A DNA stretch of 59,806 nt from a virus: positions 1 to 59,806 of IMG/VR virus record IMGVR_UViG_3300046171_000176. One strand, given 5' to 3'. Under the pieces are notes generated by a model. That model was not told the origin of the DNA. It saw only the letters and a list, made by a program, of their open reading frames with translations, and searched no databases. Within the stretch, counting starts at the first letter, position 1, and each line of letters starts with the position of its first letter. Of this stretch, positions 1 to 59,806 are shown piece after piece. The position numbers and the translations under genes are program-made.

Positions 1-1
1 T

Positions 2-133
2 ATAAAACAATTAAAAATATTAGATAGAGTATTTCAACATTACTTAGAATATAATGACAACGACGAAGAGGCAAGAGATTTATACCTGCAAATGTTAAAT
101 CCACTTGAATATAATATAATAGAAAAAAAATAA
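2..133 (+). CDS. Hypothetical protein, 5' end missing
   Basis: An open frame enters from the left edge and stops at TAA 131-133, giving 43 visible residues. The visible part is rich in acidic and aromatic residues and ends in a lysine run. No family is recognised. It is the first of the tiny early genes and sits 4 nt before the next start. The true start lies outside the window; joining the window's last bases to position 1 does not extend this frame back to an ATG. Confidence 0.6.
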   Translation: MKQLKILDRVFQHYLEYNDNDEEARDLYLQMLNPLEYNIIEKK

Positions 134-137
134 AATT

Positions 138-269
138 ATGATTTGGAAAGATAACTTAGGAAATGATTTAACTTGGGCAATTGGCCTACAAATGGACGGT
201 AAACTAAATAGAATTGAAGTGTTGGGTATAATTGAAACTCACAAACTAAATACGATACTAAATGGATAA
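138..269 (+). CDS. Small hypothetical early protein (43 aa)
   Basis: It starts at ATG after an A/T-only leader and encodes a 43-aa protein without recognisable domain. Its last codons and TAA stop (267-269) lie inside the promoter-like element at 241-274, so its 3' end is also control sequence for the next gene. This arrangement recurs along the left arm. Function unknown; assigned as real because of tight packing and a clean frame. Confidence 0.55.
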   Translation: MIWKDNLGNDLTWAIGLQMDGKLNRIEVLGIIETHKLNTILNG

Positions 270-274
270 TATAA
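241..274 (+). promoter_or_regulatory. Bipartite promoter-like element, copy 1
   Basis: ACAAACTAAATACGA (241-255) is followed by GGATAATATAA (264-274). The first base of box A and the first G of box B are 23 nt apart, as in all seven copies in the window. The GATAAT core looks like a -10 element, and box A sits where a -35 contact would be. The next gene starts at 280, only a few bases after the predicted transcript start. Confidence 0.75.
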
Positions 275-279
275 TTGAT

Positions 280-417
280 ATGAAAAATTTTGAAAAACTA
301 ATGGAAGAAATAGGATTCCAAATAACTAAACTAAATGATGGTACAATTGACAAAGACGATTTTACCCAAGCGATTGAAGAAATACACGAATATTTTAATA
401 CTACAATAACTATATGA
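280..417 (+). CDS. Small hypothetical early protein (45 aa)
   Basis: An acidic 45-aa protein beginning MKNFEKLMEEIG. ATG 280 is preferred because it lies just downstream of the promoter-like element; an in-frame ATG at 262 sits inside that element and would add six residues. The stop overlaps the next start (ATGA at 414-417), suggesting translational coupling. No known domain. Confidence 0.6.
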   Translation: MKNFEKLMEEIGFQITKLNDGTIDKDDFTQAIEEIHEYFNTTITI

Positions 418-635
418 AAGTAACTAATATGAAAGACCTACTGAAATATGTAGAAGAAAAGAAAAGAAAGCAAGCTCATGATCACTATGAAATAGCGAAA
501 GTATTCGGTCCTTGTAAAGGAATGGGTAATAGAAAATATAAAATACCTCAAAAATCTACCTTTGCTAAGTTTAAAAAGTACAGTTATACTGGTAGATGGA
601 ACGATTACAGAATAAATACGAACAAACTCGGATAA
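414..635 (+). CDS. Small basic hypothetical protein (73 aa)
   Basis: A lysine- and arginine-rich 73-aa protein with a charged helical N-terminus (EEKKRKQAHDHY). It overlaps the preceding gene by 4 nt. Its stop TAA (633-635) falls inside box B of the second promoter-like element. No family recognised; basic charge would suit nucleic-acid binding, but that is only a guess. Confidence 0.6.
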   Translation: MKVTNMKDLLKYVEEKKRKQAHDHYEIAKVFGPCKGMGNRKYKIPQKSTFAKFKKYSYTGRWNDYRINTNKLG

Positions 636-640
636 TATAT
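607..640 (+). promoter_or_regulatory. Bipartite promoter-like element, copy 2
   Basis: ACAGAATAAATACGA (607-621) then GGATAATATAT (630-640), again with a 23-nt offset. It lies over the 3' end of the 414-635 gene and directly before the ATG at 641. Box A differs from the consensus at two positions. The 8-nt spacer is unlike that of the other copies. Confidence 0.7.
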
Positions 641-844
641 ATGAATATGAAATTTATAGATTACAAACCTGAACAAATAGCGAAAAAGCTTAAAGATGTA
701 GAAAGATACGAATCTATAATGGGTGTTGATACAAGAAGCAAATCTTGGCGAAAGTGGTGTGAATCGATCGAATATCGCAAACGAGAATGGGAATTCAGAC
801 AAGCAACAGTAAACTTATTTAAACATAATAATAAAATACTATGA
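641..844 (+). CDS. Small hypothetical early protein (67 aa)
   Basis: A 67-aa charged protein with a WRKWCESIEY segment. ATG 641 (or 647) is chosen because it directly follows promoter copy 2; a longer frame from 596 would run through the promoter and the upstream gene. It ends with an ATGA overlap with the gene at 841. No known domain. Confidence 0.6.
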   Translation: MNMKFIDYKPEQIAKKLKDVERYESIMGVDTRSKSWRKWCESIEYRKREWEFRQATVNLFKHNNKIL

Positions 845-1038
845 GTAAAATGAAAAAATTAGATAGAATTGCTGGCGGAATCGCAGAAGTTACAAAAGAA
901 CTAATGTATGATAGTATTGACTGGCAACTGTCAGACTATCCACAAGACGGTGATGATTACAATGCTATACATTCACACGTCATGAAAAGAGCAATTGAAA
1001 TAATGTATCACGAATTACAAACTAAACACGAATCATAA
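841..1038 (+). CDS. Small acidic hypothetical protein (65 aa)
   Basis: A 65-aa acidic, His-rich protein that starts within the 4-nt overlap with the previous gene. Its final codons and TAA (1036-1038) lie in promoter copy 3. No recognised domain. Confidence 0.6.
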   Translation: MSKMKKLDRIAGGIAEVTKELMYDSIDWQLSDYPQDGDDYNAIHSHVMKRAIEIMYHELQTKHES

Positions 1039-1050
1039 TGGATAATATTA
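1017..1050 (+). promoter_or_regulatory. Bipartite promoter-like element, copy 3
   Basis: ACAAACTAAACACGA (1017-1031) then GGATAATATTA (1040-1050), offset 23 nt. The following gene starts at 1055, so a transcript starting about 7 nt after GATAAT would have almost no leader. The transcript would continue into the tRNA-like RNA at 1246-1420. Confidence 0.75.
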
Positions 1051-1054
1051 TTGT

Positions 1055-1246
1055 ATGAAAAAATGTAAATGTAATAATATAATACCATTAGGTAGAGTCA
1101 AGCTAGGTTATAATACCTGTGTTAATTGTAGTACAACTCAACAATATAGTTATGTGCCAATTATCGCAAACAAACAAGTGCTTGAAGTACAAATAGTATC
1201 ACAAGAAGTAAGTGCTGCGGTACATAAATCGTGGCGAAGAAAATAG
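1055..1246 (+). CDS. Small zinc-ribbon-like protein
   Basis: A 63-aa protein with C4-x-C6 and C21-x2-C24, spaced as a small zinc ribbon, and a basic tail (KSWRRK). It resembles short DksA/TraR-like zinc-finger proteins common in marine phages, but lacks the usual catalytic coiled-coil tip, so any transcription role is inferred. Its TAG stop shares its last base with the first base of the tRNA-like RNA. Confidence 0.6.
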   Translation: MKKCKCNNIIPLGRVKLGYNTCVNCSTTQQYSYVPIIANKQVLEVQIVSQEVSAAVHKSWRRK

Positions 1247-1420
1247 GGCGTGAAATGGTAAGACAAGAAATAGGAGACGATAAGATTTGAAGCTAACTAA
1301 AAATGTATGTGATGCCGACTATCGACGGGTATAAGCGAGTGTATTACATTTGTTAGTTATTTGATGTATTTCTTTGAAGTCACACTAACTTGAACGCAGG
1401 TTCGAATCCTGCCACGTCCA
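1246..1420 (+). ncRNA. tRNA-like / compact tmRNA-like RNA
   Basis: A 7-bp acceptor stem forms between GGGCGTG (1246-1252) and CACGTCC (1413-1419; one G.U pair), with discriminator A1420. A perfect T arm follows tRNA rules: GCAGG-TTCGAAT-CCTGC (1396-1412). The 5' side reads TGAAATGGTAAGACAAG, close to the tmRNA D-loop pattern. Instead of an anticodon arm there is a long insert: helix 1265-1272/1367-1374 (8 bp), inside it a 14-bp hairpin 1294-1307/1345-1359 with one bulge, and a small hairpin 1377-1391 with a 7-nt loop. CCA is not encoded. At 175 nt it is too long for a tRNA and much shorter than known tmRNAs; GGA GAC GAT AAG ATT TGA (1273-1290) sits where a tag frame might be but does not end in the usual Ala-Ala. 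A tRNA with a small intron is the alternative. Confidence 0.5.
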
Positions 1421-1422
1421 CT

Positions 1423-1578
1423 ATGGAACATCCAAACGCAAAGAAACATTTTTATGTGTCAATTCTGAAGAGTATAGTAAGAATTGTCGGGTATATGCTA
1501 ATACCTTTCAATATAGTAGCGGCATGTATAACGCTGATAACCAGTGAGTTAATCGGCATTTATGAAGAAATGGTATGA
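1423..1578 (+). CDS. Small membrane protein (51 aa)
   Basis: ATG 1423 directly follows the tRNA-like RNA; an upstream TTG frame would run through the T arm and is rejected. Residues about 15-45 are strongly hydrophobic (IVGYMLIPFNIVAACITLI), so one membrane segment is predicted. It overlaps the next gene (ATGGTATGA region, 1575-1578). Function unknown. Confidence 0.55.
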   Translation: MEHPNAKKHFYVSILKSIVRIVGYMLIPFNIVAACITLITSELIGIYEEMV

Positions 1579-1763
1579 TAGATAATATGTATATGTGGGT
1601 ACTAGATTTCGAGGAAGGAACAGTACACAAGTATGAAGTCACCGACGTATTTTGGGATGACGATTATACTCAAGAAGATTTTTTAATTGAAAATGACCAT
1701 CACCCTAGTAACTGTGAATGGATGCTAACACCGGCGAGTGATTATAATGGATTTACAAACTAA
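1575..1763 (+). CDS. Small acidic hypothetical protein (62 aa)
   Basis: An acidic 62-aa protein containing VFWDDDYTQEDFLIEN. Its end (TTT ACA AAC TAA) is part of box A of promoter copy 4, so the gene end and control element overlap. No family recognised. Confidence 0.6.
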   Translation: MIDNMYMWVLDFEEGTVHKYEVTDVFWDDDYTQEDFLIENDHHPSNCEWMLTPASDYNGFTN

Positions 1764-1788
1764 ATACGAACTAATACGGATAATATAA
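1755..1788 (+). promoter_or_regulatory. Bipartite promoter-like element, copy 4
   Basis: The exact consensus: ACAAACTAAATACGA (1755-1769) and GGATAATATAA (1778-1788), offset 23 nt. The next start codon is at 1794, six bases after box B. Confidence 0.8.
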
Positions 1789-1793
1789 ACGAT

Positions 1794-2021
1794 ATGCAAA
1801 ACTTATACAAACAATTAAAACCGGAATTCAGAAAAAAACTGAACGAAAACTGTAAAAAATACGAATCAGTTAATAGAATCAAATACACTCTAATGTCTAA
1901 AACACTATGGCAAGAGTTATCAATTAGTAACATTAAAGACTTAGTATTATGGGCTGACCTCGATACTAGAAAACTAACTATTGATGGCATGTTATACGGT
2001 GATAATATTATTAGTAAATAA
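1794..2021 (+). CDS. Small hypothetical early protein (75 aa)
   Basis: A 75-aa basic, helix-prone protein (MQNLYKQLKPEFRKKLN). It starts just downstream of promoter copy 4 and overlaps the next gene by one base (TAATG). No domain recognised. Confidence 0.6.
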   Translation: MQNLYKQLKPEFRKKLNENCKKYESVNRIKYTLMSKTLWQELSISNIKDLVLWADLDTRKLTIDGMLYGDNIISK

Positions 2022-2260
2022 TGAAATACAACGACACAACCAAAGAAGCTGCAGCCATACACATTTGGTCGAAACTAAAATCGATCGATTGGAAAATAGA
2101 TGATTTGCAGTACGAAATCGATATTAAAAAATGGTATCCAATTATTAAACCTGAAATGAATCAAAGTGTTCTTAAGGGTAAATTACAAGAAAAAATAATG
2201 TTACAATACATTGCTTCCTTAATAGAAAAAGATTATAAAATAAAAATAGATTTAATTTAA
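2021..2260 (+). CDS. Small hypothetical early protein (79 aa)
   Basis: A 79-aa mixed-charge protein with a Trp-rich centre (IHIWSKLKSIDWKIDD). Start and previous stop share the TAATG junction, typical of coupled translation. Not recognised. Confidence 0.6.
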   Translation: MKYNDTTKEAAAIHIWSKLKSIDWKIDDLQYEIDIKKWYPIIKPEMNQSVLKGKLQEKIMLQYIASLIEKDYKIKIDLI

Positions 2261-2262
2261 TT

Positions 2263-2472
2263 ATGGCAAAAAATATGAGCTATTGTGCAGCCGAAAACAC
2301 TCGAGATTGCATGGAACAATTACTTAATTTAATACAAACAGGTGATAAAAATGATGTGTTCAATGAGCAACCACCTCATAATTACGAAGCTAGAGCAATT
2401 GAAGACATTGCTTATTTAGCCGACGAACTAGCTAGGGCATGTACTTATTTAATAGATACTCATGGCAACTAG
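2263..2472 (+). CDS. Small hypothetical early protein (69 aa)
   Basis: A 69-aa acidic protein with two Cys near the N-terminus (SYCAAENTRDC) and a helical C-terminal half. It starts 2 nt after the preceding stop and overlaps the next gene by 11 nt. Not recognised. Confidence 0.6.
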   Translation: MAKNMSYCAAENTRDCMEQLLNLIQTGDKNDVFNEQPPHNYEARAIEDIAYLADELARACTYLIDTHGN

Positions 2473-2950
2473 AAATTTAACAATGGTAATACCTTACAAA
2501 AGGTATAATAAAGGTTATAGTAACCCTAAAAACTATGAAGACTATAGCTGTGTAAATATGTATTTACATCACGATGGTTATCCTGAATGGCAAGGTGTTC
2601 AATTAGCTAACTGGTTGAAAGTGAATAGGTTTCAAGACGAAACAAGAGCTGCAGCAAAACTAGTGTATGATATGTACTATGACAGTTGCTACCTATATGA
2701 TAAAGCAAGTAGAATTGACCATCAATATACTTATATGGTATTTGTCGGCGAGAATACAAGAGTCGTATGCTATGATAACTATAGTCACACTGAAATATTT
2801 GATATGACACCCGATGAAATACTTGCAAAGTATGCGGATGAAATGGAATATACTAGATTTGACAAAGGACAAACTAGATATACACAGGGCAAAAGTGATG
2901 ATGTTAAATATCACTCAAATAAATTATTAGAACTATTACAAAGTTTTTAA
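2462..2950 (+). CDS. Hypothetical protein, Tyr/Asp-rich (162 aa)
   Basis: A 162-aa protein unusually rich in Tyr and Asp, with no membrane segment or known motif. It is the largest of the unassigned early genes before the ligase. It overlaps the preceding gene and lies 2 nt before the next start. Function unknown; position suggests an early host-interaction role. Confidence 0.65.
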   Translation: MATRNLTMVIPYKRYNKGYSNPKNYEDYSCVNMYLHHDGYPEWQGVQLANWLKVNRFQDETRAAAKLVYDMYYDSCYLYDKASRIDHQYTYMVFVGENTRVVCYDNYSHTEIFDMTPDEILAKYADEMEYTRFDKGQTRYTQGKSDDVKYHSNKLLELLQSF

Positions 2951-2952
2951 AT

Positions 2953-3186
2953 ATGAAAAAACCAAAATGGTTCACTGGTGTATGGTATGCAGACGGTGAC
3001 AAAGTAACAAATCCATTTAGCGGCGAAAGCTATGAACTAAATGGCGCAGAATTGAGTATGTATGATTTTATTATAGGTGCTCAAATGTTCGGTAACTTAT
3101 CCGATAAAATGATCAACGACGTGCAAAAAGCATTGAGTTGGTTTAGAAAAAATAACCCTAAAGCCTATATGGTATTACTAGATTAA
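2953..3186 (+). CDS. Hypothetical protein (77 aa)
   Basis: A 77-aa protein beginning MKKPKWFTGVWYADGDKV. It has no recognisable domain. It starts two bases after the previous stop and ends two bases before the next start, as expected in one transcription unit. Confidence 0.6.
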   Translation: MKKPKWFTGVWYADGDKVTNPFSGESYELNGAELSMYDFIIGAQMFGNLSDKMINDVQKALSWFRKNNPKAYMVLLD

Positions 3187-3188
3187 TT

Positions 3189-3530
3189 ATGACAAATAAA
3201 GAAAAAGTGCTCGGCTATTACGGAGCAGAAATATTTACAGAGTGGACTAACAATGCTACATTTTATATGGAAACTTGCTATACAGCTGACAGTTACGATA
3301 TATACTGGTGCCACTCTGTTGACGATACAACACCTCAGCTAGACTATGACGTATATTATTACGCTGAAAATTGTATTGATGTATTTAAAGATGCTTTAAA
3401 ATCAGGAGAATTAATTTATATTGATGAAACATTGTATGATGATATATATGTTGATGATATTATTAAAGAAATAGCTGAAGCTATGCACCCTGAAGAAGTT
3501 GACGGTGAAATATTAGATACTACAGACTAA
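3189..3530 (+). CDS. Acidic hypothetical protein (113 aa)
   Basis: A very acidic, Tyr-rich 113-aa protein; highly acidic small early phage proteins are sometimes DNA mimics, but nothing here proves it. Its final codons (ACT ACA GAC TAA) make up the start of promoter copy 5. Confidence 0.6.
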   Translation: MTNKEKVLGYYGAEIFTEWTNNATFYMETCYTADSYDIYWCHSVDDTTPQLDYDVYYYAENCIDVFKDALKSGELIYIDETLYDDIYVDDIIKEIAEAMHPEEVDGEILDTTD

Positions 3531-3555
3531 ATACGAATACATATGGATAATATAA
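3522..3555 (+). promoter_or_regulatory. Bipartite promoter-like element, copy 5
   Basis: ACAGACTAAATACGA (3522-3536) then GGATAATATAA (3545-3555), offset 23 nt. It precedes the small gene at 3558 and the DNA ligase gene, so it may drive a ligase-containing transcript. Confidence 0.75.
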
Positions 3556-3557
3556 AT

Positions 3558-3836
3558 ATGAGCGAGGAAGAATATAAAGCATTATACAACCGAATCAAAA
3601 TAGATTTATATGATGAGTTTATTAATCCTGAAACCGCTAATTACGGAGCTGATGTCATACGACAAAAGGAAGCTAAGGAAGATATATATTCCGATATAGT
3701 TTCAGAAAAAGAAATTATATTAGACGAAATAAAACAATTAACTTCTGTAATGAAAAAGTATGAAGCGGATGAGGAGTATGAACACGCTGCGTTTATGAAA
3801 AAAAGAATTAATAACCTTAAAAAACGATTAAAATGA
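3558..3836 (+). CDS. Coiled-coil hypothetical protein with UVR-like helices
   Basis: A 92-aa Glu/Lys-rich helical protein. The C-terminal 35 residues (YEADEEYEHAAFMKKRIN) resemble the UVR-type helical hairpin seen in UvrB/ClpC and in small phage proteins; this is a resemblance only. ATG 3558 is chosen since ATG 3543 lies inside promoter copy 5 (an in-frame alternative adding five residues). It overlaps the ligase start by 4 nt. Confidence 0.6.
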   Translation: MSEEEYKALYNRIKIDLYDEFINPETANYGADVIRQKEAKEDIYSDIVSEKEIILDEIKQLTSVMKKYEADEEYEHAAFMKKRINNLKKRLK

Positions 3837-4669
3837 AAAAAGCAATGCTTGCCCACAAATTTGATATAAGCAGAGTTGACTATTCTGAGCCTGTTTATAT
3901 TCAACCAAAGCTTGACGGCGTTAGATGTTTATTCACTGCTAATGGAGCATACTCACGCAACGGTAAAAAGTTTATGAACGTTAGACATATTGAAATGTCA
4001 CTTAAACCTTTATTTGACCATCAACCTAATATTGTACTTGACGGCGAATTATATAATCATAAACTTAAAAATGATTTTGAAAAAATTATATCACTAGTTA
4101 GAAAACAAAAACCTAGTGACGAAGATAGAATTAATGCACAACACTTAGTTCAATTTCATGTTTACGATTTCTTTGATGAATTACAATATGACTATTATGA
4201 AACTAGAATGCATAAGTTAAATGTATCTGATATATATGGACCTTGTGTTAAATATGTACCAACATACAGAGTGCATAAACACGAAGAAGCTTTGAACATG
4301 CACCATGACGCATTTCTTGCTAATGGTTACGAAGGCTCAATACTTAGACTAAATAGTTTATACAAACACGGTCGATCGTATGACTTAATGAAATTCAAAG
4401 ACTTCTCAGACTCTGAAGCTACCATTGTTAATTACGAAGAAGGTAAGGGCAAGCGATTTGGCACACTTGGTAAGTTTATAATGCAAGACGACGACGGCAA
4501 CATATTTGGTTGCCCTCCCGGTAAAGGTTATAATCATACCGACTTGAAACATATGTTGAAAAATATACATCAATATATGGGTCAGCGTGCTACATTTACG
4601 TACTTTCAACGAACTAACGCTGGTAGCTACAGACATCCATTATTTAAAGCATTAAGAAATTATGAGTAA
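3833..4669 (+). CDS. ATP-dependent DNA ligase
   Basis: A 278-aa minimal ligase (nucleotidyltransferase plus OB fold). It seals nicks during phage replication and repair using ATP. Motif I QPKLDGVR places the adenylated lysine at K26; motif III is LDGELY (69-74), motif IV EGSILRL (about 167), motif V LMKFKDF (about 186). The length matches small phage and ChlV-type ligases. It overlaps the upstream gene by 4 nt and is likely expressed with it from promoter copy 5. Confidence 0.92.
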   Translation: MKKAMLAHKFDISRVDYSEPVYIQPKLDGVRCLFTANGAYSRNGKKFMNVRHIEMSLKPLFDHQPNIVLDGELYNHKLKNDFEKIISLVRKQKPSDEDRINAQHLVQFHVYDFFDELQYDYYETRMHKLNVSDIYGPCVKYVPTYRVHKHEEALNMHHDAFLANGYEGSILRLNSLYKHGRSYDLMKFKDFSDSEATIVNYEEGKGKRFGTLGKFIMQDDDGNIFGCPPGKGYNHTDLKHMLKNIHQYMGQRATFTYFQRTNAGSYRHPLFKALRNYE

Positions 4670-4772
4670 ACTAATATGGAAACTATATAATGATAATATG
4701 ATTAGCGAAGAAGTTGCTCACATATTATTAGATAAACACTACAATAGATTAAACAATAAACGATATGACTAG
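4662..4772 (+). CDS. Tiny hypothetical protein (36 aa)
   Basis: A 36-aa frame starts inside the last codons of the ligase and ends with TAG 4770-4772, overlapping the next gene start at 4765. The overlaps on both sides match the packing of this arm. ATG 4698 would give a 24-aa product. No domain recognised. Confidence 0.5.
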   Translation: MSKLIWKLYNDNMISEEVAHILLDKHYNRLNNKRYD

Positions 4773-4959
4773 AGATATTATTATTCAACAAGTAATTGAA
4801 AAAATTAAATCACGTTCAGACGTCGGCTTTAAAAAGTACGGAGTTACACTAAAAGATGACGATCAACCTCTTGATATATGGCTAACACATATACAAGAAG
4901 AATTAATGGACGCGGTTAATTATATTGAAAAAGCAAAAGACGTATTAAACAATGGATAG
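4765..4959 (+). CDS. Small MazG-like helical protein
   Basis: A 64-aa protein whose second half, DIWLTHIQEELMDAVNYIEK, matches the helix of short phage MazG-like (dNTP pyrophosphohydrolase-type) proteins, including the paired acidic residues. It lacks most of the full MazG fold, so enzymatic activity is doubtful. A second MazG-like segment is present in the 11907-12701 gene. Confidence 0.55.
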   Translation: MTRDIIIQQVIEKIKSRSDVGFKKYGVTLKDDDQPLDIWLTHIQEELMDAVNYIEKAKDVLNNG

Positions 4960-5029
4960 TATTTTAATTATATTAGCAATAGTTGCTATATTCTCAATAA
5001 GAGCACTATACAACGATTTATTTAAATGA
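4952..5029 (+). CDS. Tiny single-span membrane peptide (25 aa)
   Basis: A 25-aa frame, MDSILIILAIVAIFSIRALY plus five residues, is essentially one transmembrane helix. It overlaps the upstream gene by 8 nt and the downstream start by 4 nt (ATGA). Such peptides may alter the host membrane; its reality rests on the overlaps and the clear hydrophobic pattern. Confidence 0.5.
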   Translation: MDSILIILAIVAIFSIRALYNDLFK

Positions 5030-5583
5030 ATATATTTTACTTACACGAAGACCCTCGGTTGGCGGCATCATATGTGTACGACAAGCATAAAGTGAAAATG
5101 ATTCTTGAATCAGCGCAGATGTTATGCACGGCACACCACGTGTTTGGTAATGGTAATAATGTTCCATACAAGCAAGCACACTTGAACCATCCGTCAACTA
5201 TCTGGGTCCGAGAAAATACTCATCATTATTATTGGTTATATGAACATATGTTAGCCTTAGGTGAAGAGTATACTAAACGATATGGCAAACGACATTTAAC
5301 AATTACTAAATGTGCAGAACCTTTGATTTATGCACCAATTGACATGCCGACATTGCCATATAAACATCCACCTCAGTGTATGCCTGACGAATATAAACGA
5401 CCACATGCTATACACGGTTACTGGAATTACTATATAAATGATAAATTTAAAATTTGTAATAAAAATGAAATACCATATAAAACGCCTCCTGTCCGTGTTA
5501 TGGACGATTACTTTAATGGCAACGGTAGCTCTAATATCATCTTTAGCCACTATGATATGGGCAGTAGACTTGCCACCGGATGA
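5026..5583 (+). CDS. Conserved phage protein, possible pyrimidine-dimer glycosylase-like
   Basis: A 185-aa soluble protein starting MNIFYLHEDPRLAASYVYD, with HKVKMILESAQMLCTAHH at about 21-38, NHPSTIWVRE at about 54-63 and MPDEYK near 120. This pattern belongs to a family widespread in marine phages that is often labelled as pyrimidine-dimer DNA glycosylase-like. A repair role is plausible next to the ligase gene, but catalytic residues are not certain. Its 3' end overlaps the following gene by 68 nt. Confidence 0.5.
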   Translation: MNIFYLHEDPRLAASYVYDKHKVKMILESAQMLCTAHHVFGNGNNVPYKQAHLNHPSTIWVRENTHHYYWLYEHMLALGEEYTKRYGKRHLTITKCAEPLIYAPIDMPTLPYKHPPQCMPDEYKRPHAIHGYWNYYINDKFKICNKNEIPYKTPPVRVMDDYFNGNGSSNIIFSHYDMGSRLATG

Positions 5584-5758
5584 TTATACTTTGCTGAATA
5601 CCAGGTGGTTAAACTGGCCAGTACAAGAATATTATTCAAGAGAGAATATAGAACTATTAATTGAAGGACCAAAACAAATAACACTTAAAGATTATGAGCA
5701 AAACGAGACAACATATATTGCATCAATACAAAGTAAACTTATTCGGGTTAGCCGATAA
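5516..5758 (+). CDS. Small exported or membrane-anchored protein (80 aa)
   Basis: ATG 5516 gives an 80-aa protein with an N-terminal hydrophobic segment (ATVALISSLATMIWAV) followed by a polar domain, which suggests an exported or membrane-anchored product. An upstream frame from 5438 exists but would overlap the previous gene more. No family recognised. Confidence 0.45.
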   Translation: MATVALISSLATMIWAVDLPPDDYTLLNTRWLNWPVQEYYSRENIELLIEGPKQITLKDYEQNETTYIASIQSKLIRVSR

Positions 5759-5813
5759 AATTAAAAAGTTTAGAAAACCATATAAAAGAAAGGCGACGAA
5801 AGCTAATAAATAA
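5694..5813 (+). CDS. Small basic hypothetical protein (39 aa)
   Basis: A 39-aa frame ending in a strongly basic stretch (KKFRKPYKRKATKANK). It overlaps the previous gene and ends 17 nt before the HTH gene. It could bind nucleic acid; function unknown. Confidence 0.45.
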   Translation: MSKTRQHILHQYKVNLFGLADKIKKFRKPYKRKATKANK

Positions 5814-5830
5814 TAATTAGTAGGCAGCTA

Positions 5831-6448
5831 ATGTCACAAAGAAACTTTAAATACTTGCATGATAAAAGAATTATATACGGGAGAACCCCAATCACGGATG
5901 TTCCTACCGAATCAACTGATATATATGATTATTATGAAAACGGCACCTATCAATGTTACGCTTTATTTAGAAGCAAAGCTAAAATTACTACATATAAAAG
6001 TTTAAAGTGGCATTTCTTAGTTATACAACATTTAAATGGTGATTTAAATATGAAAGAACTTAAAAGAGTGTTTGAATATATAGCCAATATTAAAAATAAC
6101 TTTGTTACATTTTCAATGTCACATGGTGCATTTGATAAATTGGTTAATGAAGTTTTTATAACTGACGCTGAACGTCCGCCCAAAAACAGAATTAGAAAAG
6201 TAATATTTAAGCCTAACAAAATACTCACACTATCTGAAAAGCTTAGTATTGTAGGCCAATTAATTGGTCGTAGCAAGAAAATAGTTGAAGAGGATATATA
6301 CCAGTGCATGTTAGATTTAAATGATAACAAACAAAAAATAACCATAATTAAGCTTGCTCAGCTTTTAAAATGTTCAACAAGAACAATATACAGAAACATG
6401 GGTAACCAACTTAAAATTGAAAAAGAATTACTAAATAAAGAAATATGA
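5831..6448 (+). CDS. HTH DNA-binding protein
   Basis: A 205-aa protein with a C-terminal helix-turn-helix, ITIIKLAQLLKCSTRTIYRN (about residues 168-187), of the type where the second helix reads DNA. The N-terminal 150 residues are not recognised. Its stop overlaps the sigma-factor start by 4 nt, so the two are probably made together and may act together in early-to-late switching. A replication-initiation role is an alternative. Confidence 0.6.
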   Translation: MSQRNFKYLHDKRIIYGRTPITDVPTESTDIYDYYENGTYQCYALFRSKAKITTYKSLKWHFLVIQHLNGDLNMKELKRVFEYIANIKNNFVTFSMSHGAFDKLVNEVFITDAERPPKNRIRKVIFKPNKILTLSEKLSIVGQLIGRSKKIVEEDIYQCMLDLNDNKQKITIIKLAQLLKCSTRTIYRNMGNQLKIEKELLNKEI

Positions 6449-7209
6449 GAAAATATAATATTCAAAATTATATTAGGTATAAAAACGACGTAGAAAAACA
6501 ATTACAAAGAGTTAAGAAGCCAGTTGACGGTGATTATACAGGATTAACAGATGAAGAAATTAAAATTAATTTTCTTCCGTTAGTTGTTACTCTTGCACAT
6601 AAACAATCTACGTCGGACCAAGCGTCAGGTGTACTGAGTATACTTGATTTGTTTCAAGAAGGCAATGCGGGTTTGTGCTCTGCTGTTAATAAATTGGATA
6701 GAACTATTTTAGCTGAGTCTGAAGATCAAGAAAAGACTTTGAAGTCATTCTTATCGAAAAGAATTAAAGGCGCGATACGGAGGTCTGTAGATATGCACAG
6801 AGGCGAGATTAGAATACCAGAACATAAACTAAATGAAATTAGACGCAATCCAAAAGATGAGAAAATGGTTGCTATGTTTTTTAATAGTGTATTTTCTAGC
6901 ATCGATGATAAACCTAATGATGATGATAACATGGCTTATCAAGTTGTAGATAAGTCTGAGCCATATAATATAGCTTTACTCAATACATATTTATTGTCAC
7001 TGATGAGAACACATTTAACACCAGCACAATATGATGTATTAAGAATGAGCTATGGACTAGACTGCGATAAACATTCTGCGAATGAAATTGCAGCTAAACT
7101 AGGAATCAATGTTGCGACTGCTCATGTACGTATTTCACAGATAAAACGGGATGCTATACATTGCCTTATCGAAAACGTAGATAGCTCGCAAGTGCTTGAT
7201 TACCTGTAA
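6445..7209 (+). CDS. Phage sigma-70-type RNA polymerase sigma factor
   Basis: A 254-aa sigma factor. Region 2 is visible as LDLFQEGNAGLCSAVNKLD (68-85; core-binding DLxQEGxxGL motif) and the FLSKRIKGAIRRSVD plus RIPEH segment (102-127). Region 4 is LTPAQYDVLRMSYGLD (191-206) with HTH SANEIAAKLGINVATAHVRI (211-230). Sigma region 1.1 is absent. It should redirect host RNA polymerase to phage promoters; the seven-copy element on this arm is the obvious candidate target, or alternatively it serves late promoters not yet identified. No single-subunit RNA polymerase gene was found. Confidence 0.85.
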   Translation: MRKYNIQNYIRYKNDVEKQLQRVKKPVDGDYTGLTDEEIKINFLPLVVTLAHKQSTSDQASGVLSILDLFQEGNAGLCSAVNKLDRTILAESEDQEKTLKSFLSKRIKGAIRRSVDMHRGEIRIPEHKLNEIRRNPKDEKMVAMFFNSVFSSIDDKPNDDDNMAYQVVDKSEPYNIALLNTYLLSLMRTHLTPAQYDVLRMSYGLDCDKHSANEIAAKLGINVATAHVRISQIKRDAIHCLIENVDSSQVLDYL

Positions 7210-7263
7210 GTTACGGTGCAACACACCGCTTAAGTTTAATTTTTAATATGTAATTATATTAGT
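7210..7263 (+). promoter_or_regulatory. Intergenic gap with small hairpin
   Basis: This 54-bp gap is one of the few in the early arm. CGGTG-CAACA-CACCG (about 7214-7228) can fold into a 5-bp hairpin, followed by an A/T-rich stretch up to ATG 7264. It may be a weak terminator or processing site after the sigma gene, or a leader for the recombination genes. No copy of the bipartite element is present. Confidence 0.3.
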
Positions 7264-7809
7264 ATGACCATAAACCAAAAACTTGCAACCCTGCAAACAA
7301 AATTTAAATCGAAAAAAAGTAGATTTAATTCATTCGGCAAATATTACTTTAGGTCGGCCGAAGACATTCTCGAAAGCATAAAACCCTATTTATTAGAATT
7401 AGGAGTCGCAGTTACGATTAATGAAGAATTAATTGAAACTAATCCTATGCCTATAATTAAAACAACTGCAAAGTTGATTGATGAAAAAGGTATGACGTTA
7501 AAAGCCGTCGCAATAGTTGGTGTGGATCTCAACCAAAAAGGTATGCAGACTCCACAACAATTTGGTAGCGCATCGAGTTACGCAAAGAAATATGCGTTAG
7601 GTAATTTATTATTAATTGATGATACACAAGACAGTGATGCAACAAACGATCACGGCAAAAAAAGTTCAACTTTCAAAGCAAAGCCTAAACAAGCTTTAGC
7701 TGATGTACAAAAAGCAATAGACTATATAAAAGCCGGTGGAAAGATTGATGCAATCAAAGCTAAGTATCAATTAACTTCAGAACAAGAAAAGAAGTTAACA
7801 ACACTTTAG
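7264..7809 (+). CDS. erf: ERF-family single-strand annealing protein
   Basis: A 181-aa protein with the ERF signature GSASSYAKKYALGNLLLIDD (about residues 101-120) after a typical N-terminal domain containing GKYYFRSAEDILESIKPYL. ERF proteins anneal complementary single strands in phage recombination. It stands directly before a PD-(D/E)XK exonuclease gene, the usual annealase-exonuclease pair. The Lys-rich linker and C-terminal helix pair (about 135-181) may bind partners. Confidence 0.85.
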   Translation: MTINQKLATLQTKFKSKKSRFNSFGKYYFRSAEDILESIKPYLLELGVAVTINEELIETNPMPIIKTTAKLIDEKGMTLKAVAIVGVDLNQKGMQTPQQFGSASSYAKKYALGNLLLIDDTQDSDATNDHGKKSSTFKAKPKQALADVQKAIDYIKAGGKIDAIKAKYQLTSEQEKKLTTL

Positions 7810-7810
7810 T

Positions 7811-8542
7811 ATGAACAAACAAAAGGTATTAGAAAAATTAAAGTTAGATGAAAACTATTATGGAGACTTTGGTAAACAATTTCTTAGCAATAGTGATATT
7901 AAAACTTTATTAACTAATCCCTTGGCCCTTGGCATACAATCCAAACCAAGCCCAGCATTTCTTGTAGGTGGATATTTCCATACTGCGATACTTGAACCTG
8001 ACAAGCTTAAAAAATATAAGGTTATCGAAAGTAGTACAAGAAATACAAAAGCATACAAAGAAATGTCTGGTGGTGAACTTTGTTTATTACAAAAAGAAGT
8101 TGACCAAATAGAATTGATGACACAAAAAATATTAGAAAACGACGTATGTCGTGGACTAATCAAAGGCATTGATGTTGAGTATGAGAAGCCTGGCTTAGCA
8201 GAACTTGAAGGCGCTTTATGGAAGGGTAAAGCTGATATTGTAAACCATGACGAAAAGCTTATAATTGATTTGAAAACAACCAAAGATATAAATGCTTTCA
8301 AGTGGTCTGCTAACCGTTTTAATTACGATTCTCAAGCATATATCTATAGTAAACTATTTGGATATGAATTTGTGTTTATAGTTATTGATAAGGAAACGCA
8401 TCAAATAGCTGTTATGGATTGTTCACCTGATTTTTATTCATCAGGTGCTGACAAGGTAGAGAGAGCAGTAGAAGCTTACGATTTATTCTACAAAACCGAT
8501 GGGTTTGACCCATCACAATTTTTTATTAATTTAACACTTTAA
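7811..8542 (+). CDS. PD-(D/E)XK exonuclease
   Basis: A 243-aa RecE/YqaJ-like nuclease. Core motifs are WKGKADIVNHDEKLIIDLKT (about 137-156), with the catalytic Asp and the D-x-K pair, and a following YDSQAYIYSKLFG helix. An N-terminal GGYFHTAILEP segment is typical of this phage family. It resects DNA ends to give 3' single strands for the ERF annealase immediately upstream (one-base gap). Confidence 0.85.
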   Translation: MNKQKVLEKLKLDENYYGDFGKQFLSNSDIKTLLTNPLALGIQSKPSPAFLVGGYFHTAILEPDKLKKYKVIESSTRNTKAYKEMSGGELCLLQKEVDQIELMTQKILENDVCRGLIKGIDVEYEKPGLAELEGALWKGKADIVNHDEKLIIDLKTTKDINAFKWSANRFNYDSQAYIYSKLFGYEFVFIVIDKETHQIAVMDCSPDFYSSGADKVERAVEAYDLFYKTDGFDPSQFFINLTL

Positions 8543-8549
8543 TTTTATT

Positions 8550-8768
8550 ATGGCAAGAAGAAAGAAAGCAACAACAAAATTATGTGCAATGACTGGAATG
8601 ACATTTCCAACGTCAGAATTTTACGCTAACAAAACTTCAGCAGATGGATTGCATGCGTATAGCAAAAAAGCTGATAACTTCAGAAGAAGATTACAAGCTA
8701 CAGGAGCTACAGTAGGAACTACTGAGCTAAGAACTATGTTCAATAATTTATTTCAAACAGCAGTATAA
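8550..8768 (+). CDS. Small basic hypothetical protein (72 aa)
   Basis: A 72-aa protein with a basic start (MARRKKATTKLCAMTGMTFP) and the segment FYANKTSADGLHAYSKKADN. Similar short proteins occur in marine phage replication clusters. Only one Cys is present, so it is not a zinc finger. It lies between the exonuclease and the SSB-like gene, which hints at DNA metabolism. Confidence 0.6.
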   Translation: MARRKKATTKLCAMTGMTFPTSEFYANKTSADGLHAYSKKADNFRRRLQATGATVGTTELRTMFNNLFQTAV

Positions 8769-8769
8769 T

Positions 8770-9084
8770 ATGGCAAGTATAATAGCAACAAGTATCGACT
8801 TAACAAAAATACCGAAAGATAAAATTATTGACGGTAAGAAAGGAAAATACTTACCTATTACAATTACTATTAACGATGAAACAGATCAGTTTGGTAATCA
8901 GGGTCCAGTGATTGTTCAACAATCAAAAGACGAAAGAGATGCTAAAATTGAAAAAGTTTATCTTGGTAATGTAAAGGTAGTATGGACCAATGGTGATAAT
9001 GTTGATGTAGCTCCCAGAGATGATCAACCCGCTCAAGCAGCTATGCCTACAAAACCACAACCAGTAGATGATTTACCATTTTAA
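8770..9084 (+). CDS. Single-stranded DNA-binding-like protein
   Basis: A 104-aa protein with a beta-rich N-terminal part and a Pro/Gln-rich linker ending in the acidic tip VDDLPF, like the DDDIPF tail by which SSB proteins recruit partners. It sits between the recombination pair and the primase-helicase. Assignment as SSB-like rests on tail, size and context, not on a clear OB-fold signature. Confidence 0.65.
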   Translation: MASIIATSIDLTKIPKDKIIDGKKGKYLPITITINDETDQFGNQGPVIVQQSKDERDAKIEKVYLGNVKVVWTNGDNVDVAPRDDQPAQAAMPTKPQPVDDLPF

Positions 9085-9095
9085 ATAATTAATTA

Positions 9096-10817
9096 ATGCA
9101 AGTAAACAACACGGAGATTAACGGATTTTTAATCGACCAGTTTAACCAGCATGATTTAAAGGTTGGTGCAACGCAGGGGATTTGTCCCCTGTGTTCGCAT
9201 ACACGTAAACCTGAAAATCGTAAACAACAATGTGCTAGTTATGATTGGGAACGTGGATTAGGAACTTGTCATAACTGTGATTCAACATTTCAGCTACATA
9301 CATATCAACGTAAAGGTGAGCCATCAAAAGTTTATGAAAAACCTGATGCTACGCACGTCGTTGAAAATAAAGAGCTAAGTGAAAATGTTTATAAATGGTT
9401 TAAAGATCGTGGTATATCATATGAAACCTTAAATGATTTAAATATTACTGAAGGTAAAGAATATATGCCACAGACCGGACAAGTTGAGAATACTATCCAG
9501 TTCAATTATGTTATGGGTGATGAGCTCATTAATATTAAATATAGAGACGGACGAAAGAACTTTAAATTATATAAAGGTGCTGAGAAAGTCTTTTATAATA
9601 TAAATAGTATCGTAAACGACAATACATGTGTTATTGTTGAAGGTGAAATGGATGTGTTAGCATTTCATGAGGCTGGTATTAAAAACGTAGTATCAGTACC
9701 TAATGGTGCTACACTGAATCATAACAATTTAGATTATCTTGATAACTGTATAGATTATTTTACAGACAAAGAAAAAATAATATTAGCAGTTGATCAAGAC
9801 GACGCTGGCGCTGCACTACAAGCAGAATTGATTAGAAGATTAGGTGCTGAAGTATGTTACTTAGTAAACTTTGTAGATTGTAAAGATGCAAATGATTATT
9901 TACTTAAGTATGGTAAAGAAGACTTAGCTGAAACAATTAAAGAATGTAGACCAGTACCACTTGAAAATGTTACAACATTTAAAGATATAGAACATGAAGT
10001 TACAGACTTTGTTAAACACGGTTTCAAAAAAGGCTTTCAAGTTGGTCTTAATAACTTTGACAATATATTTAGTACTTACACTGGTCAATTTATTACGGTT
10101 ACTGGTATTCCTTCATCAGGTAAATCAGATTTTGTAGACCAAATGTGTGTTGGCTATAACAATAATTATGGCTGGCGAACTGCATTTGCATCTCCTGAGA
10201 ATGCACCAACATACTTACATGCCCATAAGTTAATGAGAAAAGTATGGCAAGATATGCCAAGATCATCAGATATTGGTACAAATAAATGGAAACAAGTAGC
10301 TGAACATGTTAACGATAATTTCTTTTTCATTGATATGGAAAGATATACACTTGAATCTGTATTACGTAAAGGTGCAGAGCTTGTAAAGCGTAAAGGTATT
10401 AAATGTTTAGTCATAGACCCGTTTAATAAAATACGTGATGTTGATGCAAAGACTGAGGATGTAAACAGATATACAATGGAATACTTAACAAAGATTGAAA
10501 CATTTGCAAAAAAGTTTGATGTATTAGTTTTTATTGTAGCGCATCCAACTAAAATGTATAAAACACAGGATGGTAAAATTGAAGAACCAACTATGTATAA
10601 CATCAAAGGCGGAGGTGAATGGTACGATGCATCTTATCATGGCATATTAGTACACAGAAATTACGAAGAAAAAACTGTTAAAGCAAAAGTTTTAAAAGTT
10701 AAGTTTCAGAATCTTGGTGAGAATGGAGCTGAGGCTCATTTTAAATGGGAACCAAGATCAGGTTGTTTTATACCTCACGAAGTATTAGAACCTGAAGAAG
10801 TAATGCCTTGGGAATAA
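9096..10817 (+). CDS. T7 gp4-type primase-helicase
   Basis: A 573-aa bifunctional replication protein. Zinc-binding primase domain: C30, C33, C58, C61. TOPRIM domain: VIVEGEMDVL (about 180) and AVDQDDAGAA (about 230). RecA-like helicase: Walker A TGIPSSGKSDF (about 335) and Walker B KCLVIDP (about 435). Length matches T7 gp4 (566 aa). It unwinds the fork and primes lagging-strand synthesis. The matching DNA polymerase is not in the window. Confidence 0.92.
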   Translation: MQVNNTEINGFLIDQFNQHDLKVGATQGICPLCSHTRKPENRKQQCASYDWERGLGTCHNCDSTFQLHTYQRKGEPSKVYEKPDATHVVENKELSENVYKWFKDRGISYETLNDLNITEGKEYMPQTGQVENTIQFNYVMGDELINIKYRDGRKNFKLYKGAEKVFYNINSIVNDNTCVIVEGEMDVLAFHEAGIKNVVSVPNGATLNHNNLDYLDNCIDYFTDKEKIILAVDQDDAGAALQAELIRRLGAEVCYLVNFVDCKDANDYLLKYGKEDLAETIKECRPVPLENVTTFKDIEHEVTDFVKHGFKKGFQVGLNNFDNIFSTYTGQFITVTGIPSSGKSDFVDQMCVGYNNNYGWRTAFASPENAPTYLHAHKLMRKVWQDMPRSSDIGTNKWKQVAEHVNDNFFFIDMERYTLESVLRKGAELVKRKGIKCLVIDPFNKIRDVDAKTEDVNRYTMEYLTKIETFAKKFDVLVFIVAHPTKMYKTQDGKIEEPTMYNIKGGGEWYDASYHGILVHRNYEEKTVKAKVLKVKFQNLGENGAEAHFKWEPRSGCFIPHEVLEPEEVMPWE

Positions 10818-11090
10818 ATGAAAAGTTTATACAAAAGAAGAAAGAAAAACTATTTACCGTCATATATGCCAACGCATGAAGAGCAGGAATGGAAATTATT
10901 TTGTACAAAAAACAATATAAGGATATCTCCATGGGGTACGCCACAAGACGGACAATGGAAAATTTGTATAAACATAGGCCCATATAAGCGAGGAGAAAAA
11001 TGTAACTTTGCTCCACATATATATAACAAACATACTTTATGGCCAGAGTATTATAAATTCTGTAAATATTATTATGATAAATATAAATGA
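10818..11090 (+). CDS. Hypothetical protein, Tyr/Lys-rich (90 aa)
   Basis: A 90-aa basic protein with WKICINIGPYKRG in the middle and two Cys. It abuts the primase-helicase stop and overlaps thyA by 17 nt. Similar short proteins sit in replication clusters of marine phages, but no function is known. Confidence 0.6.
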   Translation: MKSLYKRRKKNYLPSYMPTHEEQEWKLFCTKNNIRISPWGTPQDGQWKICINIGPYKRGEKCNFAPHIYNKHTLWPEYYKFCKYYYDKYK

Positions 11091-11910
11091 ACAATATAGG
11101 ATATTAGTATCTGAAATACTTAATAGCGGTAAAAACAAGAACGATAGAACCGGAGTCGGTACACTATCAAAGTTTGGCTATACTATTAGACACGATATGG
11201 CATTAGGTTTTCCTTTGCTATACACAAAAAAAGTTTCTTTCAAAGCTGCTAAAGTCGAGCTTATGTGGATATTGCAAGGCAGAACTGATTTAAAATATTT
11301 GGAAGATAATGGTGTTAAATACTGGAGAGCAGATTATGAAAGGTCTGGTAGAACTGATGAAACATTAGGCCCAGTATATGGTAAGCAATGGCGTGACTTT
11401 AATGGTATTGATCAAATGTATGATTTATCTTTACAGTTGCACAATAATCCTAATTCAAGAAGAATGGTTGTATCAGCGTGGAATCCTGCTGATATGAAAG
11501 ATATGGCTTTACCGCCGTGTCATTATGGCTTTCAATGTTATGTAAACAATGGCAAGCTTGACTTAATGTGGCAACAAAGGTCTGTTGATGTATTCTTAGG
11601 TTTGCCTTATGATATAGCTATGTATGGTTTATTATTAGAACTATTAGCTAAAGGTCATGGTTTAAAACCTGGTAAATTAATTGGTCAGCTTGGTGATTGT
11701 CATATTTATAATAATCATATTGACCAAGCAACTACATTAATGTATAGAGACCCTGATACATATCATTGTCCAGTATTACAATTAGATACTATTGGTGTTG
11801 GTATTAATTCACAAAATGAAATTAATATTCCATCACTGGATAGTATGATATTACACGGGTATGAACACATGGGCGAAATAAAAGCTCCTTTAAACGTTGG
11901 AAAAAAATGA
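11074..11910 (+). CDS. thyA: Thymidylate synthase
   Basis: A 278-aa ThyA that makes dTMP from dUMP with methylenetetrahydrofolate. The active-site cysteine is C149 in LPPCHYGFQCY, followed by LMWQQRSVDVFLGLPYD for dUMP binding and GDCHIYNNH near the C-terminus. ATG 11074 is chosen over an upstream start because it trims the overlap with the preceding gene and fits ThyA length. It forms a nucleotide-supply group with the MazG-like and ribonucleotide reductase genes. Confidence 0.93.
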   Translation: MININEQYRILVSEILNSGKNKNDRTGVGTLSKFGYTIRHDMALGFPLLYTKKVSFKAAKVELMWILQGRTDLKYLEDNGVKYWRADYERSGRTDETLGPVYGKQWRDFNGIDQMYDLSLQLHNNPNSRRMVVSAWNPADMKDMALPPCHYGFQCYVNNGKLDLMWQQRSVDVFLGLPYDIAMYGLLLELLAKGHGLKPGKLIGQLGDCHIYNNHIDQATTLMYRDPDTYHCPVLQLDTIGVGINSQNEINIPSLDSMILHGYEHMGEIKAPLNVGKK

Positions 11911-12701
11911 CAGAAACTTATTATTTATATCACATTCCTGGTAAAAAAATCGGCGTTACACGTGATCTTAATAGAAGGGTTACGCTAACGCAGGGTTATA
12001 AGCCTGGAGAATATGAGGTTCTAGAATCTTCTTCAGATATCAATTACATATCTGATAGAGAAATAGAACTTCAAAAGTCTTATGGCTATAGAAAAGATCA
12101 CAAACTTTATAAAAATTTATTTAAAATGAAAATAAACGTAACCGAACAAACCACAACATTCCCTGTACCTCTAACAAAATTAAAAGGTAGATTGCACGAT
12201 CAGGTTGGTTTAAACTGGCAAACTGAATTTGGTAAAATTCATTTATCTCCAGATTTAGCTAGCTGGATTGCAAACAATGCACACGTATCAATGTACAATA
12301 GCGATAGGAGTTATGTGTACAATAAAGCTTTATGGGAAGCATTTAACGATATGAATAGCTTTGAAAGCTTAGTTGATCAAGTTGAAACTAGAACGTGGAC
12401 GTTTGATAATATAAGAACATGGGCAAAAGAAAGAGGCTTGTACAAGAAAGGCAACAGTACTACACAATATGTTAAGCTTCAAGAAGAAGCTGGCGAGTTA
12501 GCTAAAGCGTTATTAAAAAATGATAAAGCTGAAATAAAAGATGCTATTGGAGATATTGTTGTAGTATTAACTAATTTAGCGCATTTAGAAAAGCTAACAA
12601 TAGAAGATTGTATTGATGCTGCCTATAAAGAAATATCAAATAGAACCGGAAAGATGGTTAATGGAACATTTGTAAAAGATGAAAAAAAGAAGGACTTATA
12701 A
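11907..12701 (+). CDS. GIY-YIG-like / MazG-like two-domain protein
   Basis: A 264-aa protein. Residues about 4-25 (YYLYHIPGKKIGVTRDLNRR) resemble the start of a GIY-YIG nuclease fold. Residues about 185-250 carry a MazG-like helical domain: KLQEEAGELAKALL, then EIKDAIGDIVVVLTNLA, giving the E-E-x2-E and E-x3-D metal-binding pattern of nucleotide pyrophosphohydrolases. The middle (80-160) is unrecognised. It lies in the nucleotide-metabolism cluster, overlapping thyA by 4 nt and the next gene by 23 nt. Confidence 0.65.
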   Translation: MTETYYLYHIPGKKIGVTRDLNRRVTLTQGYKPGEYEVLESSSDINYISDREIELQKSYGYRKDHKLYKNLFKMKINVTEQTTTFPVPLTKLKGRLHDQVGLNWQTEFGKIHLSPDLASWIANNAHVSMYNSDRSYVYNKALWEAFNDMNSFESLVDQVETRTWTFDNIRTWAKERGLYKKGNSTTQYVKLQEEAGELAKALLKNDKAEIKDAIGDIVVVLTNLAHLEKLTIEDCIDAAYKEISNRTGKMVNGTFVKDEKKKDL

Positions 12702-13134
12702 AAGAAAAAGAGGTCCAGTAGTTTCTAAAAAAGTAACACACGACGGAATAACCTTTGCGTCTGGCTTAGAAAAATATATGTATTGTGCTTTGAAAAAAGC
12801 AGGCATAAAAGCTACATACGAAGGTGAAACATTCGTGTTATTAAATGGTTTTCACTTTGAAAATGAATGTTGGGAACGACAATCAAACAGCAAAGGATTA
12901 TTTAAAAATAGAGGTGAGAAAAGAATCTTACCCATAAAGTATACACCAGATTTTATTGGTAAAAGCTTTATAATAGAAACTAAAGGAAGACCCAACGAAT
13001 CGTTTCCAATGAGATGGAAACTATTTAAAAAATTAGTGATGCAACAATTTCCTAATTATACTTTATTTAAACCACAAAATCAAAAAGAATGCGATCGCGT
13101 AATAGAAATACTACAGAGTCAGCCAAACATTTAG
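12679..13134 (+). CDS. PD-(D/E)XK nuclease, DUF1064-like
   Basis: A 151-aa basic protein with E in GLEKYMYCALKKAG (about 30-43), PD in IKYTPDFIG and E-x-K in FIIETKGR (about 92-107), the PD-(D/E)XK nuclease core. Size and motif order match DUF1064/T7 endonuclease I-like phage resolvases, which process branched DNA. Which substrate it cuts cannot be told from sequence. Confidence 0.7.
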   Translation: MKKRRTYKRKRGPVVSKKVTHDGITFASGLEKYMYCALKKAGIKATYEGETFVLLNGFHFENECWERQSNSKGLFKNRGEKRILPIKYTPDFIGKSFIIETKGRPNESFPMRWKLFKKLVMQQFPNYTLFKPQNQKECDRVIEILQSQPNI

Positions 13135-13262
13135 CTAGACGAAAGTATAAAGAAAGAAAAATAGATACGTTTATTAAATGGTCGTTAGCTACACGTGGTT
13201 ATTTAAGGTGGCAAGACTTAGAGTTTATACATAATAAATATAATGTAAAATGCTATGGCTAA
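13089..13262 (+). CDS. Small basic hypothetical protein (57 aa)
   Basis: A 57-aa basic frame (MRSRNRNTTESAKHLARRKY start) overlapping the nuclease gene by 46 nt and the next gene by 8 nt. It looks helical and positively charged. No family recognised. Confidence 0.5.
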   Translation: MRSRNRNTTESAKHLARRKYKERKIDTFIKWSLATRGYLRWQDLEFIHNKYNVKCYG

Positions 13263-13392
13263 AAAAACAAATTTATTTCAATATAGAAAAAAACATAAAA
13301 TAAGACGTAAAGGAATTCATGCGAAATCTAAATCGTCAAATTTAAAAACAAGTAAAAATTATGTCAAACAATACAGAGGACAAGGCAGATAA
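13255..13392 (+). CDS. Small very basic protein (45 aa)
   Basis: A 45-aa protein with about 40 percent Lys/Arg, including QYRKKHKIRRKG. It starts in the end of the previous gene and overlaps the next start at 13361. Probably binds nucleic acid; otherwise unknown. Confidence 0.5.
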   Translation: MAKKTNLFQYRKKHKIRRKGIHAKSKSSNLKTSKNYVKQYRGQGR

Positions 13393-13522
13393 AAATTGGT
13401 CAATGGCATTAGGATTATATCCAGGTATATTATTTGGAGTAAGAACTTATCATGGACCAACACATTCACAAACTGTTATTTATCTACCATTTGTAGACCT
13501 CGCAATAGAATGGGAAAATTAA
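13361..13522 (+). CDS. Conserved small protein with LYPGILFGVRTY motif
   Basis: A 53-aa protein, MALGLYPGILFGVRTYHGPT in the middle and VIYLPFVDLAIEW at the end. Similar short proteins occur in marine phages near ribonucleotide reductase genes. It ends one base before nrdB. Function unknown; it may be a virion or membrane-associated peptide. Confidence 0.6.
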   Translation: MSNNTEDKADKNWSMALGLYPGILFGVRTYHGPTHSQTVIYLPFVDLAIEWEN

Positions 13523-13523
13523 T

Positions 13524-14510
13524 ATGAATGTACCTTTATTTACAGAAAGAATACCTTACAAGCCTTTTGAATACCCTGAGTATTATACTGAAGGCTGGTT
13601 AAAACAAGCTCAAGCGTTTTGGTTACATACTGAAATACCAATGAGCGGTGACGTTAAAGATTGGAAAGAAAAACTAAATGACAAAGAGAAGAACCTGGTC
13701 GGAAACATATTACTCGGTTTCGCCCAAACAGAATGTGCAGTATCTGATTACTGGACGCAAAAAGTTGTATCGTGGTTTCCTAAGCACGAGATACAACAGA
13801 TGGCAATGATGTTTGGTAGTCAAGAGACTATCCATGCAGTTGCATATAGTTATTTGAATGAAACTTTAGGTCTTGAAGACTATGAAGCTTTCTTACATGA
13901 ACCTGCTACAGCAAAAAGATTTGAAAACTTAGTTGCTTATGAAGGTAATGATCCTGTAGGGATTGGTAAAAGTCTTGCAACATTTTCTGCATTTGCTGAA
14001 GGTGTATCTTTATATTCTGCATTTGCAGTATTATATTCTTTTCAAATGAGGAATTTACTTAAAGGTATTGGTCAGCAAATGAAATGGTCCGTAAGAGATG
14101 AATCGCTACATAGTAAAATGGGATGTCAACTATTTAGGCATATGTGTTCACAAATTCCTGGATTAAAAGAAGAATGTGAACCACATATATTTGAGGCTGC
14201 GTTAGAAATGCATAATGCTGAAATGACTTATATTAATAAGATATTTGAAATGGGTGATATAGAAAACTTAAAAAAATATGACTTGGTACACTTCATCAAA
14301 AAAAGAGTTGGAGACAAACTTGCAGAGCTTGGCTACAAAGATAAAAAGTATAAACAATGGGACTTCACAGGGTACGATCAAAAAGCAGTTGATAACATGG
14401 CTTGGTTTGATCATCTTACCGGGGGCCATACTCATACTGACTTTTTTGCTGTTAGACCAACTGATTACTCGAAAGCAAACGAAGGTGAAGACTTCGAAGA
14501 TATATGGTAG
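13524..14510 (+). CDS. nrdB: Ribonucleotide reductase, class I small subunit
   Basis: A 328-aa ferritin-like subunit that generates the radical for dNTP synthesis. Metal ligands are visible as E70 (FAQTECAVSDYW), E101 and H104 (SQETIHAVAY), E159 (FAEGVSLYSAF), E193 and H196 (RDESLHSKMG). Tyr108, four residues after H104, is at the radical position. It pairs with nrdA at 14950, with two small genes between. Length is close to phage NrdB proteins. Confidence 0.92.
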   Translation: MNVPLFTERIPYKPFEYPEYYTEGWLKQAQAFWLHTEIPMSGDVKDWKEKLNDKEKNLVGNILLGFAQTECAVSDYWTQKVVSWFPKHEIQQMAMMFGSQETIHAVAYSYLNETLGLEDYEAFLHEPATAKRFENLVAYEGNDPVGIGKSLATFSAFAEGVSLYSAFAVLYSFQMRNLLKGIGQQMKWSVRDESLHSKMGCQLFRHMCSQIPGLKEECEPHIFEAALEMHNAEMTYINKIFEMGDIENLKKYDLVHFIKKRVGDKLAELGYKDKKYKQWDFTGYDQKAVDNMAWFDHLTGGHTHTDFFAVRPTDYSKANEGEDFEDIW

Positions 14511-14755
14511 TGAAAAGAAAAATTCTAAAACTAATAGCAACAACTAAAAGACTGACGCCACTTGAAAAAATGTCTACTCGTATTGGGTATATGGGTGCAG
14601 GTTTTCTTGTGGCTGCGCAGTGGACAATTGAGCCAATGTTATATATTGTAGGTTTCATTTGTGTAATGGTGCAAACTGCTGCGCGTAAACAATGGAACTT
14701 AGTAGCATTAAACATAAATGGTTTAGTTGCTTGGATATCACATTTAATTAAATAA
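14504..14755 (+). CDS. Small membrane protein (83 aa)
   Basis: An 83-aa protein with basic N-terminus and hydrophobic segments at about 28-62 (IGYMGAGFLVAA, YIVGFICVMV) and 68-80. Similar membrane proteins sit between nrdB and nrdA in marine phages. It overlaps nrdB by 7 nt. Function unknown. Confidence 0.6.
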   Translation: MVVKRKILKLIATTKRLTPLEKMSTRIGYMGAGFLVAAQWTIEPMLYIVGFICVMVQTAARKQWNLVALNINGLVAWISHLIK

Positions 14756-14756
14756 T

Positions 14757-14981
14757 ATGGGAGTACAAAAAAATATTAAAAAACTGCAAGAGCAAAATGA
14801 AATATTAGGCGGCGCTTTAACTAGGGCATTAAAAGAATTAGATGCTTTAAAAGCATTAGCTCAAGGAACACTCACCGCCTTTCAATTACATATTGGAGAA
14901 GATGAGTGGAGTAAATTAGTAGAAGAACTTAAAAATTTAGAAAAAAGAGATGTGGAACAACAATTGGAAAAAGGGAATTGA
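14757..14981 (+). CDS. Coiled-coil hypothetical protein (74 aa)
   Basis: A 74-aa, nearly all-helical protein with a heptad-like leucine pattern (KKLQEQNEILGGALTRALKE). It overlaps nrdA by 32 nt, so the two are probably translated together. Not recognised. Confidence 0.55.
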   Translation: MGVQKNIKKLQEQNEILGGALTRALKELDALKALAQGTLTAFQLHIGEDEWSKLVEELKNLEKRDVEQQLEKGN

Positions 14982-16674
14982 TTATCCTAACTGGGGCGAT
15001 ACAGACGTATATAAGAAAACAATATCTGGTGGCTATTTAGTTAATGGTGAAACACCAAAAGATGCTTATATGCGTGTTTGTACAGCTGTATCAAAGCGTT
15101 TAAATCGCCCAGAACTAACTGAAACTTTCTTTGAATATATATGGAAGGGTTGGCTATGTTTAGCGTCTCCTGTGCTGTCTAATACAGGTACAGATCGAGG
15201 TCTACCTATATCATGCTTTGGTATAGATGTTGGCGATTCGATATATGAGATTGGTATGAAAAATCTCGAGATGATGCTACTTGCAAAACACGGCGGCGGA
15301 GTTGGTATCGGAGTAAATATGATTAGACCCGCCGGAGCTAATATAACTGGAAATGGAACATCTGATGGAACTGTGCCGTTTTGTAAAATTTACGATAGCA
15401 CTATACTTGCCACGAATCAAGGATCTGTCCGAAGAGGAGCTGCAAGCGTTAACATTAATATTGACCACCCCGACTTTGAAGAGTGGTTGGAAATACGTGA
15501 ACCTAAAGGAGACATTAATCGTCAGTCGCTCAACCTACACCAGTGTGCTGTGGTCGGCGATAAATTCATGCGAAAACTTGATACAGGTGATAAGAATGCA
15601 AGAAGATTATGGGGAAAGCTATTACAAAAGCGAAAAGCAACTGGAGAGCCTTATATTTTATTTAAGGGAAATACAAACAAAAATAATCCAGATGCATACA
15701 GAAAGCATGGGTTAAAAGTTCACATGACAAACATATGTAGTGAGATAACATTACACACTGATGAATCTCATTCATTTGTTTGCTGTCTATCATCATTAAA
15801 TTTAGCCAAATATGATGAATGGAAAAACACTAATCTAATATATGATAGTATATGGTTTTTAGATGGCGTGTTAGAAGAGTTTATACAAAAATCAAAAGGT
15901 AAAGTTGGCTTTCATAATTCTGTAAGATCTGCTGAAAAAGGTAGAGCATTAGGATTAGGAGTTCTTGGATGGCATACATATTTACAAGAACAAGGATTAC
16001 CGTTTGAAGGATTATTATCACAATATGAAACAAGAAGGATATTTTCACAAATTAAAATCGAATCTGAGAGAGCTTCCATGGCGCTTGCTGAGACTTTTGG
16101 CGAGCCTCTTTGGTGTCGTGGGTCTGGGTATCGTAACACTCATCTTCGTGCTATCGCACCTACTGTCAGTAATAGCAAGTTGTCTGGAAACGTTTCTCCC
16201 GGAATTGAGCCGTGGGCTGCTAACGTATTCACAGAGCAGTCTGCAAAAGGTACATTTATTCGCAAGAACCCTACGCTTAAAAAGGTACTCAGACGACATA
16301 AAATCGACACGGAAAAAGTCTGGAACAAAATCTTAAAAGATGGTGGTTCAGTACAAGGATTAAAAGAATTAGATAATATAACGCTAGGTAAATATAATGA
16401 TATACCAGCTAAAGATGTATTTAAAACTTTTAAAGAAATAAATCAATTAGAGTTAGTTAATCAAGCAGGTATACGTCAACAATATATTGACCAATCTGTT
16501 TCATTAAACTTAGCTTTTCCTGCTGTAGCTACACCAAAATGGATTAATAAAGTCCATATGGAAGCTTGGAAGAAAGGTATTAAAACTTTATATTATATGC
16601 GAACAGAATCTGTTCTGAGAGGAGATATTGCCGATTCAGCAATGGATGAAAATTGTTTAGCGTGTGACGGATAA
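14950..16674 (+). CDS. nrdA: Ribonucleotide reductase, class I large subunit
   Basis: A 574-aa alpha subunit. Active-site cysteines: C89 (ISCFG), C263 in the NICSE motif that holds the thiyl radical, and the partner Cys in CCLSSLNL (about 280). The C-terminal ENCLACDG gives the C569-x2-C572 pair reduced by thioredoxin or glutaredoxin. The N-terminus begins directly at the ten-stranded barrel region, so the ATP-cone for dATP inhibition is missing and the enzyme should not be shut off by dATP. It is the last gene of the early unit, followed by a terminator. Confidence 0.92.
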   Translation: MWNNNWKKGIDYPNWGDTDVYKKTISGGYLVNGETPKDAYMRVCTAVSKRLNRPELTETFFEYIWKGWLCLASPVLSNTGTDRGLPISCFGIDVGDSIYEIGMKNLEMMLLAKHGGGVGIGVNMIRPAGANITGNGTSDGTVPFCKIYDSTILATNQGSVRRGAASVNINIDHPDFEEWLEIREPKGDINRQSLNLHQCAVVGDKFMRKLDTGDKNARRLWGKLLQKRKATGEPYILFKGNTNKNNPDAYRKHGLKVHMTNICSEITLHTDESHSFVCCLSSLNLAKYDEWKNTNLIYDSIWFLDGVLEEFIQKSKGKVGFHNSVRSAEKGRALGLGVLGWHTYLQEQGLPFEGLLSQYETRRIFSQIKIESERASMALAETFGEPLWCRGSGYRNTHLRAIAPTVSNSKLSGNVSPGIEPWAANVFTEQSAKGTFIRKNPTLKKVLRRHKIDTEKVWNKILKDGGSVQGLKELDNITLGKYNDIPAKDVFKTFKEINQLELVNQAGIRQQYIDQSVSLNLAFPAVATPKWINKVHMEAWKKGIKTLYYMRTESVLRGDIADSAMDENCLACDG

Positions 16675-16678
16675 TAAT

Positions 16679-16711
16679 TAAGGGGCTTTTTTTAAGGCCC
16701 CTTTTTTTTAT
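16679..16711 (+). terminator. Rho-independent terminator
   Basis: AAGGGGC (ending at 16686) pairs with GCCCCTT, closing a T-rich loop, and is followed by a run of eight T. The stem extends inward with a G.U and two A-T pairs. It lies between the convergent nrdA and endolysin units and its T-run faces the + strand, so it ends early transcription. Confidence 0.9.
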
Positions 16712-16720
16712 TTCTATTTG

Positions 16721-16759
16721 TTATTTACAAATGCAAAAGGGACAATTACAATTTTTCAT
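16721..16759 (-). CDS. Possible 12-aa cysteine-rich peptide
   Basis: ATG at 16759 opens MKNCNCPFCICK and stops at 16721. Four of 12 residues are Cys in a C-x-C-x2-C-x-C pattern, which could bind a metal. It follows the endolysin by 7 nt and is the last frame of the late unit. Very short, so only a weak call. Confidence 0.25.
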   Translation of the reverse strand: MKNCNCPFCICK

Positions 16760-16766
16760 AGTTTCA

Positions 16767-17231
16767 TTATATTACTTTATAAGCTGTTTTATTATTTTCG
16801 TCTTTATATGCTAATAAGCATTTATTTCTATTAGCTTCTTCATTTACATAACTTACATGAATCCAATCTGGGTTGTCAGAATTTCCAAATTCCCATATCA
16901 TCTGATCGAACGATAAATTATTCTTTATATATTCATACATATCAGCATTACTCATATAACCATACACATCATCAATATCAATTGCTTGGCCTTTACAATG
17001 TTGTGAATTAGAACTCCCACCGATTGCTTTATTTAATTCAGGTCCGCGATAGAATGAATTTATTTTTATTGGTCCGCCTACATGCTTTCTTAATGGTTCA
17101 AAAATCTTTTCAGCTAATAATTCCATATTAGTTAAATGAGTTTTTGTTGGATCATTATTTAAACCTAATCTCAAAGCAGTAATGCTATACACACCCTCTT
17201 TATATGAGATATGCTCGCTTATGTTTTTCAT
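16767..17231 (-). CDS. M15-family peptidase endolysin
   Basis: A 154-aa zinc peptidase of the M15 (D-Ala-D-Ala carboxypeptidase-like) family. Zinc ligands H78 and D85 lie in SNSQHCKGQAIDID and H125 in DWIHVSY; FYRGPELNKAIGG is also typical. It cuts peptide cross-links in the host wall. It is the last sizeable gene of the late unit, next to membrane proteins that may release it. No signal peptide is seen, so it needs a holin. Confidence 0.85.
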   Translation of the reverse strand: MKNISEHISYKEGVYSITALRLGLNNDPTKTHLTNMELLAEKIFEPLRKHVGGPIKINSFYRGPELNKAIGGSSNSQHCKGQAIDIDDVYGYMSNADMYEYIKNNLSFDQMIWEFGNSDNPDWIHVSYVNEEANRNKCLLAYKDENNKTAYKVI

Positions 17232-17237
17232 TTAATT

Positions 17238-17552
17238 TTATTTTTTTGCGTTGTCTATTTCTAACTTCTTAACAACTTCTTTTAATGTTTCAACATCTTC
17301 TTGCAAATACATTATTCTTAAATCTTGTTTAGCATCATCTGGTAAAGCACCCATTTCTCCTCTTGGCCATTTAATTCTAAATTCTTCATTAAGTGCTACA
17401 GCATCTTGCATTCTAATTACATCTAATTGTAATTGTGCTATTTCAGCTGTTAGTGTAAACCAAACACCAGCAATTGATACAATACCAAATACTGCCCCAA
17501 TTACTGCTTTGATATCTAACGATACTTTTGATTTTTCTGTGAGTTCTGACAT
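17238..17552 (-). CDS. Membrane protein with coiled coil, holin- or spanin-like
   Basis: A 104-aa protein with one membrane segment at about 16-36 (AVIGAVFGIVSIAGVWF) and a C-terminal helical, coiled-coil-prone region. It lies 6 nt upstream of the endolysin. The start resembles the 93-aa proteins at 17901 and 18608 (S-E-x-T/K-x-x-V-x-L-D-I/L-K), so the three look paralogous. A lysis role is inferred from context. Confidence 0.6.
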   Translation of the reverse strand: MSELTEKSKVSLDIKAVIGAVFGIVSIAGVWFTLTAEIAQLQLDVIRMQDAVALNEEFRIKWPRGEMGALPDDAKQDLRIMYLQEDVETLKEVVKKLEIDNAKK

Positions 17553-17553
17553 A

Positions 17554-17898
17554 TTAATTTGTTGATACTCTTCTTAATCTAGGAACAACTACACCATCAA
17601 TTACATTTTGTACATCTTCATAGCGTACTTTTAATTGCATAGATAAATCCGCTTGCCATGTAGCAACAGGTCTACCATTTTTTAATATTATAATTGCCGG
17701 TACTGATCTAATTGCTTTTCTTATACTTACTGGTTGATCTTCAAAATTTACTTTTAAAATTGTTGCTCTTTTTAATTTATCTACATCTTGATAATGATTT
17801 CTAGAATTCCATGATGAATTCATATATAATACTGTCATTTCTTGTGAAAATGAAATTGATGTAAATAATAATAAAATTAAAGTAATTAAATTTTTCAT
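17554..17898 (-). CDS. Secreted thioredoxin-fold-like protein without CxxC
   Basis: A 114-aa protein with a signal peptide (MKNLITLILLLFTSISFSQ, cleavage after about residue 19-20). The remainder looks like a thioredoxin fold: LYMNSSWNSRNH where CxxC would be, LKVNFEDQP, and SVPAIIILKNGRPVATW with the typical cis-proline. Both active-site Cys are absent, so redox activity is unlikely. The C-terminal half lies outside the duplicated 707-bp unit and is intact here. Possibly a periplasmic factor in lysis or host-cell alteration. Confidence 0.55.
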   Translation of the reverse strand: MKNLITLILLLFTSISFSQEMTVLYMNSSWNSRNHYQDVDKLKRATILKVNFEDQPVSIRKAIRSVPAIIILKNGRPVATWQADLSMQLKVRYEDVQNVIDGVVVPRLRRVSTN

Positions 17899-17900
17899 AT

Positions 17901-18182
17901 TTATTTTTTTGTTAGCTCATAAAGCTTTTCATCTATTTTGTCAAGCTTTTCTGCATTTTTGTCTACCTTTTCGTCTATATCAATTATTGTAGAACGAATT
18001 AATTCATCTTTTAAATCAAATTCAGTTCTTGATACTTGAGGCTCAGGTAATTGTTTAGCGAGTTCTATATCAGCTTGTAATGCAAAATAAGTTGCAGCTA
18101 ATGCAATTGCTCCTCCAACAATCATTCCGATAGTTTTAAGGTCAAGTTGTACTTCTGTGTCTTCCGATAATTTTTTTGCCAT
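17901..18182 (-). CDS. Membrane protein with coiled coil (93 aa), copy 1
   Basis: A 93-aa protein with a single membrane segment (about 18-36, IGMIVGGAIALAATYFAL) and an acidic helical C-terminal half with heptad spacing (DEKVDKNAEKLDKIDEKLY). The topology fits holin- or spanin-type lysis proteins. It is identical in sequence to the product at 18608-18889 because both lie in the duplicated unit, and similar in layout to the 17238-17552 protein. Confidence 0.6.
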   Translation of the reverse strand: MAKKLSEDTEVQLDLKTIGMIVGGAIALAATYFALQADIELAKQLPEPQVSRTEFDLKDELIRSTIIDIDEKVDKNAEKLDKIDEKLYELTKK

Positions 18183-18213
18183 GATGTTAAGTTTGTATAA
18201 TATATGTAATTAC

Positions 18214-18358
18214 CTATTTTTTACGTCTTTTAAGATTTTTTACTCTTCTAGGCTTACCAGCTGGTTGGCCTAATCTTTTCTTTTCTGCAATCTTTTTTCT
18301 TTTTTCAGATGCTGACATTTCACCTGATGTTTTTGGAGTTTTAGATGATATTCTTTTA
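18214..18358 (-). pseudogene. 3' remnant of the small basic protein gene
   Basis: This matches the last 48 codons of the 18921-19199 gene (offset 707 bp) but lacks its start, which was left outside the duplicated unit. It overlaps the chimeric frame at 18270-18605 in another reading frame. Confidence 0.7.
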
Positions 18359-18605
18359 CTTGCCATGTAGCAACAGGTCTACCATTTTTTAATATTATAA
18401 TTGCCGGTACTGATCTAATTGCTTTTCTTATACTTACTGGTTGATCTTCAAAATTTACTTTTAAAATTGTTGCTCTTTTTAATTTATCTACATCTTGATA
18501 ATGATTTCTAGAATTCCATGATGAATTCATATATAATACTGTCATTTCTTGTGAAAATGAAATTGATGTAAATAATAATAAAATTAAAGTAATTAAATTT
18601 TTCAT
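18270..18605 (-). CDS. Chimeric truncated thioredoxin-like protein
   Basis: The first 82 residues equal those of the 17554-17898 protein, including the signal peptide. After the duplication junction (18358/18359) the frame runs into the basic-gene remnant in a different frame, adding 29 lysine-rich residues ending KEKRLQKRKD. It is a by-product of the duplication; whether it is stable or functional is unknown. Confidence 0.6.
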   Translation of the reverse strand: MKNLITLILLLFTSISFSQEMTVLYMNSSWNSRNHYQDVDKLKRATILKVNFEDQPVSIRKAIRSVPAIIILKNGRPVATWQVKEYHLKLQKHQVKCQHLKKEKRLQKRKD

Positions 18606-19065
18606 ATTTATTTTTTTGTTAGCTCATAAAGCTTTTCATCTATTTTGTCAAGCTTTTCTGCATTTTTGTCTACCTTTTCGTCTATATCAATTATTGTAGA
18701 ACGAATTAATTCATCTTTTAAATCAAATTCAGTTCTTGATACTTGAGGCTCAGGTAATTGTTTAGCGAGTTCTATATCAGCTTGTAATGCAAAATAAGTT
18801 GCAGCTAATGCAATTGCTCCTCCAACAATCATTCCGATAGTTTTAAGGTCAAGTTGTACTTCTGTGTCTTCCGATAATTTTTTTGCCATGATGTTAAGTT
18901 TGTATAATATATGTAATTACCTATTTTTTACGTCTTTTAAGATTTTTTACTCTTCTAGGCTTACCAGCTGGTTGGCCTAATCTTTTCTTTTCTGCAATCT
19001 TTTTTCTTTTTTCAGATGCTGACATTTCACCTGATGTTTTTGGAGTTTTAGATGATATTCTTTTA
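18359..19065. repeat. Tandem duplication, copy 2 (707 bp)
   Basis: The second copy of the unit at 17652-18358, ending in CTTG at 19066-19069. This copy keeps the complete 3' end of the small basic gene, while copy 1 keeps the complete 3' end of the thioredoxin-like gene; thus one full set of each gene survives. Confidence 0.85.
18608..18889 (-). CDS. Membrane protein with coiled coil (93 aa), copy 2
   Basis: The protein sequence is identical to that of 17901-18182. It lies wholly inside the duplicated unit and also keeps its upstream leader. Two copies would double its dose, which could matter for lysis timing if it is a holin or spanin. Confidence 0.6.
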   Translation of the reverse strand: MAKKLSEDTEVQLDLKTIGMIVGGAIALAATYFALQADIELAKQLPEPQVSRTEFDLKDELIRSTIIDIDEKVDKNAEKLDKIDEKLYELTKK

Positions 19066-19199
19066 CTTGGTCTACAATATGGTGTGCCACGCTTTTCACC
19101 TGCACGTCTACCGCAAGGCTTACCAGTTCTGACATCTATCCACTTTTCTTTAAACCAACGTTTAAGTGAAGCGCCTTTTTTAGTTTTTCTTACTGCCAT
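18921..19199 (-). CDS. Small basic protein, DUF5872-like
   Basis: A 92-aa, Lys/Arg-rich protein with WIDVRTGKPCGR and TPYCRPSKRISSKTPKTSGE, a pattern shared with small phage proteins of the DUF5872 type. Likely binds DNA or is packaged in the virion, given the charge and location next to virion genes; function not established. It overlaps the next gene by 20 nt. Confidence 0.6.
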   Translation of the reverse strand: MAVRKTKKGASLKRWFKEKWIDVRTGKPCGRRAGEKRGTPYCRPSKRISSKTPKTSGEMSASEKRKKIAEKKRLGQPAGKPRRVKNLKRRKK

Positions 19200-19428
19200 T
19201 TATTAACTTTTTAGCTTTATTTCTAGCACATACCATTTTCTTAGCATAGCTAGGGTTCTTTTTTCTATTAAAAACATATTGTTGATTCAAACTACCAACA
19301 ATCTTTTGTATATTACCTTTTCTAGATTTTACCATCCATTTAGCTAATGCTCCGCAAGATAAACTTTTAAATTTACCTTCAGCATCAGGAGCATCAGAGT
19401 CTTTCCAAGTTGGTCTATTTTTTGCCAT
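19180..19428 (-). CDS. Small basic protein (82 aa)
   Basis: An 82-aa basic protein with LSCGALAKWMVKSRKGN and VCARNKAKKLI. It has two Cys and overlaps its neighbours by 20 and 14 nt. It belongs to a set of six basic genes between the lysis genes and the ejection protein gene. Similar ORFs are common in marine phages; no function is known. Confidence 0.6.
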   Translation of the reverse strand: MAKNRPTWKDSDAPDAEGKFKSLSCGALAKWMVKSRKGNIQKIVGSLNQQYVFNRKKNPSYAKKMVCARNKAKKLINGSKKN

Positions 19429-19696
19429 GTTTTTTTCTTACTTTATTTTTACAAGCCGTAGCTATTTTAGATTGCTTTGGTTTTTTACCATATCTAGCTC
19501 TTTGTTCCATTACAGTTAATATCTGTATTTTTCTAGCAAAAGACTTACTAGATCCCATAACCTTTCTGCATGTAGCATTAGCGTCAGCTACACTAGCATA
19601 TTTAATACTAACTGTATCTTTCGGATTTTCGTCTGTATATAAGCGTCTACTACTGCCTTTAGGTTTTTTACCTGTACCTTTTTTAGGTTCAGCCAT
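19415..19696 (-). CDS. Small basic protein (93 aa)
   Basis: A 93-aa Lys-rich protein with PKGSSRRLYTDENPKDTVSI, seen in small virion-associated phage proteins (DUF5824-like in part). It overlaps the following gene. Nucleic-acid binding or structural role inferred only from charge and place. Confidence 0.6.
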   Translation of the reverse strand: MAEPKKGTGKKPKGSSRRLYTDENPKDTVSIKYASVADANATCRKVMGSSKSFARKIQILTVMEQRARYGKKPKQSKIATACKNKVRKKHGKK

Positions 19697-19881
19697 TATT
19701 TTAATAGTTTAGCCTGTTTATATGCTTTCATTAAAGATTTTTTAGGTAATTCATTTATATGGTAAACATATACACTTCTTTTAGTGTGTGTTTTACCAGA
19801 CATTAATTTACCTTTAGCATCTTTGTGTGTGGCACCGTGAAATATAGTACCGTCTTTTTTAAAATGTGGAACACCTTTCAT
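19696..19881 (-). CDS. Small basic protein with KGVPHF start (61 aa)
   Basis: ATG at 19881 gives a 61-aa protein, MKGVPHFKKDGTIFHGATHK. A longer frame reaching 19956 would overlap the preceding gene and lacks an ATG, so it is rejected. The KGVPHxxKDG motif is common in small phage and large-virus proteins of unknown function. Confidence 0.6.
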   Translation of the reverse strand: MKGVPHFKKDGTIFHGATHKDAKGKLMSGKTHTKRSVYVYHINELPKKSLMKAYKQAKLLK

Positions 19882-19885
19882 AATA

Positions 19886-20017
19886 TTATTTTTTAGATTT
19901 GTTACCCCAATTTTTAGCGCCAACTTTTCTACACTTTGCAATAGCGCCACTAGCATATGCTGATGGAAATACTTTATACCTTGCTTTTACTTTTTTATAA
20001 CATGCATCTTTTGCCAT
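19886..20017 (-). CDS. Small basic protein with KDACYKKVKARYKVFPSAYA motif (43 aa)
   Basis: A 43-aa frame starts at ATG 20017 and stops at 19886. It carries KDACYKKVKARYKVFPSAYA and SGAIAKCRKVGAKNW, a motif often seen in tiny marine phage genes. It sits 2 nt after the 2286-aa gene end. Two Cys; function unknown. Confidence 0.65.
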   Translation of the reverse strand: MAKDACYKKVKARYKVFPSAYASGAIAKCRKVGAKNWGNKSKK

Positions 20018-20019
20018 AA

Positions 20020-23000
20020 TTATTTTATTTTTCTTTTTACTATTGTTCTGCCTTTTCTTCTTTTTACTTGTTTTTCTTTTTTATCTTTTTCATTTTCTAT
20101 TCCTAATTCCCATGATCCCCATCCCATCAATAATGCCGTGCTTTGCCACCATTCTGCTTCATCACTCATTGCAGCTTCTATATTTTGTGCTTTTCTTAAT
20201 GCTCTATCTAATGGAAAATTAAATGTTGCTGATGCAGTTTGTGCTGCTGCTGACAATGCTGGATTATCTAATTTAGGTTCAAATACATTTTTGGGTGTAA
20301 CATATTTCATAGAATAACCTGCTCCTCTTAATCTTGTAAGTTTACCATACAATGGTGGAGATACTGTTAATGTTTTCCAAGCTGCTTGTTGGAAATCAGG
20401 GTTAGGTTTTTTAGATTGTTTAGCTATTTCCATTGCTACATTTTTTGCAGCTACAATAGCATTACCTGTCAAACCTGAACCTCTTAATAGTGAATCCGCC
20501 ATACCATTACCTATATCACTAGCTTTTGAAACTATTTTTTCGTCATCGTCATCATCGGCAAATGCTAATGCAAATACGGCTTTTTGCATAGCGTTAAATA
20601 TTAAGTTTTGTATTGTACTGTAATAAAGTATTTTACTTAATTTTTCTTTAGGATCGCCTCTACCATCAATAAGATCTTGGGCGTTTCTTTTTATAATTCT
20701 ATTATACTGCATTGGTGTATTAGCAAATGCTAACATAAATCTTCCTAAATTACCAGCTTGTTGTTCAGATATTCTATCTGGTCTACTAGATTGCTGTGTT
20801 TCTTCGGTTATAGCTTTAAAATCTAAAAATGCTTGTTTTTTAGCATCTGCTTCAGACATACCGTCTTTTATATATGTTTTAATCCTATTTCTATACATCG
20901 TTGCACCACCAGAAGCAATTGCAAAACTATCAGCCATTTTAGTAAGTATAAAACCTTTATTTAATAAATAACTAATTGTACCCTGCACACCACCTTTTTC
21001 TGCAGCTAATGCTAATTCGCTTTCATTAATATTTATTTTATTACCACCTCTTCTTTCCTGTAAGTAATCTGAATTAAATATTTCAACAAAATCAGCCCAA
21101 TACTGTGGTTGATTTGCAAACGCCTGTGCAGCTCTTAATGGATTATTGTCTTTATAGTTTATATAGTTTACATTTGAAATCATCTGTAATGCGGCAGATC
21201 TAGTATTTAAGAACATAATTGTTCCTACAGATCCGTTAACCCAATCATTCCAGGCTTGTAAATTTTTATCACCACCCCATTTTTTATTAGAGCCGTTTTT
21301 CATTCTTTGCAATGTAGCTTTTACATTCTTAACCCAGTTCTTACCGTATGCAGCCTCTAATTTAAACATGTTTTCTTTACTAAATAATATATCAACATTA
21401 TTTTGCCAAGCTTCTAAATGTTTACTTCTTTTATCTCCGTTTAATAATGACATTAAATCTATAGCAACATTACCACCCATCCAGCTTTCTTGTGGTTTTG
21501 GATAACCGTCGCCTTTAGTTATATTAATTAGCTCTGTAGCAAAAGCTAATAATTCTTTATCATTTTTAACTTCATTAACTAATTCTCTTACATCTTTTTT
21601 AGATAGCCCAGGTATTTCCATGCTTTGCCTTGTCCATGCATAAACTCTTACAGCTTGATCGTTCGTATAATCTCCACCTTTAGTAAACTTTTTTAATCTT
21701 TTAGGCACATTACTAAATTGCTTTTTTAATGCCATGAAGTCATTCATCATTGCTGACTTTTCTCTTGTTATACTTTCCATAGCTGCATTGTATGGATCAT
21801 ATAAATACTTTTTATAAAACTCTAATTGTTTTTCTCCCTTTTTGCCTTTAGCTAATGTTTTATGCATTAATCCACCAAAGTCTTCAGCTCCAGGTGGTAT
21901 AAAATAATCACCAAAAGATTTTCTAACTTTTGATCCTCTTGCTTCTGCCTTAGCTTGATTAAATACTTTTTCAGCACCTATACCTGTTGCACTTTCAAGA
22001 TATTGATTAAATTCTTTATTTATATCAACTTCAGCTGTTCTTGCTTTGCTAGCTTCTATGTTTGCTTTGTCTATCTTTTCAAGATTTTCTATAACTTCTT
22101 TATTACTTGGCTTTTTCTTTTTAGAAAAACTTAATTGTTCTTTTTTAGGTGCTAATTTATTTGCATTTAATGTGGCTTTACTAATATCAGGGTATCTTTC
22201 TTTTATATAAGTATCAATTGCATTTTTTGCCTGAACTGGCGTAATTTCATCTTTTATTTGTTCAAATATTAAATCAGATTGTTTTTCATATACATTTGCA
22301 TCAAATGATAATTTTGAAGGAACAACAACATTATATTTTTCAGCATGAGTTATACCTTCTTGCTTTATAGCATTAGGGTTTAATTTAACAACTTCATTAT
22401 ATAATCTTATATTAGAACTTGGTACTTCTTTCCAAGATATTTTTCCGTTAATAGCTTCTTGTATTTTTTGTTCTAAAAGCGGGTGTAGCTCTGATTTAGA
22501 TTTGTACTTTTTACCATTTAAATCATACGTTAAATCAACTTTATAATGACTATCTGTTCTGTTTTTTCCTTCACCACTTTTTAATGCAATTTGTATATAG
22601 TTATCAGCTAACCAATTTGCCATTGCTGTTTTAGTATCAGCATCTTTAATTTTAGAATATACACCAACTAATTTTGCAAATTGACCATGTTGCAATATGT
22701 GTTCTTCTAATATTTTTATTGCACCTTGTTCTAACCCAATTAGCTGAGCCATATTTCTTGTTGTAGCACCATTAGCATTTTGATTATAAACAACTAATCC
22801 AGTAGCTTTAGGATCAATAGCGTACATATCTGATAAAATATCTAATGCACCTTTAAAATTACTTTTAAAATTTTCCCTAATATTTAAATTCTTATTTAAA
22901 TTTTTTGTTTTTTGGCTTTTAATTACCATTGTCCAAGGAAATGCTTCTTCAACTTTTTTACCCTTAGTGGTTAAAGGTAATCCCAATTCTTCTTTTATTT

Positions 23001-26000
23001 TTTGTAAAGCAATTACTTCTAATAATTCGCCTTTATCTCTTGCTTGAATTGTTGCATTATCTAATGCCTGACTTACAAAAATACCATCTCGCATTCTTCT
23101 TATACTATTCCCGCCGGGGGCTAAATTACTTGGGGTCATAAAAAATGCAGAATTAGGTACTTGATCAATCATTTTTACATAGCTTCTGAAAATTTTACCT
23201 ATTTCTTGTACATTATCTTTATTTATTTTTCCTCCAAATTCATTTGCAACTTGTTCATTTATTTTAAGCTTTTTAACTTTACTAAACATTACATCAGCTT
23301 TACCCGCTGCTAAATCTTGTTTAGCTTCTAATGATAAATCACTTTCACTTCTTACAATTTCATTGGTAATTAATTTACCCGTAAGATTCATTATACCTTT
23401 TATTCTTTGTGCTTCAGGCGATCTTGGCGATAAACCTTCTCTTAGTTTTCCATCAACTATACCTAAACCTTCTAAAAACTGCTGCCTATTAATTGAATTA
23501 AGCTTATACGGACTCAAACCGGCCCCTCTGGTTAATCTTTCTTGCTTTGTATAAAAAACATCTAGCAATGATTTTGGAACTCCTGTGGATGTACCTAATA
23601 ATCTTTCGCTTGCAGCTTCAACAACAGCACCTTTAGGTAATAATCTTAATAATTTATCTACATTTTTATTTATATTTCTTGCAGCATTGTTTAAATCACC
23701 TTTATTTAAGTTGGCTTTTGGATCTGTAACTTTTTTAGCTGGTACTTCAAATATTTCAGCCGTAGTTTCTGGTGATAAATCTTTTAGCCTTTTAAATGTT
23801 AAATCTTTTTTAGGAACATTTTTAAGGCCTTTCATTATTTTAGATTTTGCAGCTTCAATATCTTTTAATAATGAACTTGGTTTTATTTTTTTACTTACTG
23901 GTTTTTCAGTAACAGTTTCAGTTTCTTGCGCTGTAACTCCTTTTGCTTCAGTTACATCAACTGTAAATTCTTCACCTAATATTTTATTAGACGCTTCAAT
24001 CATTCTTGAAGGTAAAAATTTATTTACATATGCAGCTAATGGGACACCAGAATCAGGATTATAGCTTCTTATTAAACCAAGTATACCTCTATCAGAATAT
24101 TTTATTTCACTTGTTAAATCTTCTTTATTAAAATTAGGTGCTTCTCTTCTTTTATCTACTAGCTTATTAATTATAGGATTAAATGCTTCAATAATATCAA
24201 ATGATCCGTCAACACCTTTTTCATTGTAGATATTTTGTACATTGTCTGATGCTTGTTTTGAAAGTGCTACTTCAGCTAGGCCAACTTTACCAATACCTTT
24301 AGCTAAACCTTTTGATAATCGACCTTTGTTTATACTATTTGTATATTGACGTGAGAAATTAAATACATCTTGGGCATTATTAAATTCAATCTTTTTATAA
24401 GGCGTAAACCTTCTTATCATTTCAGTTAACCAATCTTTTAACTTAGTTGCCCAATCTTGTTTGTATTTTATACTACCGTCCTGACTCAAATCAGAAAATA
24501 CACTAAAAAATTCTTTAGCATGCTCAGAAGGATCATATCTTTTATTTAACGCGTCTTGCAATAATTGTTTTTCAGTAGTTGGCAATAATTCTAAAAAATT
24601 ATTTTGTAATTGTTGTAATTGCTCAGGATTAAGTGTTTTTAATTTTTCAGCTATAACGCCATGCATTACTTCATGACCACCAACGTTTAAATTACTTGTT
24701 TCAGCAGCAACTTGTTCGTTAATATATATTTTATTACCTGATATAAAACCTCCAACTTCACCTAATTCAGATTTTTGTTCATCATTTAATTTAATGCCAT
24801 CTGCTTCAATACCTGCTTTAAAATCTTGTGTGTTTTGAAATGCTAAAGTTTCTAATCCTATGCTCTCTGCAGATTTTGCAAATTCAGTTGATTTTTTAAC
24901 ATCGCCTTCTTTATTTATTTGTACAAGCCTATTATTTATTTCTTCTAGCCTACTGGTATCTGCCTCTAAAAAATTTTCATCAAGATTTTTTATATTATTT
25001 AATATTTTTTGTTTTTCAACAATCAAATCAACAGCTTCAATTCTGCTTTCGTTTTTAATATACGTAGGTATTTTCAAGTTAGCATCCTCAATATTATTAA
25101 TAGCTTGAATAGTTTCATCAGCTTCTTCTCTAGTTATTTCGTTGTTTTTAACCTTTATTTCTAATTCTTTTTTAGTATTTGATAATATAGGTGTTATACG
25201 TTTAGGGTCAAATTTTGAACTTATTTCTTTAACAGTTTGAACAGTTTCTCTAGCTGTTGCTCTTGTTACATTACCAGCAAATGGCAAAACAGCACCAACA
25301 AAACCACCGTCCTGAGCGCTCTTTATAACGTTATTTAAATCAATATATTTAAATATATCATCCTGAGCCGCGCCTGCACCTAATTGTGAAACTATTGTTT
25401 GAAAACCTTCTGTTAAATATTCAGTAAAACCACCTTTTAATATACCTTTCCCCCCTTCTTTAAGTCCTCCCGATTTTATATATTTTTTTAATCCATCTTT
25501 TACAATACTTCTAACAATATCTTTGCCTCCTGCAGAACCAAGAACACCTTTAACTATTTGTGATGCTCCATAGGACTCTAGCAAACTTGATATGACTGCT
25601 TGTGTTGTTGCTAATCCTCTTTCTCCATTTCCTGCCTCAACAGCTTTTAAAATATTTTCAGCAGTTGCAGGTTTATCACCTAAACTATTATAAACGTTTT
25701 CAAAGTAAGCACTACCAAATTCCTGCATATATACTCCCAAACCACCCGTAAAAGCCGCAAAACCTAATTGAGGTATTTGTTTAGCTATTAAACCTAAGCC
25801 ATCTTTTGAAAAATAATCTACATCTTTAGGTAATTGTTTATAAAAAGATAAATCTATTTCTCTTTGCTCTATTCCTTTTAAATTAGCTAAAAATTTAGAT
25901 TTAGCATCTGTTATTTCTTGATCATAATATCCAAGCGCTTCTTCTTTTGAACCTTTTTTTGTGCCAATTTTAAAACCTTCTTTTTGTGAAAAAGTTCCAC

Positions 26001-26880
26001 CGTAGCTTACCTCTGCGTTGTCTCTTGAATTTTCTATAGATTCTCTTTCTTTTTTTAATCTAATAATATTTTCTCCAATATTTGCAGTAGCACCTTTTTT
26101 GATTGCTAAAGTTATATCTTTAAATCCAGATTTTAAAAATTCTCCAAAATATGTTTTTTCATCTAACCCTAATCTTTCTCTATTATACTTTACATTTCTT
26201 TCTTCTAATTCTGCATCTAAAGCATTTTGAAATTTATTTATACGGTCTTCAAATGTTTTATTACTAGATATTTTATTAGATAAAAAAGCATTTATTCTTT
26301 TTACATATTCTTCGTTAGCATTTTTTACACCTTCTTCAGTAGTTAAATCAAATTCTTTTTTAACATCATTTAAAATTTTATCTGTAAAAGCTTTATTAAA
26401 TTTTAATATATCAGAAGATAAATCATTTAAATAACTGTCTGAGTTTATTGCTTTTTGTATTATTGAACTATATTTTTCTTGATCAATATTTATTTCTCTA
26501 CCAGGTTGAAAATCATCATCTAATATTGAAGATTTTATTTTTGATCTTGCAATTTTGCTTGTTAATGCTGGTGCATAAGGGTCTACTTTTGAATTTAATA
26601 AAAAATCAATTCTTGTTTTTGAATTTCTATTTTCTTCATATGATTTATACGATTCACCATAATTTATTTTATCTTCTTGTGGCACCAAAGAACCAGGATC
26701 CGAAGTGGAATCCATATCGGGTGCTGCAGTTTCCTCCACAGTCGCACCCTGAACTGCGGGAGTTTGCTTTCCCGGATCTCCATTTTTCATAATTTGAGCA
26801 CCGGGAGAAATAGAAACAAATTTATCTACTTCATTTTCAGGAACATCGTATTCCTTATTATTATATAAAACTTTAATCAT
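20020..26880 (-). CDS. Giant ejection-type (polyvalent-like) virion protein, 2286 aa
   Basis: This is the largest gene in the window. The N-terminus starts with a short MIKVLYNNKEYDVPENEVDK domain and a low-complexity linker. A Zn metalloprotease motif, GGHEVMHG, has H736, E737 and H740. Hydrophobic, Gly-rich segments lie near 360-500. The C-terminal 500 residues contain long helices and a run of aspartates (FADDDDDEK), resembling the C-terminal domain of large polyvalent or internal virion proteins of marine podoviruses. Such proteins enter the cell with the DNA. It follows the internal virion genes in the same direction, which supports an ejection role. Exact domain families need a profile search. 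Confidence 0.75.
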   Translation of the reverse strand: MIKVLYNNKEYDVPENEVDKFVSISPGAQIMKNGDPGKQTPAVQGATVEETAAPDMDSTSDPGSLVPQEDKINYGESYKSYEENRNSKTRIDFLLNSKVDPYAPALTSKIARSKIKSSILDDDFQPGREINIDQEKYSSIIQKAINSDSYLNDLSSDILKFNKAFTDKILNDVKKEFDLTTEEGVKNANEEYVKRINAFLSNKISSNKTFEDRINKFQNALDAELEERNVKYNRERLGLDEKTYFGEFLKSGFKDITLAIKKGATANIGENIIRLKKERESIENSRDNAEVSYGGTFSQKEGFKIGTKKGSKEEALGYYDQEITDAKSKFLANLKGIEQREIDLSFYKQLPKDVDYFSKDGLGLIAKQIPQLGFAAFTGGLGVYMQEFGSAYFENVYNSLGDKPATAENILKAVEAGNGERGLATTQAVISSLLESYGASQIVKGVLGSAGGKDIVRSIVKDGLKKYIKSGGLKEGGKGILKGGFTEYLTEGFQTIVSQLGAGAAQDDIFKYIDLNNVIKSAQDGGFVGAVLPFAGNVTRATARETVQTVKEISSKFDPKRITPILSNTKKELEIKVKNNEITREEADETIQAINNIEDANLKIPTYIKNESRIEAVDLIVEKQKILNNIKNLDENFLEADTSRLEEINNRLVQINKEGDVKKSTEFAKSAESIGLETLAFQNTQDFKAGIEADGIKLNDEQKSELGEVGGFISGNKIYINEQVAAETSNLNVGGHEVMHGVIAEKLKTLNPEQLQQLQNNFLELLPTTEKQLLQDALNKRYDPSEHAKEFFSVFSDLSQDGSIKYKQDWATKLKDWLTEMIRRFTPYKKIEFNNAQDVFNFSRQYTNSINKGRLSKGLAKGIGKVGLAEVALSKQASDNVQNIYNEKGVDGSFDIIEAFNPIINKLVDKRREAPNFNKEDLTSEIKYSDRGILGLIRSYNPDSGVPLAAYVNKFLPSRMIEASNKILGEEFTVDVTEAKGVTAQETETVTEKPVSKKIKPSSLLKDIEAAKSKIMKGLKNVPKKDLTFKRLKDLSPETTAEIFEVPAKKVTDPKANLNKGDLNNAARNINKNVDKLLRLLPKGAVVEAASERLLGTSTGVPKSLLDVFYTKQERLTRGAGLSPYKLNSINRQQFLEGLGIVDGKLREGLSPRSPEAQRIKGIMNLTGKLITNEIVRSESDLSLEAKQDLAAGKADVMFSKVKKLKINEQVANEFGGKINKDNVQEIGKIFRSYVKMIDQVPNSAFFMTPSNLAPGGNSIRRMRDGIFVSQALDNATIQARDKGELLEVIALQKIKEELGLPLTTKGKKVEEAFPWTMVIKSQKTKNLNKNLNIRENFKSNFKGALDILSDMYAIDPKATGLVVYNQNANGATTRNMAQLIGLEQGAIKILEEHILQHGQFAKLVGVYSKIKDADTKTAMANWLADNYIQIALKSGEGKNRTDSHYKVDLTYDLNGKKYKSKSELHPLLEQKIQEAINGKISWKEVPSSNIRLYNEVVKLNPNAIKQEGITHAEKYNVVVPSKLSFDANVYEKQSDLIFEQIKDEITPVQAKNAIDTYIKERYPDISKATLNANKLAPKKEQLSFSKKKKPSNKEVIENLEKIDKANIEASKARTAEVDINKEFNQYLESATGIGAEKVFNQAKAEARGSKVRKSFGDYFIPPGAEDFGGLMHKTLAKGKKGEKQLEFYKKYLYDPYNAAMESITREKSAMMNDFMALKKQFSNVPKRLKKFTKGGDYTNDQAVRVYAWTRQSMEIPGLSKKDVRELVNEVKNDKELLAFATELINITKGDGYPKPQESWMGGNVAIDLMSLLNGDKRSKHLEAWQNNVDILFSKENMFKLEAAYGKNWVKNVKATLQRMKNGSNKKWGGDKNLQAWNDWVNGSVGTIMFLNTRSAALQMISNVNYINYKDNNPLRAAQAFANQPQYWADFVEIFNSDYLQERRGGNKININESELALAAEKGGVQGTISYLLNKGFILTKMADSFAIASGGATMYRNRIKTYIKDGMSEADAKKQAFLDFKAITEETQQSSRPDRISEQQAGNLGRFMLAFANTPMQYNRIIKRNAQDLIDGRGDPKEKLSKILYYSTIQNLIFNAMQKAVFALAFADDDDDEKIVSKASDIGNGMADSLLRGSGLTGNAIVAAKNVAMEIAKQSKKPNPDFQQAAWKTLTVSPPLYGKLTRLRGAGYSMKYVTPKNVFEPKLDNPALSAAAQTASATFNFPLDRALRKAQNIEAAMSDEAEWWQSTALLMGWGSWELGIENEKDKKEKQVKRRKGRTIVKRKIK

Positions 26881-26882
26881 AA

Positions 26883-27470
26883 TTAATTTTCTATTAGAAA
26901 TTGATTTCTATAATTATCTTGAAATTTAGCATATGCTTCATCTATATTTTTCTTACTTTGCAATTTTGTTTTTTGTGCAGAAGAATATTTTGTAGCATCT
27001 ATTATTTCAGTAAAAAATTGTCCAAATTTTTCTCTATTGGTTAAATCTATTGATTGATCTTTTTCTTCTGGTAATTTAAGAACTATTTTTGATATATCAT
27101 CTGGCTCTCCGGGTCTTAGCGGTCCAAAAGGAATTGGCCTATCATATCTAGCTCCAAAACCTTCTTCAGTAACGCTTTTTATTACTATATCACTATACAT
27201 ACCCGCTGGATCCTTCAAAAATTCTTCAGTAAATTCATTAATATCTTTTTCTTCTGTATCTTCTTTACTTTCAGTACTTGATATTTTATCACCAACTCGT
27301 GGAACTTTTTCTAATATTTTATCAGTAAAAGCTTCTTTTACTTTGTTTATCTGTTCAGGCGTACCTTCCCAAGAGCCATAGCCATATCTTTCTCCATTTT
27401 CATCAACTAGAATATCTTCATAAATTTGTTTACCTCTTGTATTAATTATATCCTGTGCTAAAATCTTTAG
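26883..27470 (-). CDS. C-terminal frame of the shifted virion gene (195 aa)
   Basis: This frame is open from 27470 with no ATG for about 80 codons, which argues it is continued from the upstream gene rather than started anew. It contains ERYGYGSWEGTPEQINKVKE and, near the end, RYDRPIPFGPLRPGEPDDIS. It ends 2 nt before the giant gene starts. Confidence 0.5.
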   Translation of the reverse strand, partial: LKILAQDIINTRGKQIYEDILVDENGERYGYGSWEGTPEQINKVKEAFTDKILEKVPRVGDKISSTESKEDTEEKDINEFTEEFLKDPAGMYSDIVIKSVTEEGFGARYDRPIPFGPLRPGEPDDISKIVLKLPEEKDQSIDLTNREKFGQFFTEIIDATKYSSAQKTKLQSKKNIDEAYAKFQDNYRNQFLIEN

Positions 27471-28194
27471 TTAATGTTTGTTTCCAAGTGTTAATATTAT
27501 TATCTGTTAAATATCTATAACCATTTTTTGCACCAGTAGCAAACGCTTTTCCATCTTTAGTTAAATTTGCAGCATATTTATCTATTGATCCTTGATCTTG
27601 TTCCCAGGAATATTTTGTTTGGGGTTGATATAAATTTTTATCATCAAATATATCAGACATTTTCATGCTTACTTTATTCATAGGTATGTCATCAATATTT
27701 TTATAAGAACCATTCATGTATTTATCAAAATCAACTTCGTAATATTCTATATATGGCTGTAAATCTTCATCATAAGAAACATTAAAATTACTATTAACTA
27801 ATGCTTTATCTCTTGACCATAGTTTGAAATCTTTATCGCTTTCTCTAATTTGTGTTATACTAGGCATTTCACCCTCAGCTTTTTCTTTTATCCAATTAGC
27901 AGCGCTTTCTGAAATTAATAAAGCATTGTTTAGTTTATTTTTCATCGCAGAATGACCATCAAAATTTAAAACGCCAGTTTTAAAATCTACTTCGTTTTGG
28001 TACCACATGTTTGCCAATTCATTGTATGATTGCTGTGTTTGCTCTCCTGGATTGGGATTAGCTTTATATAAAGCATTTTTATATTTTAATTGGCTATCTA
28101 AAGCATCTGCTTTTATTTTATTTAATTTAGCAGCATCCTGTTGTTTTTTTAATTTATTAGCTTGCGCAACTTGTGCGACCGCTGTTGCTCGCAC
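27442..28194 (-). CDS. Middle frame of the shifted virion gene (250 aa)
   Basis: This is the longest intact frame of the broken gene. It is rich in Ala, Lys and Gln at the N-terminus (VAQANKLKKQQDAAKLNKIK, likely coiled coil). GTG 28194 is only an apparent start; the natural start is probably ATG 28294 in another frame. Confidence 0.5.
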   Translation of the reverse strand: MRATAVAQVAQANKLKKQQDAAKLNKIKADALDSQLKYKNALYKANPNPGEQTQQSYNELANMWYQNEVDFKTGVLNFDGHSAMKNKLNNALLISESAANWIKEKAEGEMPSITQIRESDKDFKLWSRDKALVNSNFNVSYDEDLQPYIEYYEVDFDKYMNGSYKNIDDIPMNKVSMKMSDIFDDKNLYQPQTKYSWEQDQGSIDKYAANLTKDGKAFATGAKNGYRYLTDNNINTWKQTLTKDFSTGYN

Positions 28195-28322
28195 CAGCTA
28201 ACGCTTCTCCAAACCCGCCCTTATATCTTATAGGTGTAGGATTTGCATATGCCCCGTAGTTATATGATCCGGGTGTTACTCTTGGTAATGCCATAGTTAT
28301 ATTTGTTTAATTTTTAATTTTA

Positions 28323-28916
28323 TTATCCGCCAAAAGCAGTGGCTGCGGCTTGAGCTGCGCTCACTGTATTAGCTCCCATTGCGCCTAAAGCATCAGCTCT
28401 TTGTTGCCCAAATTGTTGTACTAAATTAGCTTGCCTAGACAAATCAGCAACATTTCTTTGTTCTCGAGCTTGAAATTGGAATGTTTTACCTAATATATCA
28501 GCTTCTTGTATTCTTTCAGCTTGAGCTATTCTTTGTTGTTGAGCAAACTGTTCTCCTTGTGCTCTTAATCTAGCATTTTGTGCTTCTTGTTGTTCTATTG
28601 TAGAACTAACACTCATTTTACCTCTTAGCGCTGCTTGCGCTAATGCTGTTGCTCCACTTGCCCCAGCGCCTGTAGCTCTTAATGTATCTAATGTATTTGC
28701 TAAAGATATATCAGTTTCTTCAGCTTGCATTTCAGCTGCTTTAGTTGCAACTTGTAAATTAGCAAATGGATTACTTACCATGTTGCTTAAATCAGTTACA
28801 TTTTCATAAGGGTTTATTATAGGCTGCCTATCTTTAACAAGTTTATTTAATGCATCCTGAGCTTTGCCCTGTTGCTTTCTTGCTTTGCCCGCAGCTATTG
28901 CACTGAATATTGCCAT
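28323..28916 (-). CDS. Internal virion protein-like, Ala/Gln-rich (197 aa)
   Basis: A 197-aa, Ala- and Gln-rich, mostly helical protein (MAIFSAIAAGKARKQQGK start). Composition and place, just before the ejection-type genes, resemble T7 gp14-like internal virion proteins. No membrane segment is strong. Assignment is by context. Confidence 0.6.
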   Translation of the reverse strand: MAIFSAIAAGKARKQQGKAQDALNKLVKDRQPIINPYENVTDLSNMVSNPFANLQVATKAAEMQAEETDISLANTLDTLRATGAGASGATALAQAALRGKMSVSSTIEQQEAQNARLRAQGEQFAQQQRIAQAERIQEADILGKTFQFQAREQRNVADLSRQANLVQQFGQQRADALGAMGANTVSAAQAAATAFGG

Positions 28917-28919
28917 TTG

Positions 28920-29318
28920 TTATAAATTTTTTATTATTTCGTACGATGGTTTTTCGTCAACTAACCATCCTAATTTTTTGTGTAAGTTTATTAAACTTTT
29001 GTGACGACCTATTGTAAATACGTGTTTTATACCTTGATCAGTTAAAACACGCTCTACGGCTTGAATTAAAAGCGTTATCGCGTCTTTTCTGTCGCTTTCT
29101 CTGTATTCTGGATTAGATACTATCCATTCAAGTAAAGCAGCCTTAGAGTTAGTCATATATACATAACCTGCTACTATACCAATATTGTTTTTTTCAACTA
29201 TAAAACCAGTGTCTGGTAAAAAAGTTTTAGGAGGTGCTTGCCATTTTGGCCATGCATCCCACCATTTTACTAATGTGCTGTAGTCCTCATCATTGAGTCT
29301 ACGAATATTTAATTTCAT
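28920..29318 (-). CDS. GNAT-type acetyltransferase-like protein
   Basis: A 132-aa protein with GNAT features: IRRLNDEDYSTLVKWW start, GFIVEKNNIGIVAGYVYM strands, LEWIVSNPEYRESDRKDAI with the acetyl-CoA loop region, and INLHKKLGW near the end. GNAT proteins of this kind are common between nozzle and internal virion genes of marine podoviruses; the substrate is unknown. Confidence 0.7.
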   Translation of the reverse strand: MKLNIRRLNDEDYSTLVKWWDAWPKWQAPPKTFLPDTGFIVEKNNIGIVAGYVYMTNSKAALLEWIVSNPEYRESDRKDAITLLIQAVERVLTDQGIKHVFTIGRHKSLINLHKKLGWLVDEKPSYEIIKNL

Positions 29319-30575
29319 TTAACTTGATTTTGTTATGTTATGCGATACAGTAAATAATTCAACACCTGTAGTGGCTCTATTTTCCATTTTTACTGTTGTA
29401 AAAAATCCTTTTAAACCCGATGTACTAAACTGTAATCCGCCGTCTCCTGTAATCTGCCCGTCGCCATCACTTGTATCTTTGTTCATTAATTGAGAATAAT
29501 ATTTATTTTCTTTTTTAACAAATTGTGGTATTATATCTCCAGATAAAGTTGTATCATCTGAACCAGATATTTTATAAGATTGTATATTTAAATCTGTAAT
29601 GGATGATTCCATAGACCAATTACTATCACCCTCGTAATTTATACTATTAAAGTTTTTAACAAAAGAAGGTTCTGCATTAGCTAAAAAAGTTATATGAGAA
29701 GGTGTAAATGTATTATTATTTAAATAAAAATTATTATAATCAACATCATCACTATAATGTTTCCATAAATTATTGCTATTTAAACTATAAAAATCTTTAT
29801 TTAAACTAAAAACAAAATCTGGTTTATATGTATAAAAACTTACCCAGCCCCTAACACTTTCATCAAAAACTAAAGTATCATAACCATCTGTAATTTCATC
29901 TGTAGGGCCTTGCAATGAAACAACATACTCTTCAGAATGATCATCATAACCACCAACTATCTTAGTTACGTTTTTAAGGTTATCTCTAAAATAATCCCTC
30001 ATACCATTTGCTGATATTTCAGTAATACCATCTCTTGATAATCTAAGTATTGCTCCTCTATTTTTATCAGCAAAATATTTTCTACCACCTTTAAAAGCAA
30101 AGCTTTCTGGATTTTTACTAATACCATATTTTCCTAAATAAGGTATTACTTGACCAATAACAGCTGCACCTGACGCTGTTAGCTGCCCTCCTTCTGCTGT
30201 AAATAATGCGTCTTTATCAATTAACGCGTAGCTTACTTTATCCTCTTGTAATATATTTAAATTAGTGTCTTCAGCATGCAGTCTTTGTATACTCCCATTT
30301 GCTGGATCTACCGCTCTTGTTATAGGTTCGCCTGCACTAAATACATTTGTCCTATTTATATCTGTTCTAGAATTATAAATGCCAGAATATATTAAAGCAT
30401 TTTCTCTTGTTGTTTCAGCATATGTATCATCTACTAAATGCGCTTTAGGCCCAATACTTACAAATGGTTCATTATAACCACCTTTTATTCTTGCTTCTTC
30501 TACATACAAAGTATCTGTAGTTTCTGATCTTAAAATAAATGTATTAAAGAATTGAACTTCAATTGTATAAGCCAT
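29319..30575 (-). CDS. Tail nozzle/stabilization protein, C-terminal part
   Basis: A 418-aa protein starting with FFNTFILRSETTDTLYVEEA and carrying YSGIYNSRTDINRTNVFSAG and IQRLHAEDTNLNILQEDKVS. These look like the second half of the stabilization (nozzle) protein of marine Bacteroidetes and crAss-like podoviruses. Here it is a separate gene, 31 nt after the 1065-aa gene, so the protein appears split. Role: distal tail tube, based on order and resemblance. Confidence 0.6.
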   Translation of the reverse strand: MAYTIEVQFFNTFILRSETTDTLYVEEARIKGGYNEPFVSIGPKAHLVDDTYAETTRENALIYSGIYNSRTDINRTNVFSAGEPITRAVDPANGSIQRLHAEDTNLNILQEDKVSYALIDKDALFTAEGGQLTASGAAVIGQVIPYLGKYGISKNPESFAFKGGRKYFADKNRGAILRLSRDGITEISANGMRDYFRDNLKNVTKIVGGYDDHSEEYVVSLQGPTDEITDGYDTLVFDESVRGWVSFYTYKPDFVFSLNKDFYSLNSNNLWKHYSDDVDYNNFYLNNNTFTPSHITFLANAEPSFVKNFNSINYEGDSNWSMESSITDLNIQSYKISGSDDTTLSGDIIPQFVKKENKYYSQLMNKDTSDGDGQITGDGGLQFSTSGLKGFFTTVKMENRATTGVELFTVSHNITKSS

Positions 30576-30606
30576 ATTATAAATTATTACATTTTTTATT
30601 GTTATT

Positions 30607-33600
30607 TTAACCTGTTTGTTTTGCTACAACAACACCACTATTGGTTGTTTTAAATACAAATAATGCTTCTTCCTGTTGGCAGTATGAAGGTCCACACATG
30701 GAATGCCAATATCCACCTGTTCCATTTGTAGCGGCACCGCTATCAAATTTACCTATTCCTGTTGCTGAATCGTATACAGTATCTCCTATTTCAGGTAAAT
30801 TACCAGCAGGATTACCACTTGTATTTTCAAAATAAACTTGCACAAGAGTTGGTGCGTCTACCGCGGTAGACGCAAATGTGTAACCGCTATTGCTTCTCCA
30901 AAAAGCTGTTCTTGATGCAGAGCCAATAGTTATACTTAAAGTATCTGACGCTGTAGCATTCCCAACATCTGATACTTGAATTGTTAACGTATAAGAATCA
31001 CCTGATGTTACACTAGAAGCTGTACTTAGTACTCCTGTAGAAGCATTTATACTAAATTTACCAGCACTATTACCATTTGTAATAGAAAATGTTAAATTAT
31101 TTGTATTTGCACTTGTTTTAGCACTTCCGTTTGTACCTGTTATTGTTCTAATTGCTGTTCCAGATATTGTAGACGCTGGTATAGTTAAAGCAATACCTAC
31201 ATTTATTGTTGGATTACTATTTGTAACGGATATAGATTTATCTTGCGTTAAAGTATTTCCACTGTTGTCTGTAACTTTTATTCTTATAGTATAATCATCT
31301 GTATTTGTATTTGTAAATTCAAATGCTTCGCCGGTTAATAAATTACTTCCGCTTATTGTAAACGCGCCTGATCTATTTGTTCCATTTGCATCTGTTATAG
31401 ATATAATACTATAAGTTGGTGTATTTACAGGATTACTATTTGTATCTGTTGATGTTATTGCAGCTACAGTATTACCGCTTGCTGTTGCTTCTGCAAAAGA
31501 CGAAGCTGATAAAGTTATACTTGCAGGTACAACACCTAATGTTTCTGTTATAGCAGCATTTAAATGTGAAACCAAACCAGCTGTTGAAGTTTCATAATAA
31601 ATATCTAAAGCAGATTTAAAAGGATCGGTTTCTAATACAACTAAATTATTAAAAGTAGTATTAGGAATATTGTTTCTTCCGTATCCATCTGGTAATTCAG
31701 CTAACAATGGTCCTTTTTCATTTAAATAAAAATCATCAATACTATTTGAACCAAACCCCTGTTCTTCTTTATTTCCAATTGAAATAACATCAACAAATGA
31801 ATTTCCTGATTGTTGTGTTTGTGTACCGTTTAAATCTAATATTTTAGGCAATAGTCTAGTCTGTGAACCTTGAGTACCTGTTTCGGTATTAACGTCAGTA
31901 ACATCTCTAGGCACTTTATTTACATTGTCTCCATGTAACACTAGCCATGATCTTACATTTCCTGAAGGTATATTATCAACTATTGTTGGAGCATATACAT
32001 TATAATATTCTTGCTCTGATTGCTTAATTACAACTTTATAGGAATACCAACCTAATGGATTTGTATCTACTTGATAAGGATCACCTATTGTATTATTAAA
32101 AGTAACTTTTAGTGCGGAATGCGTCCAAGAACTTGCTCCATTTGTAACAGTTCCTGTTTTAGGATCTACAAATGTAGTACTAGTTGTTGGCAAAAATACT
32201 GTTGATTGTCTTCCATATCTATCAGATAAAACTAAGCCAACAGAATATTCTCTATTTGATTTTACTGAAGATAATAAATATTGATCATTAAATTTTGTTT
32301 GATCACCATTTGTTATTAAAAATGAACTTTTATTAACAGCGGTATCTAATGATCTATTTTGTTTAAAATTACCATAAATAACTCTATTCCCACTTACTTC
32401 TTGCGCATGAGCTTTTACAGGTATAACATCTGAAACTCTAATTAATTCAGATTCTGGTAAAGTTTGTATAGGTTTTATTGAATTATATATATATTTATAA
32501 CCATATATTAATTTACCAATATTGTTAGATATAGGCTCAACTCTATGTGTTATATCACTTTTAATTTCATTAAAATTTAAAGTTTCTACAACTTTTAAAG
32601 CAGCGCTATCTGATTCAGAATATAATATTTGTATTTTTTTAATTTGCATTTTATCATCATAATCAGCTACATTATTAAAAAAATATAATCTTGTATCGTT
32701 AATAATTGATGGTGAAACACTAGTACTTGTAGTTAATGTTGTTGTTTTATTTCCACCATTTACAATATATTCATCACCTTTAGCAGTTAATAAAATATCA
32801 CCATCAGATATTGAGCCATTAGGATTAGGATTATCTATATTGTGACTAGTACCAGTTAGTATTCCATTTGCATCACACGCGCCAACATTTGATTTATCAA
32901 TATTACAAGGTAAATCAATAAATAAAGCAATTCTATTAGCTAGATTCTGCATTGACTCTACTATTGTTTCTTTTACAGCATTACTTTCATCTGCAGATGA
33001 TAACATGCCTGCGTCGTCCGCAACAAAAGTTGCATTATTAAAATTTTTACCTTTACCAGGATGAAAACAAGTTTGTGTAAATGGAGACATTAACGAATAT
33101 TCGTTATTTTCATATTGAAACCTATATGCAAATTTTACAAATTTATCTCTTATATGTAAACTATCTACATCAGAGCTACTTTCGGCGCTCATAGTAACTT
33201 TAGGTGCTGATGGGGGAGAATATTGTGCAACACTAATTTTATCTTCTAAATAATTATCATCAATATAAAAAGTGCCAATAGCCTGTCCTGTTGCTTGTCT
33301 TAAATTTATTCTTCTTGGCTGATTATAATTATCTGTCCAAAATAATAGATTATCAATTAAATTAACATGTAGTATGGGATGATTTTTTGAAAAATTCAAT
33401 CTAAAGCTATTGATTATAGCTTGCGGAGGAGTATTTGGTTGATTTGCATTCCAATAATATATAGCACAAACAGTATCAATACCATTTATGCTTTCTGTGG
33501 CGTATAACATATCCTTAGAACTTACAGTATCATTACCTGTAAAATTTGTTACAAACCAAAATATTTCACCAGTTAAAGAAACTTTATAATAGCCGATTGT

Positions 33601-33804
33601 TTCAACACCAGAAGCTAAGTTAAGAGGAGTAGCATTATACGCATAATTATTTCCTTTAATATTCTGAACAGCACCTACATCAGAATTTTCAGATTTAGAT
33701 ATTTGTATATTTTGTGCATCTCTATACTGGCCGTTAGGTAATAATCTATCATCAAGGTCTTTATTCATTTTACCTTGAAGAAAATTGTTTTTAATTTCTG
33801 GCAT
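30607..33804 (-). CDS. Tail nozzle/stabilization protein with cadherin-like domains (1065 aa)
   Basis: The N-terminus, EIKNNFLQGKMNKDLDDRLL and YRDAQNIQISKSENS, is characteristic of the stabilization or nozzle protein of marine podoviruses. Residues about 765-990 hold cadherin/Ig-like repeats (FTISGSNLLTGEAFEF, DYTIRIKVTDNSGNTL, and FSINASTGVLSTASSVTSGD). A C-terminal Gly-rich module follows (YWHSMCGPSYCQQEEALF). It should form the tail tip together with the 418-aa product downstream. The inserted repeats may contact the host surface. Confidence 0.65.
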   Translation of the reverse strand: MPEIKNNFLQGKMNKDLDDRLLPNGQYRDAQNIQISKSENSDVGAVQNIKGNNYAYNATPLNLASGVETIGYYKVSLTGEIFWFVTNFTGNDTVSSKDMLYATESINGIDTVCAIYYWNANQPNTPPQAIINSFRLNFSKNHPILHVNLIDNLLFWTDNYNQPRRINLRQATGQAIGTFYIDDNYLEDKISVAQYSPPSAPKVTMSAESSSDVDSLHIRDKFVKFAYRFQYENNEYSLMSPFTQTCFHPGKGKNFNNATFVADDAGMLSSADESNAVKETIVESMQNLANRIALFIDLPCNIDKSNVGACDANGILTGTSHNIDNPNPNGSISDGDILLTAKGDEYIVNGGNKTTTLTTSTSVSPSIINDTRLYFFNNVADYDDKMQIKKIQILYSESDSAALKVVETLNFNEIKSDITHRVEPISNNIGKLIYGYKYIYNSIKPIQTLPESELIRVSDVIPVKAHAQEVSGNRVIYGNFKQNRSLDTAVNKSSFLITNGDQTKFNDQYLLSSVKSNREYSVGLVLSDRYGRQSTVFLPTTSTTFVDPKTGTVTNGASSWTHSALKVTFNNTIGDPYQVDTNPLGWYSYKVVIKQSEQEYYNVYAPTIVDNIPSGNVRSWLVLHGDNVNKVPRDVTDVNTETGTQGSQTRLLPKILDLNGTQTQQSGNSFVDVISIGNKEEQGFGSNSIDDFYLNEKGPLLAELPDGYGRNNIPNTTFNNLVVLETDPFKSALDIYYETSTAGLVSHLNAAITETLGVVPASITLSASSFAEATASGNTVAAITSTDTNSNPVNTPTYSIISITDANGTNRSGAFTISGSNLLTGEAFEFTNTNTDDYTIRIKVTDNSGNTLTQDKSISVTNSNPTINVGIALTIPASTISGTAIRTITGTNGSAKTSANTNNLTFSITNGNSAGKFSINASTGVLSTASSVTSGDSYTLTIQVSDVGNATASDTLSITIGSASRTAFWRSNSGYTFASTAVDAPTLVQVYFENTSGNPAGNLPEIGDTVYDSATGIGKFDSGAATNGTGGYWHSMCGPSYCQQEEALFVFKTTNSGVVVAKQTG

Positions 33805-33810
33805 GTATTA

Positions 33811-34911
33811 TTATTTAATTGTTTTAGCTTTTCCTCTCATAACTTGTGTAAGCTCACCTATTTTTAAACTAGATAATCTTAACTTCGCGTTTCGCATTGC
33901 TGCTCTTCTTTCTCTTCTAAATCTATTTATTATATATTCTGGAAAGTTTGCTTTTGCGCTTGCAATACCATAAGTTATATATTTATATATTGCATCCTCA
34001 GCAAATTTATGCACTTTCATTTCAGCATCAGTTCCCATGCCATCAGATACATATTTTATTGTAATTACTTTTTCAGCTAAATCAGAACTAAAACCGATAC
34101 TTCCATTTGCTTCATCAATAATAAATACACCATTTTTTTGCGCAATTTCTGGTTCTAATCCAAATCTTTTACCAAACTCTATAATTCTTTCGCTGTTTCT
34201 ATCTGCATCATAACTAACATCTTCATTTGAAACTGCACCGTTTATATTTTTAACATCAAATGCTTGAAATCTTGTATCTGTAACGGGCGTGCCTGTTAGT
34301 AAACTATCATCATTATCGTATAAATAATTATAATCACTATCTTGTAATATTGATTGTGATGGTTTAGATGTATATCTAGCAGGATATATTATATGTTCAA
34401 TACCAGCTTCATCAACATGCGATATTCTAACATAATGCACATAGTCCTGTGGCATCGGCACTGATAAACTTGTGCCAACTTCTATTTCTTGTATTTTTTC
34501 AATTCTTGAAATATCATAGCTAAATTCTTGTATACCTCTTTTAGCATGAAATAATACATCACTTCTTTTTGTTGCATTTATTAATTTACCATCTCCAACA
34601 TATGCAATTATATAATTATTTATAATATCAGCCAATGGTATATATCTATAACTACCTAATTTTTGTTCCTTAAGTTTTACTATTACAATATCGCCTACTG
34701 TTCTTCCTGAACTAAATGTAATTACACCTGTGCTATTATTATATGAATATAGATCGTCATCAATTTCTGAACTATTAATAAATATTAAAAATTTACTTTT
34801 AGCTGTTGGTAACGGATCAAACGTTAATGTAAAATTTGTTTGATTAGCTGTTGCTGTAAACTTTTGACTAGTATTATAATACTGATATGCTGTTTCCGTT
34901 ATAAATGCCAT
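33811..34911 (-). CDS. Tail tubular / connector protein (366 aa)
   Basis: A 366-aa protein with beta-rich N-terminus (FTATANQTNFTLTFDPLPTA, a fibre-type domain also found in other phage proteins) and a helical C-terminus with RFRRERRAAMRNAKLRLSSL. Order (capsid, 267-aa, 248-aa, this, nozzle) fits a head-tail adaptor or tail tube component. Confidence 0.6.
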   Translation of the reverse strand: MAFITETAYQYYNTSQKFTATANQTNFTLTFDPLPTAKSKFLIFINSSEIDDDLYSYNNSTGVITFSSGRTVGDIVIVKLKEQKLGSYRYIPLADIINNYIIAYVGDGKLINATKRSDVLFHAKRGIQEFSYDISRIEKIQEIEVGTSLSVPMPQDYVHYVRISHVDEAGIEHIIYPARYTSKPSQSILQDSDYNYLYDNDDSLLTGTPVTDTRFQAFDVKNINGAVSNEDVSYDADRNSERIIEFGKRFGLEPEIAQKNGVFIIDEANGSIGFSSDLAEKVITIKYVSDGMGTDAEMKVHKFAEDAIYKYITYGIASAKANFPEYIINRFRRERRAAMRNAKLRLSSLKIGELTQVMRGKAKTIK

Positions 34912-34914
34912 TTA

Positions 34915-35661
34915 TTATGAATTTTCTAGTTGTATTGTCTTATTTTCTTCTTGAGCCGCAGCTTGCACTATTGTAGTATCAGCTATTATTAATCCAGCAT
35001 ATTTTAATATACCTAATATTAATTGGACTTTATCTGAATCATGTAAGGTAAAATCTACTTTACCACTTGTAGGTATTACATTTCCGCCTGTACTTGTTGA
35101 AAATGTTAATGCACCCGTAATAGCATTTTTTTCGTATGCCCACACTGGATCAGCAGGTGTTTTTATATATTCAATAAGTAAATTACCTAATGTCCAACTA
35201 CCATCTGATAATGCCGGTTCTACTATAATATCTGTAGCTCTCTGATAATATACAGGAAATGATGTTGTAGGTTTTGTTAAAGGAGAAGATAATAAATAAG
35301 ATAAACTTTTTTTATTTACTTTTTCTAATTGAATAGTTTTATTAGTTATACTAATATTTATAGTTTTATATAAATCAGTAGGTAAAGTACCAATACCGTT
35401 TGTTAAAGTAATATCAGATTGTGCAAAAAAGGGATCTATTTTTTGTTCAATTTTTTCTGGTATATCTCCATAATCTTCTACAGCTCTTCCAGCATTGTGC
35501 TTTATAACTGCTCGATTATAATCGTAAAAATGTTGGTCTAGTATATCAAGTTGAACTTGAGAACCTATTTTATTAAATTCTTCAGGTGTTAAAAAACCTC
35601 TCGATTCTTTATTTAATATTGATAATACTGTTTTGTATACTGTATCAACTGATATTGCCAT
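34915..35661 (-). CDS. Head-tail connector protein (248 aa)
   Basis: A 248-aa protein starting VDTVYKTVLSILNKESRGFL TPEEFNK, typical of a connector family between capsid and nozzle genes in marine podoviruses. It probably binds the portal and passes DNA to the tail. The upstream gap holds a UACG hairpin that may set its level. Confidence 0.6.
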   Translation of the reverse strand: MAISVDTVYKTVLSILNKESRGFLTPEEFNKIGSQVQLDILDQHFYDYNRAVIKHNAGRAVEDYGDIPEKIEQKIDPFFAQSDITLTNGIGTLPTDLYKTINISITNKTIQLEKVNKKSLSYLLSSPLTKPTTSFPVYYQRATDIIVEPALSDGSWTLGNLLIEYIKTPADPVWAYEKNAITGALTFSTSTGGNVIPTSGKVDFTLHDSDKVQLILGILKYAGLIIADTTIVQAAAQEENKTIQLENS

Positions 35662-35681
35662 AATTTTAATTTATATAATGA

Positions 35682-35703
35682 TTAAGCCGCCGTAGCGGCT
35701 CAA
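35682..35703 (-). terminator. UACG-tetraloop hairpin between virion genes
   Basis: On the - strand, UUGAGCCGC-UACG-GCGGCUUAA folds into a 9-bp stem (one G.U) capped by the very stable C(UACG)G loop. It sits between the 267-aa and 248-aa genes and has no strong U-run. It is more likely an RNA-stability or processing element than a full terminator. Confidence 0.65.
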
Positions 35704-35714
35704 CCACTACTGAC

Positions 35715-36518
35715 TTATTTTAGTCTTTTTTCAATTGTTTGATAAATTTCAATACCTTCATCAGTTTTAAACCATGCAGCTAATGCTGAATACGGGTTTT
35801 CATCAAATGGTACTGTAAATAACTTTCTATCGCTACTTGCCCACTTAAATGTTCTTTGATCTTGCGAAAGTATAATTAATCCATTTTCAACTGCTTTGAT
35901 TCCTAAATTTCTAACATTGATGTTATCATCATTCGCTAGTTCTAAAAATAAAGCTGGATTTTGTTTAGCCATAATAAGCAAGTCTCTTTTTAACTCTTTA
36001 GATGTCATTTTTGAAACTTTACTGCCAACTTCAGTTCTTACGATTGCTTCAGCGTGTTCAATATCCATTTCCATTGCTGCTGTTAATGCTTCAAATTCTA
36101 AACTTATTATATCCAAATCATCTGCTGCAACAGCTTCTGTGTCAAGCTCTGCATATGAATGATTTTTTTCTGGATGATAATTTGAAAGAATTTGTTGTAA
36201 AACTGTTTTTTCTTTTGGTACATTTAAAACGCCGTCTCTAAATACAATATGGTCAAGTCTTACTTCACCTTTAAATTCGTCTACAAATGGTGTTTTTTGA
36301 TTTAGTGTATATTTGATTTCTCTTTCATACCCTTTTTCTTCGTCGTACCACATTATTCCTTTTGACTTTAATATATATACAATAGGTTGTTTATCACCTA
36401 ATAAATAATATTGTCTGTCTTTTCTTTCCCAAGTATTTTTAACTACTTGTTCTTTTTTTGGTGGAGCAACCATTATAGGTTCTTCAGCAGCCACCACTGC
36501 TTTTTGTTTTTTTGCCAT
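35715..36518 (-). CDS. Virion-associated protein after the capsid gene (267 aa)
   Basis: A 267-aa protein. A Lys/Ala-rich N-terminus is followed by WERKDRQYYLLGDKQPIVYI and RLDHIVFRDGVLNVPKEKT; the C-terminal half is helical. The family is common downstream of the capsid gene in marine phages; a structural role is likely, details unknown. It is bracketed by two UNCG hairpins. Confidence 0.55.
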   Translation of the reverse strand: MAKKQKAVVAAEEPIMVAPPKKEQVVKNTWERKDRQYYLLGDKQPIVYILKSKGIMWYDEEKGYEREIKYTLNQKTPFVDEFKGEVRLDHIVFRDGVLNVPKEKTVLQQILSNYHPEKNHSYAELDTEAVAADDLDIISLEFEALTAAMEMDIEHAEAIVRTEVGSKVSKMTSKELKRDLLIMAKQNPALFLELANDDNINVRNLGIKAVENGLIILSQDQRTFKWASSDRKLFTVPFDENPYSALAAWFKTDEGIEIYQTIEKRLK

Positions 36519-36545
36519 GATATAATAAAATAAAAATGTTAAAAT

Positions 36546-36577
36546 AAAGGGCTGGACGCCGAAGCGCCCAATCCTTT
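36546..36577 (-). terminator. UUCG hairpin after the capsid gene, terminator-like
   Basis: On the - strand, AAAGG ... GGGCGC-UUCG-GCGUCC ... CCUUU forms a two-part stem with a C(UUCG)G tetraloop, followed by UUUAUUUU. It lies directly after the major capsid gene stop. It could end part of the transcripts so that capsid mRNA exceeds downstream mRNA. Confidence 0.7.
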
Positions 36578-36585
36578 AATAAATA

Positions 36586-38007
36586 TTACTTGAACAATAC
36601 AAAGTTGTTAGCAGCTTGAGTAACTAAACATCTTTCTGATAAATAATGAACATTCATTAAGTCATCACCTGATGTAGATGCTCCGCCTACTGAACCAGTA
36701 ATCCAAGATTTCATTTTTCTGTCATCTGCTTCAGAAGCTCTATATCTTACGTGTAAGAAAGGTCTTCTAATGTTAGATCCTAATACTTGATCGTAAACAG
36801 ATGAAGTTCCAGCTGGTACTAAAACACCTTTAATGTCTGCAAATAATCCTCTTGTAGACTTGTTGTTTAAGTATTTCCAGTCAGTTTTATAAAAGTCATA
36901 AGATCCTCTTCTAAATCCAGAAAAACCTAAATTTAAAGCCATATCTTGTGAATTTTCAAATACACCAAAAGATGTACCTCCACTAAAGTTTGCATTTACT
37001 GCACCAAGACCGTCATCTAAAATTAGATTTGAGCTTCTATCTAAGAATAACATATTTTCTTCAATAGACCCTTGTTTGTCTAATTCTTTTAAGATTAAAT
37101 CAAAGTCAGCAATTACATCACTAGCCGCATCGAAAGCGTTAGTAGCTACGATACCTCTATTTTCTAATGCAGAGAATAAACCTTCAGTTCCTGAGTTAGC
37201 TCCTAGGATTGAATCAACACCACCAGCTGAAGTAGATTTTTCTGCTTCAATCATTGATGTTTCTAAATAATCTTCGAATCTTACTCTTGTATCACCTTCA
37301 GCTTTTAAATACCATAAGTATCCATTTTGTCCGCCTTCACCAGAAACTTCAACCCAACCGATTTGAGCAGCATCAGAACCAGAGATTTGAAATTTATCTT
37401 TTAAAATAATTGGTTTATTAGTAAAAGACTCAAATTCTGGAGTAACTGAACCGTCCATAGCAGGTTGACCTTTCTTAAATTCAGAACCATAAACAAAGAA
37501 TGAACATGTATTTGATCCATTGTCGTCTGCTGTATCAAATCCTGAGACAGCACCCACTGTAGCAGCTCCTGTATAAGGAATTACTGTTAAAGTAGTGTTG
37601 TCACCAGCGATAGCTGATACATAACATTTGATAATAGTTGGAGCAGTTTGATTATCAGATAATACAATTGTTTGACCAACTCTTACAGCGTGAGTACCAC
37701 TACTTGCGATAGTAATAACACCTGCATTTGTAATAGACGCACCTTCATAAGCTAAGTGTAGTCTTCCTTGCTCAGACCAAATAACTTGATCAGAAGCCAT
37801 AGGCATTTCTGCCCCGACCATTCTTAAAAATGAAGATACAGATCTATTTCCATATTTTTCCACTTCTTCAGCATATAGCTCTGGTAAATATTGTTGTGAC
37901 CAGTTGCTACCACTTGCTCCGTGGAAATTTAAATAGTTTGATGCCAATACTGATTTACTCGCGTAAGGAGTAAGATCAGTAGGCAATGAAAATGTTGCTG
38001 TTGCCAT
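36586..38007 (-). CDS. Major capsid protein
   Basis: A 473-aa protein, MATATFSLPTDLTPYASKSV start, with YLPELYAEEVEKYGNRSVSS and RRPFLHVRYRASEADDRKMK. It follows portal and scaffold genes and precedes connector genes; size and context fit a HK97-fold major capsid protein. Its codon use is the least biased toward rare forms and it is followed by a strong hairpin, consistent with high expression. Confidence 0.8.
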   Translation of the reverse strand: MATATFSLPTDLTPYASKSVLASNYLNFHGASGSNWSQQYLPELYAEEVEKYGNRSVSSFLRMVGAEMPMASDQVIWSEQGRLHLAYEGASITNAGVITIASSGTHAVRVGQTIVLSDNQTAPTIIKCYVSAIAGDNTTLTVIPYTGAATVGAVSGFDTADDNGSNTCSFFVYGSEFKKGQPAMDGSVTPEFESFTNKPIILKDKFQISGSDAAQIGWVEVSGEGGQNGYLWYLKAEGDTRVRFEDYLETSMIEAEKSTSAGGVDSILGANSGTEGLFSALENRGIVATNAFDAASDVIADFDLILKELDKQGSIEENMLFLDRSSNLILDDGLGAVNANFSGGTSFGVFENSQDMALNLGFSGFRRGSYDFYKTDWKYLNNKSTRGLFADIKGVLVPAGTSSVYDQVLGSNIRRPFLHVRYRASEADDRKMKSWITGSVGGASTSGDDLMNVHYLSERCLVTQAANNFVLFK

Positions 38008-38027
38008 TTTAAATTAATTTTTTAGTT

Positions 38028-39284
38028 TTAATAATTTTTCAGTTTTAATTTTAGCTTTGAATTACTATCACCACTTATCGTTCTAACTTTAACTCCGCCT
38101 GCTTCAATATAACCGTCTGCAGTTTTTCTAGGATCCATATTAATGTTCTTAGCTTCTGCAGTCATTTGTTTTATTGCGTCGGCTTTGCCTTGCTCATAAA
38201 AATGATTTGCTAGTGCATCAGGGTTAGAAGCAGCAAATAAAGATTTATGAAATCCTTGTGCGTTAGTGAGCATTTTATCTTCATTAACATATTTATTAAA
38301 AACATTTAATAAATCACTTTGGGTTTCTTTTACTTTATTAGCATCACTTACATTGAATCTAAATTTTTTGTCTCCAACTTTGAAATTAAAACCTTTAAAA
38401 TCATTATTAAAAACTTTATTAGTTTCATTTTGAAAATGTGATGTCTGCTTCTGAAGTAACTCTTCAGCTTGTTTTTGCTCATTATTATAACGATTGAAAA
38501 AATCTATTGCTTTTTGCTGCTCAGGAGCTAACTTGGAACCCAACTTGACTTCTTTGTAATATTGATCCTTGAGCCCTGTCAAAAAGTCTTTAGCATTTGC
38601 AACCGCTTCTTTATGAGCTAATTTTTTTCTTTTTATTGTTCTTTCCTCATCTATTTCTTCGTCAAATGAAAATTCATCTTCCATAAGAAATTGTATTTCA
38701 TCATAACTTAAATGAGGTTTTGTTTGCTTATAATATTCTGTTAACAATGTGTTATCATCAACATTTGAATAGTCTGCGTTTAATCGAGTATAGTCCTCTA
38801 AACTACCGCCCGTTTCTTCCATAAACTTAATTAAGTCCTGGATATTTTCTGGTAGATTTAATTCTTCTTTAACTTCTTTTTCTTCAATTTGTTCAACCGG
38901 CTCTTCTTTTTGTTCTGCAACCACTGCAGCCTCGTCATTACTGGTTTCTTGCTCATCCGTTATTTCTTCTAATATCGGCGTTTCTTTATCCCGCACATTC
39001 TCATTGCTGATTTCTTCTCCGGTAGATTCTTCAGTTTTTTCTTCGACGTCTTGTTTTTGAACTTTTCCGCTAGTTTCGGATTCGTTGCGTACAAGAACCT
39101 CATCTGTGCTTTGCTCTGAAACGGCATCTTTTTCTTGTTTTTGTTCGTTAATTTTGTTTAAATCTAATTTGTACATTCCATCTTCTTTAGTGGATATACC
39201 GGCATTTTCTAATACCGTTTCTTCTTTTTCGGCCATAGACTTTGGTTGTTCGTCTACAGCTGAAACTTTAATGTCTTCTGCCAT
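38028..39284 (-). CDS. Capsid scaffold-like protein
   Basis: A 418-aa, strongly acidic protein. The first 150 residues are Glu/Lys-rich and disordered (EEKTEESTGEEISNENVRD). The C-terminal 200 are helical with charged heptads. This is typical of scaffolding proteins, encoded between portal and capsid genes, that guide head assembly and then leave. No protease domain is visible. Confidence 0.7.
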   Translation of the reverse strand: MAEDIKVSAVDEQPKSMAEKEETVLENAGISTKEDGMYKLDLNKINEQKQEKDAVSEQSTDEVLVRNESETSGKVQKQDVEEKTEESTGEEISNENVRDKETPILEEITDEQETSNDEAAVVAEQKEEPVEQIEEKEVKEELNLPENIQDLIKFMEETGGSLEDYTRLNADYSNVDDNTLLTEYYKQTKPHLSYDEIQFLMEDEFSFDEEIDEERTIKRKKLAHKEAVANAKDFLTGLKDQYYKEVKLGSKLAPEQQKAIDFFNRYNNEQKQAEELLQKQTSHFQNETNKVFNNDFKGFNFKVGDKKFRFNVSDANKVKETQSDLLNVFNKYVNEDKMLTNAQGFHKSLFAASNPDALANHFYEQGKADAIKQMTAEAKNINMDPRKTADGYIEAGGVKVRTISGDSNSKLKLKLKNY

Positions 39285-39313
39285 AATAAAATATTATATA
39301 ATTGTTTAAAAAT

Positions 39314-41731
39314 TTATCTTGGTTCAAATTGTTCTAAACCAAATCCACCTAATGTATCAAACCCTGCAGATTCAAAGTTTTTTGGTGGCTTACCAGATTT
39401 TCTCTGGTCTATTAATTCACTTTGTTGTGAAGCTTGTATTTTTGTTCTTTCGTCTTTACGATCTTCTTTATACTTCTCTTTATTTTTAATTACATCTGCT
39501 TCAGCTGTTTTAAGCTGCATATTCAATTCAAATTCAAATTGCATTAATTCTTTTTTAATTTGAGCTTCTCTTTCTAATTTTGCAATATCAAATTGATTTT
39601 GTGCTTGTGCAATTTGTACTTTACTTTCTGCAATACCTTGTTGTTTTTGTATATCAGCTGCCGCTGCTGCTTGAGATGCTTGTGCGTTAGATTGTGATTG
39701 AGCTTGAATATTTTCCATTTGCATTTGTCTATCGTTACTAAACTTTTGCTTTCTTCTTAATTTCAATAATTGATTAGCTAATTTAAGATTTTTAATTTCT
39801 CTTATATCAATAGCGTCTTCTAAATTTATTTGTTGTTGTTGAAGAGCCATTTGAATATTATTTTCAAGTAATTGTTTTTCTTCTTCGTCTGGTGCTAATT
39901 CTAAAAATATACCAAAATCATGTAAATGAAGATCATATAATTCTTCAAGCGTACCTATATTAAATTTACCTAAAGACTGTATAAATGATTTTTTAGTATT
40001 ACTATATTCTAAAACATCAGATATTCTTAAAGAAACTGCTTCAGCTGTTTTTAATGTTAAATATAAACTAGCTTGTAATATATGCCTTGTAGCTGTGTTA
40101 CTATTAGCCGCTGCTAATTTTTGTAAACCAACTAGTGCATTTTTATCCGGTGTACTCCCATCTCTTGCTTCATTCAATCCTGTTACATCTCTCATCATTT
40201 GTAAATAATAATTGTAACTATTAATTAAACTTGCAATTTTCGCATTACCTCCACCTGCTCTTAATTCTTGAATAGGTACTCTTCCATTATTAAATTCACC
40301 GTCTTGTGTCATTGATCTACCAATAACAGAACCTGTTTGGAAATACATATTCAACGCTTCTTGTGGATTATAATTTGTTCCATTACCTAAATCCACTTCA
40401 GCAATACCATCCGCATCTAAGAATACTCCGTCGGGAACCATTCTTGAGAGTACTTGTTGTAATTTAAGATGCGTTATTTGAATCATGTCTGCGAACGACG
40501 TCATTCTTCCGACTAATGATTCAGGCTTACCTTTATATATTCTTGGTGCTACAATATTATAACTCATTGCAACTTTAGTTATATCAGATTTTGGACGTGT
40601 CATATTAATACATTTTTTCCATTCTAATATATTTTCATGTCCAATAATTTTAGCACCTTGATACAATACTTCAATTGATCTATTTACTTTTTCAAATCTT
40701 GATCTTGCGTCTTTTGGCGGGTTAAATTGATCTGTTTTTTCAATTGCTTTTTCCGCTCCTGATGCTGTTTGCTTTATTTTATAAACTTGATTTTCAAAAG
40801 TTTTATATTCAAAATATAATACATATACATAATTTTTATCTTCAGCGTCTGAAGTTGTATATGATTTATTATATAATTTTAAATTACCGCCTTTACCTTC
40901 TATTTCTTTTATATCTTCTTCTGTAAGTTCAGGATAACGTTTTTTAAGTTCAATTAAACTTACTCTTCTCACTTCACCTACATAATATATATCATCAAAA
41001 TATGGTGATTCAGTATATGAATAAACTAAATCCGAAGGATCTACATATTCTAATTTAATACCTTCAGCAGTATTAAAACTATTTTTAATAGCTGCAATAC
41101 CTAAAACAGTTATATCATAATCTAATCTTTTCTTTAATAAATGATATTTATTTAAATCAAATACGTTAGTTAAAGCTTGTTCTTGTGCAATTTCAGTTGA
41201 TTGTTTGTAACTTAATTGCATGTGCAATGACAATTCTTGATCGTTTTCTGGTAAATTTTTAGGATCAGTTTTAAAAGTATTTACACCAACTGCTTGTTGT
41301 ATTCTAGCTTTAAAATCTCTAGCATACATATCGCTCATCATATTTTCTACATATTTAGTTCTTTTTTGTGTAGAAATATCATCAACTGAATATGCTTTTA
41401 TATCATATGTTCTTTCGCCAATACCATTCACAACTATATCTACAAACTTAGGTATAATGGGTACTGGCTTCCAATCTAAATTTAAATATGATAAATCACC
41501 ATTAATAGACAACTCATCCTTATACTTTTGTATACTTTGTTCACCTCTTGCATATAGTCTTAATCTGTGAAAATTATCTCTATTTGCAAAGTAACGCGTA
41601 CTTCCAGAGTCTTTCTTGAACCATTCAGATTCAATAGCTTTTGCAACCTGCATTCCATATTCGTAAGATGACTTCTCTACGTCTGGTACAGCTTGACTCG
41701 GAAAAATACCTTTTGTTATTACTTTCGCCAT
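39314..41731 (-). CDS. Portal protein
   Basis: An 805-aa protein, long for portals but usual for this phage group. Features: FVDIVVNGIGERTYDIKAYS (about 88-107), YDITVLGIAAIKNSFNTAEG (about 205-225), GRMTSFADMIQITHLKLQQV and DVTGLNEARDGSTPDKNALV (about 510-530). The last 200 residues are Gln-rich coiled coil. It forms the dodecameric DNA port and lies directly after terminase. Confidence 0.8.
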   Translation of the reverse strand: MAKVITKGIFPSQAVPDVEKSSYEYGMQVAKAIESEWFKKDSGSTRYFANRDNFHRLRLYARGEQSIQKYKDELSINGDLSYLNLDWKPVPIIPKFVDIVVNGIGERTYDIKAYSVDDISTQKRTKYVENMMSDMYARDFKARIQQAVGVNTFKTDPKNLPENDQELSLHMQLSYKQSTEIAQEQALTNVFDLNKYHLLKKRLDYDITVLGIAAIKNSFNTAEGIKLEYVDPSDLVYSYTESPYFDDIYYVGEVRRVSLIELKKRYPELTEEDIKEIEGKGGNLKLYNKSYTTSDAEDKNYVYVLYFEYKTFENQVYKIKQTASGAEKAIEKTDQFNPPKDARSRFEKVNRSIEVLYQGAKIIGHENILEWKKCINMTRPKSDITKVAMSYNIVAPRIYKGKPESLVGRMTSFADMIQITHLKLQQVLSRMVPDGVFLDADGIAEVDLGNGTNYNPQEALNMYFQTGSVIGRSMTQDGEFNNGRVPIQELRAGGGNAKIASLINSYNYYLQMMRDVTGLNEARDGSTPDKNALVGLQKLAAANSNTATRHILQASLYLTLKTAEAVSLRISDVLEYSNTKKSFIQSLGKFNIGTLEELYDLHLHDFGIFLELAPDEEEKQLLENNIQMALQQQQINLEDAIDIREIKNLKLANQLLKLRRKQKFSNDRQMQMENIQAQSQSNAQASQAAAAADIQKQQGIAESKVQIAQAQNQFDIAKLEREAQIKKELMQFEFELNMQLKTAEADVIKNKEKYKEDRKDERTKIQASQQSELIDQRKSGKPPKNFESAGFDTLGGFGLEQFEPR

Positions 41732-43945
41732 TTATTGTATTATTTTTGAAAAATTGCCTTTATTATTGTATTTAGCAAAACTAAAGTTTACTTTATTTTT
41801 TAATTGTATATTAGGTTTGGGTGTATATAAATTTTTATTACATGCCATAATAGCTAACCCAGAACTTATTGCCGCATCAAATTTTGTTCTTTTGTTTATA
41901 TCAAACTTAGCCCAATCATTTAATGTTTCATTAAAATATAAATCACCGTGGTCGCCATCAGGTTTTATACCTACGTAAGAATTTATATAACTTTCAATTG
42001 CAGCCGCATGCGCTTGTCTTATATCTTCACTAGAGTTTGGTATACCACCTATTTCTTTTTCAGCAGCTGATAATTTATTCCAAACTTTATCAGGTCTATT
42101 CATTGAATAACCTCTATATCCTCTTCTTTTTAAATAGTATAATAATCTTGGTTTATTATTTTCTGCAAGTATTGGCATACCATAAAAATGTAATGCCATA
42201 AGTATATCCTCAAAAAACATTTCTGCTGTTTGCGGTCTAGCTATATACTCCAGAAAAAACCTATTTGCTGGCACCTCTTCCATACTGAACTTAGTAAGAC
42301 CATGTAATGACCCTTTAGAACCTTTGCCATCTGTAGTTCCGGATATATCATAACTATCGCAACCAAATGCACCAATATGTTCGTTTCCTGGATACTTGCT
42401 ACCATTTTTTATTATTACTCTATTTTGTAAATTTTTAGTTGGAACCCAGCTTATATTAAATCTACCATTTAAATTTGGTACAAATTCTACTTTTGAATCT
42501 TTGATCCCGTTTTCCCACTGAAAACTGCCACGAGTAACAAGAGCAGAGTATCTAGCTTCTTCATTAAAATCAATCTGTTCGTAAATCTTAGCAAGATTAA
42601 ATATGCTATTTTTAGTTTCATCTCTGAAAGCATGTTCTTCAGTCCTTGGAAATTGTCTATAAAATTCATTTAAACCGTCTTGATCTCCTTTTAATCCTTC
42701 AACTTCATTTTCCCAGTGTTCAATAACCCCGATGTCAATGTATTGGCCATAGTTATCTTCGACTGGTTTTTCTGGCGTATTGAATACAGGTAGTCCAAAA
42801 GAATCAATGAATCCCTCGAAGTTCCATTCCATAGGTATGAACAAACTATATAATCCTGAGCGAGTCTGTCCATTGCGGTTTCTTTTTGTAACATCTGAAT
42901 CATTATATAGTTTTTTAAAGTTTTCACCACCTTTGTCTAATGAGTTACTTGTTGAACCCATCATACATTTACCAATAACTCTACTTCCTAATCTTAACGT
43001 GGTTTTCGTGACACGCCAGTTGTTGAGTATGTTCTCGGGTCTCTCCCATTTACCTGCTTCATCGTGGATAAGTAAGGAAAGTTTTTCACCGTCGTATGAG
43101 TTGTTCCCTGTATTTTTCCAGTCGATTGTAGTATCCAACCCTGAGAGCTCCTCGGTCCTTTGGTTTGTGAGTATGCTCTTTTTTGTAAATTTACTTGCGG
43201 GTACACGATAAGCCAATTCAGTCTTAGGTCTATCCATTCCATCCTGTATGGGTTTAAAAAAGAATGGGTAATTAACGGATATTGGAACGACCTTATCTGT
43301 AAACATTTTTTTTGCGTCAGCACCAGATTTGGATAATATCCCAAACCTAGAGTCTGAAGAGATGGTAGCTTGGTTAACAGTCTCTGCTGATGCCATGAAT
43401 GAAAAGCCACTCCGTCTATTTTTGAGGTAGCACATTCCGTAGCATCTTGTATCTGCTTTGCAAGCTTCCCAGAATATAAAGAATAATCTATTTGCTTCTC
43501 TGAAGTCTGGAGCACCCACGTCGATTTTAGTCCACTGCAAGTACATATAATGAGACCCAGTAATATAAGTAGGAATATCTTTGTTATAGAACCAATAACC
43601 TTCATCACGTTTGGTAAATTCTGTATCAATATATGCATTCCACTTATTTTTAAATTCACTTGGTAAATCTTTCCAATCAAATATCGTTTTTAACTTTGAA
43701 AGTTCTTTTGGATATTCTATTTTACTCCATTTATTATTTTCTTTATTTAAGCTTTTCGGTGTAGGGGGTAATGCTATTTTTAAATTTTGTATATCATATA
43801 TCTCACCAATTTGCCCAGTATGACTAATAACAACCACGTCATGGTCTTTATCGTATCCATATTTCCACTTTTTTGCTTTATTAAGCCTTTTAATCGTATT
43901 AATTTTTATAGGCTCTATAATGCGATATAATGATTGCTCGTACAT
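41732..43945 (-). CDS. terL: Terminase large subunit
   Basis: A 737-aa packaging motor. An ATPase P-loop-like CYLKNRRSGFSFMASA lies at about 172-187, Walker B LLIHDEAGKWE at about 291, and RNase H-like nuclease segment GAFGCDSYDISG at about 525 with further acidic residues. It pumps and cuts DNA into the procapsid through the portal encoded next. The upstream gene ends with a TAATG overlap. The P-loop lacks the usual Gly-Lys-Thr form, as in related marine phages. Confidence 0.85.
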   Translation of the reverse strand: MYEQSLYRIIEPIKINTIKRLNKAKKWKYGYDKDHDVVVISHTGQIGEIYDIQNLKIALPPTPKSLNKENNKWSKIEYPKELSKLKTIFDWKDLPSEFKNKWNAYIDTEFTKRDEGYWFYNKDIPTYITGSHYMYLQWTKIDVGAPDFREANRLFFIFWEACKADTRCYGMCYLKNRRSGFSFMASAETVNQATISSDSRFGILSKSGADAKKMFTDKVVPISVNYPFFFKPIQDGMDRPKTELAYRVPASKFTKKSILTNQRTEELSGLDTTIDWKNTGNNSYDGEKLSLLIHDEAGKWERPENILNNWRVTKTTLRLGSRVIGKCMMGSTSNSLDKGGENFKKLYNDSDVTKRNRNGQTRSGLYSLFIPMEWNFEGFIDSFGLPVFNTPEKPVEDNYGQYIDIGVIEHWENEVEGLKGDQDGLNEFYRQFPRTEEHAFRDETKNSIFNLAKIYEQIDFNEEARYSALVTRGSFQWENGIKDSKVEFVPNLNGRFNISWVPTKNLQNRVIIKNGSKYPGNEHIGAFGCDSYDISGTTDGKGSKGSLHGLTKFSMEEVPANRFFLEYIARPQTAEMFFEDILMALHFYGMPILAENNKPRLLYYLKRRGYRGYSMNRPDKVWNKLSAAEKEIGGIPNSSEDIRQAHAAAIESYINSYVGIKPDGDHGDLYFNETLNDWAKFDINKRTKFDAAISSGLAIMACNKNLYTPKPNIQLKNKVNFSFAKYNNKGNFSKIIQ

Positions 43946-44217
43946 TACTTAGATCTTCTTTCAGCAAAGCCTTTAAACGACCTTGGTTTTTCTTCTATGT
44001 TTTTACCCTCAAGTAATGCGTTTTCAACTTCTATTCTATTTAAAATCTCGAATGCATCGAATATTGCAAGCTTTTTAGTGGCTGCAGCGTTCTTGAGTCT
44101 ATCGGCTGAAACATCATCATCAGTTTCAACAATCGGTTCTTTTGCAACTTTAACAAGTTCTTTGACTGCCTCATAACCAGCTCGGATTATATTCTGTTTC
44201 TGTTCCTTGACGTTCAT
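43945..44217 (-). CDS. Small helical protein upstream of terL, possible terminase small subunit
   Basis: ATG 44217 gives a 90-aa helical protein (NVKEQKQNIIRAGYEAVKEL). A longer frame from 44304 overlaps the GroES-like gene fully and is rejected. The position directly before terL, with a TAATG junction, suggests terminase small subunit, but there is no clear HTH, so this is a guess. Confidence 0.5.
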   Translation of the reverse strand: MNVKEQKQNIIRAGYEAVKELVKVAKEPIVETDDDVSADRLKNAAATKKLAIFDAFEILNRIEVENALLEGKNIEEKPRSFKGFAERRSK

Positions 44218-44761
44218 ACTTAATAGATATTGAATTTGTTGGCACTCTGTACATTCTTTCACCATCAACAATAAATTCATATTCACTGCTTGGTGTAAAA
44301 CCAATTAAATCTTCTTTATTAATATCTTTAAGTTCTTTATCAACATATTTTATAATTCCACGTAGTGGAACTTCATTTTCATTTAATAATATATTATTAG
44401 ATACAATTGGTTTAATAAAACAAAAACCTTTTGGCGCTTGCCAATTCATGTTTCGTTTGTATAAAAATATTTGATCTGATGTTACAAAGTATTCGTCTTC
44501 TTTATAATAGCTTCTGCTATTTTTTTCTTCTCCTCTAATATCATACCATCTTCTAAAAACATTGTGATGTACAATAACTTCATCACCAACTTGTATTTCA
44601 GTTTTTTCTGATTTAGGTATTGCTGTCACTATTCCAATACGACTAACATATCGGTAATCAGAAATTTCTGTATTTAACAAAAGTTCCTTGCCATCAATAT
44701 ATTTTTTATTATCGTATCTTTCGTTTTTAGGTTTAACTATGAAGTTAAATAAACTTTGCAT
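44171..44761 (-). CDS. GroES-like (co-chaperonin-fold) phage protein
   Basis: A 196-aa protein with SRIGIVTAIPKSEKTEIQVG and DEVIVHHNVFRRWYD, the two strand blocks of the GroES barrel, followed by an insertion and a second half (FIKPIVSNNI). Similar proteins occur in marine phages. It may act like T4 gp31, which replaces GroES to fold the capsid protein. It lies just before terminase and distinct from the bona fide GroES at 55892. Confidence 0.55.
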   Translation of the reverse strand: MQSLFNFIVKPKNERYDNKKYIDGKELLLNTEISDYRYVSRIGIVTAIPKSEKTEIQVGDEVIVHHNVFRRWYDIRGEEKNSRSYYKEDEYFVTSDQIFLYKRNMNWQAPKGFCFIKPIVSNNILLNENEVPLRGIIKYVDKELKDINKEDLIGFTPSSEYEFIVDGERMYRVPTNSISIKYERQGTETEYNPSWL

Positions 44762-44980
44762 TAATATTCTAAGTTATATTCAACGGCTATAGCCATATTC
44801 TTATTAAAATCTTTCCACGGTAATACTTCGTTATTTTTTTTAATATAAATAGAAAACTTTATCTGATTCTTCTATAATATCGCATATTGTATGGCCGCCA
44901 TAAACTTCTTGGCCAACAGCATAATGCATAGCGTCATTTTTATAGTCTCTACCTATACTAATTTTTCTTACCAGTGACAT
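44761..44980 (-). pseudogene. Small gene with a one-base frameshift (about 72 aa)
   Basis: ATG at 44980 reads MSLVRKISIGRDYKNDAMHY and SVGQ-like GQEVYGGHTICDI, then stops early. The same protein continues in another frame as NEVLPWKDFNKNMAIAVEYN to 44761. The total is 220 nt, 73 codons plus one base. Removing one T from the run complementary to 44853-44856 restores the frame. Real decay and sequencing error are both possible. Confidence 0.6.
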
Positions 44981-44984
44981 AATT

Positions 44985-45248
44985 TTATTTTACTACTTCG
45001 GGTTCTACAACTTCTTCTTCTTCGATTGGTTTATAGGTTCCGTCTTGGATATTAATAGAAACTTTTCCATATTTTTCTTCAAGTTTAGTTTGGAATTTGT
45101 TTAAATCAGATTGAACCTCAGCAGCAACATGATTAATCTGATGCTTTTGTAATTCAAGGTTTCCAATTTGTGTTGCAGCGTTATTTAGTTTTCCTACATA
45201 ACCCTGCAATTCTTCTAATTGTTCTTGGGTAATTTTGTTTTCACTCAT
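44985..45248 (-). CDS. Coiled-coil protein (87 aa)
   Basis: An 87-aa helical protein with heptads (LQKHQINHVAAEVQSDLNKF) and an acidic tail. It sits between tail-fibre and terminase genes. It might be a small structural or chaperone-like factor; not recognised further. Confidence 0.55.
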   Translation of the reverse strand: MSENKITQEQLEELQGYVGKLNNAATQIGNLELQKHQINHVAAEVQSDLNKFQTKLEEKYGKVSINIQDGTYKPIEEEEVVEPEVVK

Positions 45249-45320
45249 GGTTTTTAAAATTAAATTATTAAATTATATTTACTTATTTATTATTATTACT
45301 TATTTTACTGGTTTTCTAAC
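45249..45320 (-). promoter_or_regulatory. AT-rich intergenic gap
   Basis: This 72-bp gap is almost only A/T on both strands and holds no clear hairpin. It may carry an internal start for the packaging genes; no consensus is recognisable, so this is a position note only. Confidence 0.2.
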
Positions 45321-45680
45321 TTATTCTGTTTCTTCAACCACTGGTTGTTCAATAACCGGTGCAAAAGGGGTATGATAAGTTGTTTCTGTTGGAGTGATTA
45401 ATTTTTCAATTTGAGAATCTAATCCTGCTTTCATTGATTCAACATCCAATCCGCCTTCTAACCAGCCAATTACCATTTCTTCTGTAAGATCTTCGTAAGC
45501 GGTGAAGCTATCCGCATCGTATTCTACTCCGTGAGTTCCAATAGAACTTGCTGAGTGTTCTCCAGTTTCATCAGTAGCGCTATAGCCCCAATGCACTGTG
45601 TAGACAACGTTTTCGTTGCCATCTTCTACTGCGACCTTTGCATCTAATGCATTAATGGTCCATTTGTAAGTGTTTGCCAT
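45321..45680 (-). CDS. Conserved virion-associated protein (119 aa)
   Basis: A 119-aa acidic protein with YKWTINALDAKVAVEDG, VVYTVHWGYSATDETGEHSA and the helical EEMVIGWLEGGLDVESMKAG. Related short proteins are usual next to tail-fibre genes of marine phages. It may assist tail assembly; not proven. Confidence 0.6.
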   Translation of the reverse strand: MANTYKWTINALDAKVAVEDGNENVVYTVHWGYSATDETGEHSASSIGTHGVEYDADSFTAYEDLTEEMVIGWLEGGLDVESMKAGLDSQIEKLITPTETTYHTPFAPVIEQPVVEETE

Positions 45681-45681
45681 T

Positions 45682-48600
45682 TTAATTATTTATTTGTGAT
45701 TTTAAATTTTCTATTTCTGCTTTTAATTCTTGTATCGCACCAACTAATAATGGCACTATTTGTGAGTTATCTACTCCTTGATATTTTGCTGTACCATCAT
45801 CATTTACTTCATCTTTCTCTCCTGTAACTGCTTGAGGCACTATTTCTTGTAATTCGTGTGCAAAGAATCCATCAACTTCTGTATCTGGTTGTGATATAAA
45901 ATTAAATCTTTTTGGTTTAAGATTATTAACTCTATCTAATGCACCAGTCATTTCTACTGCATTTTCTTTTAATCTGTAGTCGGAATATGATTGATATAAT
46001 ACATTTGAACCATTTGTAACTATAGCACCAACTAAACTACTGCTTAAATAGAAATCAATAAACGAAGGACTTGTATTTTGTAATTGACAAGCTATTGCAC
46101 CATAACTTCCATTTGTTCCTGTATAATCTGCTGCTATTGAATATTGTGAACCACTTTCAGTAACGTATAATTTATGTGAAGGCGATGTAGTTCCAATTCC
46201 TACGTTACCAGCTGTAACATAAAGATTATCATCAACAGTAGTTGCGCCGTTTACATAAAGGGTTTCATTTATATAACCAGTTCCATTTACTTGAAGTTTA
46301 TATGTAGGTGCAGTTGTGCCGATGCCTACGTTCCCAGATCTTTTCATTGTTACTTTGGCATCTGATAAACTTACTTCATCAGTAATAGTAGTTGAATTAT
46401 TAAAACAAAAATGTAAATCAGCCATATTATAACCATAGCCTCCACCAGAACCTACAATAGCTGTTTTATTAGCATAAGCACTAGAATTATTTTCTGGTCT
46501 AAAAGCTACACCAACTCCATAGTCTGCTTGATATCTTGCACCTGAAATAGCAACTGGAAAAAACGTTCCAGCTGTAGTTGTTGTTTCTACAATATTTAAT
46601 TTTTCTAAAGGCGAAGTCGTACCAATTCCTACGTTTCCTCCTGCTGCAACAGTTATGAGTGTACCTGCGTTTTTTTGAATTTTAAAAGTATCGGTAGGAT
46701 TATCGTGTATTAATCTAAAATAATTATTAGTAGCAACCCCAATATCAATATAAGGATAACCTCCACTAAACAACCTTAAATTACCTTGAACGTGTAATTT
46801 TTCCGCAGGCGAAGCCGTTCCGATTCCTACATTTCCTCCATTGAAATATGAATTACCATTTGTGTTTATCAATACTCTTGCACCAGCTCCAATTTGATAC
46901 ATTGCTAGAAAAGGATAACCACCATCATTTTCTATATATGTTGCTAAACCACCTGAAGTTCGTGTCATAAACAAAGCGCTAGTACCTTGAACATCTAATG
47001 GAGCTGCAGGTGAAGTTGTCCCGATTCCAACGTTTCCTGAACTATCGATACGCATTTTTTCTGAACCATTAGTTGAAAAAAGCATATAATCCCCATTGTG
47101 TTTGTATGATATAGCTCCTACATAAGAACCAGCATTGGTTGCATCGTTTGAATCTGCAAAGCTTAAATCACTCGAACTTGTTGAACCTGCTGTTATAGCT
47201 AATCTTGTATTTCCACCATTTGTTCCTACTTGTAAAATATTACTGTATGCGCCACTAAAAGGGTTTGGTATTGTTGAAGTTCCAATTCCTACGTTTCCAG
47301 AAGCACCATCAACAACTAATCTTGAATTTGTATTATGTGTTAAATGAAATACAGCACCTCTATTTTCTAATCCAATAGGAGTATCTCTTGAATCGTTTAA
47401 TATTACTCCAACAGAGCCCCCGTTTTCAATTTCTAAAACTTTAGATAATGAGTTTGGATTATCAACATTTGTATTTCCAATTATTACGTTTCCTGCATCA
47501 CTCATTACCATAATATTAGAACTACCAAAGCCGCCCTCGTCAGATGTAATTACAAAATTGCCTGAACTAACATCATATCCAGTATAAAATCTAACAGTTC
47601 CACCATTATCTGTGAAATCAATTCTAGGGTCATTGGAACCCGTAGGCGTTATTCTAATTGCTGAATCACCACCAGAAATATGAAGTTTTGTACTTGGCGA
47701 AGTCGTTCCGACACCTACGTTTCCTGTACTACCATCAATATACATCATTGCTGATGGTGAATTAAATTGAATATCTTTTACTACACTACCAGAAACAGAT
47801 GAACCAATAGTCAAAACCGAATTATCATTTGTTATAAATGCTTGAGCATTTGTAGTTGTTGATGTACCTTTAATTTCAATAGCACCAGCACTTGTAATAC
47901 GCATTCTTTCTGTTCCACTAGTTTGAAAAGATAAACCATAGTTTGATGTATTTGTTCCAAAATAAACATAAGAATTACCAGCATCTACTCCCCAGTAACC
48001 TAGATTTGAACCTGTATAAACTCTCGCCTCACCAACAACGTGTAATTTTGACGAAGGCGAAGTCGTTCCAATTCCTACATTTCCTGCACTAGATATACGC
48101 ATTCTTTCTGTTGCTGAAGTAAACATTACCATTGAATCAGATGAATGTTCATATCTGAATATTCCTCTATATGTTTGGTTTCCTGTTGTTCCGTCAGCAA
48201 AAAATATTTGACTATCTCCTGCACTTGAGCCATAAATGGTCATACCTCTACTTGTACTTCCATCTCCAATAACTAATTGTGAAGCATTAGAGAAAAAAGA
48301 ACTGGGAGAAGTCTGATTGATTCCTACATTTCCAGAACTATCTATACGCATTCTTTCTGTTGGTGCTGATGCAACACCTGAACTAACATTAAATGTCATA
48401 TAAGGATTAAAAGAACCACCATCTCTAACTACAGATATTTCTCCTCCATTACCACTTGTGTTAGCAACTTCAAAAATCATTTTTACACCATCTGTAGTAC
48501 TTCCATTAGCATTTGATAGTTTTAATAAAGGTTCTGTTGTAGATGCAGTATTCTTTTGTATTCTAACTAATCCTGAACTGTCAATACGCATTCTTTCTGT

Positions 48601-51123
48601 TTTCACAAAACCTCCATTAGTTGCAAGTGTGTTAAAAGTTATTCCACCATCATTTACATTTGCACTTGTTCCTATTACGCCTATTGATGCTTTATAAAAT
48701 CCTTGCATAGCAAGGGCAATAACACTTCCTTCGTTGTTTGTTCCTCGCCTATCAAGGTACTCTACAAATGTAGAATCACCAGTTTCATCTATTGAAGCAA
48801 GAATAGAACCTGCTTGATTAAATCTAATACCTGTATTACTACCTCCTATATCTGCACCTGTTGCTCCAATTAAAATATTTCCAGAACTATCAATACGCAT
48901 TCTTTCTGTAGTACCGCCTGAACCAAAAATTAAATTTGAAGTTGCTGTTAATGCTAAATCGGAAGTAGAACCTCCTGTTATAATTTGATTTGCAATTCCT
49001 AAATAACCTCTTGTTGAATTATTATGTCTTAAATCAAGATATACTCCATCACTTTTATTTAAAGTAACTGCTCCATTTTGTAAAGTTAAGTTTCCAGAAC
49101 TGTTAATAACCATTTTAGTACTCGTACCTGCACCATTTCTAAAATTATGCGTATCACTATCGTAAAAATTAACAGATGTTGAATTGTAACCTATTCTTAA
49201 ACCTGCTAAAACAGTTCCACTTGGATTTAATTCTACTTTTAATTTAGAATCAGCATCAACACTTCCAATTCCTACGTTATTTCCCTTAATAAACATTTTT
49301 GTTGAACCACCAATCTGAAATGCGTGTGAACCATAGTTTTCTCCATCTTGAGCATTGTATATTACTGCTGCTCCATTTTGACCTTCTGAAGAATTTGCTG
49401 TAGAAATTTTTAAACCTCTATTTGTAACACTTGTAAAAGAGGCGTGGTCAAAACTACCACCACCTGTTCCACCTCTAACATCTAATTTAGTTGAAGGCGA
49501 TGTAGTTCCTATTCCTACGTTTCCGTCTCCGTCTATTCTCATTAATTCATTTCTTGTGGTTGTACCACTACCTGCAAAAAATACGTGGCTATCTCCTAAA
49601 TCAGCAACACTATATACTAAAGTATTACTTTCTATACCAAGACCATAAAATTGATAATTATTATTTGCTACCTCATATAAACTAATTTTTCTTGTCTGGG
49701 CAACATTTGTAAATTTCAATATTCCATCAGAACTAATACGCATTCTTTCTGTGCCTAATGCACCAGTATACATAACAATATCAGAATTGTTTTGATTATA
49801 AATTATAGCATTCCCTGTACTATCTCCTGATATTCCAATATATAAATTACTATTGTAATCATTTTTAAACCTAATGTTAGTACCTTGATTTGTTCCTGTT
49901 TTCTTTAAATCTAAAATTGTATTAGTACCACTTAAAGAGGTTTCTCCAATACCTACATTAGTTCCGTTATCATAAATAATACTATCCGTAAGTGTATTTG
50001 GGTCTTGCCATTTAGATACATAATTTGTAGTACCACTTCCATCTACAACACCTCCATCTGTTTCTATTATATTACCACTTGAATCTACAGATAAATTATA
50101 TGCTGCTGTTCCTGTTTTATTACCAGAGCCATAAGCATTTAATTTAATCCCGCCACCACCAATAACTGTAAAATAATCTGCGACTAAACTTTCAGAATGT
50201 ATTACAAACTGATTTGCACTATCACTAATATTTATTCTCCAGTTTCCATAATTTCCTAACCAAGATATTTTACTGCTTGCACCTTCCCCTAATGCAACTT
50301 GACCTGTAACACTAACTCCTGTGCTTGTTGTTTCAAACTTTTTAGAATTATCATAATATAAGTTTACAGCACCATCTGTGATAAATCTAGCCATATATTC
50401 AGAAGTGCCTTTATTTATTTGTACTTCTGTTCCATTACTTTGTATTGCTAAAACACCAGTTCCATCTTCATTAATATAACTATTATTACCATCGTGATAT
50501 ATTTGAAAATCAGGTGTTGTTGAATCTCCAAAAGTTAATTTAGAATTATCAGTAAAGTTTACATTTCTATCAATTTGATTAGGTACATCATTTGACCTAC
50601 CAGCACCAAATACTTCAATTAAACCGTTTGTAGAATGTGATTTTATTACAATTGCAATTTTTTGTATAAGATTACTTGTACCTGTAGGTTTCGTATTAAT
50701 AAATTCACCTGGTGTATCTGATACATATAATTCATCACCTACATTAAATGAATTTGTTGCAATACCTGAAACACTTCCAAGCATTACACATTCGCCTTCT
50801 GCATCAACTGCTAAAGTCTCGTTTAATACGCCAATAGCAGGCATTTTACTACTATCGTTATTATCGGCTCTAATTACTTCGATTATATTCCCAGAAGGAG
50901 GATTTGCGCTGGGAGACGCATGCACTACAGTACCTTTAGATAATGATATACTGTCTTTATTTTTTACGTTAAATATAATTTTTCTAGCTTCATTAGACGC
51001 AAAATCAGCAAAGCTTAAATTACCGGAACCATCGGTTTGAATTATCTGACCAGATGTGCCATCTGCTGAAGGCAAAGTATACTGATCGTTTACATTAATA
51101 TTGCTAAGAAATCGTTTAGCCAT
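45682..51123 (-). CDS. Giant tail fibre with S74 chaperone domain (1813 aa)
   Basis: A receptor-binding fibre. The N-terminal 180 residues likely attach to the tail. The shaft holds about twelve copies of a GNVGIGTTSPSxKLxV-type motif and about eight ERMRIDSSGN motifs, forming a repetitive beta structure. The C-terminal 110 residues are an S74 intramolecular chaperone (SYSDYRLKENAVEMTGALDR with the Ser-Asp-x-Arg-Leu-Lys cleavage motif) which assists trimer folding and is then cut off; the terminal coiled coil is ELKAEIENLKSQINN. The repeats are near identical in DNA and could recombine. Confidence 0.85.
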   Translation of the reverse strand: MAKRFLSNINVNDQYTLPSADGTSGQIIQTDGSGNLSFADFASNEARKIIFNVKNKDSISLSKGTVVHASPSANPPSGNIIEVIRADNNDSSKMPAIGVLNETLAVDAEGECVMLGSVSGIATNSFNVGDELYVSDTPGEFINTKPTGTSNLIQKIAIVIKSHSTNGLIEVFGAGRSNDVPNQIDRNVNFTDNSKLTFGDSTTPDFQIYHDGNNSYINEDGTGVLAIQSNGTEVQINKGTSEYMARFITDGAVNLYYDNSKKFETTSTGVSVTGQVALGEGASSKISWLGNYGNWRINISDSANQFVIHSESLVADYFTVIGGGGIKLNAYGSGNKTGTAAYNLSVDSSGNIIETDGGVVDGSGTTNYVSKWQDPNTLTDSIIYDNGTNVGIGETSLSGTNTILDLKKTGTNQGTNIRFKNDYNSNLYIGISGDSTGNAIIYNQNNSDIVMYTGALGTERMRISSDGILKFTNVAQTRKISLYEVANNNYQFYGLGIESNTLVYSVADLGDSHVFFAGSGTTTRNELMRIDGDGNVGIGTTSPSTKLDVRGGTGGGSFDHASFTSVTNRGLKISTANSSEGQNGAAVIYNAQDGENYGSHAFQIGGSTKMFIKGNNVGIGSVDADSKLKVELNPSGTVLAGLRIGYNSTSVNFYDSDTHNFRNGAGTSTKMVINSSGNLTLQNGAVTLNKSDGVYLDLRHNNSTRGYLGIANQIITGGSTSDLALTATSNLIFGSGGTTERMRIDSSGNILIGATGADIGGSNTGIRFNQAGSILASIDETGDSTFVEYLDRRGTNNEGSVIALAMQGFYKASIGVIGTSANVNDGGITFNTLATNGGFVKTERMRIDSSGLVRIQKNTASTTEPLLKLSNANGSTTDGVKMIFEVANTSGNGGEISVVRDGGSFNPYMTFNVSSGVASAPTERMRIDSSGNVGINQTSPSSFFSNASQLVIGDGSTSRGMTIYGSSAGDSQIFFADGTTGNQTYRGIFRYEHSSDSMVMFTSATERMRISSAGNVGIGTTSPSSKLHVVGEARVYTGSNLGYWGVDAGNSYVYFGTNTSNYGLSFQTSGTERMRITSAGAIEIKGTSTTTNAQAFITNDNSVLTIGSSVSGSVVKDIQFNSPSAMMYIDGSTGNVGVGTTSPSTKLHISGGDSAIRITPTGSNDPRIDFTDNGGTVRFYTGYDVSSGNFVITSDEGGFGSSNIMVMSDAGNVIIGNTNVDNPNSLSKVLEIENGGSVGVILNDSRDTPIGLENRGAVFHLTHNTNSRLVVDGASGNVGIGTSTIPNPFSGAYSNILQVGTNGGNTRLAITAGSTSSSDLSFADSNDATNAGSYVGAISYKHNGDYMLFSTNGSEKMRIDSSGNVGIGTTSPAAPLDVQGTSALFMTRTSGGLATYIENDGGYPFLAMYQIGAGARVLINTNGNSYFNGGNVGIGTASPAEKLHVQGNLRLFSGGYPYIDIGVATNNYFRLIHDNPTDTFKIQKNAGTLITVAAGGNVGIGTTSPLEKLNIVETTTTAGTFFPVAISGARYQADYGVGVAFRPENNSSAYANKTAIVGSGGGYGYNMADLHFCFNNSTTITDEVSLSDAKVTMKRSGNVGIGTTAPTYKLQVNGTGYINETLYVNGATTVDDNLYVTAGNVGIGTTSPSHKLYVTESGSQYSIAADYTGTNGSYGAIACQLQNTSPSFIDFYLSSSLVGAIVTNGSNVLYQSYSDYRLKENAVEMTGALDRVNNLKPKRFNFISQPDTEVDGFFAHELQEIVPQAVTGEKDEVNDDGTAKYQGVDNSQIVPLLVGAIQELKAEIENLKSQINN

Positions 51124-51133
51124 AAATTAAATT

Positions 51134-52477
51134 TTATCCTATTTTAGTTACAAGAACTCTAATGTCGTTTGATGCAGGTATTGAATTACTGCTAAAAGAT
51201 ATTGTCAATGTATTAGTGTCTGTTCTTACCACATCCGCATACACTGTATCATAAGTACTATTATCATACAATTGAACTGTTACATCTCTACTGCCTAAAT
51301 TATGTGTTACTGTATATGATGTATTTGATCCATCACCAATAGATGTAGCATATGTTGTTGGAATTTTATAAGTTACTAAAGCAGGCGTTCCTGCGTGATT
51401 GTATGCTTGGTATTCCCAGTCATCATCTGCTTCATTCCATCTTAACTGAACATTTGGTTGGTTACCTCTTTCAATTTCAACACCGGCATTTTCACTTGGA
51501 GTTCCAGTTACATCACTGTTTAATGTAATAATATTATCAGCGATATTTAATTCCGTATGATTAATCTCAGTAGTCGTACCCTCAACAGTTAAATTACCTC
51601 TAATTGTTAAATTTGTATCATTATCTGAATCACCAATAAATACCGTATCTGTTGAATCATACGATGCTAATAAAGTTGCTAATTCTGCTTTTGTTAATTG
51701 ATCTGGAAACTCAACTGTTTTAGTATTAACACCAGTAACGTGACCTGTTGCTGATGTTGTAACTGAATCAATAACCGTAAAGCTATCACCATCGTTATTA
51801 CTTAAATCATTACTTGTTGTATTTGTTCTAGTAACAGCGGAGTGATCTACGGTTAATGTATTTGTTAATGCTGTTGTTTGTAAATCTGTGCCGCCTGCAA
51901 TTGTAAATGTTTCAGAATCTAAATCAATAGCGCCTACGCCAGAATCACCAGCATAGTCTAAATCTTCTGCTGTAATTTGTGTATCTACATAATCTTTTAC
52001 CGCTGCAGATGTTGGTATAGTAGTATCATTATCATTTGAACCAATACCTTCACTTTCTATAATTACTAAACTACTGTTTAATTTTGCAAATGTAACACCA
52101 GCATCTTTTATTCTTACAGCGCCATTTCCATCTGTATTTGATAATTCAATTGTACTATTATCAACAGTAACTTCTATTTCATCTGCATTTGCTGTAATAC
52201 CATCACCACCTACAACGTTAATTGTTTGTGTATGTACTCCATTTGTTGTATTAACAGTACCTGTTAAACCATTACCGGCTGTAATATTAATACCTGTAAT
52301 ATCACCACCTAAATCTACCCAGCCCGCTGAGGTATATAAATAAATTGTATCATCTGTAGTATGATAATATATTTGACCCTCTGCTGGATTACTTGGATTA
52401 GCAGATAATTTATGAATTACGGGTAATTGTAATTCATTTTTATTTAAATTAATATGTGTTAAGTATTGTAAAGCCAT
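51134..52477 (-). CDS. Tail fibre protein (447 aa)
   Basis: A 447-aa beta-rich protein, starting MALQYLTHINLNKNELQLPV. It contains the GDSDNDTNLTIRGNLTVEGTT module common in phage fibres and ends with SYTVTHNLGSRDVTVQLYDN, a small C-terminal domain shared in part with the 231-aa protein (VNHNLGKNPTVILVD). It is probably part of the tail fibre set with its neighbours. Confidence 0.7.
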   Translation of the reverse strand: MALQYLTHINLNKNELQLPVIHKLSANPSNPAEGQIYYHTTDDTIYLYTSAGWVDLGGDITGINITAGNGLTGTVNTTNGVHTQTINVVGGDGITANADEIEVTVDNSTIELSNTDGNGAVRIKDAGVTFAKLNSSLVIIESEGIGSNDNDTTIPTSAAVKDYVDTQITAEDLDYAGDSGVGAIDLDSETFTIAGGTDLQTTALTNTLTVDHSAVTRTNTTSNDLSNNDGDSFTVIDSVTTSATGHVTGVNTKTVEFPDQLTKAELATLLASYDSTDTVFIGDSDNDTNLTIRGNLTVEGTTTEINHTELNIADNIITLNSDVTGTPSENAGVEIERGNQPNVQLRWNEADDDWEYQAYNHAGTPALVTYKIPTTYATSIGDGSNTSYTVTHNLGSRDVTVQLYDNSTYDTVYADVVRTDTNTLTISFSSNSIPASNDIRVLVTKIG

Positions 52478-52483
52478 TTTTTA

Positions 52484-53179
52484 TTAATTTGCGAATATTT
52501 TACCAGTAAAACTTGATGTTGTTGTTACTGTTATTTGTGTTGTTGAGTTATGTTGTATGTCTGCTACAACTTCTGTTCCTGCTGAGTCTACAAGAATTAC
52601 TGTAGGGTTTTTTCCTAAATTATGGTTTACTGTTTTTCCTACATTAGCTGTAAAGGTAATGTCATTTGAAACAAAGTTTTTATCAGCGCCTGTTTTAGGG
52701 GACGTAGAAAGATTATAATAACTATCTGCTAATAACCCGCCATTTCCTTCTTTAAAACTTAAAGTAAATGTTGAATATTCTTCGCCTTCACCACCGGCTG
52801 TTAAATTAGTTACAGCAAATATTCCATAATTACCAGGATTATCTGCTTGAGCAATCATTATATCATTGCCGTTTAAAGAATTTAAAAATGATTGTACTGA
52901 CTGTGCATTTCTGTTTATATATGAAAAGATAGCAGAAGTTATTACGTTAAAATTATTAACTCCGCCACCAGATAAAGTAAACTCGCCAGCGCCAGGTGTT
53001 CCCTGATTTTTAAATTGATAAACTAATTGTCCGTTTACATTTATAAGACTTGATGTATTTAAAAAACCGGCTATATCTTCTAACTTATAATTTCTAGTTT
53101 CTCCACCAGAATCTGAACCAATAACCTTATCGTTTTTGGTAACGTTATTGTCCTGAGAATAAGTATTTATTCTAGCCAT
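52484..53179 (-). CDS. Tail fibre-related protein (231 aa)
   Basis: A 231-aa protein with N-terminus ARINTYSQDNNVTKNDKVIG, nearly shared with the broken paralogue at 58111-58503, and C-terminal HNLG-type beta domain (VGKTVNHNLGKNPTVILVDS). A baseplate or fibre adaptor role is likely. Confidence 0.65.
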   Translation of the reverse strand: MARINTYSQDNNVTKNDKVIGSDSGGETRNYKLEDIAGFLNTSSLINVNGQLVYQFKNQGTPGAGEFTLSGGGVNNFNVITSAIFSYINRNAQSVQSFLNSLNGNDIMIAQADNPGNYGIFAVTNLTAGGEGEEYSTFTLSFKEGNGGLLADSYYNLSTSPKTGADKNFVSNDITFTANVGKTVNHNLGKNPTVILVDSAGTEVVADIQHNSTTQITVTTTSSFTGKIFAN

Positions 53180-53184
53180 TTAAT

Positions 53185-53643
53185 TTATTTTTTTATAACA
53201 TTAATAGACTTTTCAACCCCACGCGAACCGAAGTAAGAAATAACAACCGCCATCATAACCTTTTCAAAAGTATCATTCCATAATGCGTTTATTTGAAAGT
53301 CTACTGAATTTACAGAATCTAATATACCAGCAAAAGAAAAAACAACAATACACCATATTAAAACCATAGGTCTTACGTTTGCTGCAAGCCAAGATCCAGA
53401 AGTAGCATCTGCTTTCCATCTTAAACTTATTTCTTCCATTTCTTTATTCTGCTGATCGTATATTAATTGCTGTAATTTAATTTTATCGTCTGTAGATATT
53501 TTTGCTTTACCTATTTCTGCAATTGCATCTTTAGGTGAAGTTACACCATTTAATACTGCGCCAAGTTGCGGTGAAACAACTGAAGCAGCACCAAATAATA
53601 ATTTACCTACCGTCGTATCTTTGAATTTCTTTTTATCAGACAT
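53185..53643 (-). CDS. Holin of the 3-TM family
   Basis: A 152-aa protein with the family motif RWKADATSGSWLAANVRPMV (about 79-98) followed by hydrophobic helices (LIWCIVVFSFAGIL and MMAVVISYFGSRGVEKSI). This matches phage and gene-transfer-agent 3-TM holins, which open the inner membrane for the endolysin. It is far (36 kb) from the endolysin but in the same late unit. Confidence 0.75.
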   Translation of the reverse strand: MSDKKKFKDTTVGKLLFGAASVVSPQLGAVLNGVTSPKDAIAEIGKAKISTDDKIKLQQLIYDQQNKEMEEISLRWKADATSGSWLAANVRPMVLIWCIVVFSFAGILDSVNSVDFQINALWNDTFEKVMMAVVISYFGSRGVEKSINVIKK

Positions 53644-54596
53644 TATTTTTTCTTTCTATTAAAATAGTTCATTGCTTTAGGCGAAAGATTCATAGGCTTC
53701 ATAAATTTTATAGATGATATATTTTTTATAGCGTCTTTCATTTTATCTGCATCCGCCTTAGTTATTTGTTCTGAATACATTTTAGTATCTCTGCCTGTAG
53801 TTCCAGCTACTGAAGGCGTAAATTTTTGAATTGATTTTTTACCGCCACCAATCAAACCTTGCTCTTCTTGTAATTGTGTTTGTCTGTTTATTTCGCCTAT
53901 TCTAGCTTTTTTATTTTTTGCCGCATCTAATTTTGCTTGTAATTTTTTTGCTCTTGTAGAACCCGGCTTCGCTTTACTTAATCTATTTTCTAAACCAGTA
54001 ACTTTTATATTTGCTCTTTTTTCTTTTCTTTCACCTTGAATAACACCTCTTATTTGTTGTCTTCTATCAAAGTTACTCCCAGTATCATATGTTCTTGTTA
54101 AATCGCCTAAATCAATTTCTTTAGTTCCAGGAGTAGTTGTTTTCTTTTCTTCAACAGTAGTTGTTGGTTTACCAATTTTATAAAAATTTCTATATGCTTG
54201 AACACCTCCTAATCTTTCTATTTCCTTATCTCTCCATGCTGCCTGCTCTTCATTTAGTTTCATTTGTTTACCACCATAATTAGTAGTTTCAATTTTTTCA
54301 ATTGATTCAGTTGGTTCAGTTTCGCTAATACCTGTTATTTTTTTTAATACATCATCCTGAGCTTGCACGTCGCCTACCTCAGGATCTTGAGAATAAACAC
54401 TGCCCATATACATGGTTTTCATATTAGCAGCAGTTTTGCTTTTAAAAGAATGTGATGAGTCCATCATATAACCCATTTTGTTTCTTACATCTGTAGGTAG
54501 TTTTCCTAATGATTTTTGTTTGTCTGCCGGCACCGGCTTTAAATTATACGCTGGTTTTGACTCTAAGCCACCACCTTTTTTTGATTTTCCTGGCAT
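53643..54596 (-). CDS. Basic hypothetical protein (317 aa)
   Basis: A 317-aa Lys/Arg-rich, largely disordered protein (start PGKSKKGGGLESKPAYNLKP) with a basic repeat-like stretch (KPGSTRAKKLQAKLDAAKNK) and low-complexity Thr run. It overlaps the holin start by one base. Probably virion-associated or DNA-binding; no family recognised. Confidence 0.55.
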   Translation of the reverse strand: MPGKSKKGGGLESKPAYNLKPVPADKQKSLGKLPTDVRNKMGYMMDSSHSFKSKTAANMKTMYMGSVYSQDPEVGDVQAQDDVLKKITGISETEPTESIEKIETTNYGGKQMKLNEEQAAWRDKEIERLGGVQAYRNFYKIGKPTTTVEEKKTTTPGTKEIDLGDLTRTYDTGSNFDRRQQIRGVIQGERKEKRANIKVTGLENRLSKAKPGSTRAKKLQAKLDAAKNKKARIGEINRQTQLQEEQGLIGGGKKSIQKFTPSVAGTTGRDTKMYSEQITKADADKMKDAIKNISSIKFMKPMNLSPKAMNYFNRKKK

Positions 54597-54601
54597 GATT
54601 T

Positions 54602-54763
54602 TTATTTTTTATATTTATGTGGGAATAGGGCGTTCATAGCCTGACGTCTGCCTTCACAGCCGCATGGTATATTAAGCCCGTTTGATACTTTATCTACGAA
54701 TCCTTTGATTCCTGTTTTTGTTGTAAAATTATGTATGTCGTCTCCTAAGCCTCTACTTTTCAT
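54602..54763 (-). CDS. Small protein with CGC motif (53 aa)
   Basis: A 53-aa frame, MKSRGLGDDIHNFTTKTGIK start and IPCGCEGRRQAMNALFPHKY near the end. The pair of Cys with GLGDxIxxFT and CGCxxRRxxxNxLFP is a recurrent small marine phage family. It may bind a metal; it lies just 1 nt after the next gene. Confidence 0.65.
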   Translation of the reverse strand: MKSRGLGDDIHNFTTKTGIKGFVDKVSNGLNIPCGCEGRRQAMNALFPHKYKK

Positions 54764-54764
54764 A

Positions 54765-55052
54765 TTAACAATTCCATTTTCTTCTAGCCGCTAATCCTCT
54801 TTCAGATTTCCATCCTTTAGATCTAGCGCAAAATGATTTTCTTCTTTTATAAGCCTTACTACCTTTCTTTAATTTGGAAGGCGGTGTTGTAACAGCAGTT
54901 TTAAGTTTACTACCAGGGTTATCTTTTCTATATTTAGCTACACCTTTTTTAGTCATTCCTCCACCTGCTTTAGTACCTTTACCTCTACCTTTTTTTACTT
55001 TAGCGTAATATCCTTTTGATTTTTTCCTTGACGGAGCATTTTTACTTGGCAT
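54765..55052 (-). CDS. Small basic protein, DUF5872-like (95 aa)
   Basis: A 95-aa very basic protein with GGGMTKKGVAKYRKDNPGSK and KAYKRRKSFCARSKGW, as in DUF5872-type phage and large-virus proteins. Likely packaged with or bound to DNA. Similar in type to the gene at 18921. Confidence 0.65.
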   Translation of the reverse strand: MPSKNAPSRKKSKGYYAKVKKGRGKGTKAGGGMTKKGVAKYRKDNPGSKLKTAVTTPPSKLKKGSKAYKRRKSFCARSKGWKSERGLAARRKWNC

Positions 55053-55053
55053 A

Positions 55054-55455
55054 TTATTTTATTTTTGTTGGATATACTTTTGTTTTATTGTAAACTTCTT
55101 TTTCTATAGGATTATCAGGATGACCAACATCCATTGCATTACCCTTTACAATCATTTTATCACCTACTCTTTTATAAACCTGCACAGGCTCATCTTTATT
55201 AGGTTTAAAATAGACATTGTTTTGATCATACCAAGATCTTCCAGATCTCATTTGATTAACATGCTCTTTTTCGTGCTCAACTGCATCTGCTTTTTGCTGC
55301 TCATTTAATTTTTTATTTATAGTGATGGTCCTATCCATTTCAGCAAATCCCCATGCGCCACCTAAATCTTTTTCAAAAACTGGTGTATCAGGTGTCGAAT
55401 GTTTTTCATTTATACCCAATAAACCGGGTATACTGTTTTTCATTTTATAGCCCAT
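55054..55455 (-). CDS. Small HExxH metalloprotease-like protein (133 aa)
   Basis: A 133-aa protein with the zinc motif AVEHEKEHVNQM: H61, E62, H65. N-terminal SIPGLLGINEKHSTPDTPVF and later KGNAMDVGHPDNPIEKEVYN complete the domain. It could process a virion protein or act on the host; its target is unknown. It overlaps the upstream gene by 1 nt. Confidence 0.6.
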   Translation of the reverse strand: MGYKMKNSIPGLLGINEKHSTPDTPVFEKDLGGAWGFAEMDRTITINKKLNEQQKADAVEHEKEHVNQMRSGRSWYDQNNVYFKPNKDEPVQVYKRVGDKMIVKGNAMDVGHPDNPIEKEVYNKTKVYPTKIK

Positions 55456-55895
55456 TATCTATCTTTATCTTTAATCATATCATCTATAGCTTTGTTATAA
55501 ACTTTGTCTGTATATGATTTATTATTATAAAACTTGCTTCTTTCACTTGTAGGTAAATCTTCTTCTGCAAGCATTATACGATATATTCGCATAATTAATT
55601 GTTTACATTTAAAAGAAGTTTTATATATACTGTATTTTATAGTTGTCCTATTACGATGTCTCCATACATCTATCCATCCATCTCTTCTAAGTCTTTCCCA
55701 TCTATCTTTATCCCAACTATATGTGTAGGTGCCATCAATAAAATCATTACGCGTAAATCGCTCTTTGCAATCTAAATAAATAAGTAATTCTAAATCGGCA
55801 TCTTTTAGCCCATATGTTTTACAGGCCCATTTTCGGATGAGCCTGTAATATTTTAGTAAATTTAAATTTTTTATGTCACTAGCACTCAACCTCAT
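55455..55895 (-). CDS. Winged-helix (MarR-like) DNA-binding protein
   Basis: A 146-aa basic protein with LLKYYRLIRKWACKTYGLKD (helix 1-2), DLELLIYLDCKERFTRNDFI and RWERLRRDGWIDVWRHRNRT (recognition helix and wing), a layout like MarR-type winged helix proteins. It starts in the last bases of groES. It may control the late unit or the morphogenesis genes; a terminase small subunit is a possible alternative. Confidence 0.6.
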   Translation of the reverse strand: MRLSASDIKNLNLLKYYRLIRKWACKTYGLKDADLELLIYLDCKERFTRNDFIDGTYTYSWDKDRWERLRRDGWIDVWRHRNRTTIKYSIYKTSFKCKQLIMRIYRIMLAEEDLPTSERSKFYNNKSYTDKVYNKAIDDMIKDKDR

Positions 55896-56149
55896 TCGAC
55901 TAGTACTATATCACCAAGTTTTAAAACATAATATAGTTTATCTTTCCATTCAATCCCATGTCCAGCATGTTTATCGTAATGTACTATATCATCTTTGTTA
56001 AGTATATCTGCCAAATGACCAGCAGAAATTACTTTGCCTTTTAAATATCTAACGTCTTTATTTTGATCTTCTGTTAGTTCAAGACCACCAACTTTTTTTG
56101 GCGCTTCTTTTATTTTTTCTATTACAACGTAGTAATTAATTGCTTTCAT
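55892..56149 (-). CDS. groES: GroES co-chaperonin
   Basis: An 85-aa Cpn10-like protein. The strand blocks YVVIEKIKEAPKKVGGLELT (with the mobile-loop region 18-33), KGKVISAGH and LYYVLKLGDIVLVE at the end fit GroES. It overlaps groEL by 14 nt and follows it, the reverse of the bacterial groES-groEL order. It should form the lid on the phage GroEL ring. Confidence 0.8.
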   Translation of the reverse strand: MKAINYYVVIEKIKEAPKKVGGLELTEDQNKDVRYLKGKVISAGHLADILNKDDIVHYDKHAGHGIEWKDKLYYVLKLGDIVLVE

Positions 56150-57698
56150 AGTCCCTTACATTATTAATTACACAATCTGCTGAAAATATGGTGTTTGCAA
56201 CGCTAACTGCATTTTTTAATGCCGTTTTAGTAACAAGCACTGGATCTATAATGCCAGCCTCAACCATATTAATTTTTTTATTTTTTACAACATCAATACC
56301 TATACCAGCTTTACTATATTCTTTATATTCTAATGCTGCATTATCTAATATTGCCGCGTATGGTGCTTTTATAGCTTGTAATAAAATAGCTTCACCATCA
56401 TTCTCAGGTGCTATAGAAAATGATGCATCTAATAATGCAACACCACCACCTGAAACAATACCTTCCTGTAAAGCTGCTTTAGTAGCATATATAGCGTCTT
56501 CAACTCTATCTTTCTTTTCCTTCATTTCAACTTTAGAGTTTGCACCAACCTTAATCATTGCTACTTGTCCATTTAGCATTGCTAATCTTTCTTGTAGCTT
56601 CTTTTTGAAGAATGGATTTTTTTCTTCTTTGATTTTATTTTCAACCACTTCGATTCTCTCGTTGAGAGCAACGCCTTGGTCAATTGTTTGTAACACTGTA
56701 TGTTTATCATCCGTAACTGACTGAATAGCCTGTCCTAAAACATCGGGTTGTATTAAATCAAGATCATCACCTAATTCTTCATTTATGACTTTAGCTCCGG
56801 TAAGTATCGCAAGGTCTTCAATTGTATCTTGTTTTGTTGGACCGAATCCAGGCAAATCCACAACATTTACTTTTATATTACCTTTAACTTTATTAGCAAG
56901 TAATGCTGCCAAAGGTTGTTGTTCTACGCCCGCAACGATTAACAAACTTCTTTTCGATTTTATAACAAACTCCAATACGCTTTGTATTTTACGGATATTA
57001 GGTATTGGCGAAGATACTATCAGTACGTACGGATTATCTAGTACTGCCTTACCTTTATCCTTGTCTGTGATAAAATGTGGCGATTTGAGTCCGCAATTTA
57101 TTCTAGTGCCCTCAACAAATTTAACGTGAGTGTCATGGGTCTCGGACTCTTCCATAAGGACGACACCATCCTTTCCTACTTTTGAATAGGCTTGCGATAT
57201 GATCTTCCCGAGAGCTTTATCATTATTACAACTAATTTCAGCTACGCTTTCGAGCATATCGTCTTTTACTTGAACTGCATTGTCATCAAGATATTGAATT
57301 ACTTTATTCATACCTGATATTATACCTTCTTTAATAGGTCTTACAGTTTGTGCATATTTTTTATCATTTGCTAAATGCAATAATGAATGAGCAAGGACGG
57401 TAGCCGTTGTGGTACCATCACCTGCTTCTTTCACTGTATTTTTAGCTGCTTCTTTAATTAGTGTTGCACCAATGTTTTCGACCGGGTCGATTAAGACTAC
57501 GCTTTCCGCCACGGTTACACCATCTTTTGTGATCACCGGTCTTCCGAGTGCGTCTTCATATATAACGCATTTACCTGATGCACCTAATGTAGATTTAACT
57601 GCACTTGTTAATTTATCTACACCAGCCATTATTTTTTCTCTAGCACCTTTCCCGAAGGAAAGATTCTTAACTATCTCACTTGGGTTATTATATTCCAT
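56136..57698 (-). CDS. groEL: GroEL chaperonin
   Basis: A 520-aa group I chaperonin. ATP-binding GDGTTT is at 93-98 (EAGDGTTTATVLAHSLL), nearby TKDGVTVAES at 57-66, and the catalytic Asp region VEDAIYATKAALQEGIVSGG about 390-410. The C-terminal Gly-Gly-Met tail of bacterial GroEL is absent (ends NNVRDYESN). It forms a barrel to fold phage proteins, likely the capsid. Phage-encoded GroEL is uncommon. Confidence 0.92.
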   Translation of the reverse strand: MEYNNPSEIVKNLSFGKGAREKIMAGVDKLTSAVKSTLGASGKCVIYEDALGRPVITKDGVTVAESVVLIDPVENIGATLIKEAAKNTVKEAGDGTTTATVLAHSLLHLANDKKYAQTVRPIKEGIISGMNKVIQYLDDNAVQVKDDMLESVAEISCNNDKALGKIISQAYSKVGKDGVVLMEESETHDTHVKFVEGTRINCGLKSPHFITDKDKGKAVLDNPYVLIVSSPIPNIRKIQSVLEFVIKSKRSLLIVAGVEQQPLAALLANKVKGNIKVNVVDLPGFGPTKQDTIEDLAILTGAKVINEELGDDLDLIQPDVLGQAIQSVTDDKHTVLQTIDQGVALNERIEVVENKIKEEKNPFFKKKLQERLAMLNGQVAMIKVGANSKVEMKEKKDRVEDAIYATKAALQEGIVSGGGVALLDASFSIAPENDGEAILLQAIKAPYAAILDNAALEYKEYSKAGIGIDVVKNKKINMVEAGIIDPVLVTKTALKNAVSVANTIFSADCVINNVRDYESN

Positions 57699-57723
57699 TA
57701 AATTAAATTTTGTTTATAAGTGG

Positions 57724-58032
57724 TTATTTAAAGGTTTTTACAACTTTAGGTCCTTTTGCGAACTCTAGTCTTTTGTTGTAATGTTCAATACTTCCATCAA
57801 TTGCAGCTTCTGCTGATTCAATGGTTTCTCTTCTTGTTACGTCTGTCCAATTATCAGATGGTGTACCGTCTGCGTTTAAGCTTAAGCATTCGGTTTGATA
57901 AAATCCATTTGGTAATTGAACAATTCTCCAATTTTTTTTGTCTGCGAAAAATTCCCATGTCTTCTTGGTTTCTTCGGATATTCCTTGGCTACTATTGTTC
58001 GCCCAGGAATAGGTTTTGTAATAAAATGTCAT
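57724..58032 (-). CDS. Conserved hypothetical protein (102 aa)
   Basis: A 102-aa soluble protein, with WEFFADKKNWRIVQLPNGFY and ESAEAAIDGSIEHYNKRLEF. Similar short proteins occur with chaperonin or tail genes of marine phages. It may be an assembly factor; function unknown. Confidence 0.55.
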   Translation of the reverse strand: MTFYYKTYSWANNSSQGISEETKKTWEFFADKKNWRIVQLPNGFYQTECLSLNADGTPSDNWTDVTRRETIESAEAAIDGSIEHYNKRLEFAKGPKVVKTFK

Positions 58033-58110
58033 TGGTTTTGGTTTATAATACTATAATCACGTGGTTGTTAAATTCTTTAAAAACAGATGTTGTCGTTACT
58101 TACAACACCA

Positions 58111-58503
58111 TTACCGACCTCCATTTAAGTATGTGCCTGCTGTAACCTCTGTAATATCACCTATAGGTACATTTATTGAGCCTCCAAGCACAACAGCAGT
58201 GCCATTTATGGTAATACTTGAATTTACTAGGTCAGAATTAGCTAATTGACCCGTTATATTTGTGTGTGATAGGTTAACAGCAAGTAAATTAGTATCATTT
58301 ACTGTTTCATAGACTAATCCACCGTTAGTTTTTAGTGAAAGCAGTGATGGATCTGTGATAATTTACCCTGCAAGGTCTTTTAATGTAAAATTTGTAGTTG
58401 TATACTGATCTACGGTATTAATAGTAGATATATAATTGGATCCTACTACTTTATCCTTACTAAATAAGCTTACATCTCTGTCATATGTTGAAATTCTAGC
58501 CAT
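58111..58503 (-). pseudogene. Tail-fibre paralogue interrupted by an in-frame stop
   Basis: ATG 58503 starts a 46-codon frame (ARISTYDRDVSLFSKDKVVG) like the N-terminus of the 231-aa tail protein at 52484-53179. It stops at TAA 58363-58365, but the same frame then stays open for 83 further codons (SLLSLKTNGGLVYE, NINGTAVVLGGSINVPIGDI-like) to TAA 58111. The first part may still be translated as a 46-aa peptide. Decay or a base error are both possible; TAA is an ordinary stop elsewhere in the window. Confidence 0.65.
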
Positions 58504-58505
58504 AT

Positions 58506-58736
58506 TTATTCGTTTTTGGTACCCTCCCCTCTATTTCCTCTGTTATCCGCCACTGAAGTGAAGCTTTTAGTTTTGTGATCGTAGTCTTTTCCTTGTAAAT
58601 TTACACCTCTTTTCTTTGCAGCACGCCTTAATCGCTGATTTTCAGCTTTCATCTTCCTTCTTCTAGGTGTCATTGCATATCTTTTGTCTCTTGCAGCCTT
58701 ATTTCTACGTGCAGTGGGTGATAATCTTTGTGCCAT
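58506..58736 (-). CDS. Small basic protein (76 aa)
   Basis: ATG 58736 opens a very basic 76-aa protein (MAQRLSPTARRNKAARDKRY, then RRRKMKAENQRLRRAAKKRG). A longer frame reaching 58817 has no support. It is the first gene of the late - strand unit. Probably nucleic-acid binding. Confidence 0.6.
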   Translation of the reverse strand: MAQRLSPTARRNKAARDKRYAMTPRRRKMKAENQRLRRAAKKRGVNLQGKDYDHKTKSFTSVADNRGNRGEGTKNE

Positions 58737-58954
58737 ATGTATATTATTACGTGACAGTAGGTTGTTATTAAGTAACTTAAAATAGCTAATGTCGTATATA
58801 GAGGGTATGGGTTGCATTACCGTATTTACCCCGTATACTTTATATAAAAGTAATTTTTATTTTACCACCCCCCTATTGTTTTTTAATTTTATATTTAAGT
58901 TTTTACCTTTTGCTATACATTACTAACATATACGATATACTAATTTTTAATTTT
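58737..58954. promoter_or_regulatory. Divergent control region
   Basis: This gap of over 200 bp separates the - late unit and the + right-end unit. It holds a C-rich tract (CCACCCCCC near 58865), A/T-rich blocks and, on the - strand, a partial match to box A (58820-58834) without a box B. The late promoter must lie here or close, but no consensus is recognisable. Confidence 0.45.
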
Positions 58955-58988
58955 ACAAACTAAATACGGAGTTTCCAGGATAATATAA
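58955..58988 (+). promoter_or_regulatory. Bipartite promoter-like element, copy 6
   Basis: ACAAACTAAATACGG (58955-58969) then GGATAATATAA (58978-58988), offset 23 nt. Here the gene start (59025) is farther away, with a leader of A/T only. The sequence after box B, GTGTAA, is shared with copy 7. Confidence 0.8.
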
Positions 58989-59024
58989 GTGTAAATAATA
59001 ATTAATAATAATAAATAAATAAAT

Positions 59025-59339
59025 ATGAATAAGTCAAAACTAAACTCAGCAATCTCTAAACTATCTAAATCTGAATTAGCAGATATCTTCCCACCTATTA
59101 CTAGAAACAACTTTGTTGTTAGAGAGAATTGGTTCGGTAGAAATCAAATCATTACCTTTGTAAACAATAAAGGTCAACAAGTAACTTACAACCACGATGA
59201 GGTTCTTAAAGTAATGTTACCTAAGCTTAAGCTAATGCCTTGCTGGATTAAAAGAAAGTATTGGTCTCAGTCAACTGACATGCCATCGAATGTTAGAGAT
59301 AAAGTAATTGAAAGAATCGACTTAACTGAATCTAAATAA
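59025..59339 (+). CDS. Hypothetical early protein (104 aa)
   Basis: A 104-aa basic protein with FVVRENWFGRNQIITFVNNK and LMPCWIKRKYWSQS. It has no recognised domain. It is the first gene after promoter copy 6, preceded by a run of AAT/AAATA leader repeats. Its stop overlaps the next start (TAATG). Confidence 0.65.
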   Translation: MNKSKLNSAISKLSKSELADIFPPITRNNFVVRENWFGRNQIITFVNNKGQQVTYNHDEVLKVMLPKLKLMPCWIKRKYWSQSTDMPSNVRDKVIERIDLTESK

Positions 59340-59482
59340 TGAGAAGGTTTACACACTATGCATTGCTCACTTGGGCGTTTACCTTAGGAGCAATGTCCTT
59401 CATCGGAATAGGATACATGATATTCTTACTGGTGACAGGTCAAGTAACAGAGTTCAATATCGCTTGCGGTATATGTAACTAA
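59339..59482 (+). CDS. Small membrane protein (47 aa)
   Basis: A 47-aa frame starting within the preceding stop (TAATG). It has one membrane helix, LLTWAFTLGAMSFIGIGYMI, and a short C-terminal loop with two Cys (FNIACGICN). Function unknown; probably coupled to the gene before it. Confidence 0.55.
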   Translation: MRRFTHYALLTWAFTLGAMSFIGIGYMIFLLVTGQVTEFNIACGICN

Positions 59483-59747
59483 TATTTCAACTCGGCGTTG
59501 AGATGTGTTCTCTCGAGTATAAACAAAGTTGAACAGAAATACCAGAACCTTACGGGAATGGTGTATAGCATATGTATAGCATTACTATAAATACTAAAAA
59601 AATAGGTAAATAATGTGACAATAGCTATTTACTATATATATTTAATAACCTTATGTCACACTTTTTGTTTATTTACTACACTCTTAGAGTAAGTGTTACA
59701 CTTGTAAACTATTTTACATCTGTAAACATTTCACCTACTTTTAAACT
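59483..59747. other. Structured noncoding region
   Basis: This 265-bp stretch has no gene. It holds several inverted repeats: TTCAACT (59486) with AGTTGAA, TCAAC-TCGGC-GTTGA, TGTGACA with TGTCACA 33 nt apart, CTCTTAGAG, and the near-perfect palindrome AAGTGTTACACTT. Two TGTAAAC repeats follow. It could be a replication origin, operator region or structured RNA. Which one cannot be told here. Confidence 0.5.
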
Positions 59748-59781
59748 ACAAACTAAATACGAAGTACTTTGGATAATATAA
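59748..59781 (+). promoter_or_regulatory. Bipartite promoter-like element, copy 7
   Basis: ACAAACTAAATACGA (59748-59762) then GGATAATATAA (59771-59781), offset 23 nt, the exact consensus. A short A/T leader leads to ATG 59803 at the window end. Confidence 0.8.
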
Positions 59782-59802
59782 GTGTAATTAAAAAATAATA
59801 AT

Positions 59803-59806
59803 ATGA
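59803..59806 (+). CDS. Start of a gene cut by the window end
   Basis: ATG at 59803-59805 follows promoter copy 7 by 21 nt, after a leader made only of A and T apart from GTG. Only one codon is visible, so nothing can be said about the product. Confidence 0.35.

Follow-up and report, generated by a model that had tools for sequence, protein, structure and literature searches.

The RNA gene of 175 nt described here is the tRNA-like domain (TLD) of tmRNA alone, enlarged by an insert. It lies near the start of a linear IMG/VR virus record of 59,806 bp, the whole of which is called the window. TLD-only tmRNAs were already known as a rarity. The sequences suggest three new aspects: their breadth in viruses, the selection on alanine identity there, and exchangeable inserts at the tip of the P2 helix. 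Pattern scans of IMG/VR yielded at least 139 distinct TLD-only RNA sequences, mostly of 62–88 nt, so that these RNAs appear to be a common and largely unannotated phage mimic of the ribosome-rescue RNA. This novelty is judged against an incomplete literature in which bioRxiv is not covered as such, and this family may have been reported already in unpublished or subscription work.

Anatomy of the RNA and its counterparts in related phages

The window was probably derived from a marine flavobacterial podophage, since the relatives of its terminase are those of phages of Flavobacterium, Cellulophaga, and Tenacibaculum. The RNA gene sits between two genes. Position 1 of the RNA coincides with the final base of the stop codon upstream (1244–1246), and the A of the encoded CTA is also the A of the downstream ATG at 1423. 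The features of the RNA are listed in Table 1, together with two other types of tRNA-like RNA seen in related phages.

Table 1. Positions of the parts of the window RNA, and of two other types of tRNA-like RNA at related loci
Feature	Position	Strand	Basis or remark
Whole RNA (G1 to discriminator A73)	1246..1420	+	TLD-only tmRNA-like, insert at P2 tip; closing domain kept in 49 phage-group RNAs
Acceptor stem, 5' strand GGGCGTG (G3 at 1248)	1246..1252	+	Pairs with 1413–1419
D-loop without D-stem, AAATGGTAAGA	1253..1263	+	G18G19-like GG at 1257–1258; position as in tmRNA TLD
P2, 5' strand (CAAG..TAGG..GAC)	1264..1278	+	Fold of window and L112; P2 permutation tests (n = 44, n = 86)
100-nt insert, inner hairpin ~1293–1306 with 1345–1359	1279..1378	+	Alignment with L112, L060, L162, L193, L003
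P2, 3' strand GTCACACTAACTTG	1379..1392	+	Permutation test; fold/alignment with L112
T arm GCAGG-TTCGAAT-CCTGC	1396..1412	+	T loop is canonical; alignment A2 has compensatory T-stem changes
Acceptor stem, 3' strand CACGTCC (U70 at 1417)	1413..1419	+	Pairs with 1246–1252
Discriminator A73 (1420) and encoded CTA (1421–1423) instead of CCA	1420..1423	+	Read from sequence
~47-nt elements	L057:~4289-4335, L058:~3958-4004, L006:~4748-4794, L008:~4492-4538, L032:~4681-4727
RNAs closed by GGTCAG/CTGACC or AGATCAG/CTGATCT	L035:4574-4663, L042:4306-4384, L047:3618-3719, L053:4575-4676, L041, L064

The acceptor stem has 7 bp including G3·U70, and with the T arm it flanks ~143 nt. P2 begins with CAAG (1264–1267) paired with CTTG (1389–1392) and extends inward. 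The unconstrained minimum-energy fold includes the acceptor stem, the T arm, and the 14-bp inner hairpin, all of which had been proposed in a first-pass annotation; the hairpin belongs to the insert. The absence of an anticodon arm, proposed at the same time, is borne out. The folding energy has a z score of -1.61, and 7 of 200 shuffled sequences fold equally well. By itself it is weak evidence for the RNA, and the strong evidence is conservation.

A 162-aa protein is encoded 1 kb downstream of the window RNA, and scanning with it gave 80 related loci. In many of them, the gene for this protein is preceded by the same closing domain. The phage group thus assembled contains 49 RNAs, the window RNA and 48 in related phages, and the relatives measure 65–185 nt with a fixed closing domain. 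Conserved features are the acceptor stem, the D-loop (acceptor, 2–5 nt, then GG), the T arm, and a 3' end of ACTA or ACAA, and the middle is hypervariable; the GG at 2–5 nt after the acceptor in 49/49 members was required by the search. No ORF of 40 aa or longer encloses the RNA in any of the 49. In the window subgroup the D-loop is AATGGTAAGA, and the UUCGAC of tmRNA, still present in many other family members, is lost.

The insert is best understood from the related phage L112, whose RNA is only 79 nt long: GGGCGTGAAATGGTAAGACAAGAAATAGGAGGC-GAAA-GCCACACTAACTTGAACGCAGGTTCGAATCCTGCCACGTCCA. The 100 nt of the window take the place of its GAAA loop. Outside this loop, 73 of 75 bases are identical between the two RNAs, and the remaining two differences form a compensatory pair, the closing pair at the P2 tip being G-C in L112 and A-U in the window. 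L060 has the small loop as well, with a different acceptor, and L162 and L193 have different inserts at the same point as the window. The 175-nt RNA is therefore an enlarged version of a common RNA of 62–88 nt, a relationship that was missed at first. The same comparison bears on an 8-bp helix, identified here as AAGAAATA/TATTTCTT, that had been taken for P2. It is probably not P2, because L112 and L060 retain AAGAAATAGG without its partner TATTTCTT.

Reading by eye shows parts of the inserts again in other phages, both within tRNA-like RNAs and elsewhere. Recurrent folded modules (e.g., ACCGCGGCGTAAGCAAAGGT, ACCAGGGAATCCCATGGT, and ..GTATGTG..ACGGAAGTGTATTAC) are found at P2 tips and alone in intergenic regions, in L025, L051, L008, L055, L058, L011, and the window insert.

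Relation to tmRNA and selection on alanine identity

In the phage group, the pair 3:70 is G·U in 47 of 49 RNAs and A-U in 2. The pair 4:69 is C-G in 34, A-U in 12, G-C in 2, and U·G in 1, and the pair 6:67 is U-A in 47 and C-G in 2 (n = 49 for both). A scan that left positions 3–5 and 68–70 free found G3·U70 in 19/19 fully paired RNAs with a varied 5:68 pair; the scan used tmRNA-like D-loop letters and samples that part of the family. Alanine identity, that is G3·U70 together with A73, is thus present in 19/19 RNAs of the free scan and in 47/49 of the phage group. This conservation suggests that charging matters, either for EF-Tu binding or for entry into the ribosome. A passive sponge for SmpB would not need G3·U70 to be so conserved, and a role in which the charge is used is suggested.

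The flanks of P2 pair better within one RNA than across RNAs (13.5 versus 8.4; 0 of 20,000 permutations as high, n = 44). For non-redundant RNAs, the observed value is 14.8 and the permuted value 9.3 ± 0.28 (n = 86), and here too every permutation was lower. A curated alignment (A2) of 18 TLD-only RNAs from loci outside the phage group of the window was also analysed. Paired cells amount to 87.3% in A2 versus 68.5% in shuffles, and covariation is 0.513 versus 0.168. The covariation signal is destroyed by sliding the partners. Changes on both sides are seen in 7/7 P2 pairs, and the T-stem also has compensatory changes. Both the presence of the RNA in related phages and compensatory changes in its stems had been named as checks at the outset, and both were found.

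This covariation bears on the view that the RNA is a relic of tmRNA, an att-site fragment left from integration, or a tRNA pseudogene. Although tmRNA and tRNA genes are commonly used as attB sites (PMC10865867), the RNA has its two acceptor strands and P2, all of them covarying, a search of 15 records gave no integrase, and the RNA occurs as one copy per genome at the same locus across the group. Such an origin is highly improbable.

The position of the RNA raises another explanation, tRNA punctuation, in which the fold is mainly a site for RNase P and 3' processing that cuts a polycistronic phage mRNA. That the window RNA is flush with the neighbouring stop and start codons agrees with this, and so do further anticodon-less elements of 41–47 nt that end in NCTA between genes of the phage group. 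However, the gaps are short in only 14 of 45 cases upstream and 18 of 49 downstream in the group, and both G3·U70 and P2 are conserved, neither of which is needed for cutting. We give punctuation a small chance of being the main role.

Searches with general models were of limited use for the window RNA itself. ARAGORN called 0 genes in the window, and Rfam gave nothing above gathering, with RF00023 below its cut-off. Under relaxed thresholds with tRNA-type families, the only match to the window RNA on this strand was a partial one to RF00005 (19.7 bits, below cut-off). These checks had been proposed in the first-pass annotation. Against TLD-only RNAs of other viruses, RF00023 aligns over model positions 1–374 with ~300 positions deleted and scores up to 74.5 bits (E = 3.7e-27). 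Many unrelated TLD-only RNAs exceed its gathering threshold of 47, whereas the relatives of the window RNA score 31–43 bits and the window RNA falls below. For the relatives at 31–43 bits, RF00023 outscores the tRNA model of the same clan.

A covariance model, R1, was built from A2 only, and its E-values are rough. R1 matches ~50 RNAs of the phage group of the window end to end at 42–77 bits, and the 79-nt RNA of L112 at 57 bits. Genuine tRNA-Ala genes reach up to 36.6 bits with R1 (one reaches 41.1), and presumed tRNA-Ala genes reach ~30–35 bits with RF00023. Scores in the 30s from either model were therefore rejected as proof, and only R1 scores above those of tRNA-Ala were counted. With the window RNA, R1 matches the 3' half only (29.5 bits, no better than tRNA), and a full-length match is not obtained because the insert exceeds the span of the model. 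Membership of the window RNA is therefore based on L112 and the orthologues and not on the score of the RNA itself.

A tRNA, including an intron-bearing tRNA as once proposed, was rejected. The RNA has no D-stem or anticodon arm, and when the insert is removed, the 79-nt form is still without an anticodon arm; the shortest relatives likewise have none for splicing to restore. The alternative descriptions "reduced tmRNA" and "tRNA mimic" were right in kind, as the RNA is a tmRNA TLD without anticodon arm, pseudoknots, or tag. The pseudoknots PK1–PK4 are absent: the 62–88-nt members have no room for them.

A minimal tmRNA with the tag GDDKI had also been proposed. The frame of GDDKI followed by a stop does exist, but it is common only to the window and the near-identical L003 and is missing in L112. 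A conserved tag frame was not found in the family. Among the matches listed, 6 of 139 RNAs contain a tag-like frame, against 4.4 in shuffled inserts, and 36 of the 139 RNAs listed have no closed frame of four codons. Relatives of 65–80 nt are too short for a tag. A short tag-bearing tmRNA was rejected on these grounds. ARAGORN calls a tmRNA in L003 with the tag ERTEVYYIC, which was judged an artefact; the frame reads CRLSTDISERTEVYYIC in L003 and differs in the window.

Occurrence in other viruses, and other structured RNAs

The IMG/VR pattern consisted of an acceptor, a stemless D-loop with GG, 20–50 nt, and a T arm, and it gave at least 120 matches. The matches listed are 57–86 nt long, and many retain the tmRNA D-loop GGUUUCGAC. 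Among the matches listed, 86 non-redundant RNAs of 62–88 nt were gathered. The GC content of the source loci is 33–63%. The cultured Streptomyces phage pSt2308 carries one unannotated copy (63 bits). In bacterial genomes, 58 pattern matches were obtained; ~15 look TLD-only, and the rest are tRNA or other tRNA-like genes. TLD-only RNAs and a full tmRNA occur within one assembly in a Sinomicrobium MAG, a Mycobacterium MAG, and an Acholeplasmataceae MAG. The largest tmRNA collection found, of 97,179 sequences, includes 79 phage sequences, with only 9 "standard, no CDS" forms (PMC11915505).

Cultured phages sampled from those related through the terminase (elemoE, phi19:3, phi38:1, Gundel_1, and MW202828) gave no match above the tRNA background. 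The copy in a Flavobacteriaceae MAG had no match to cultured phages by blastn, and untargeted blastn with the window region returned mostly short T-arm matches to tRNAs.

Several other structured RNAs were observed. Elements of ~41 nt (e.g., AGACATAATGGTTAATGTGAGTTCGATTCTCACCATGTCTACTA) at L012:~1524-1564, L006:~1875, L014:~2347, L037:~2009, and L067:~2404 consist only of an acceptor-like stem, a GG-containing D-loop, and a T arm, without P2 or G3·U70. They are possibly the smallest tRNA-like RNAs. In elements of ~47 nt (Table 1), the loop CTACGGTACTAARGT is conserved between the acceptor and T stems, and an anticodon arm is absent. In some relatives, near the site of the G3·U70 type, there is a tRNA-like RNA with a different closing stem (Table 1) and conserved ACAGGAAACAC..GTGTTGAAAACAATG, which is not of the alanine type. 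A longer conserved RNA ends in ...GCTACCGACGGGTATGAGGTTCGAATCCTCACTAGTTACAAA and has an AACTAG/CTAGTT closing stem with two variable hairpins upstream (L012:~4010-4190, L048, L065, L074, L061, and L063).

Phage tRNA-Met genes at L004:4851-4923, L011:5909-5981, and in other relatives have an A1·A72 mismatch (AGCGGGA/TCCCGCA) and an initiator-like look, and end in CTA, not CCA. In the relatives, the 3' ends of tRNA-Met genes read NCTA or NCAA, as in the TLD-only RNAs of the phage group. The genome scan also found tRNA-like genes of 67–71 nt (L301, L303, L312, L319, L351, and others) with a very short D arm and a long hairpin, the large loop of which has anticodon-like letters. They come mostly from Patescibacteria and other MAGs, and also from Bradyrhizobium and Ruegeria, and most are not called by ARAGORN. 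On viral contigs, a pistol ribozyme and a type II hammerhead ribozyme above the Rfam gathering thresholds (L253:3130-3201 and L213:974-1038) lie within ~0.5 kb and ~1.3 kb, respectively, of TLD-only RNAs.

Possible function and comparison with known systems

SmpB was found in 0 of 56 virus records, which may be fragments (15 of the phage group and 41 others, mostly unrelated viruses with TLD-only RNAs), and 10 of 14 control genomes were positive. Host SmpB would be needed. The function that seems just on the probable side is that of an alanine-accepting tmRNA mimic, which would compete with host tmRNA for SmpB and EF-Tu or enter stalled ribosomes. The RNA would be transcribed together with the neighbouring genes. 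Its flush position and encoded CTA suggest that host RNase P and tRNA 3' processing could excise it and that CCA would then be added. Host AlaRS may charge it with alanine. In this form the RNA could mimic charged tmRNA, bind host SmpB and EF-Tu, and compete with host tmRNA; alternatively, it could enter stalled ribosomes without offering a template. Trans-translation would be blunted or diverted during infection.

The tmRNA form of mycobacteriophage DS6A is little more than a TLD. A similar molecule strongly inhibits tmRNA, irrespective of whether it is chargeable, perhaps by titrating SmpB (PMC4131195), and the inhibition is restated for E. coli in PMC11915505. This makes interference with trans-translation the best reading.

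The same data could be read as rescue without tagging: together with host SmpB, the alanyl-RNA would go into ribosomes that have stalled on broken mRNA and take the nascent chain, other factors would release it, and the phage would free ribosomes without proteins being tagged for degradation. The conserved alanine identity implies that the charge is used, and mitochondrial tmRNAs without a tag frame persist alongside SmpB (PMC11915505). But a release step without a template is not known, and the DS6A-like molecule inhibits tmRNA and does not replace it (PMC4131195). Untagged rescue is considered unlikely. An anticodon-less RNA with conserved alanine identity could also be an alanine donor for a non-ribosomal enzyme in peptide, lipid, or cell-wall aminoacylation, its aminoacyl form being barred from decoding. 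This is very unlikely, as the flanking genes tested give no Pfam match and the retention of the tmRNA D-loop UUCGAC across much of the family speaks for SmpB instead.

Strict alanine identity predicts a difference between a plain SmpB decoy and a functional substrate for AlaRS, EF-Tu, and the ribosome. The copy in the cultured phage pSt2308 makes this prediction testable. A second puzzle is what modules the hypervariable P2-tip insert carries and for what reason. It can be speculated, though at less than even odds, that the P2 tip in the marine flavobacterial group exchanges folded RNA modules between phages, so that the TLD is a common handle for different RNA cargoes, and that an alanine-charged RNA with neither anticodon nor template is widespread in phages and acts on stalled ribosomes, either as a counter-measure to trans-translation or for untagged rescue.

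Among known systems, the closest is ssrA of DS6A (Mao et al. 2009, cited in PMC4131195 and PMC11915505). Compared by its published description, it is, like the window RNA, phage-encoded, approximately TLD only, and without a tag. DS6A is the single phage case in the literature found, whereas at least 139 distinct sequences from diverse viruses are reported here, and the window group has P2-tip inserts of hypervariable length. Bacterial tmRNA (ssrA, RF00023) shares with the viral RNAs the acceptor G3·U70 and A73, the stemless D-loop, P2, the T arm, and the lack of an anticodon arm. The viral RNAs differ in having no pseudoknots, resume codon, tag, or phage SmpB, and in a core of ~80 nt versus 300–400 nt. 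The tag frame is lost also in mitochondrial tmRNAs without an mRNA-like region (jakobids and oomycetes; RF02544) and in plastid forms of ~65 nt in Mallomonadaceae. These are organellar and not viral, and the mitochondrial genes are mostly permuted and in two pieces. tRNA-Ala resembles the viral RNAs in G3·U70, A73, the T arm, and the length of the short forms. Unlike tRNA-Ala, the viral RNAs have no D-stem or anticodon arm and carry a P2 of variable length instead, and the window RNA is not called by ARAGORN.
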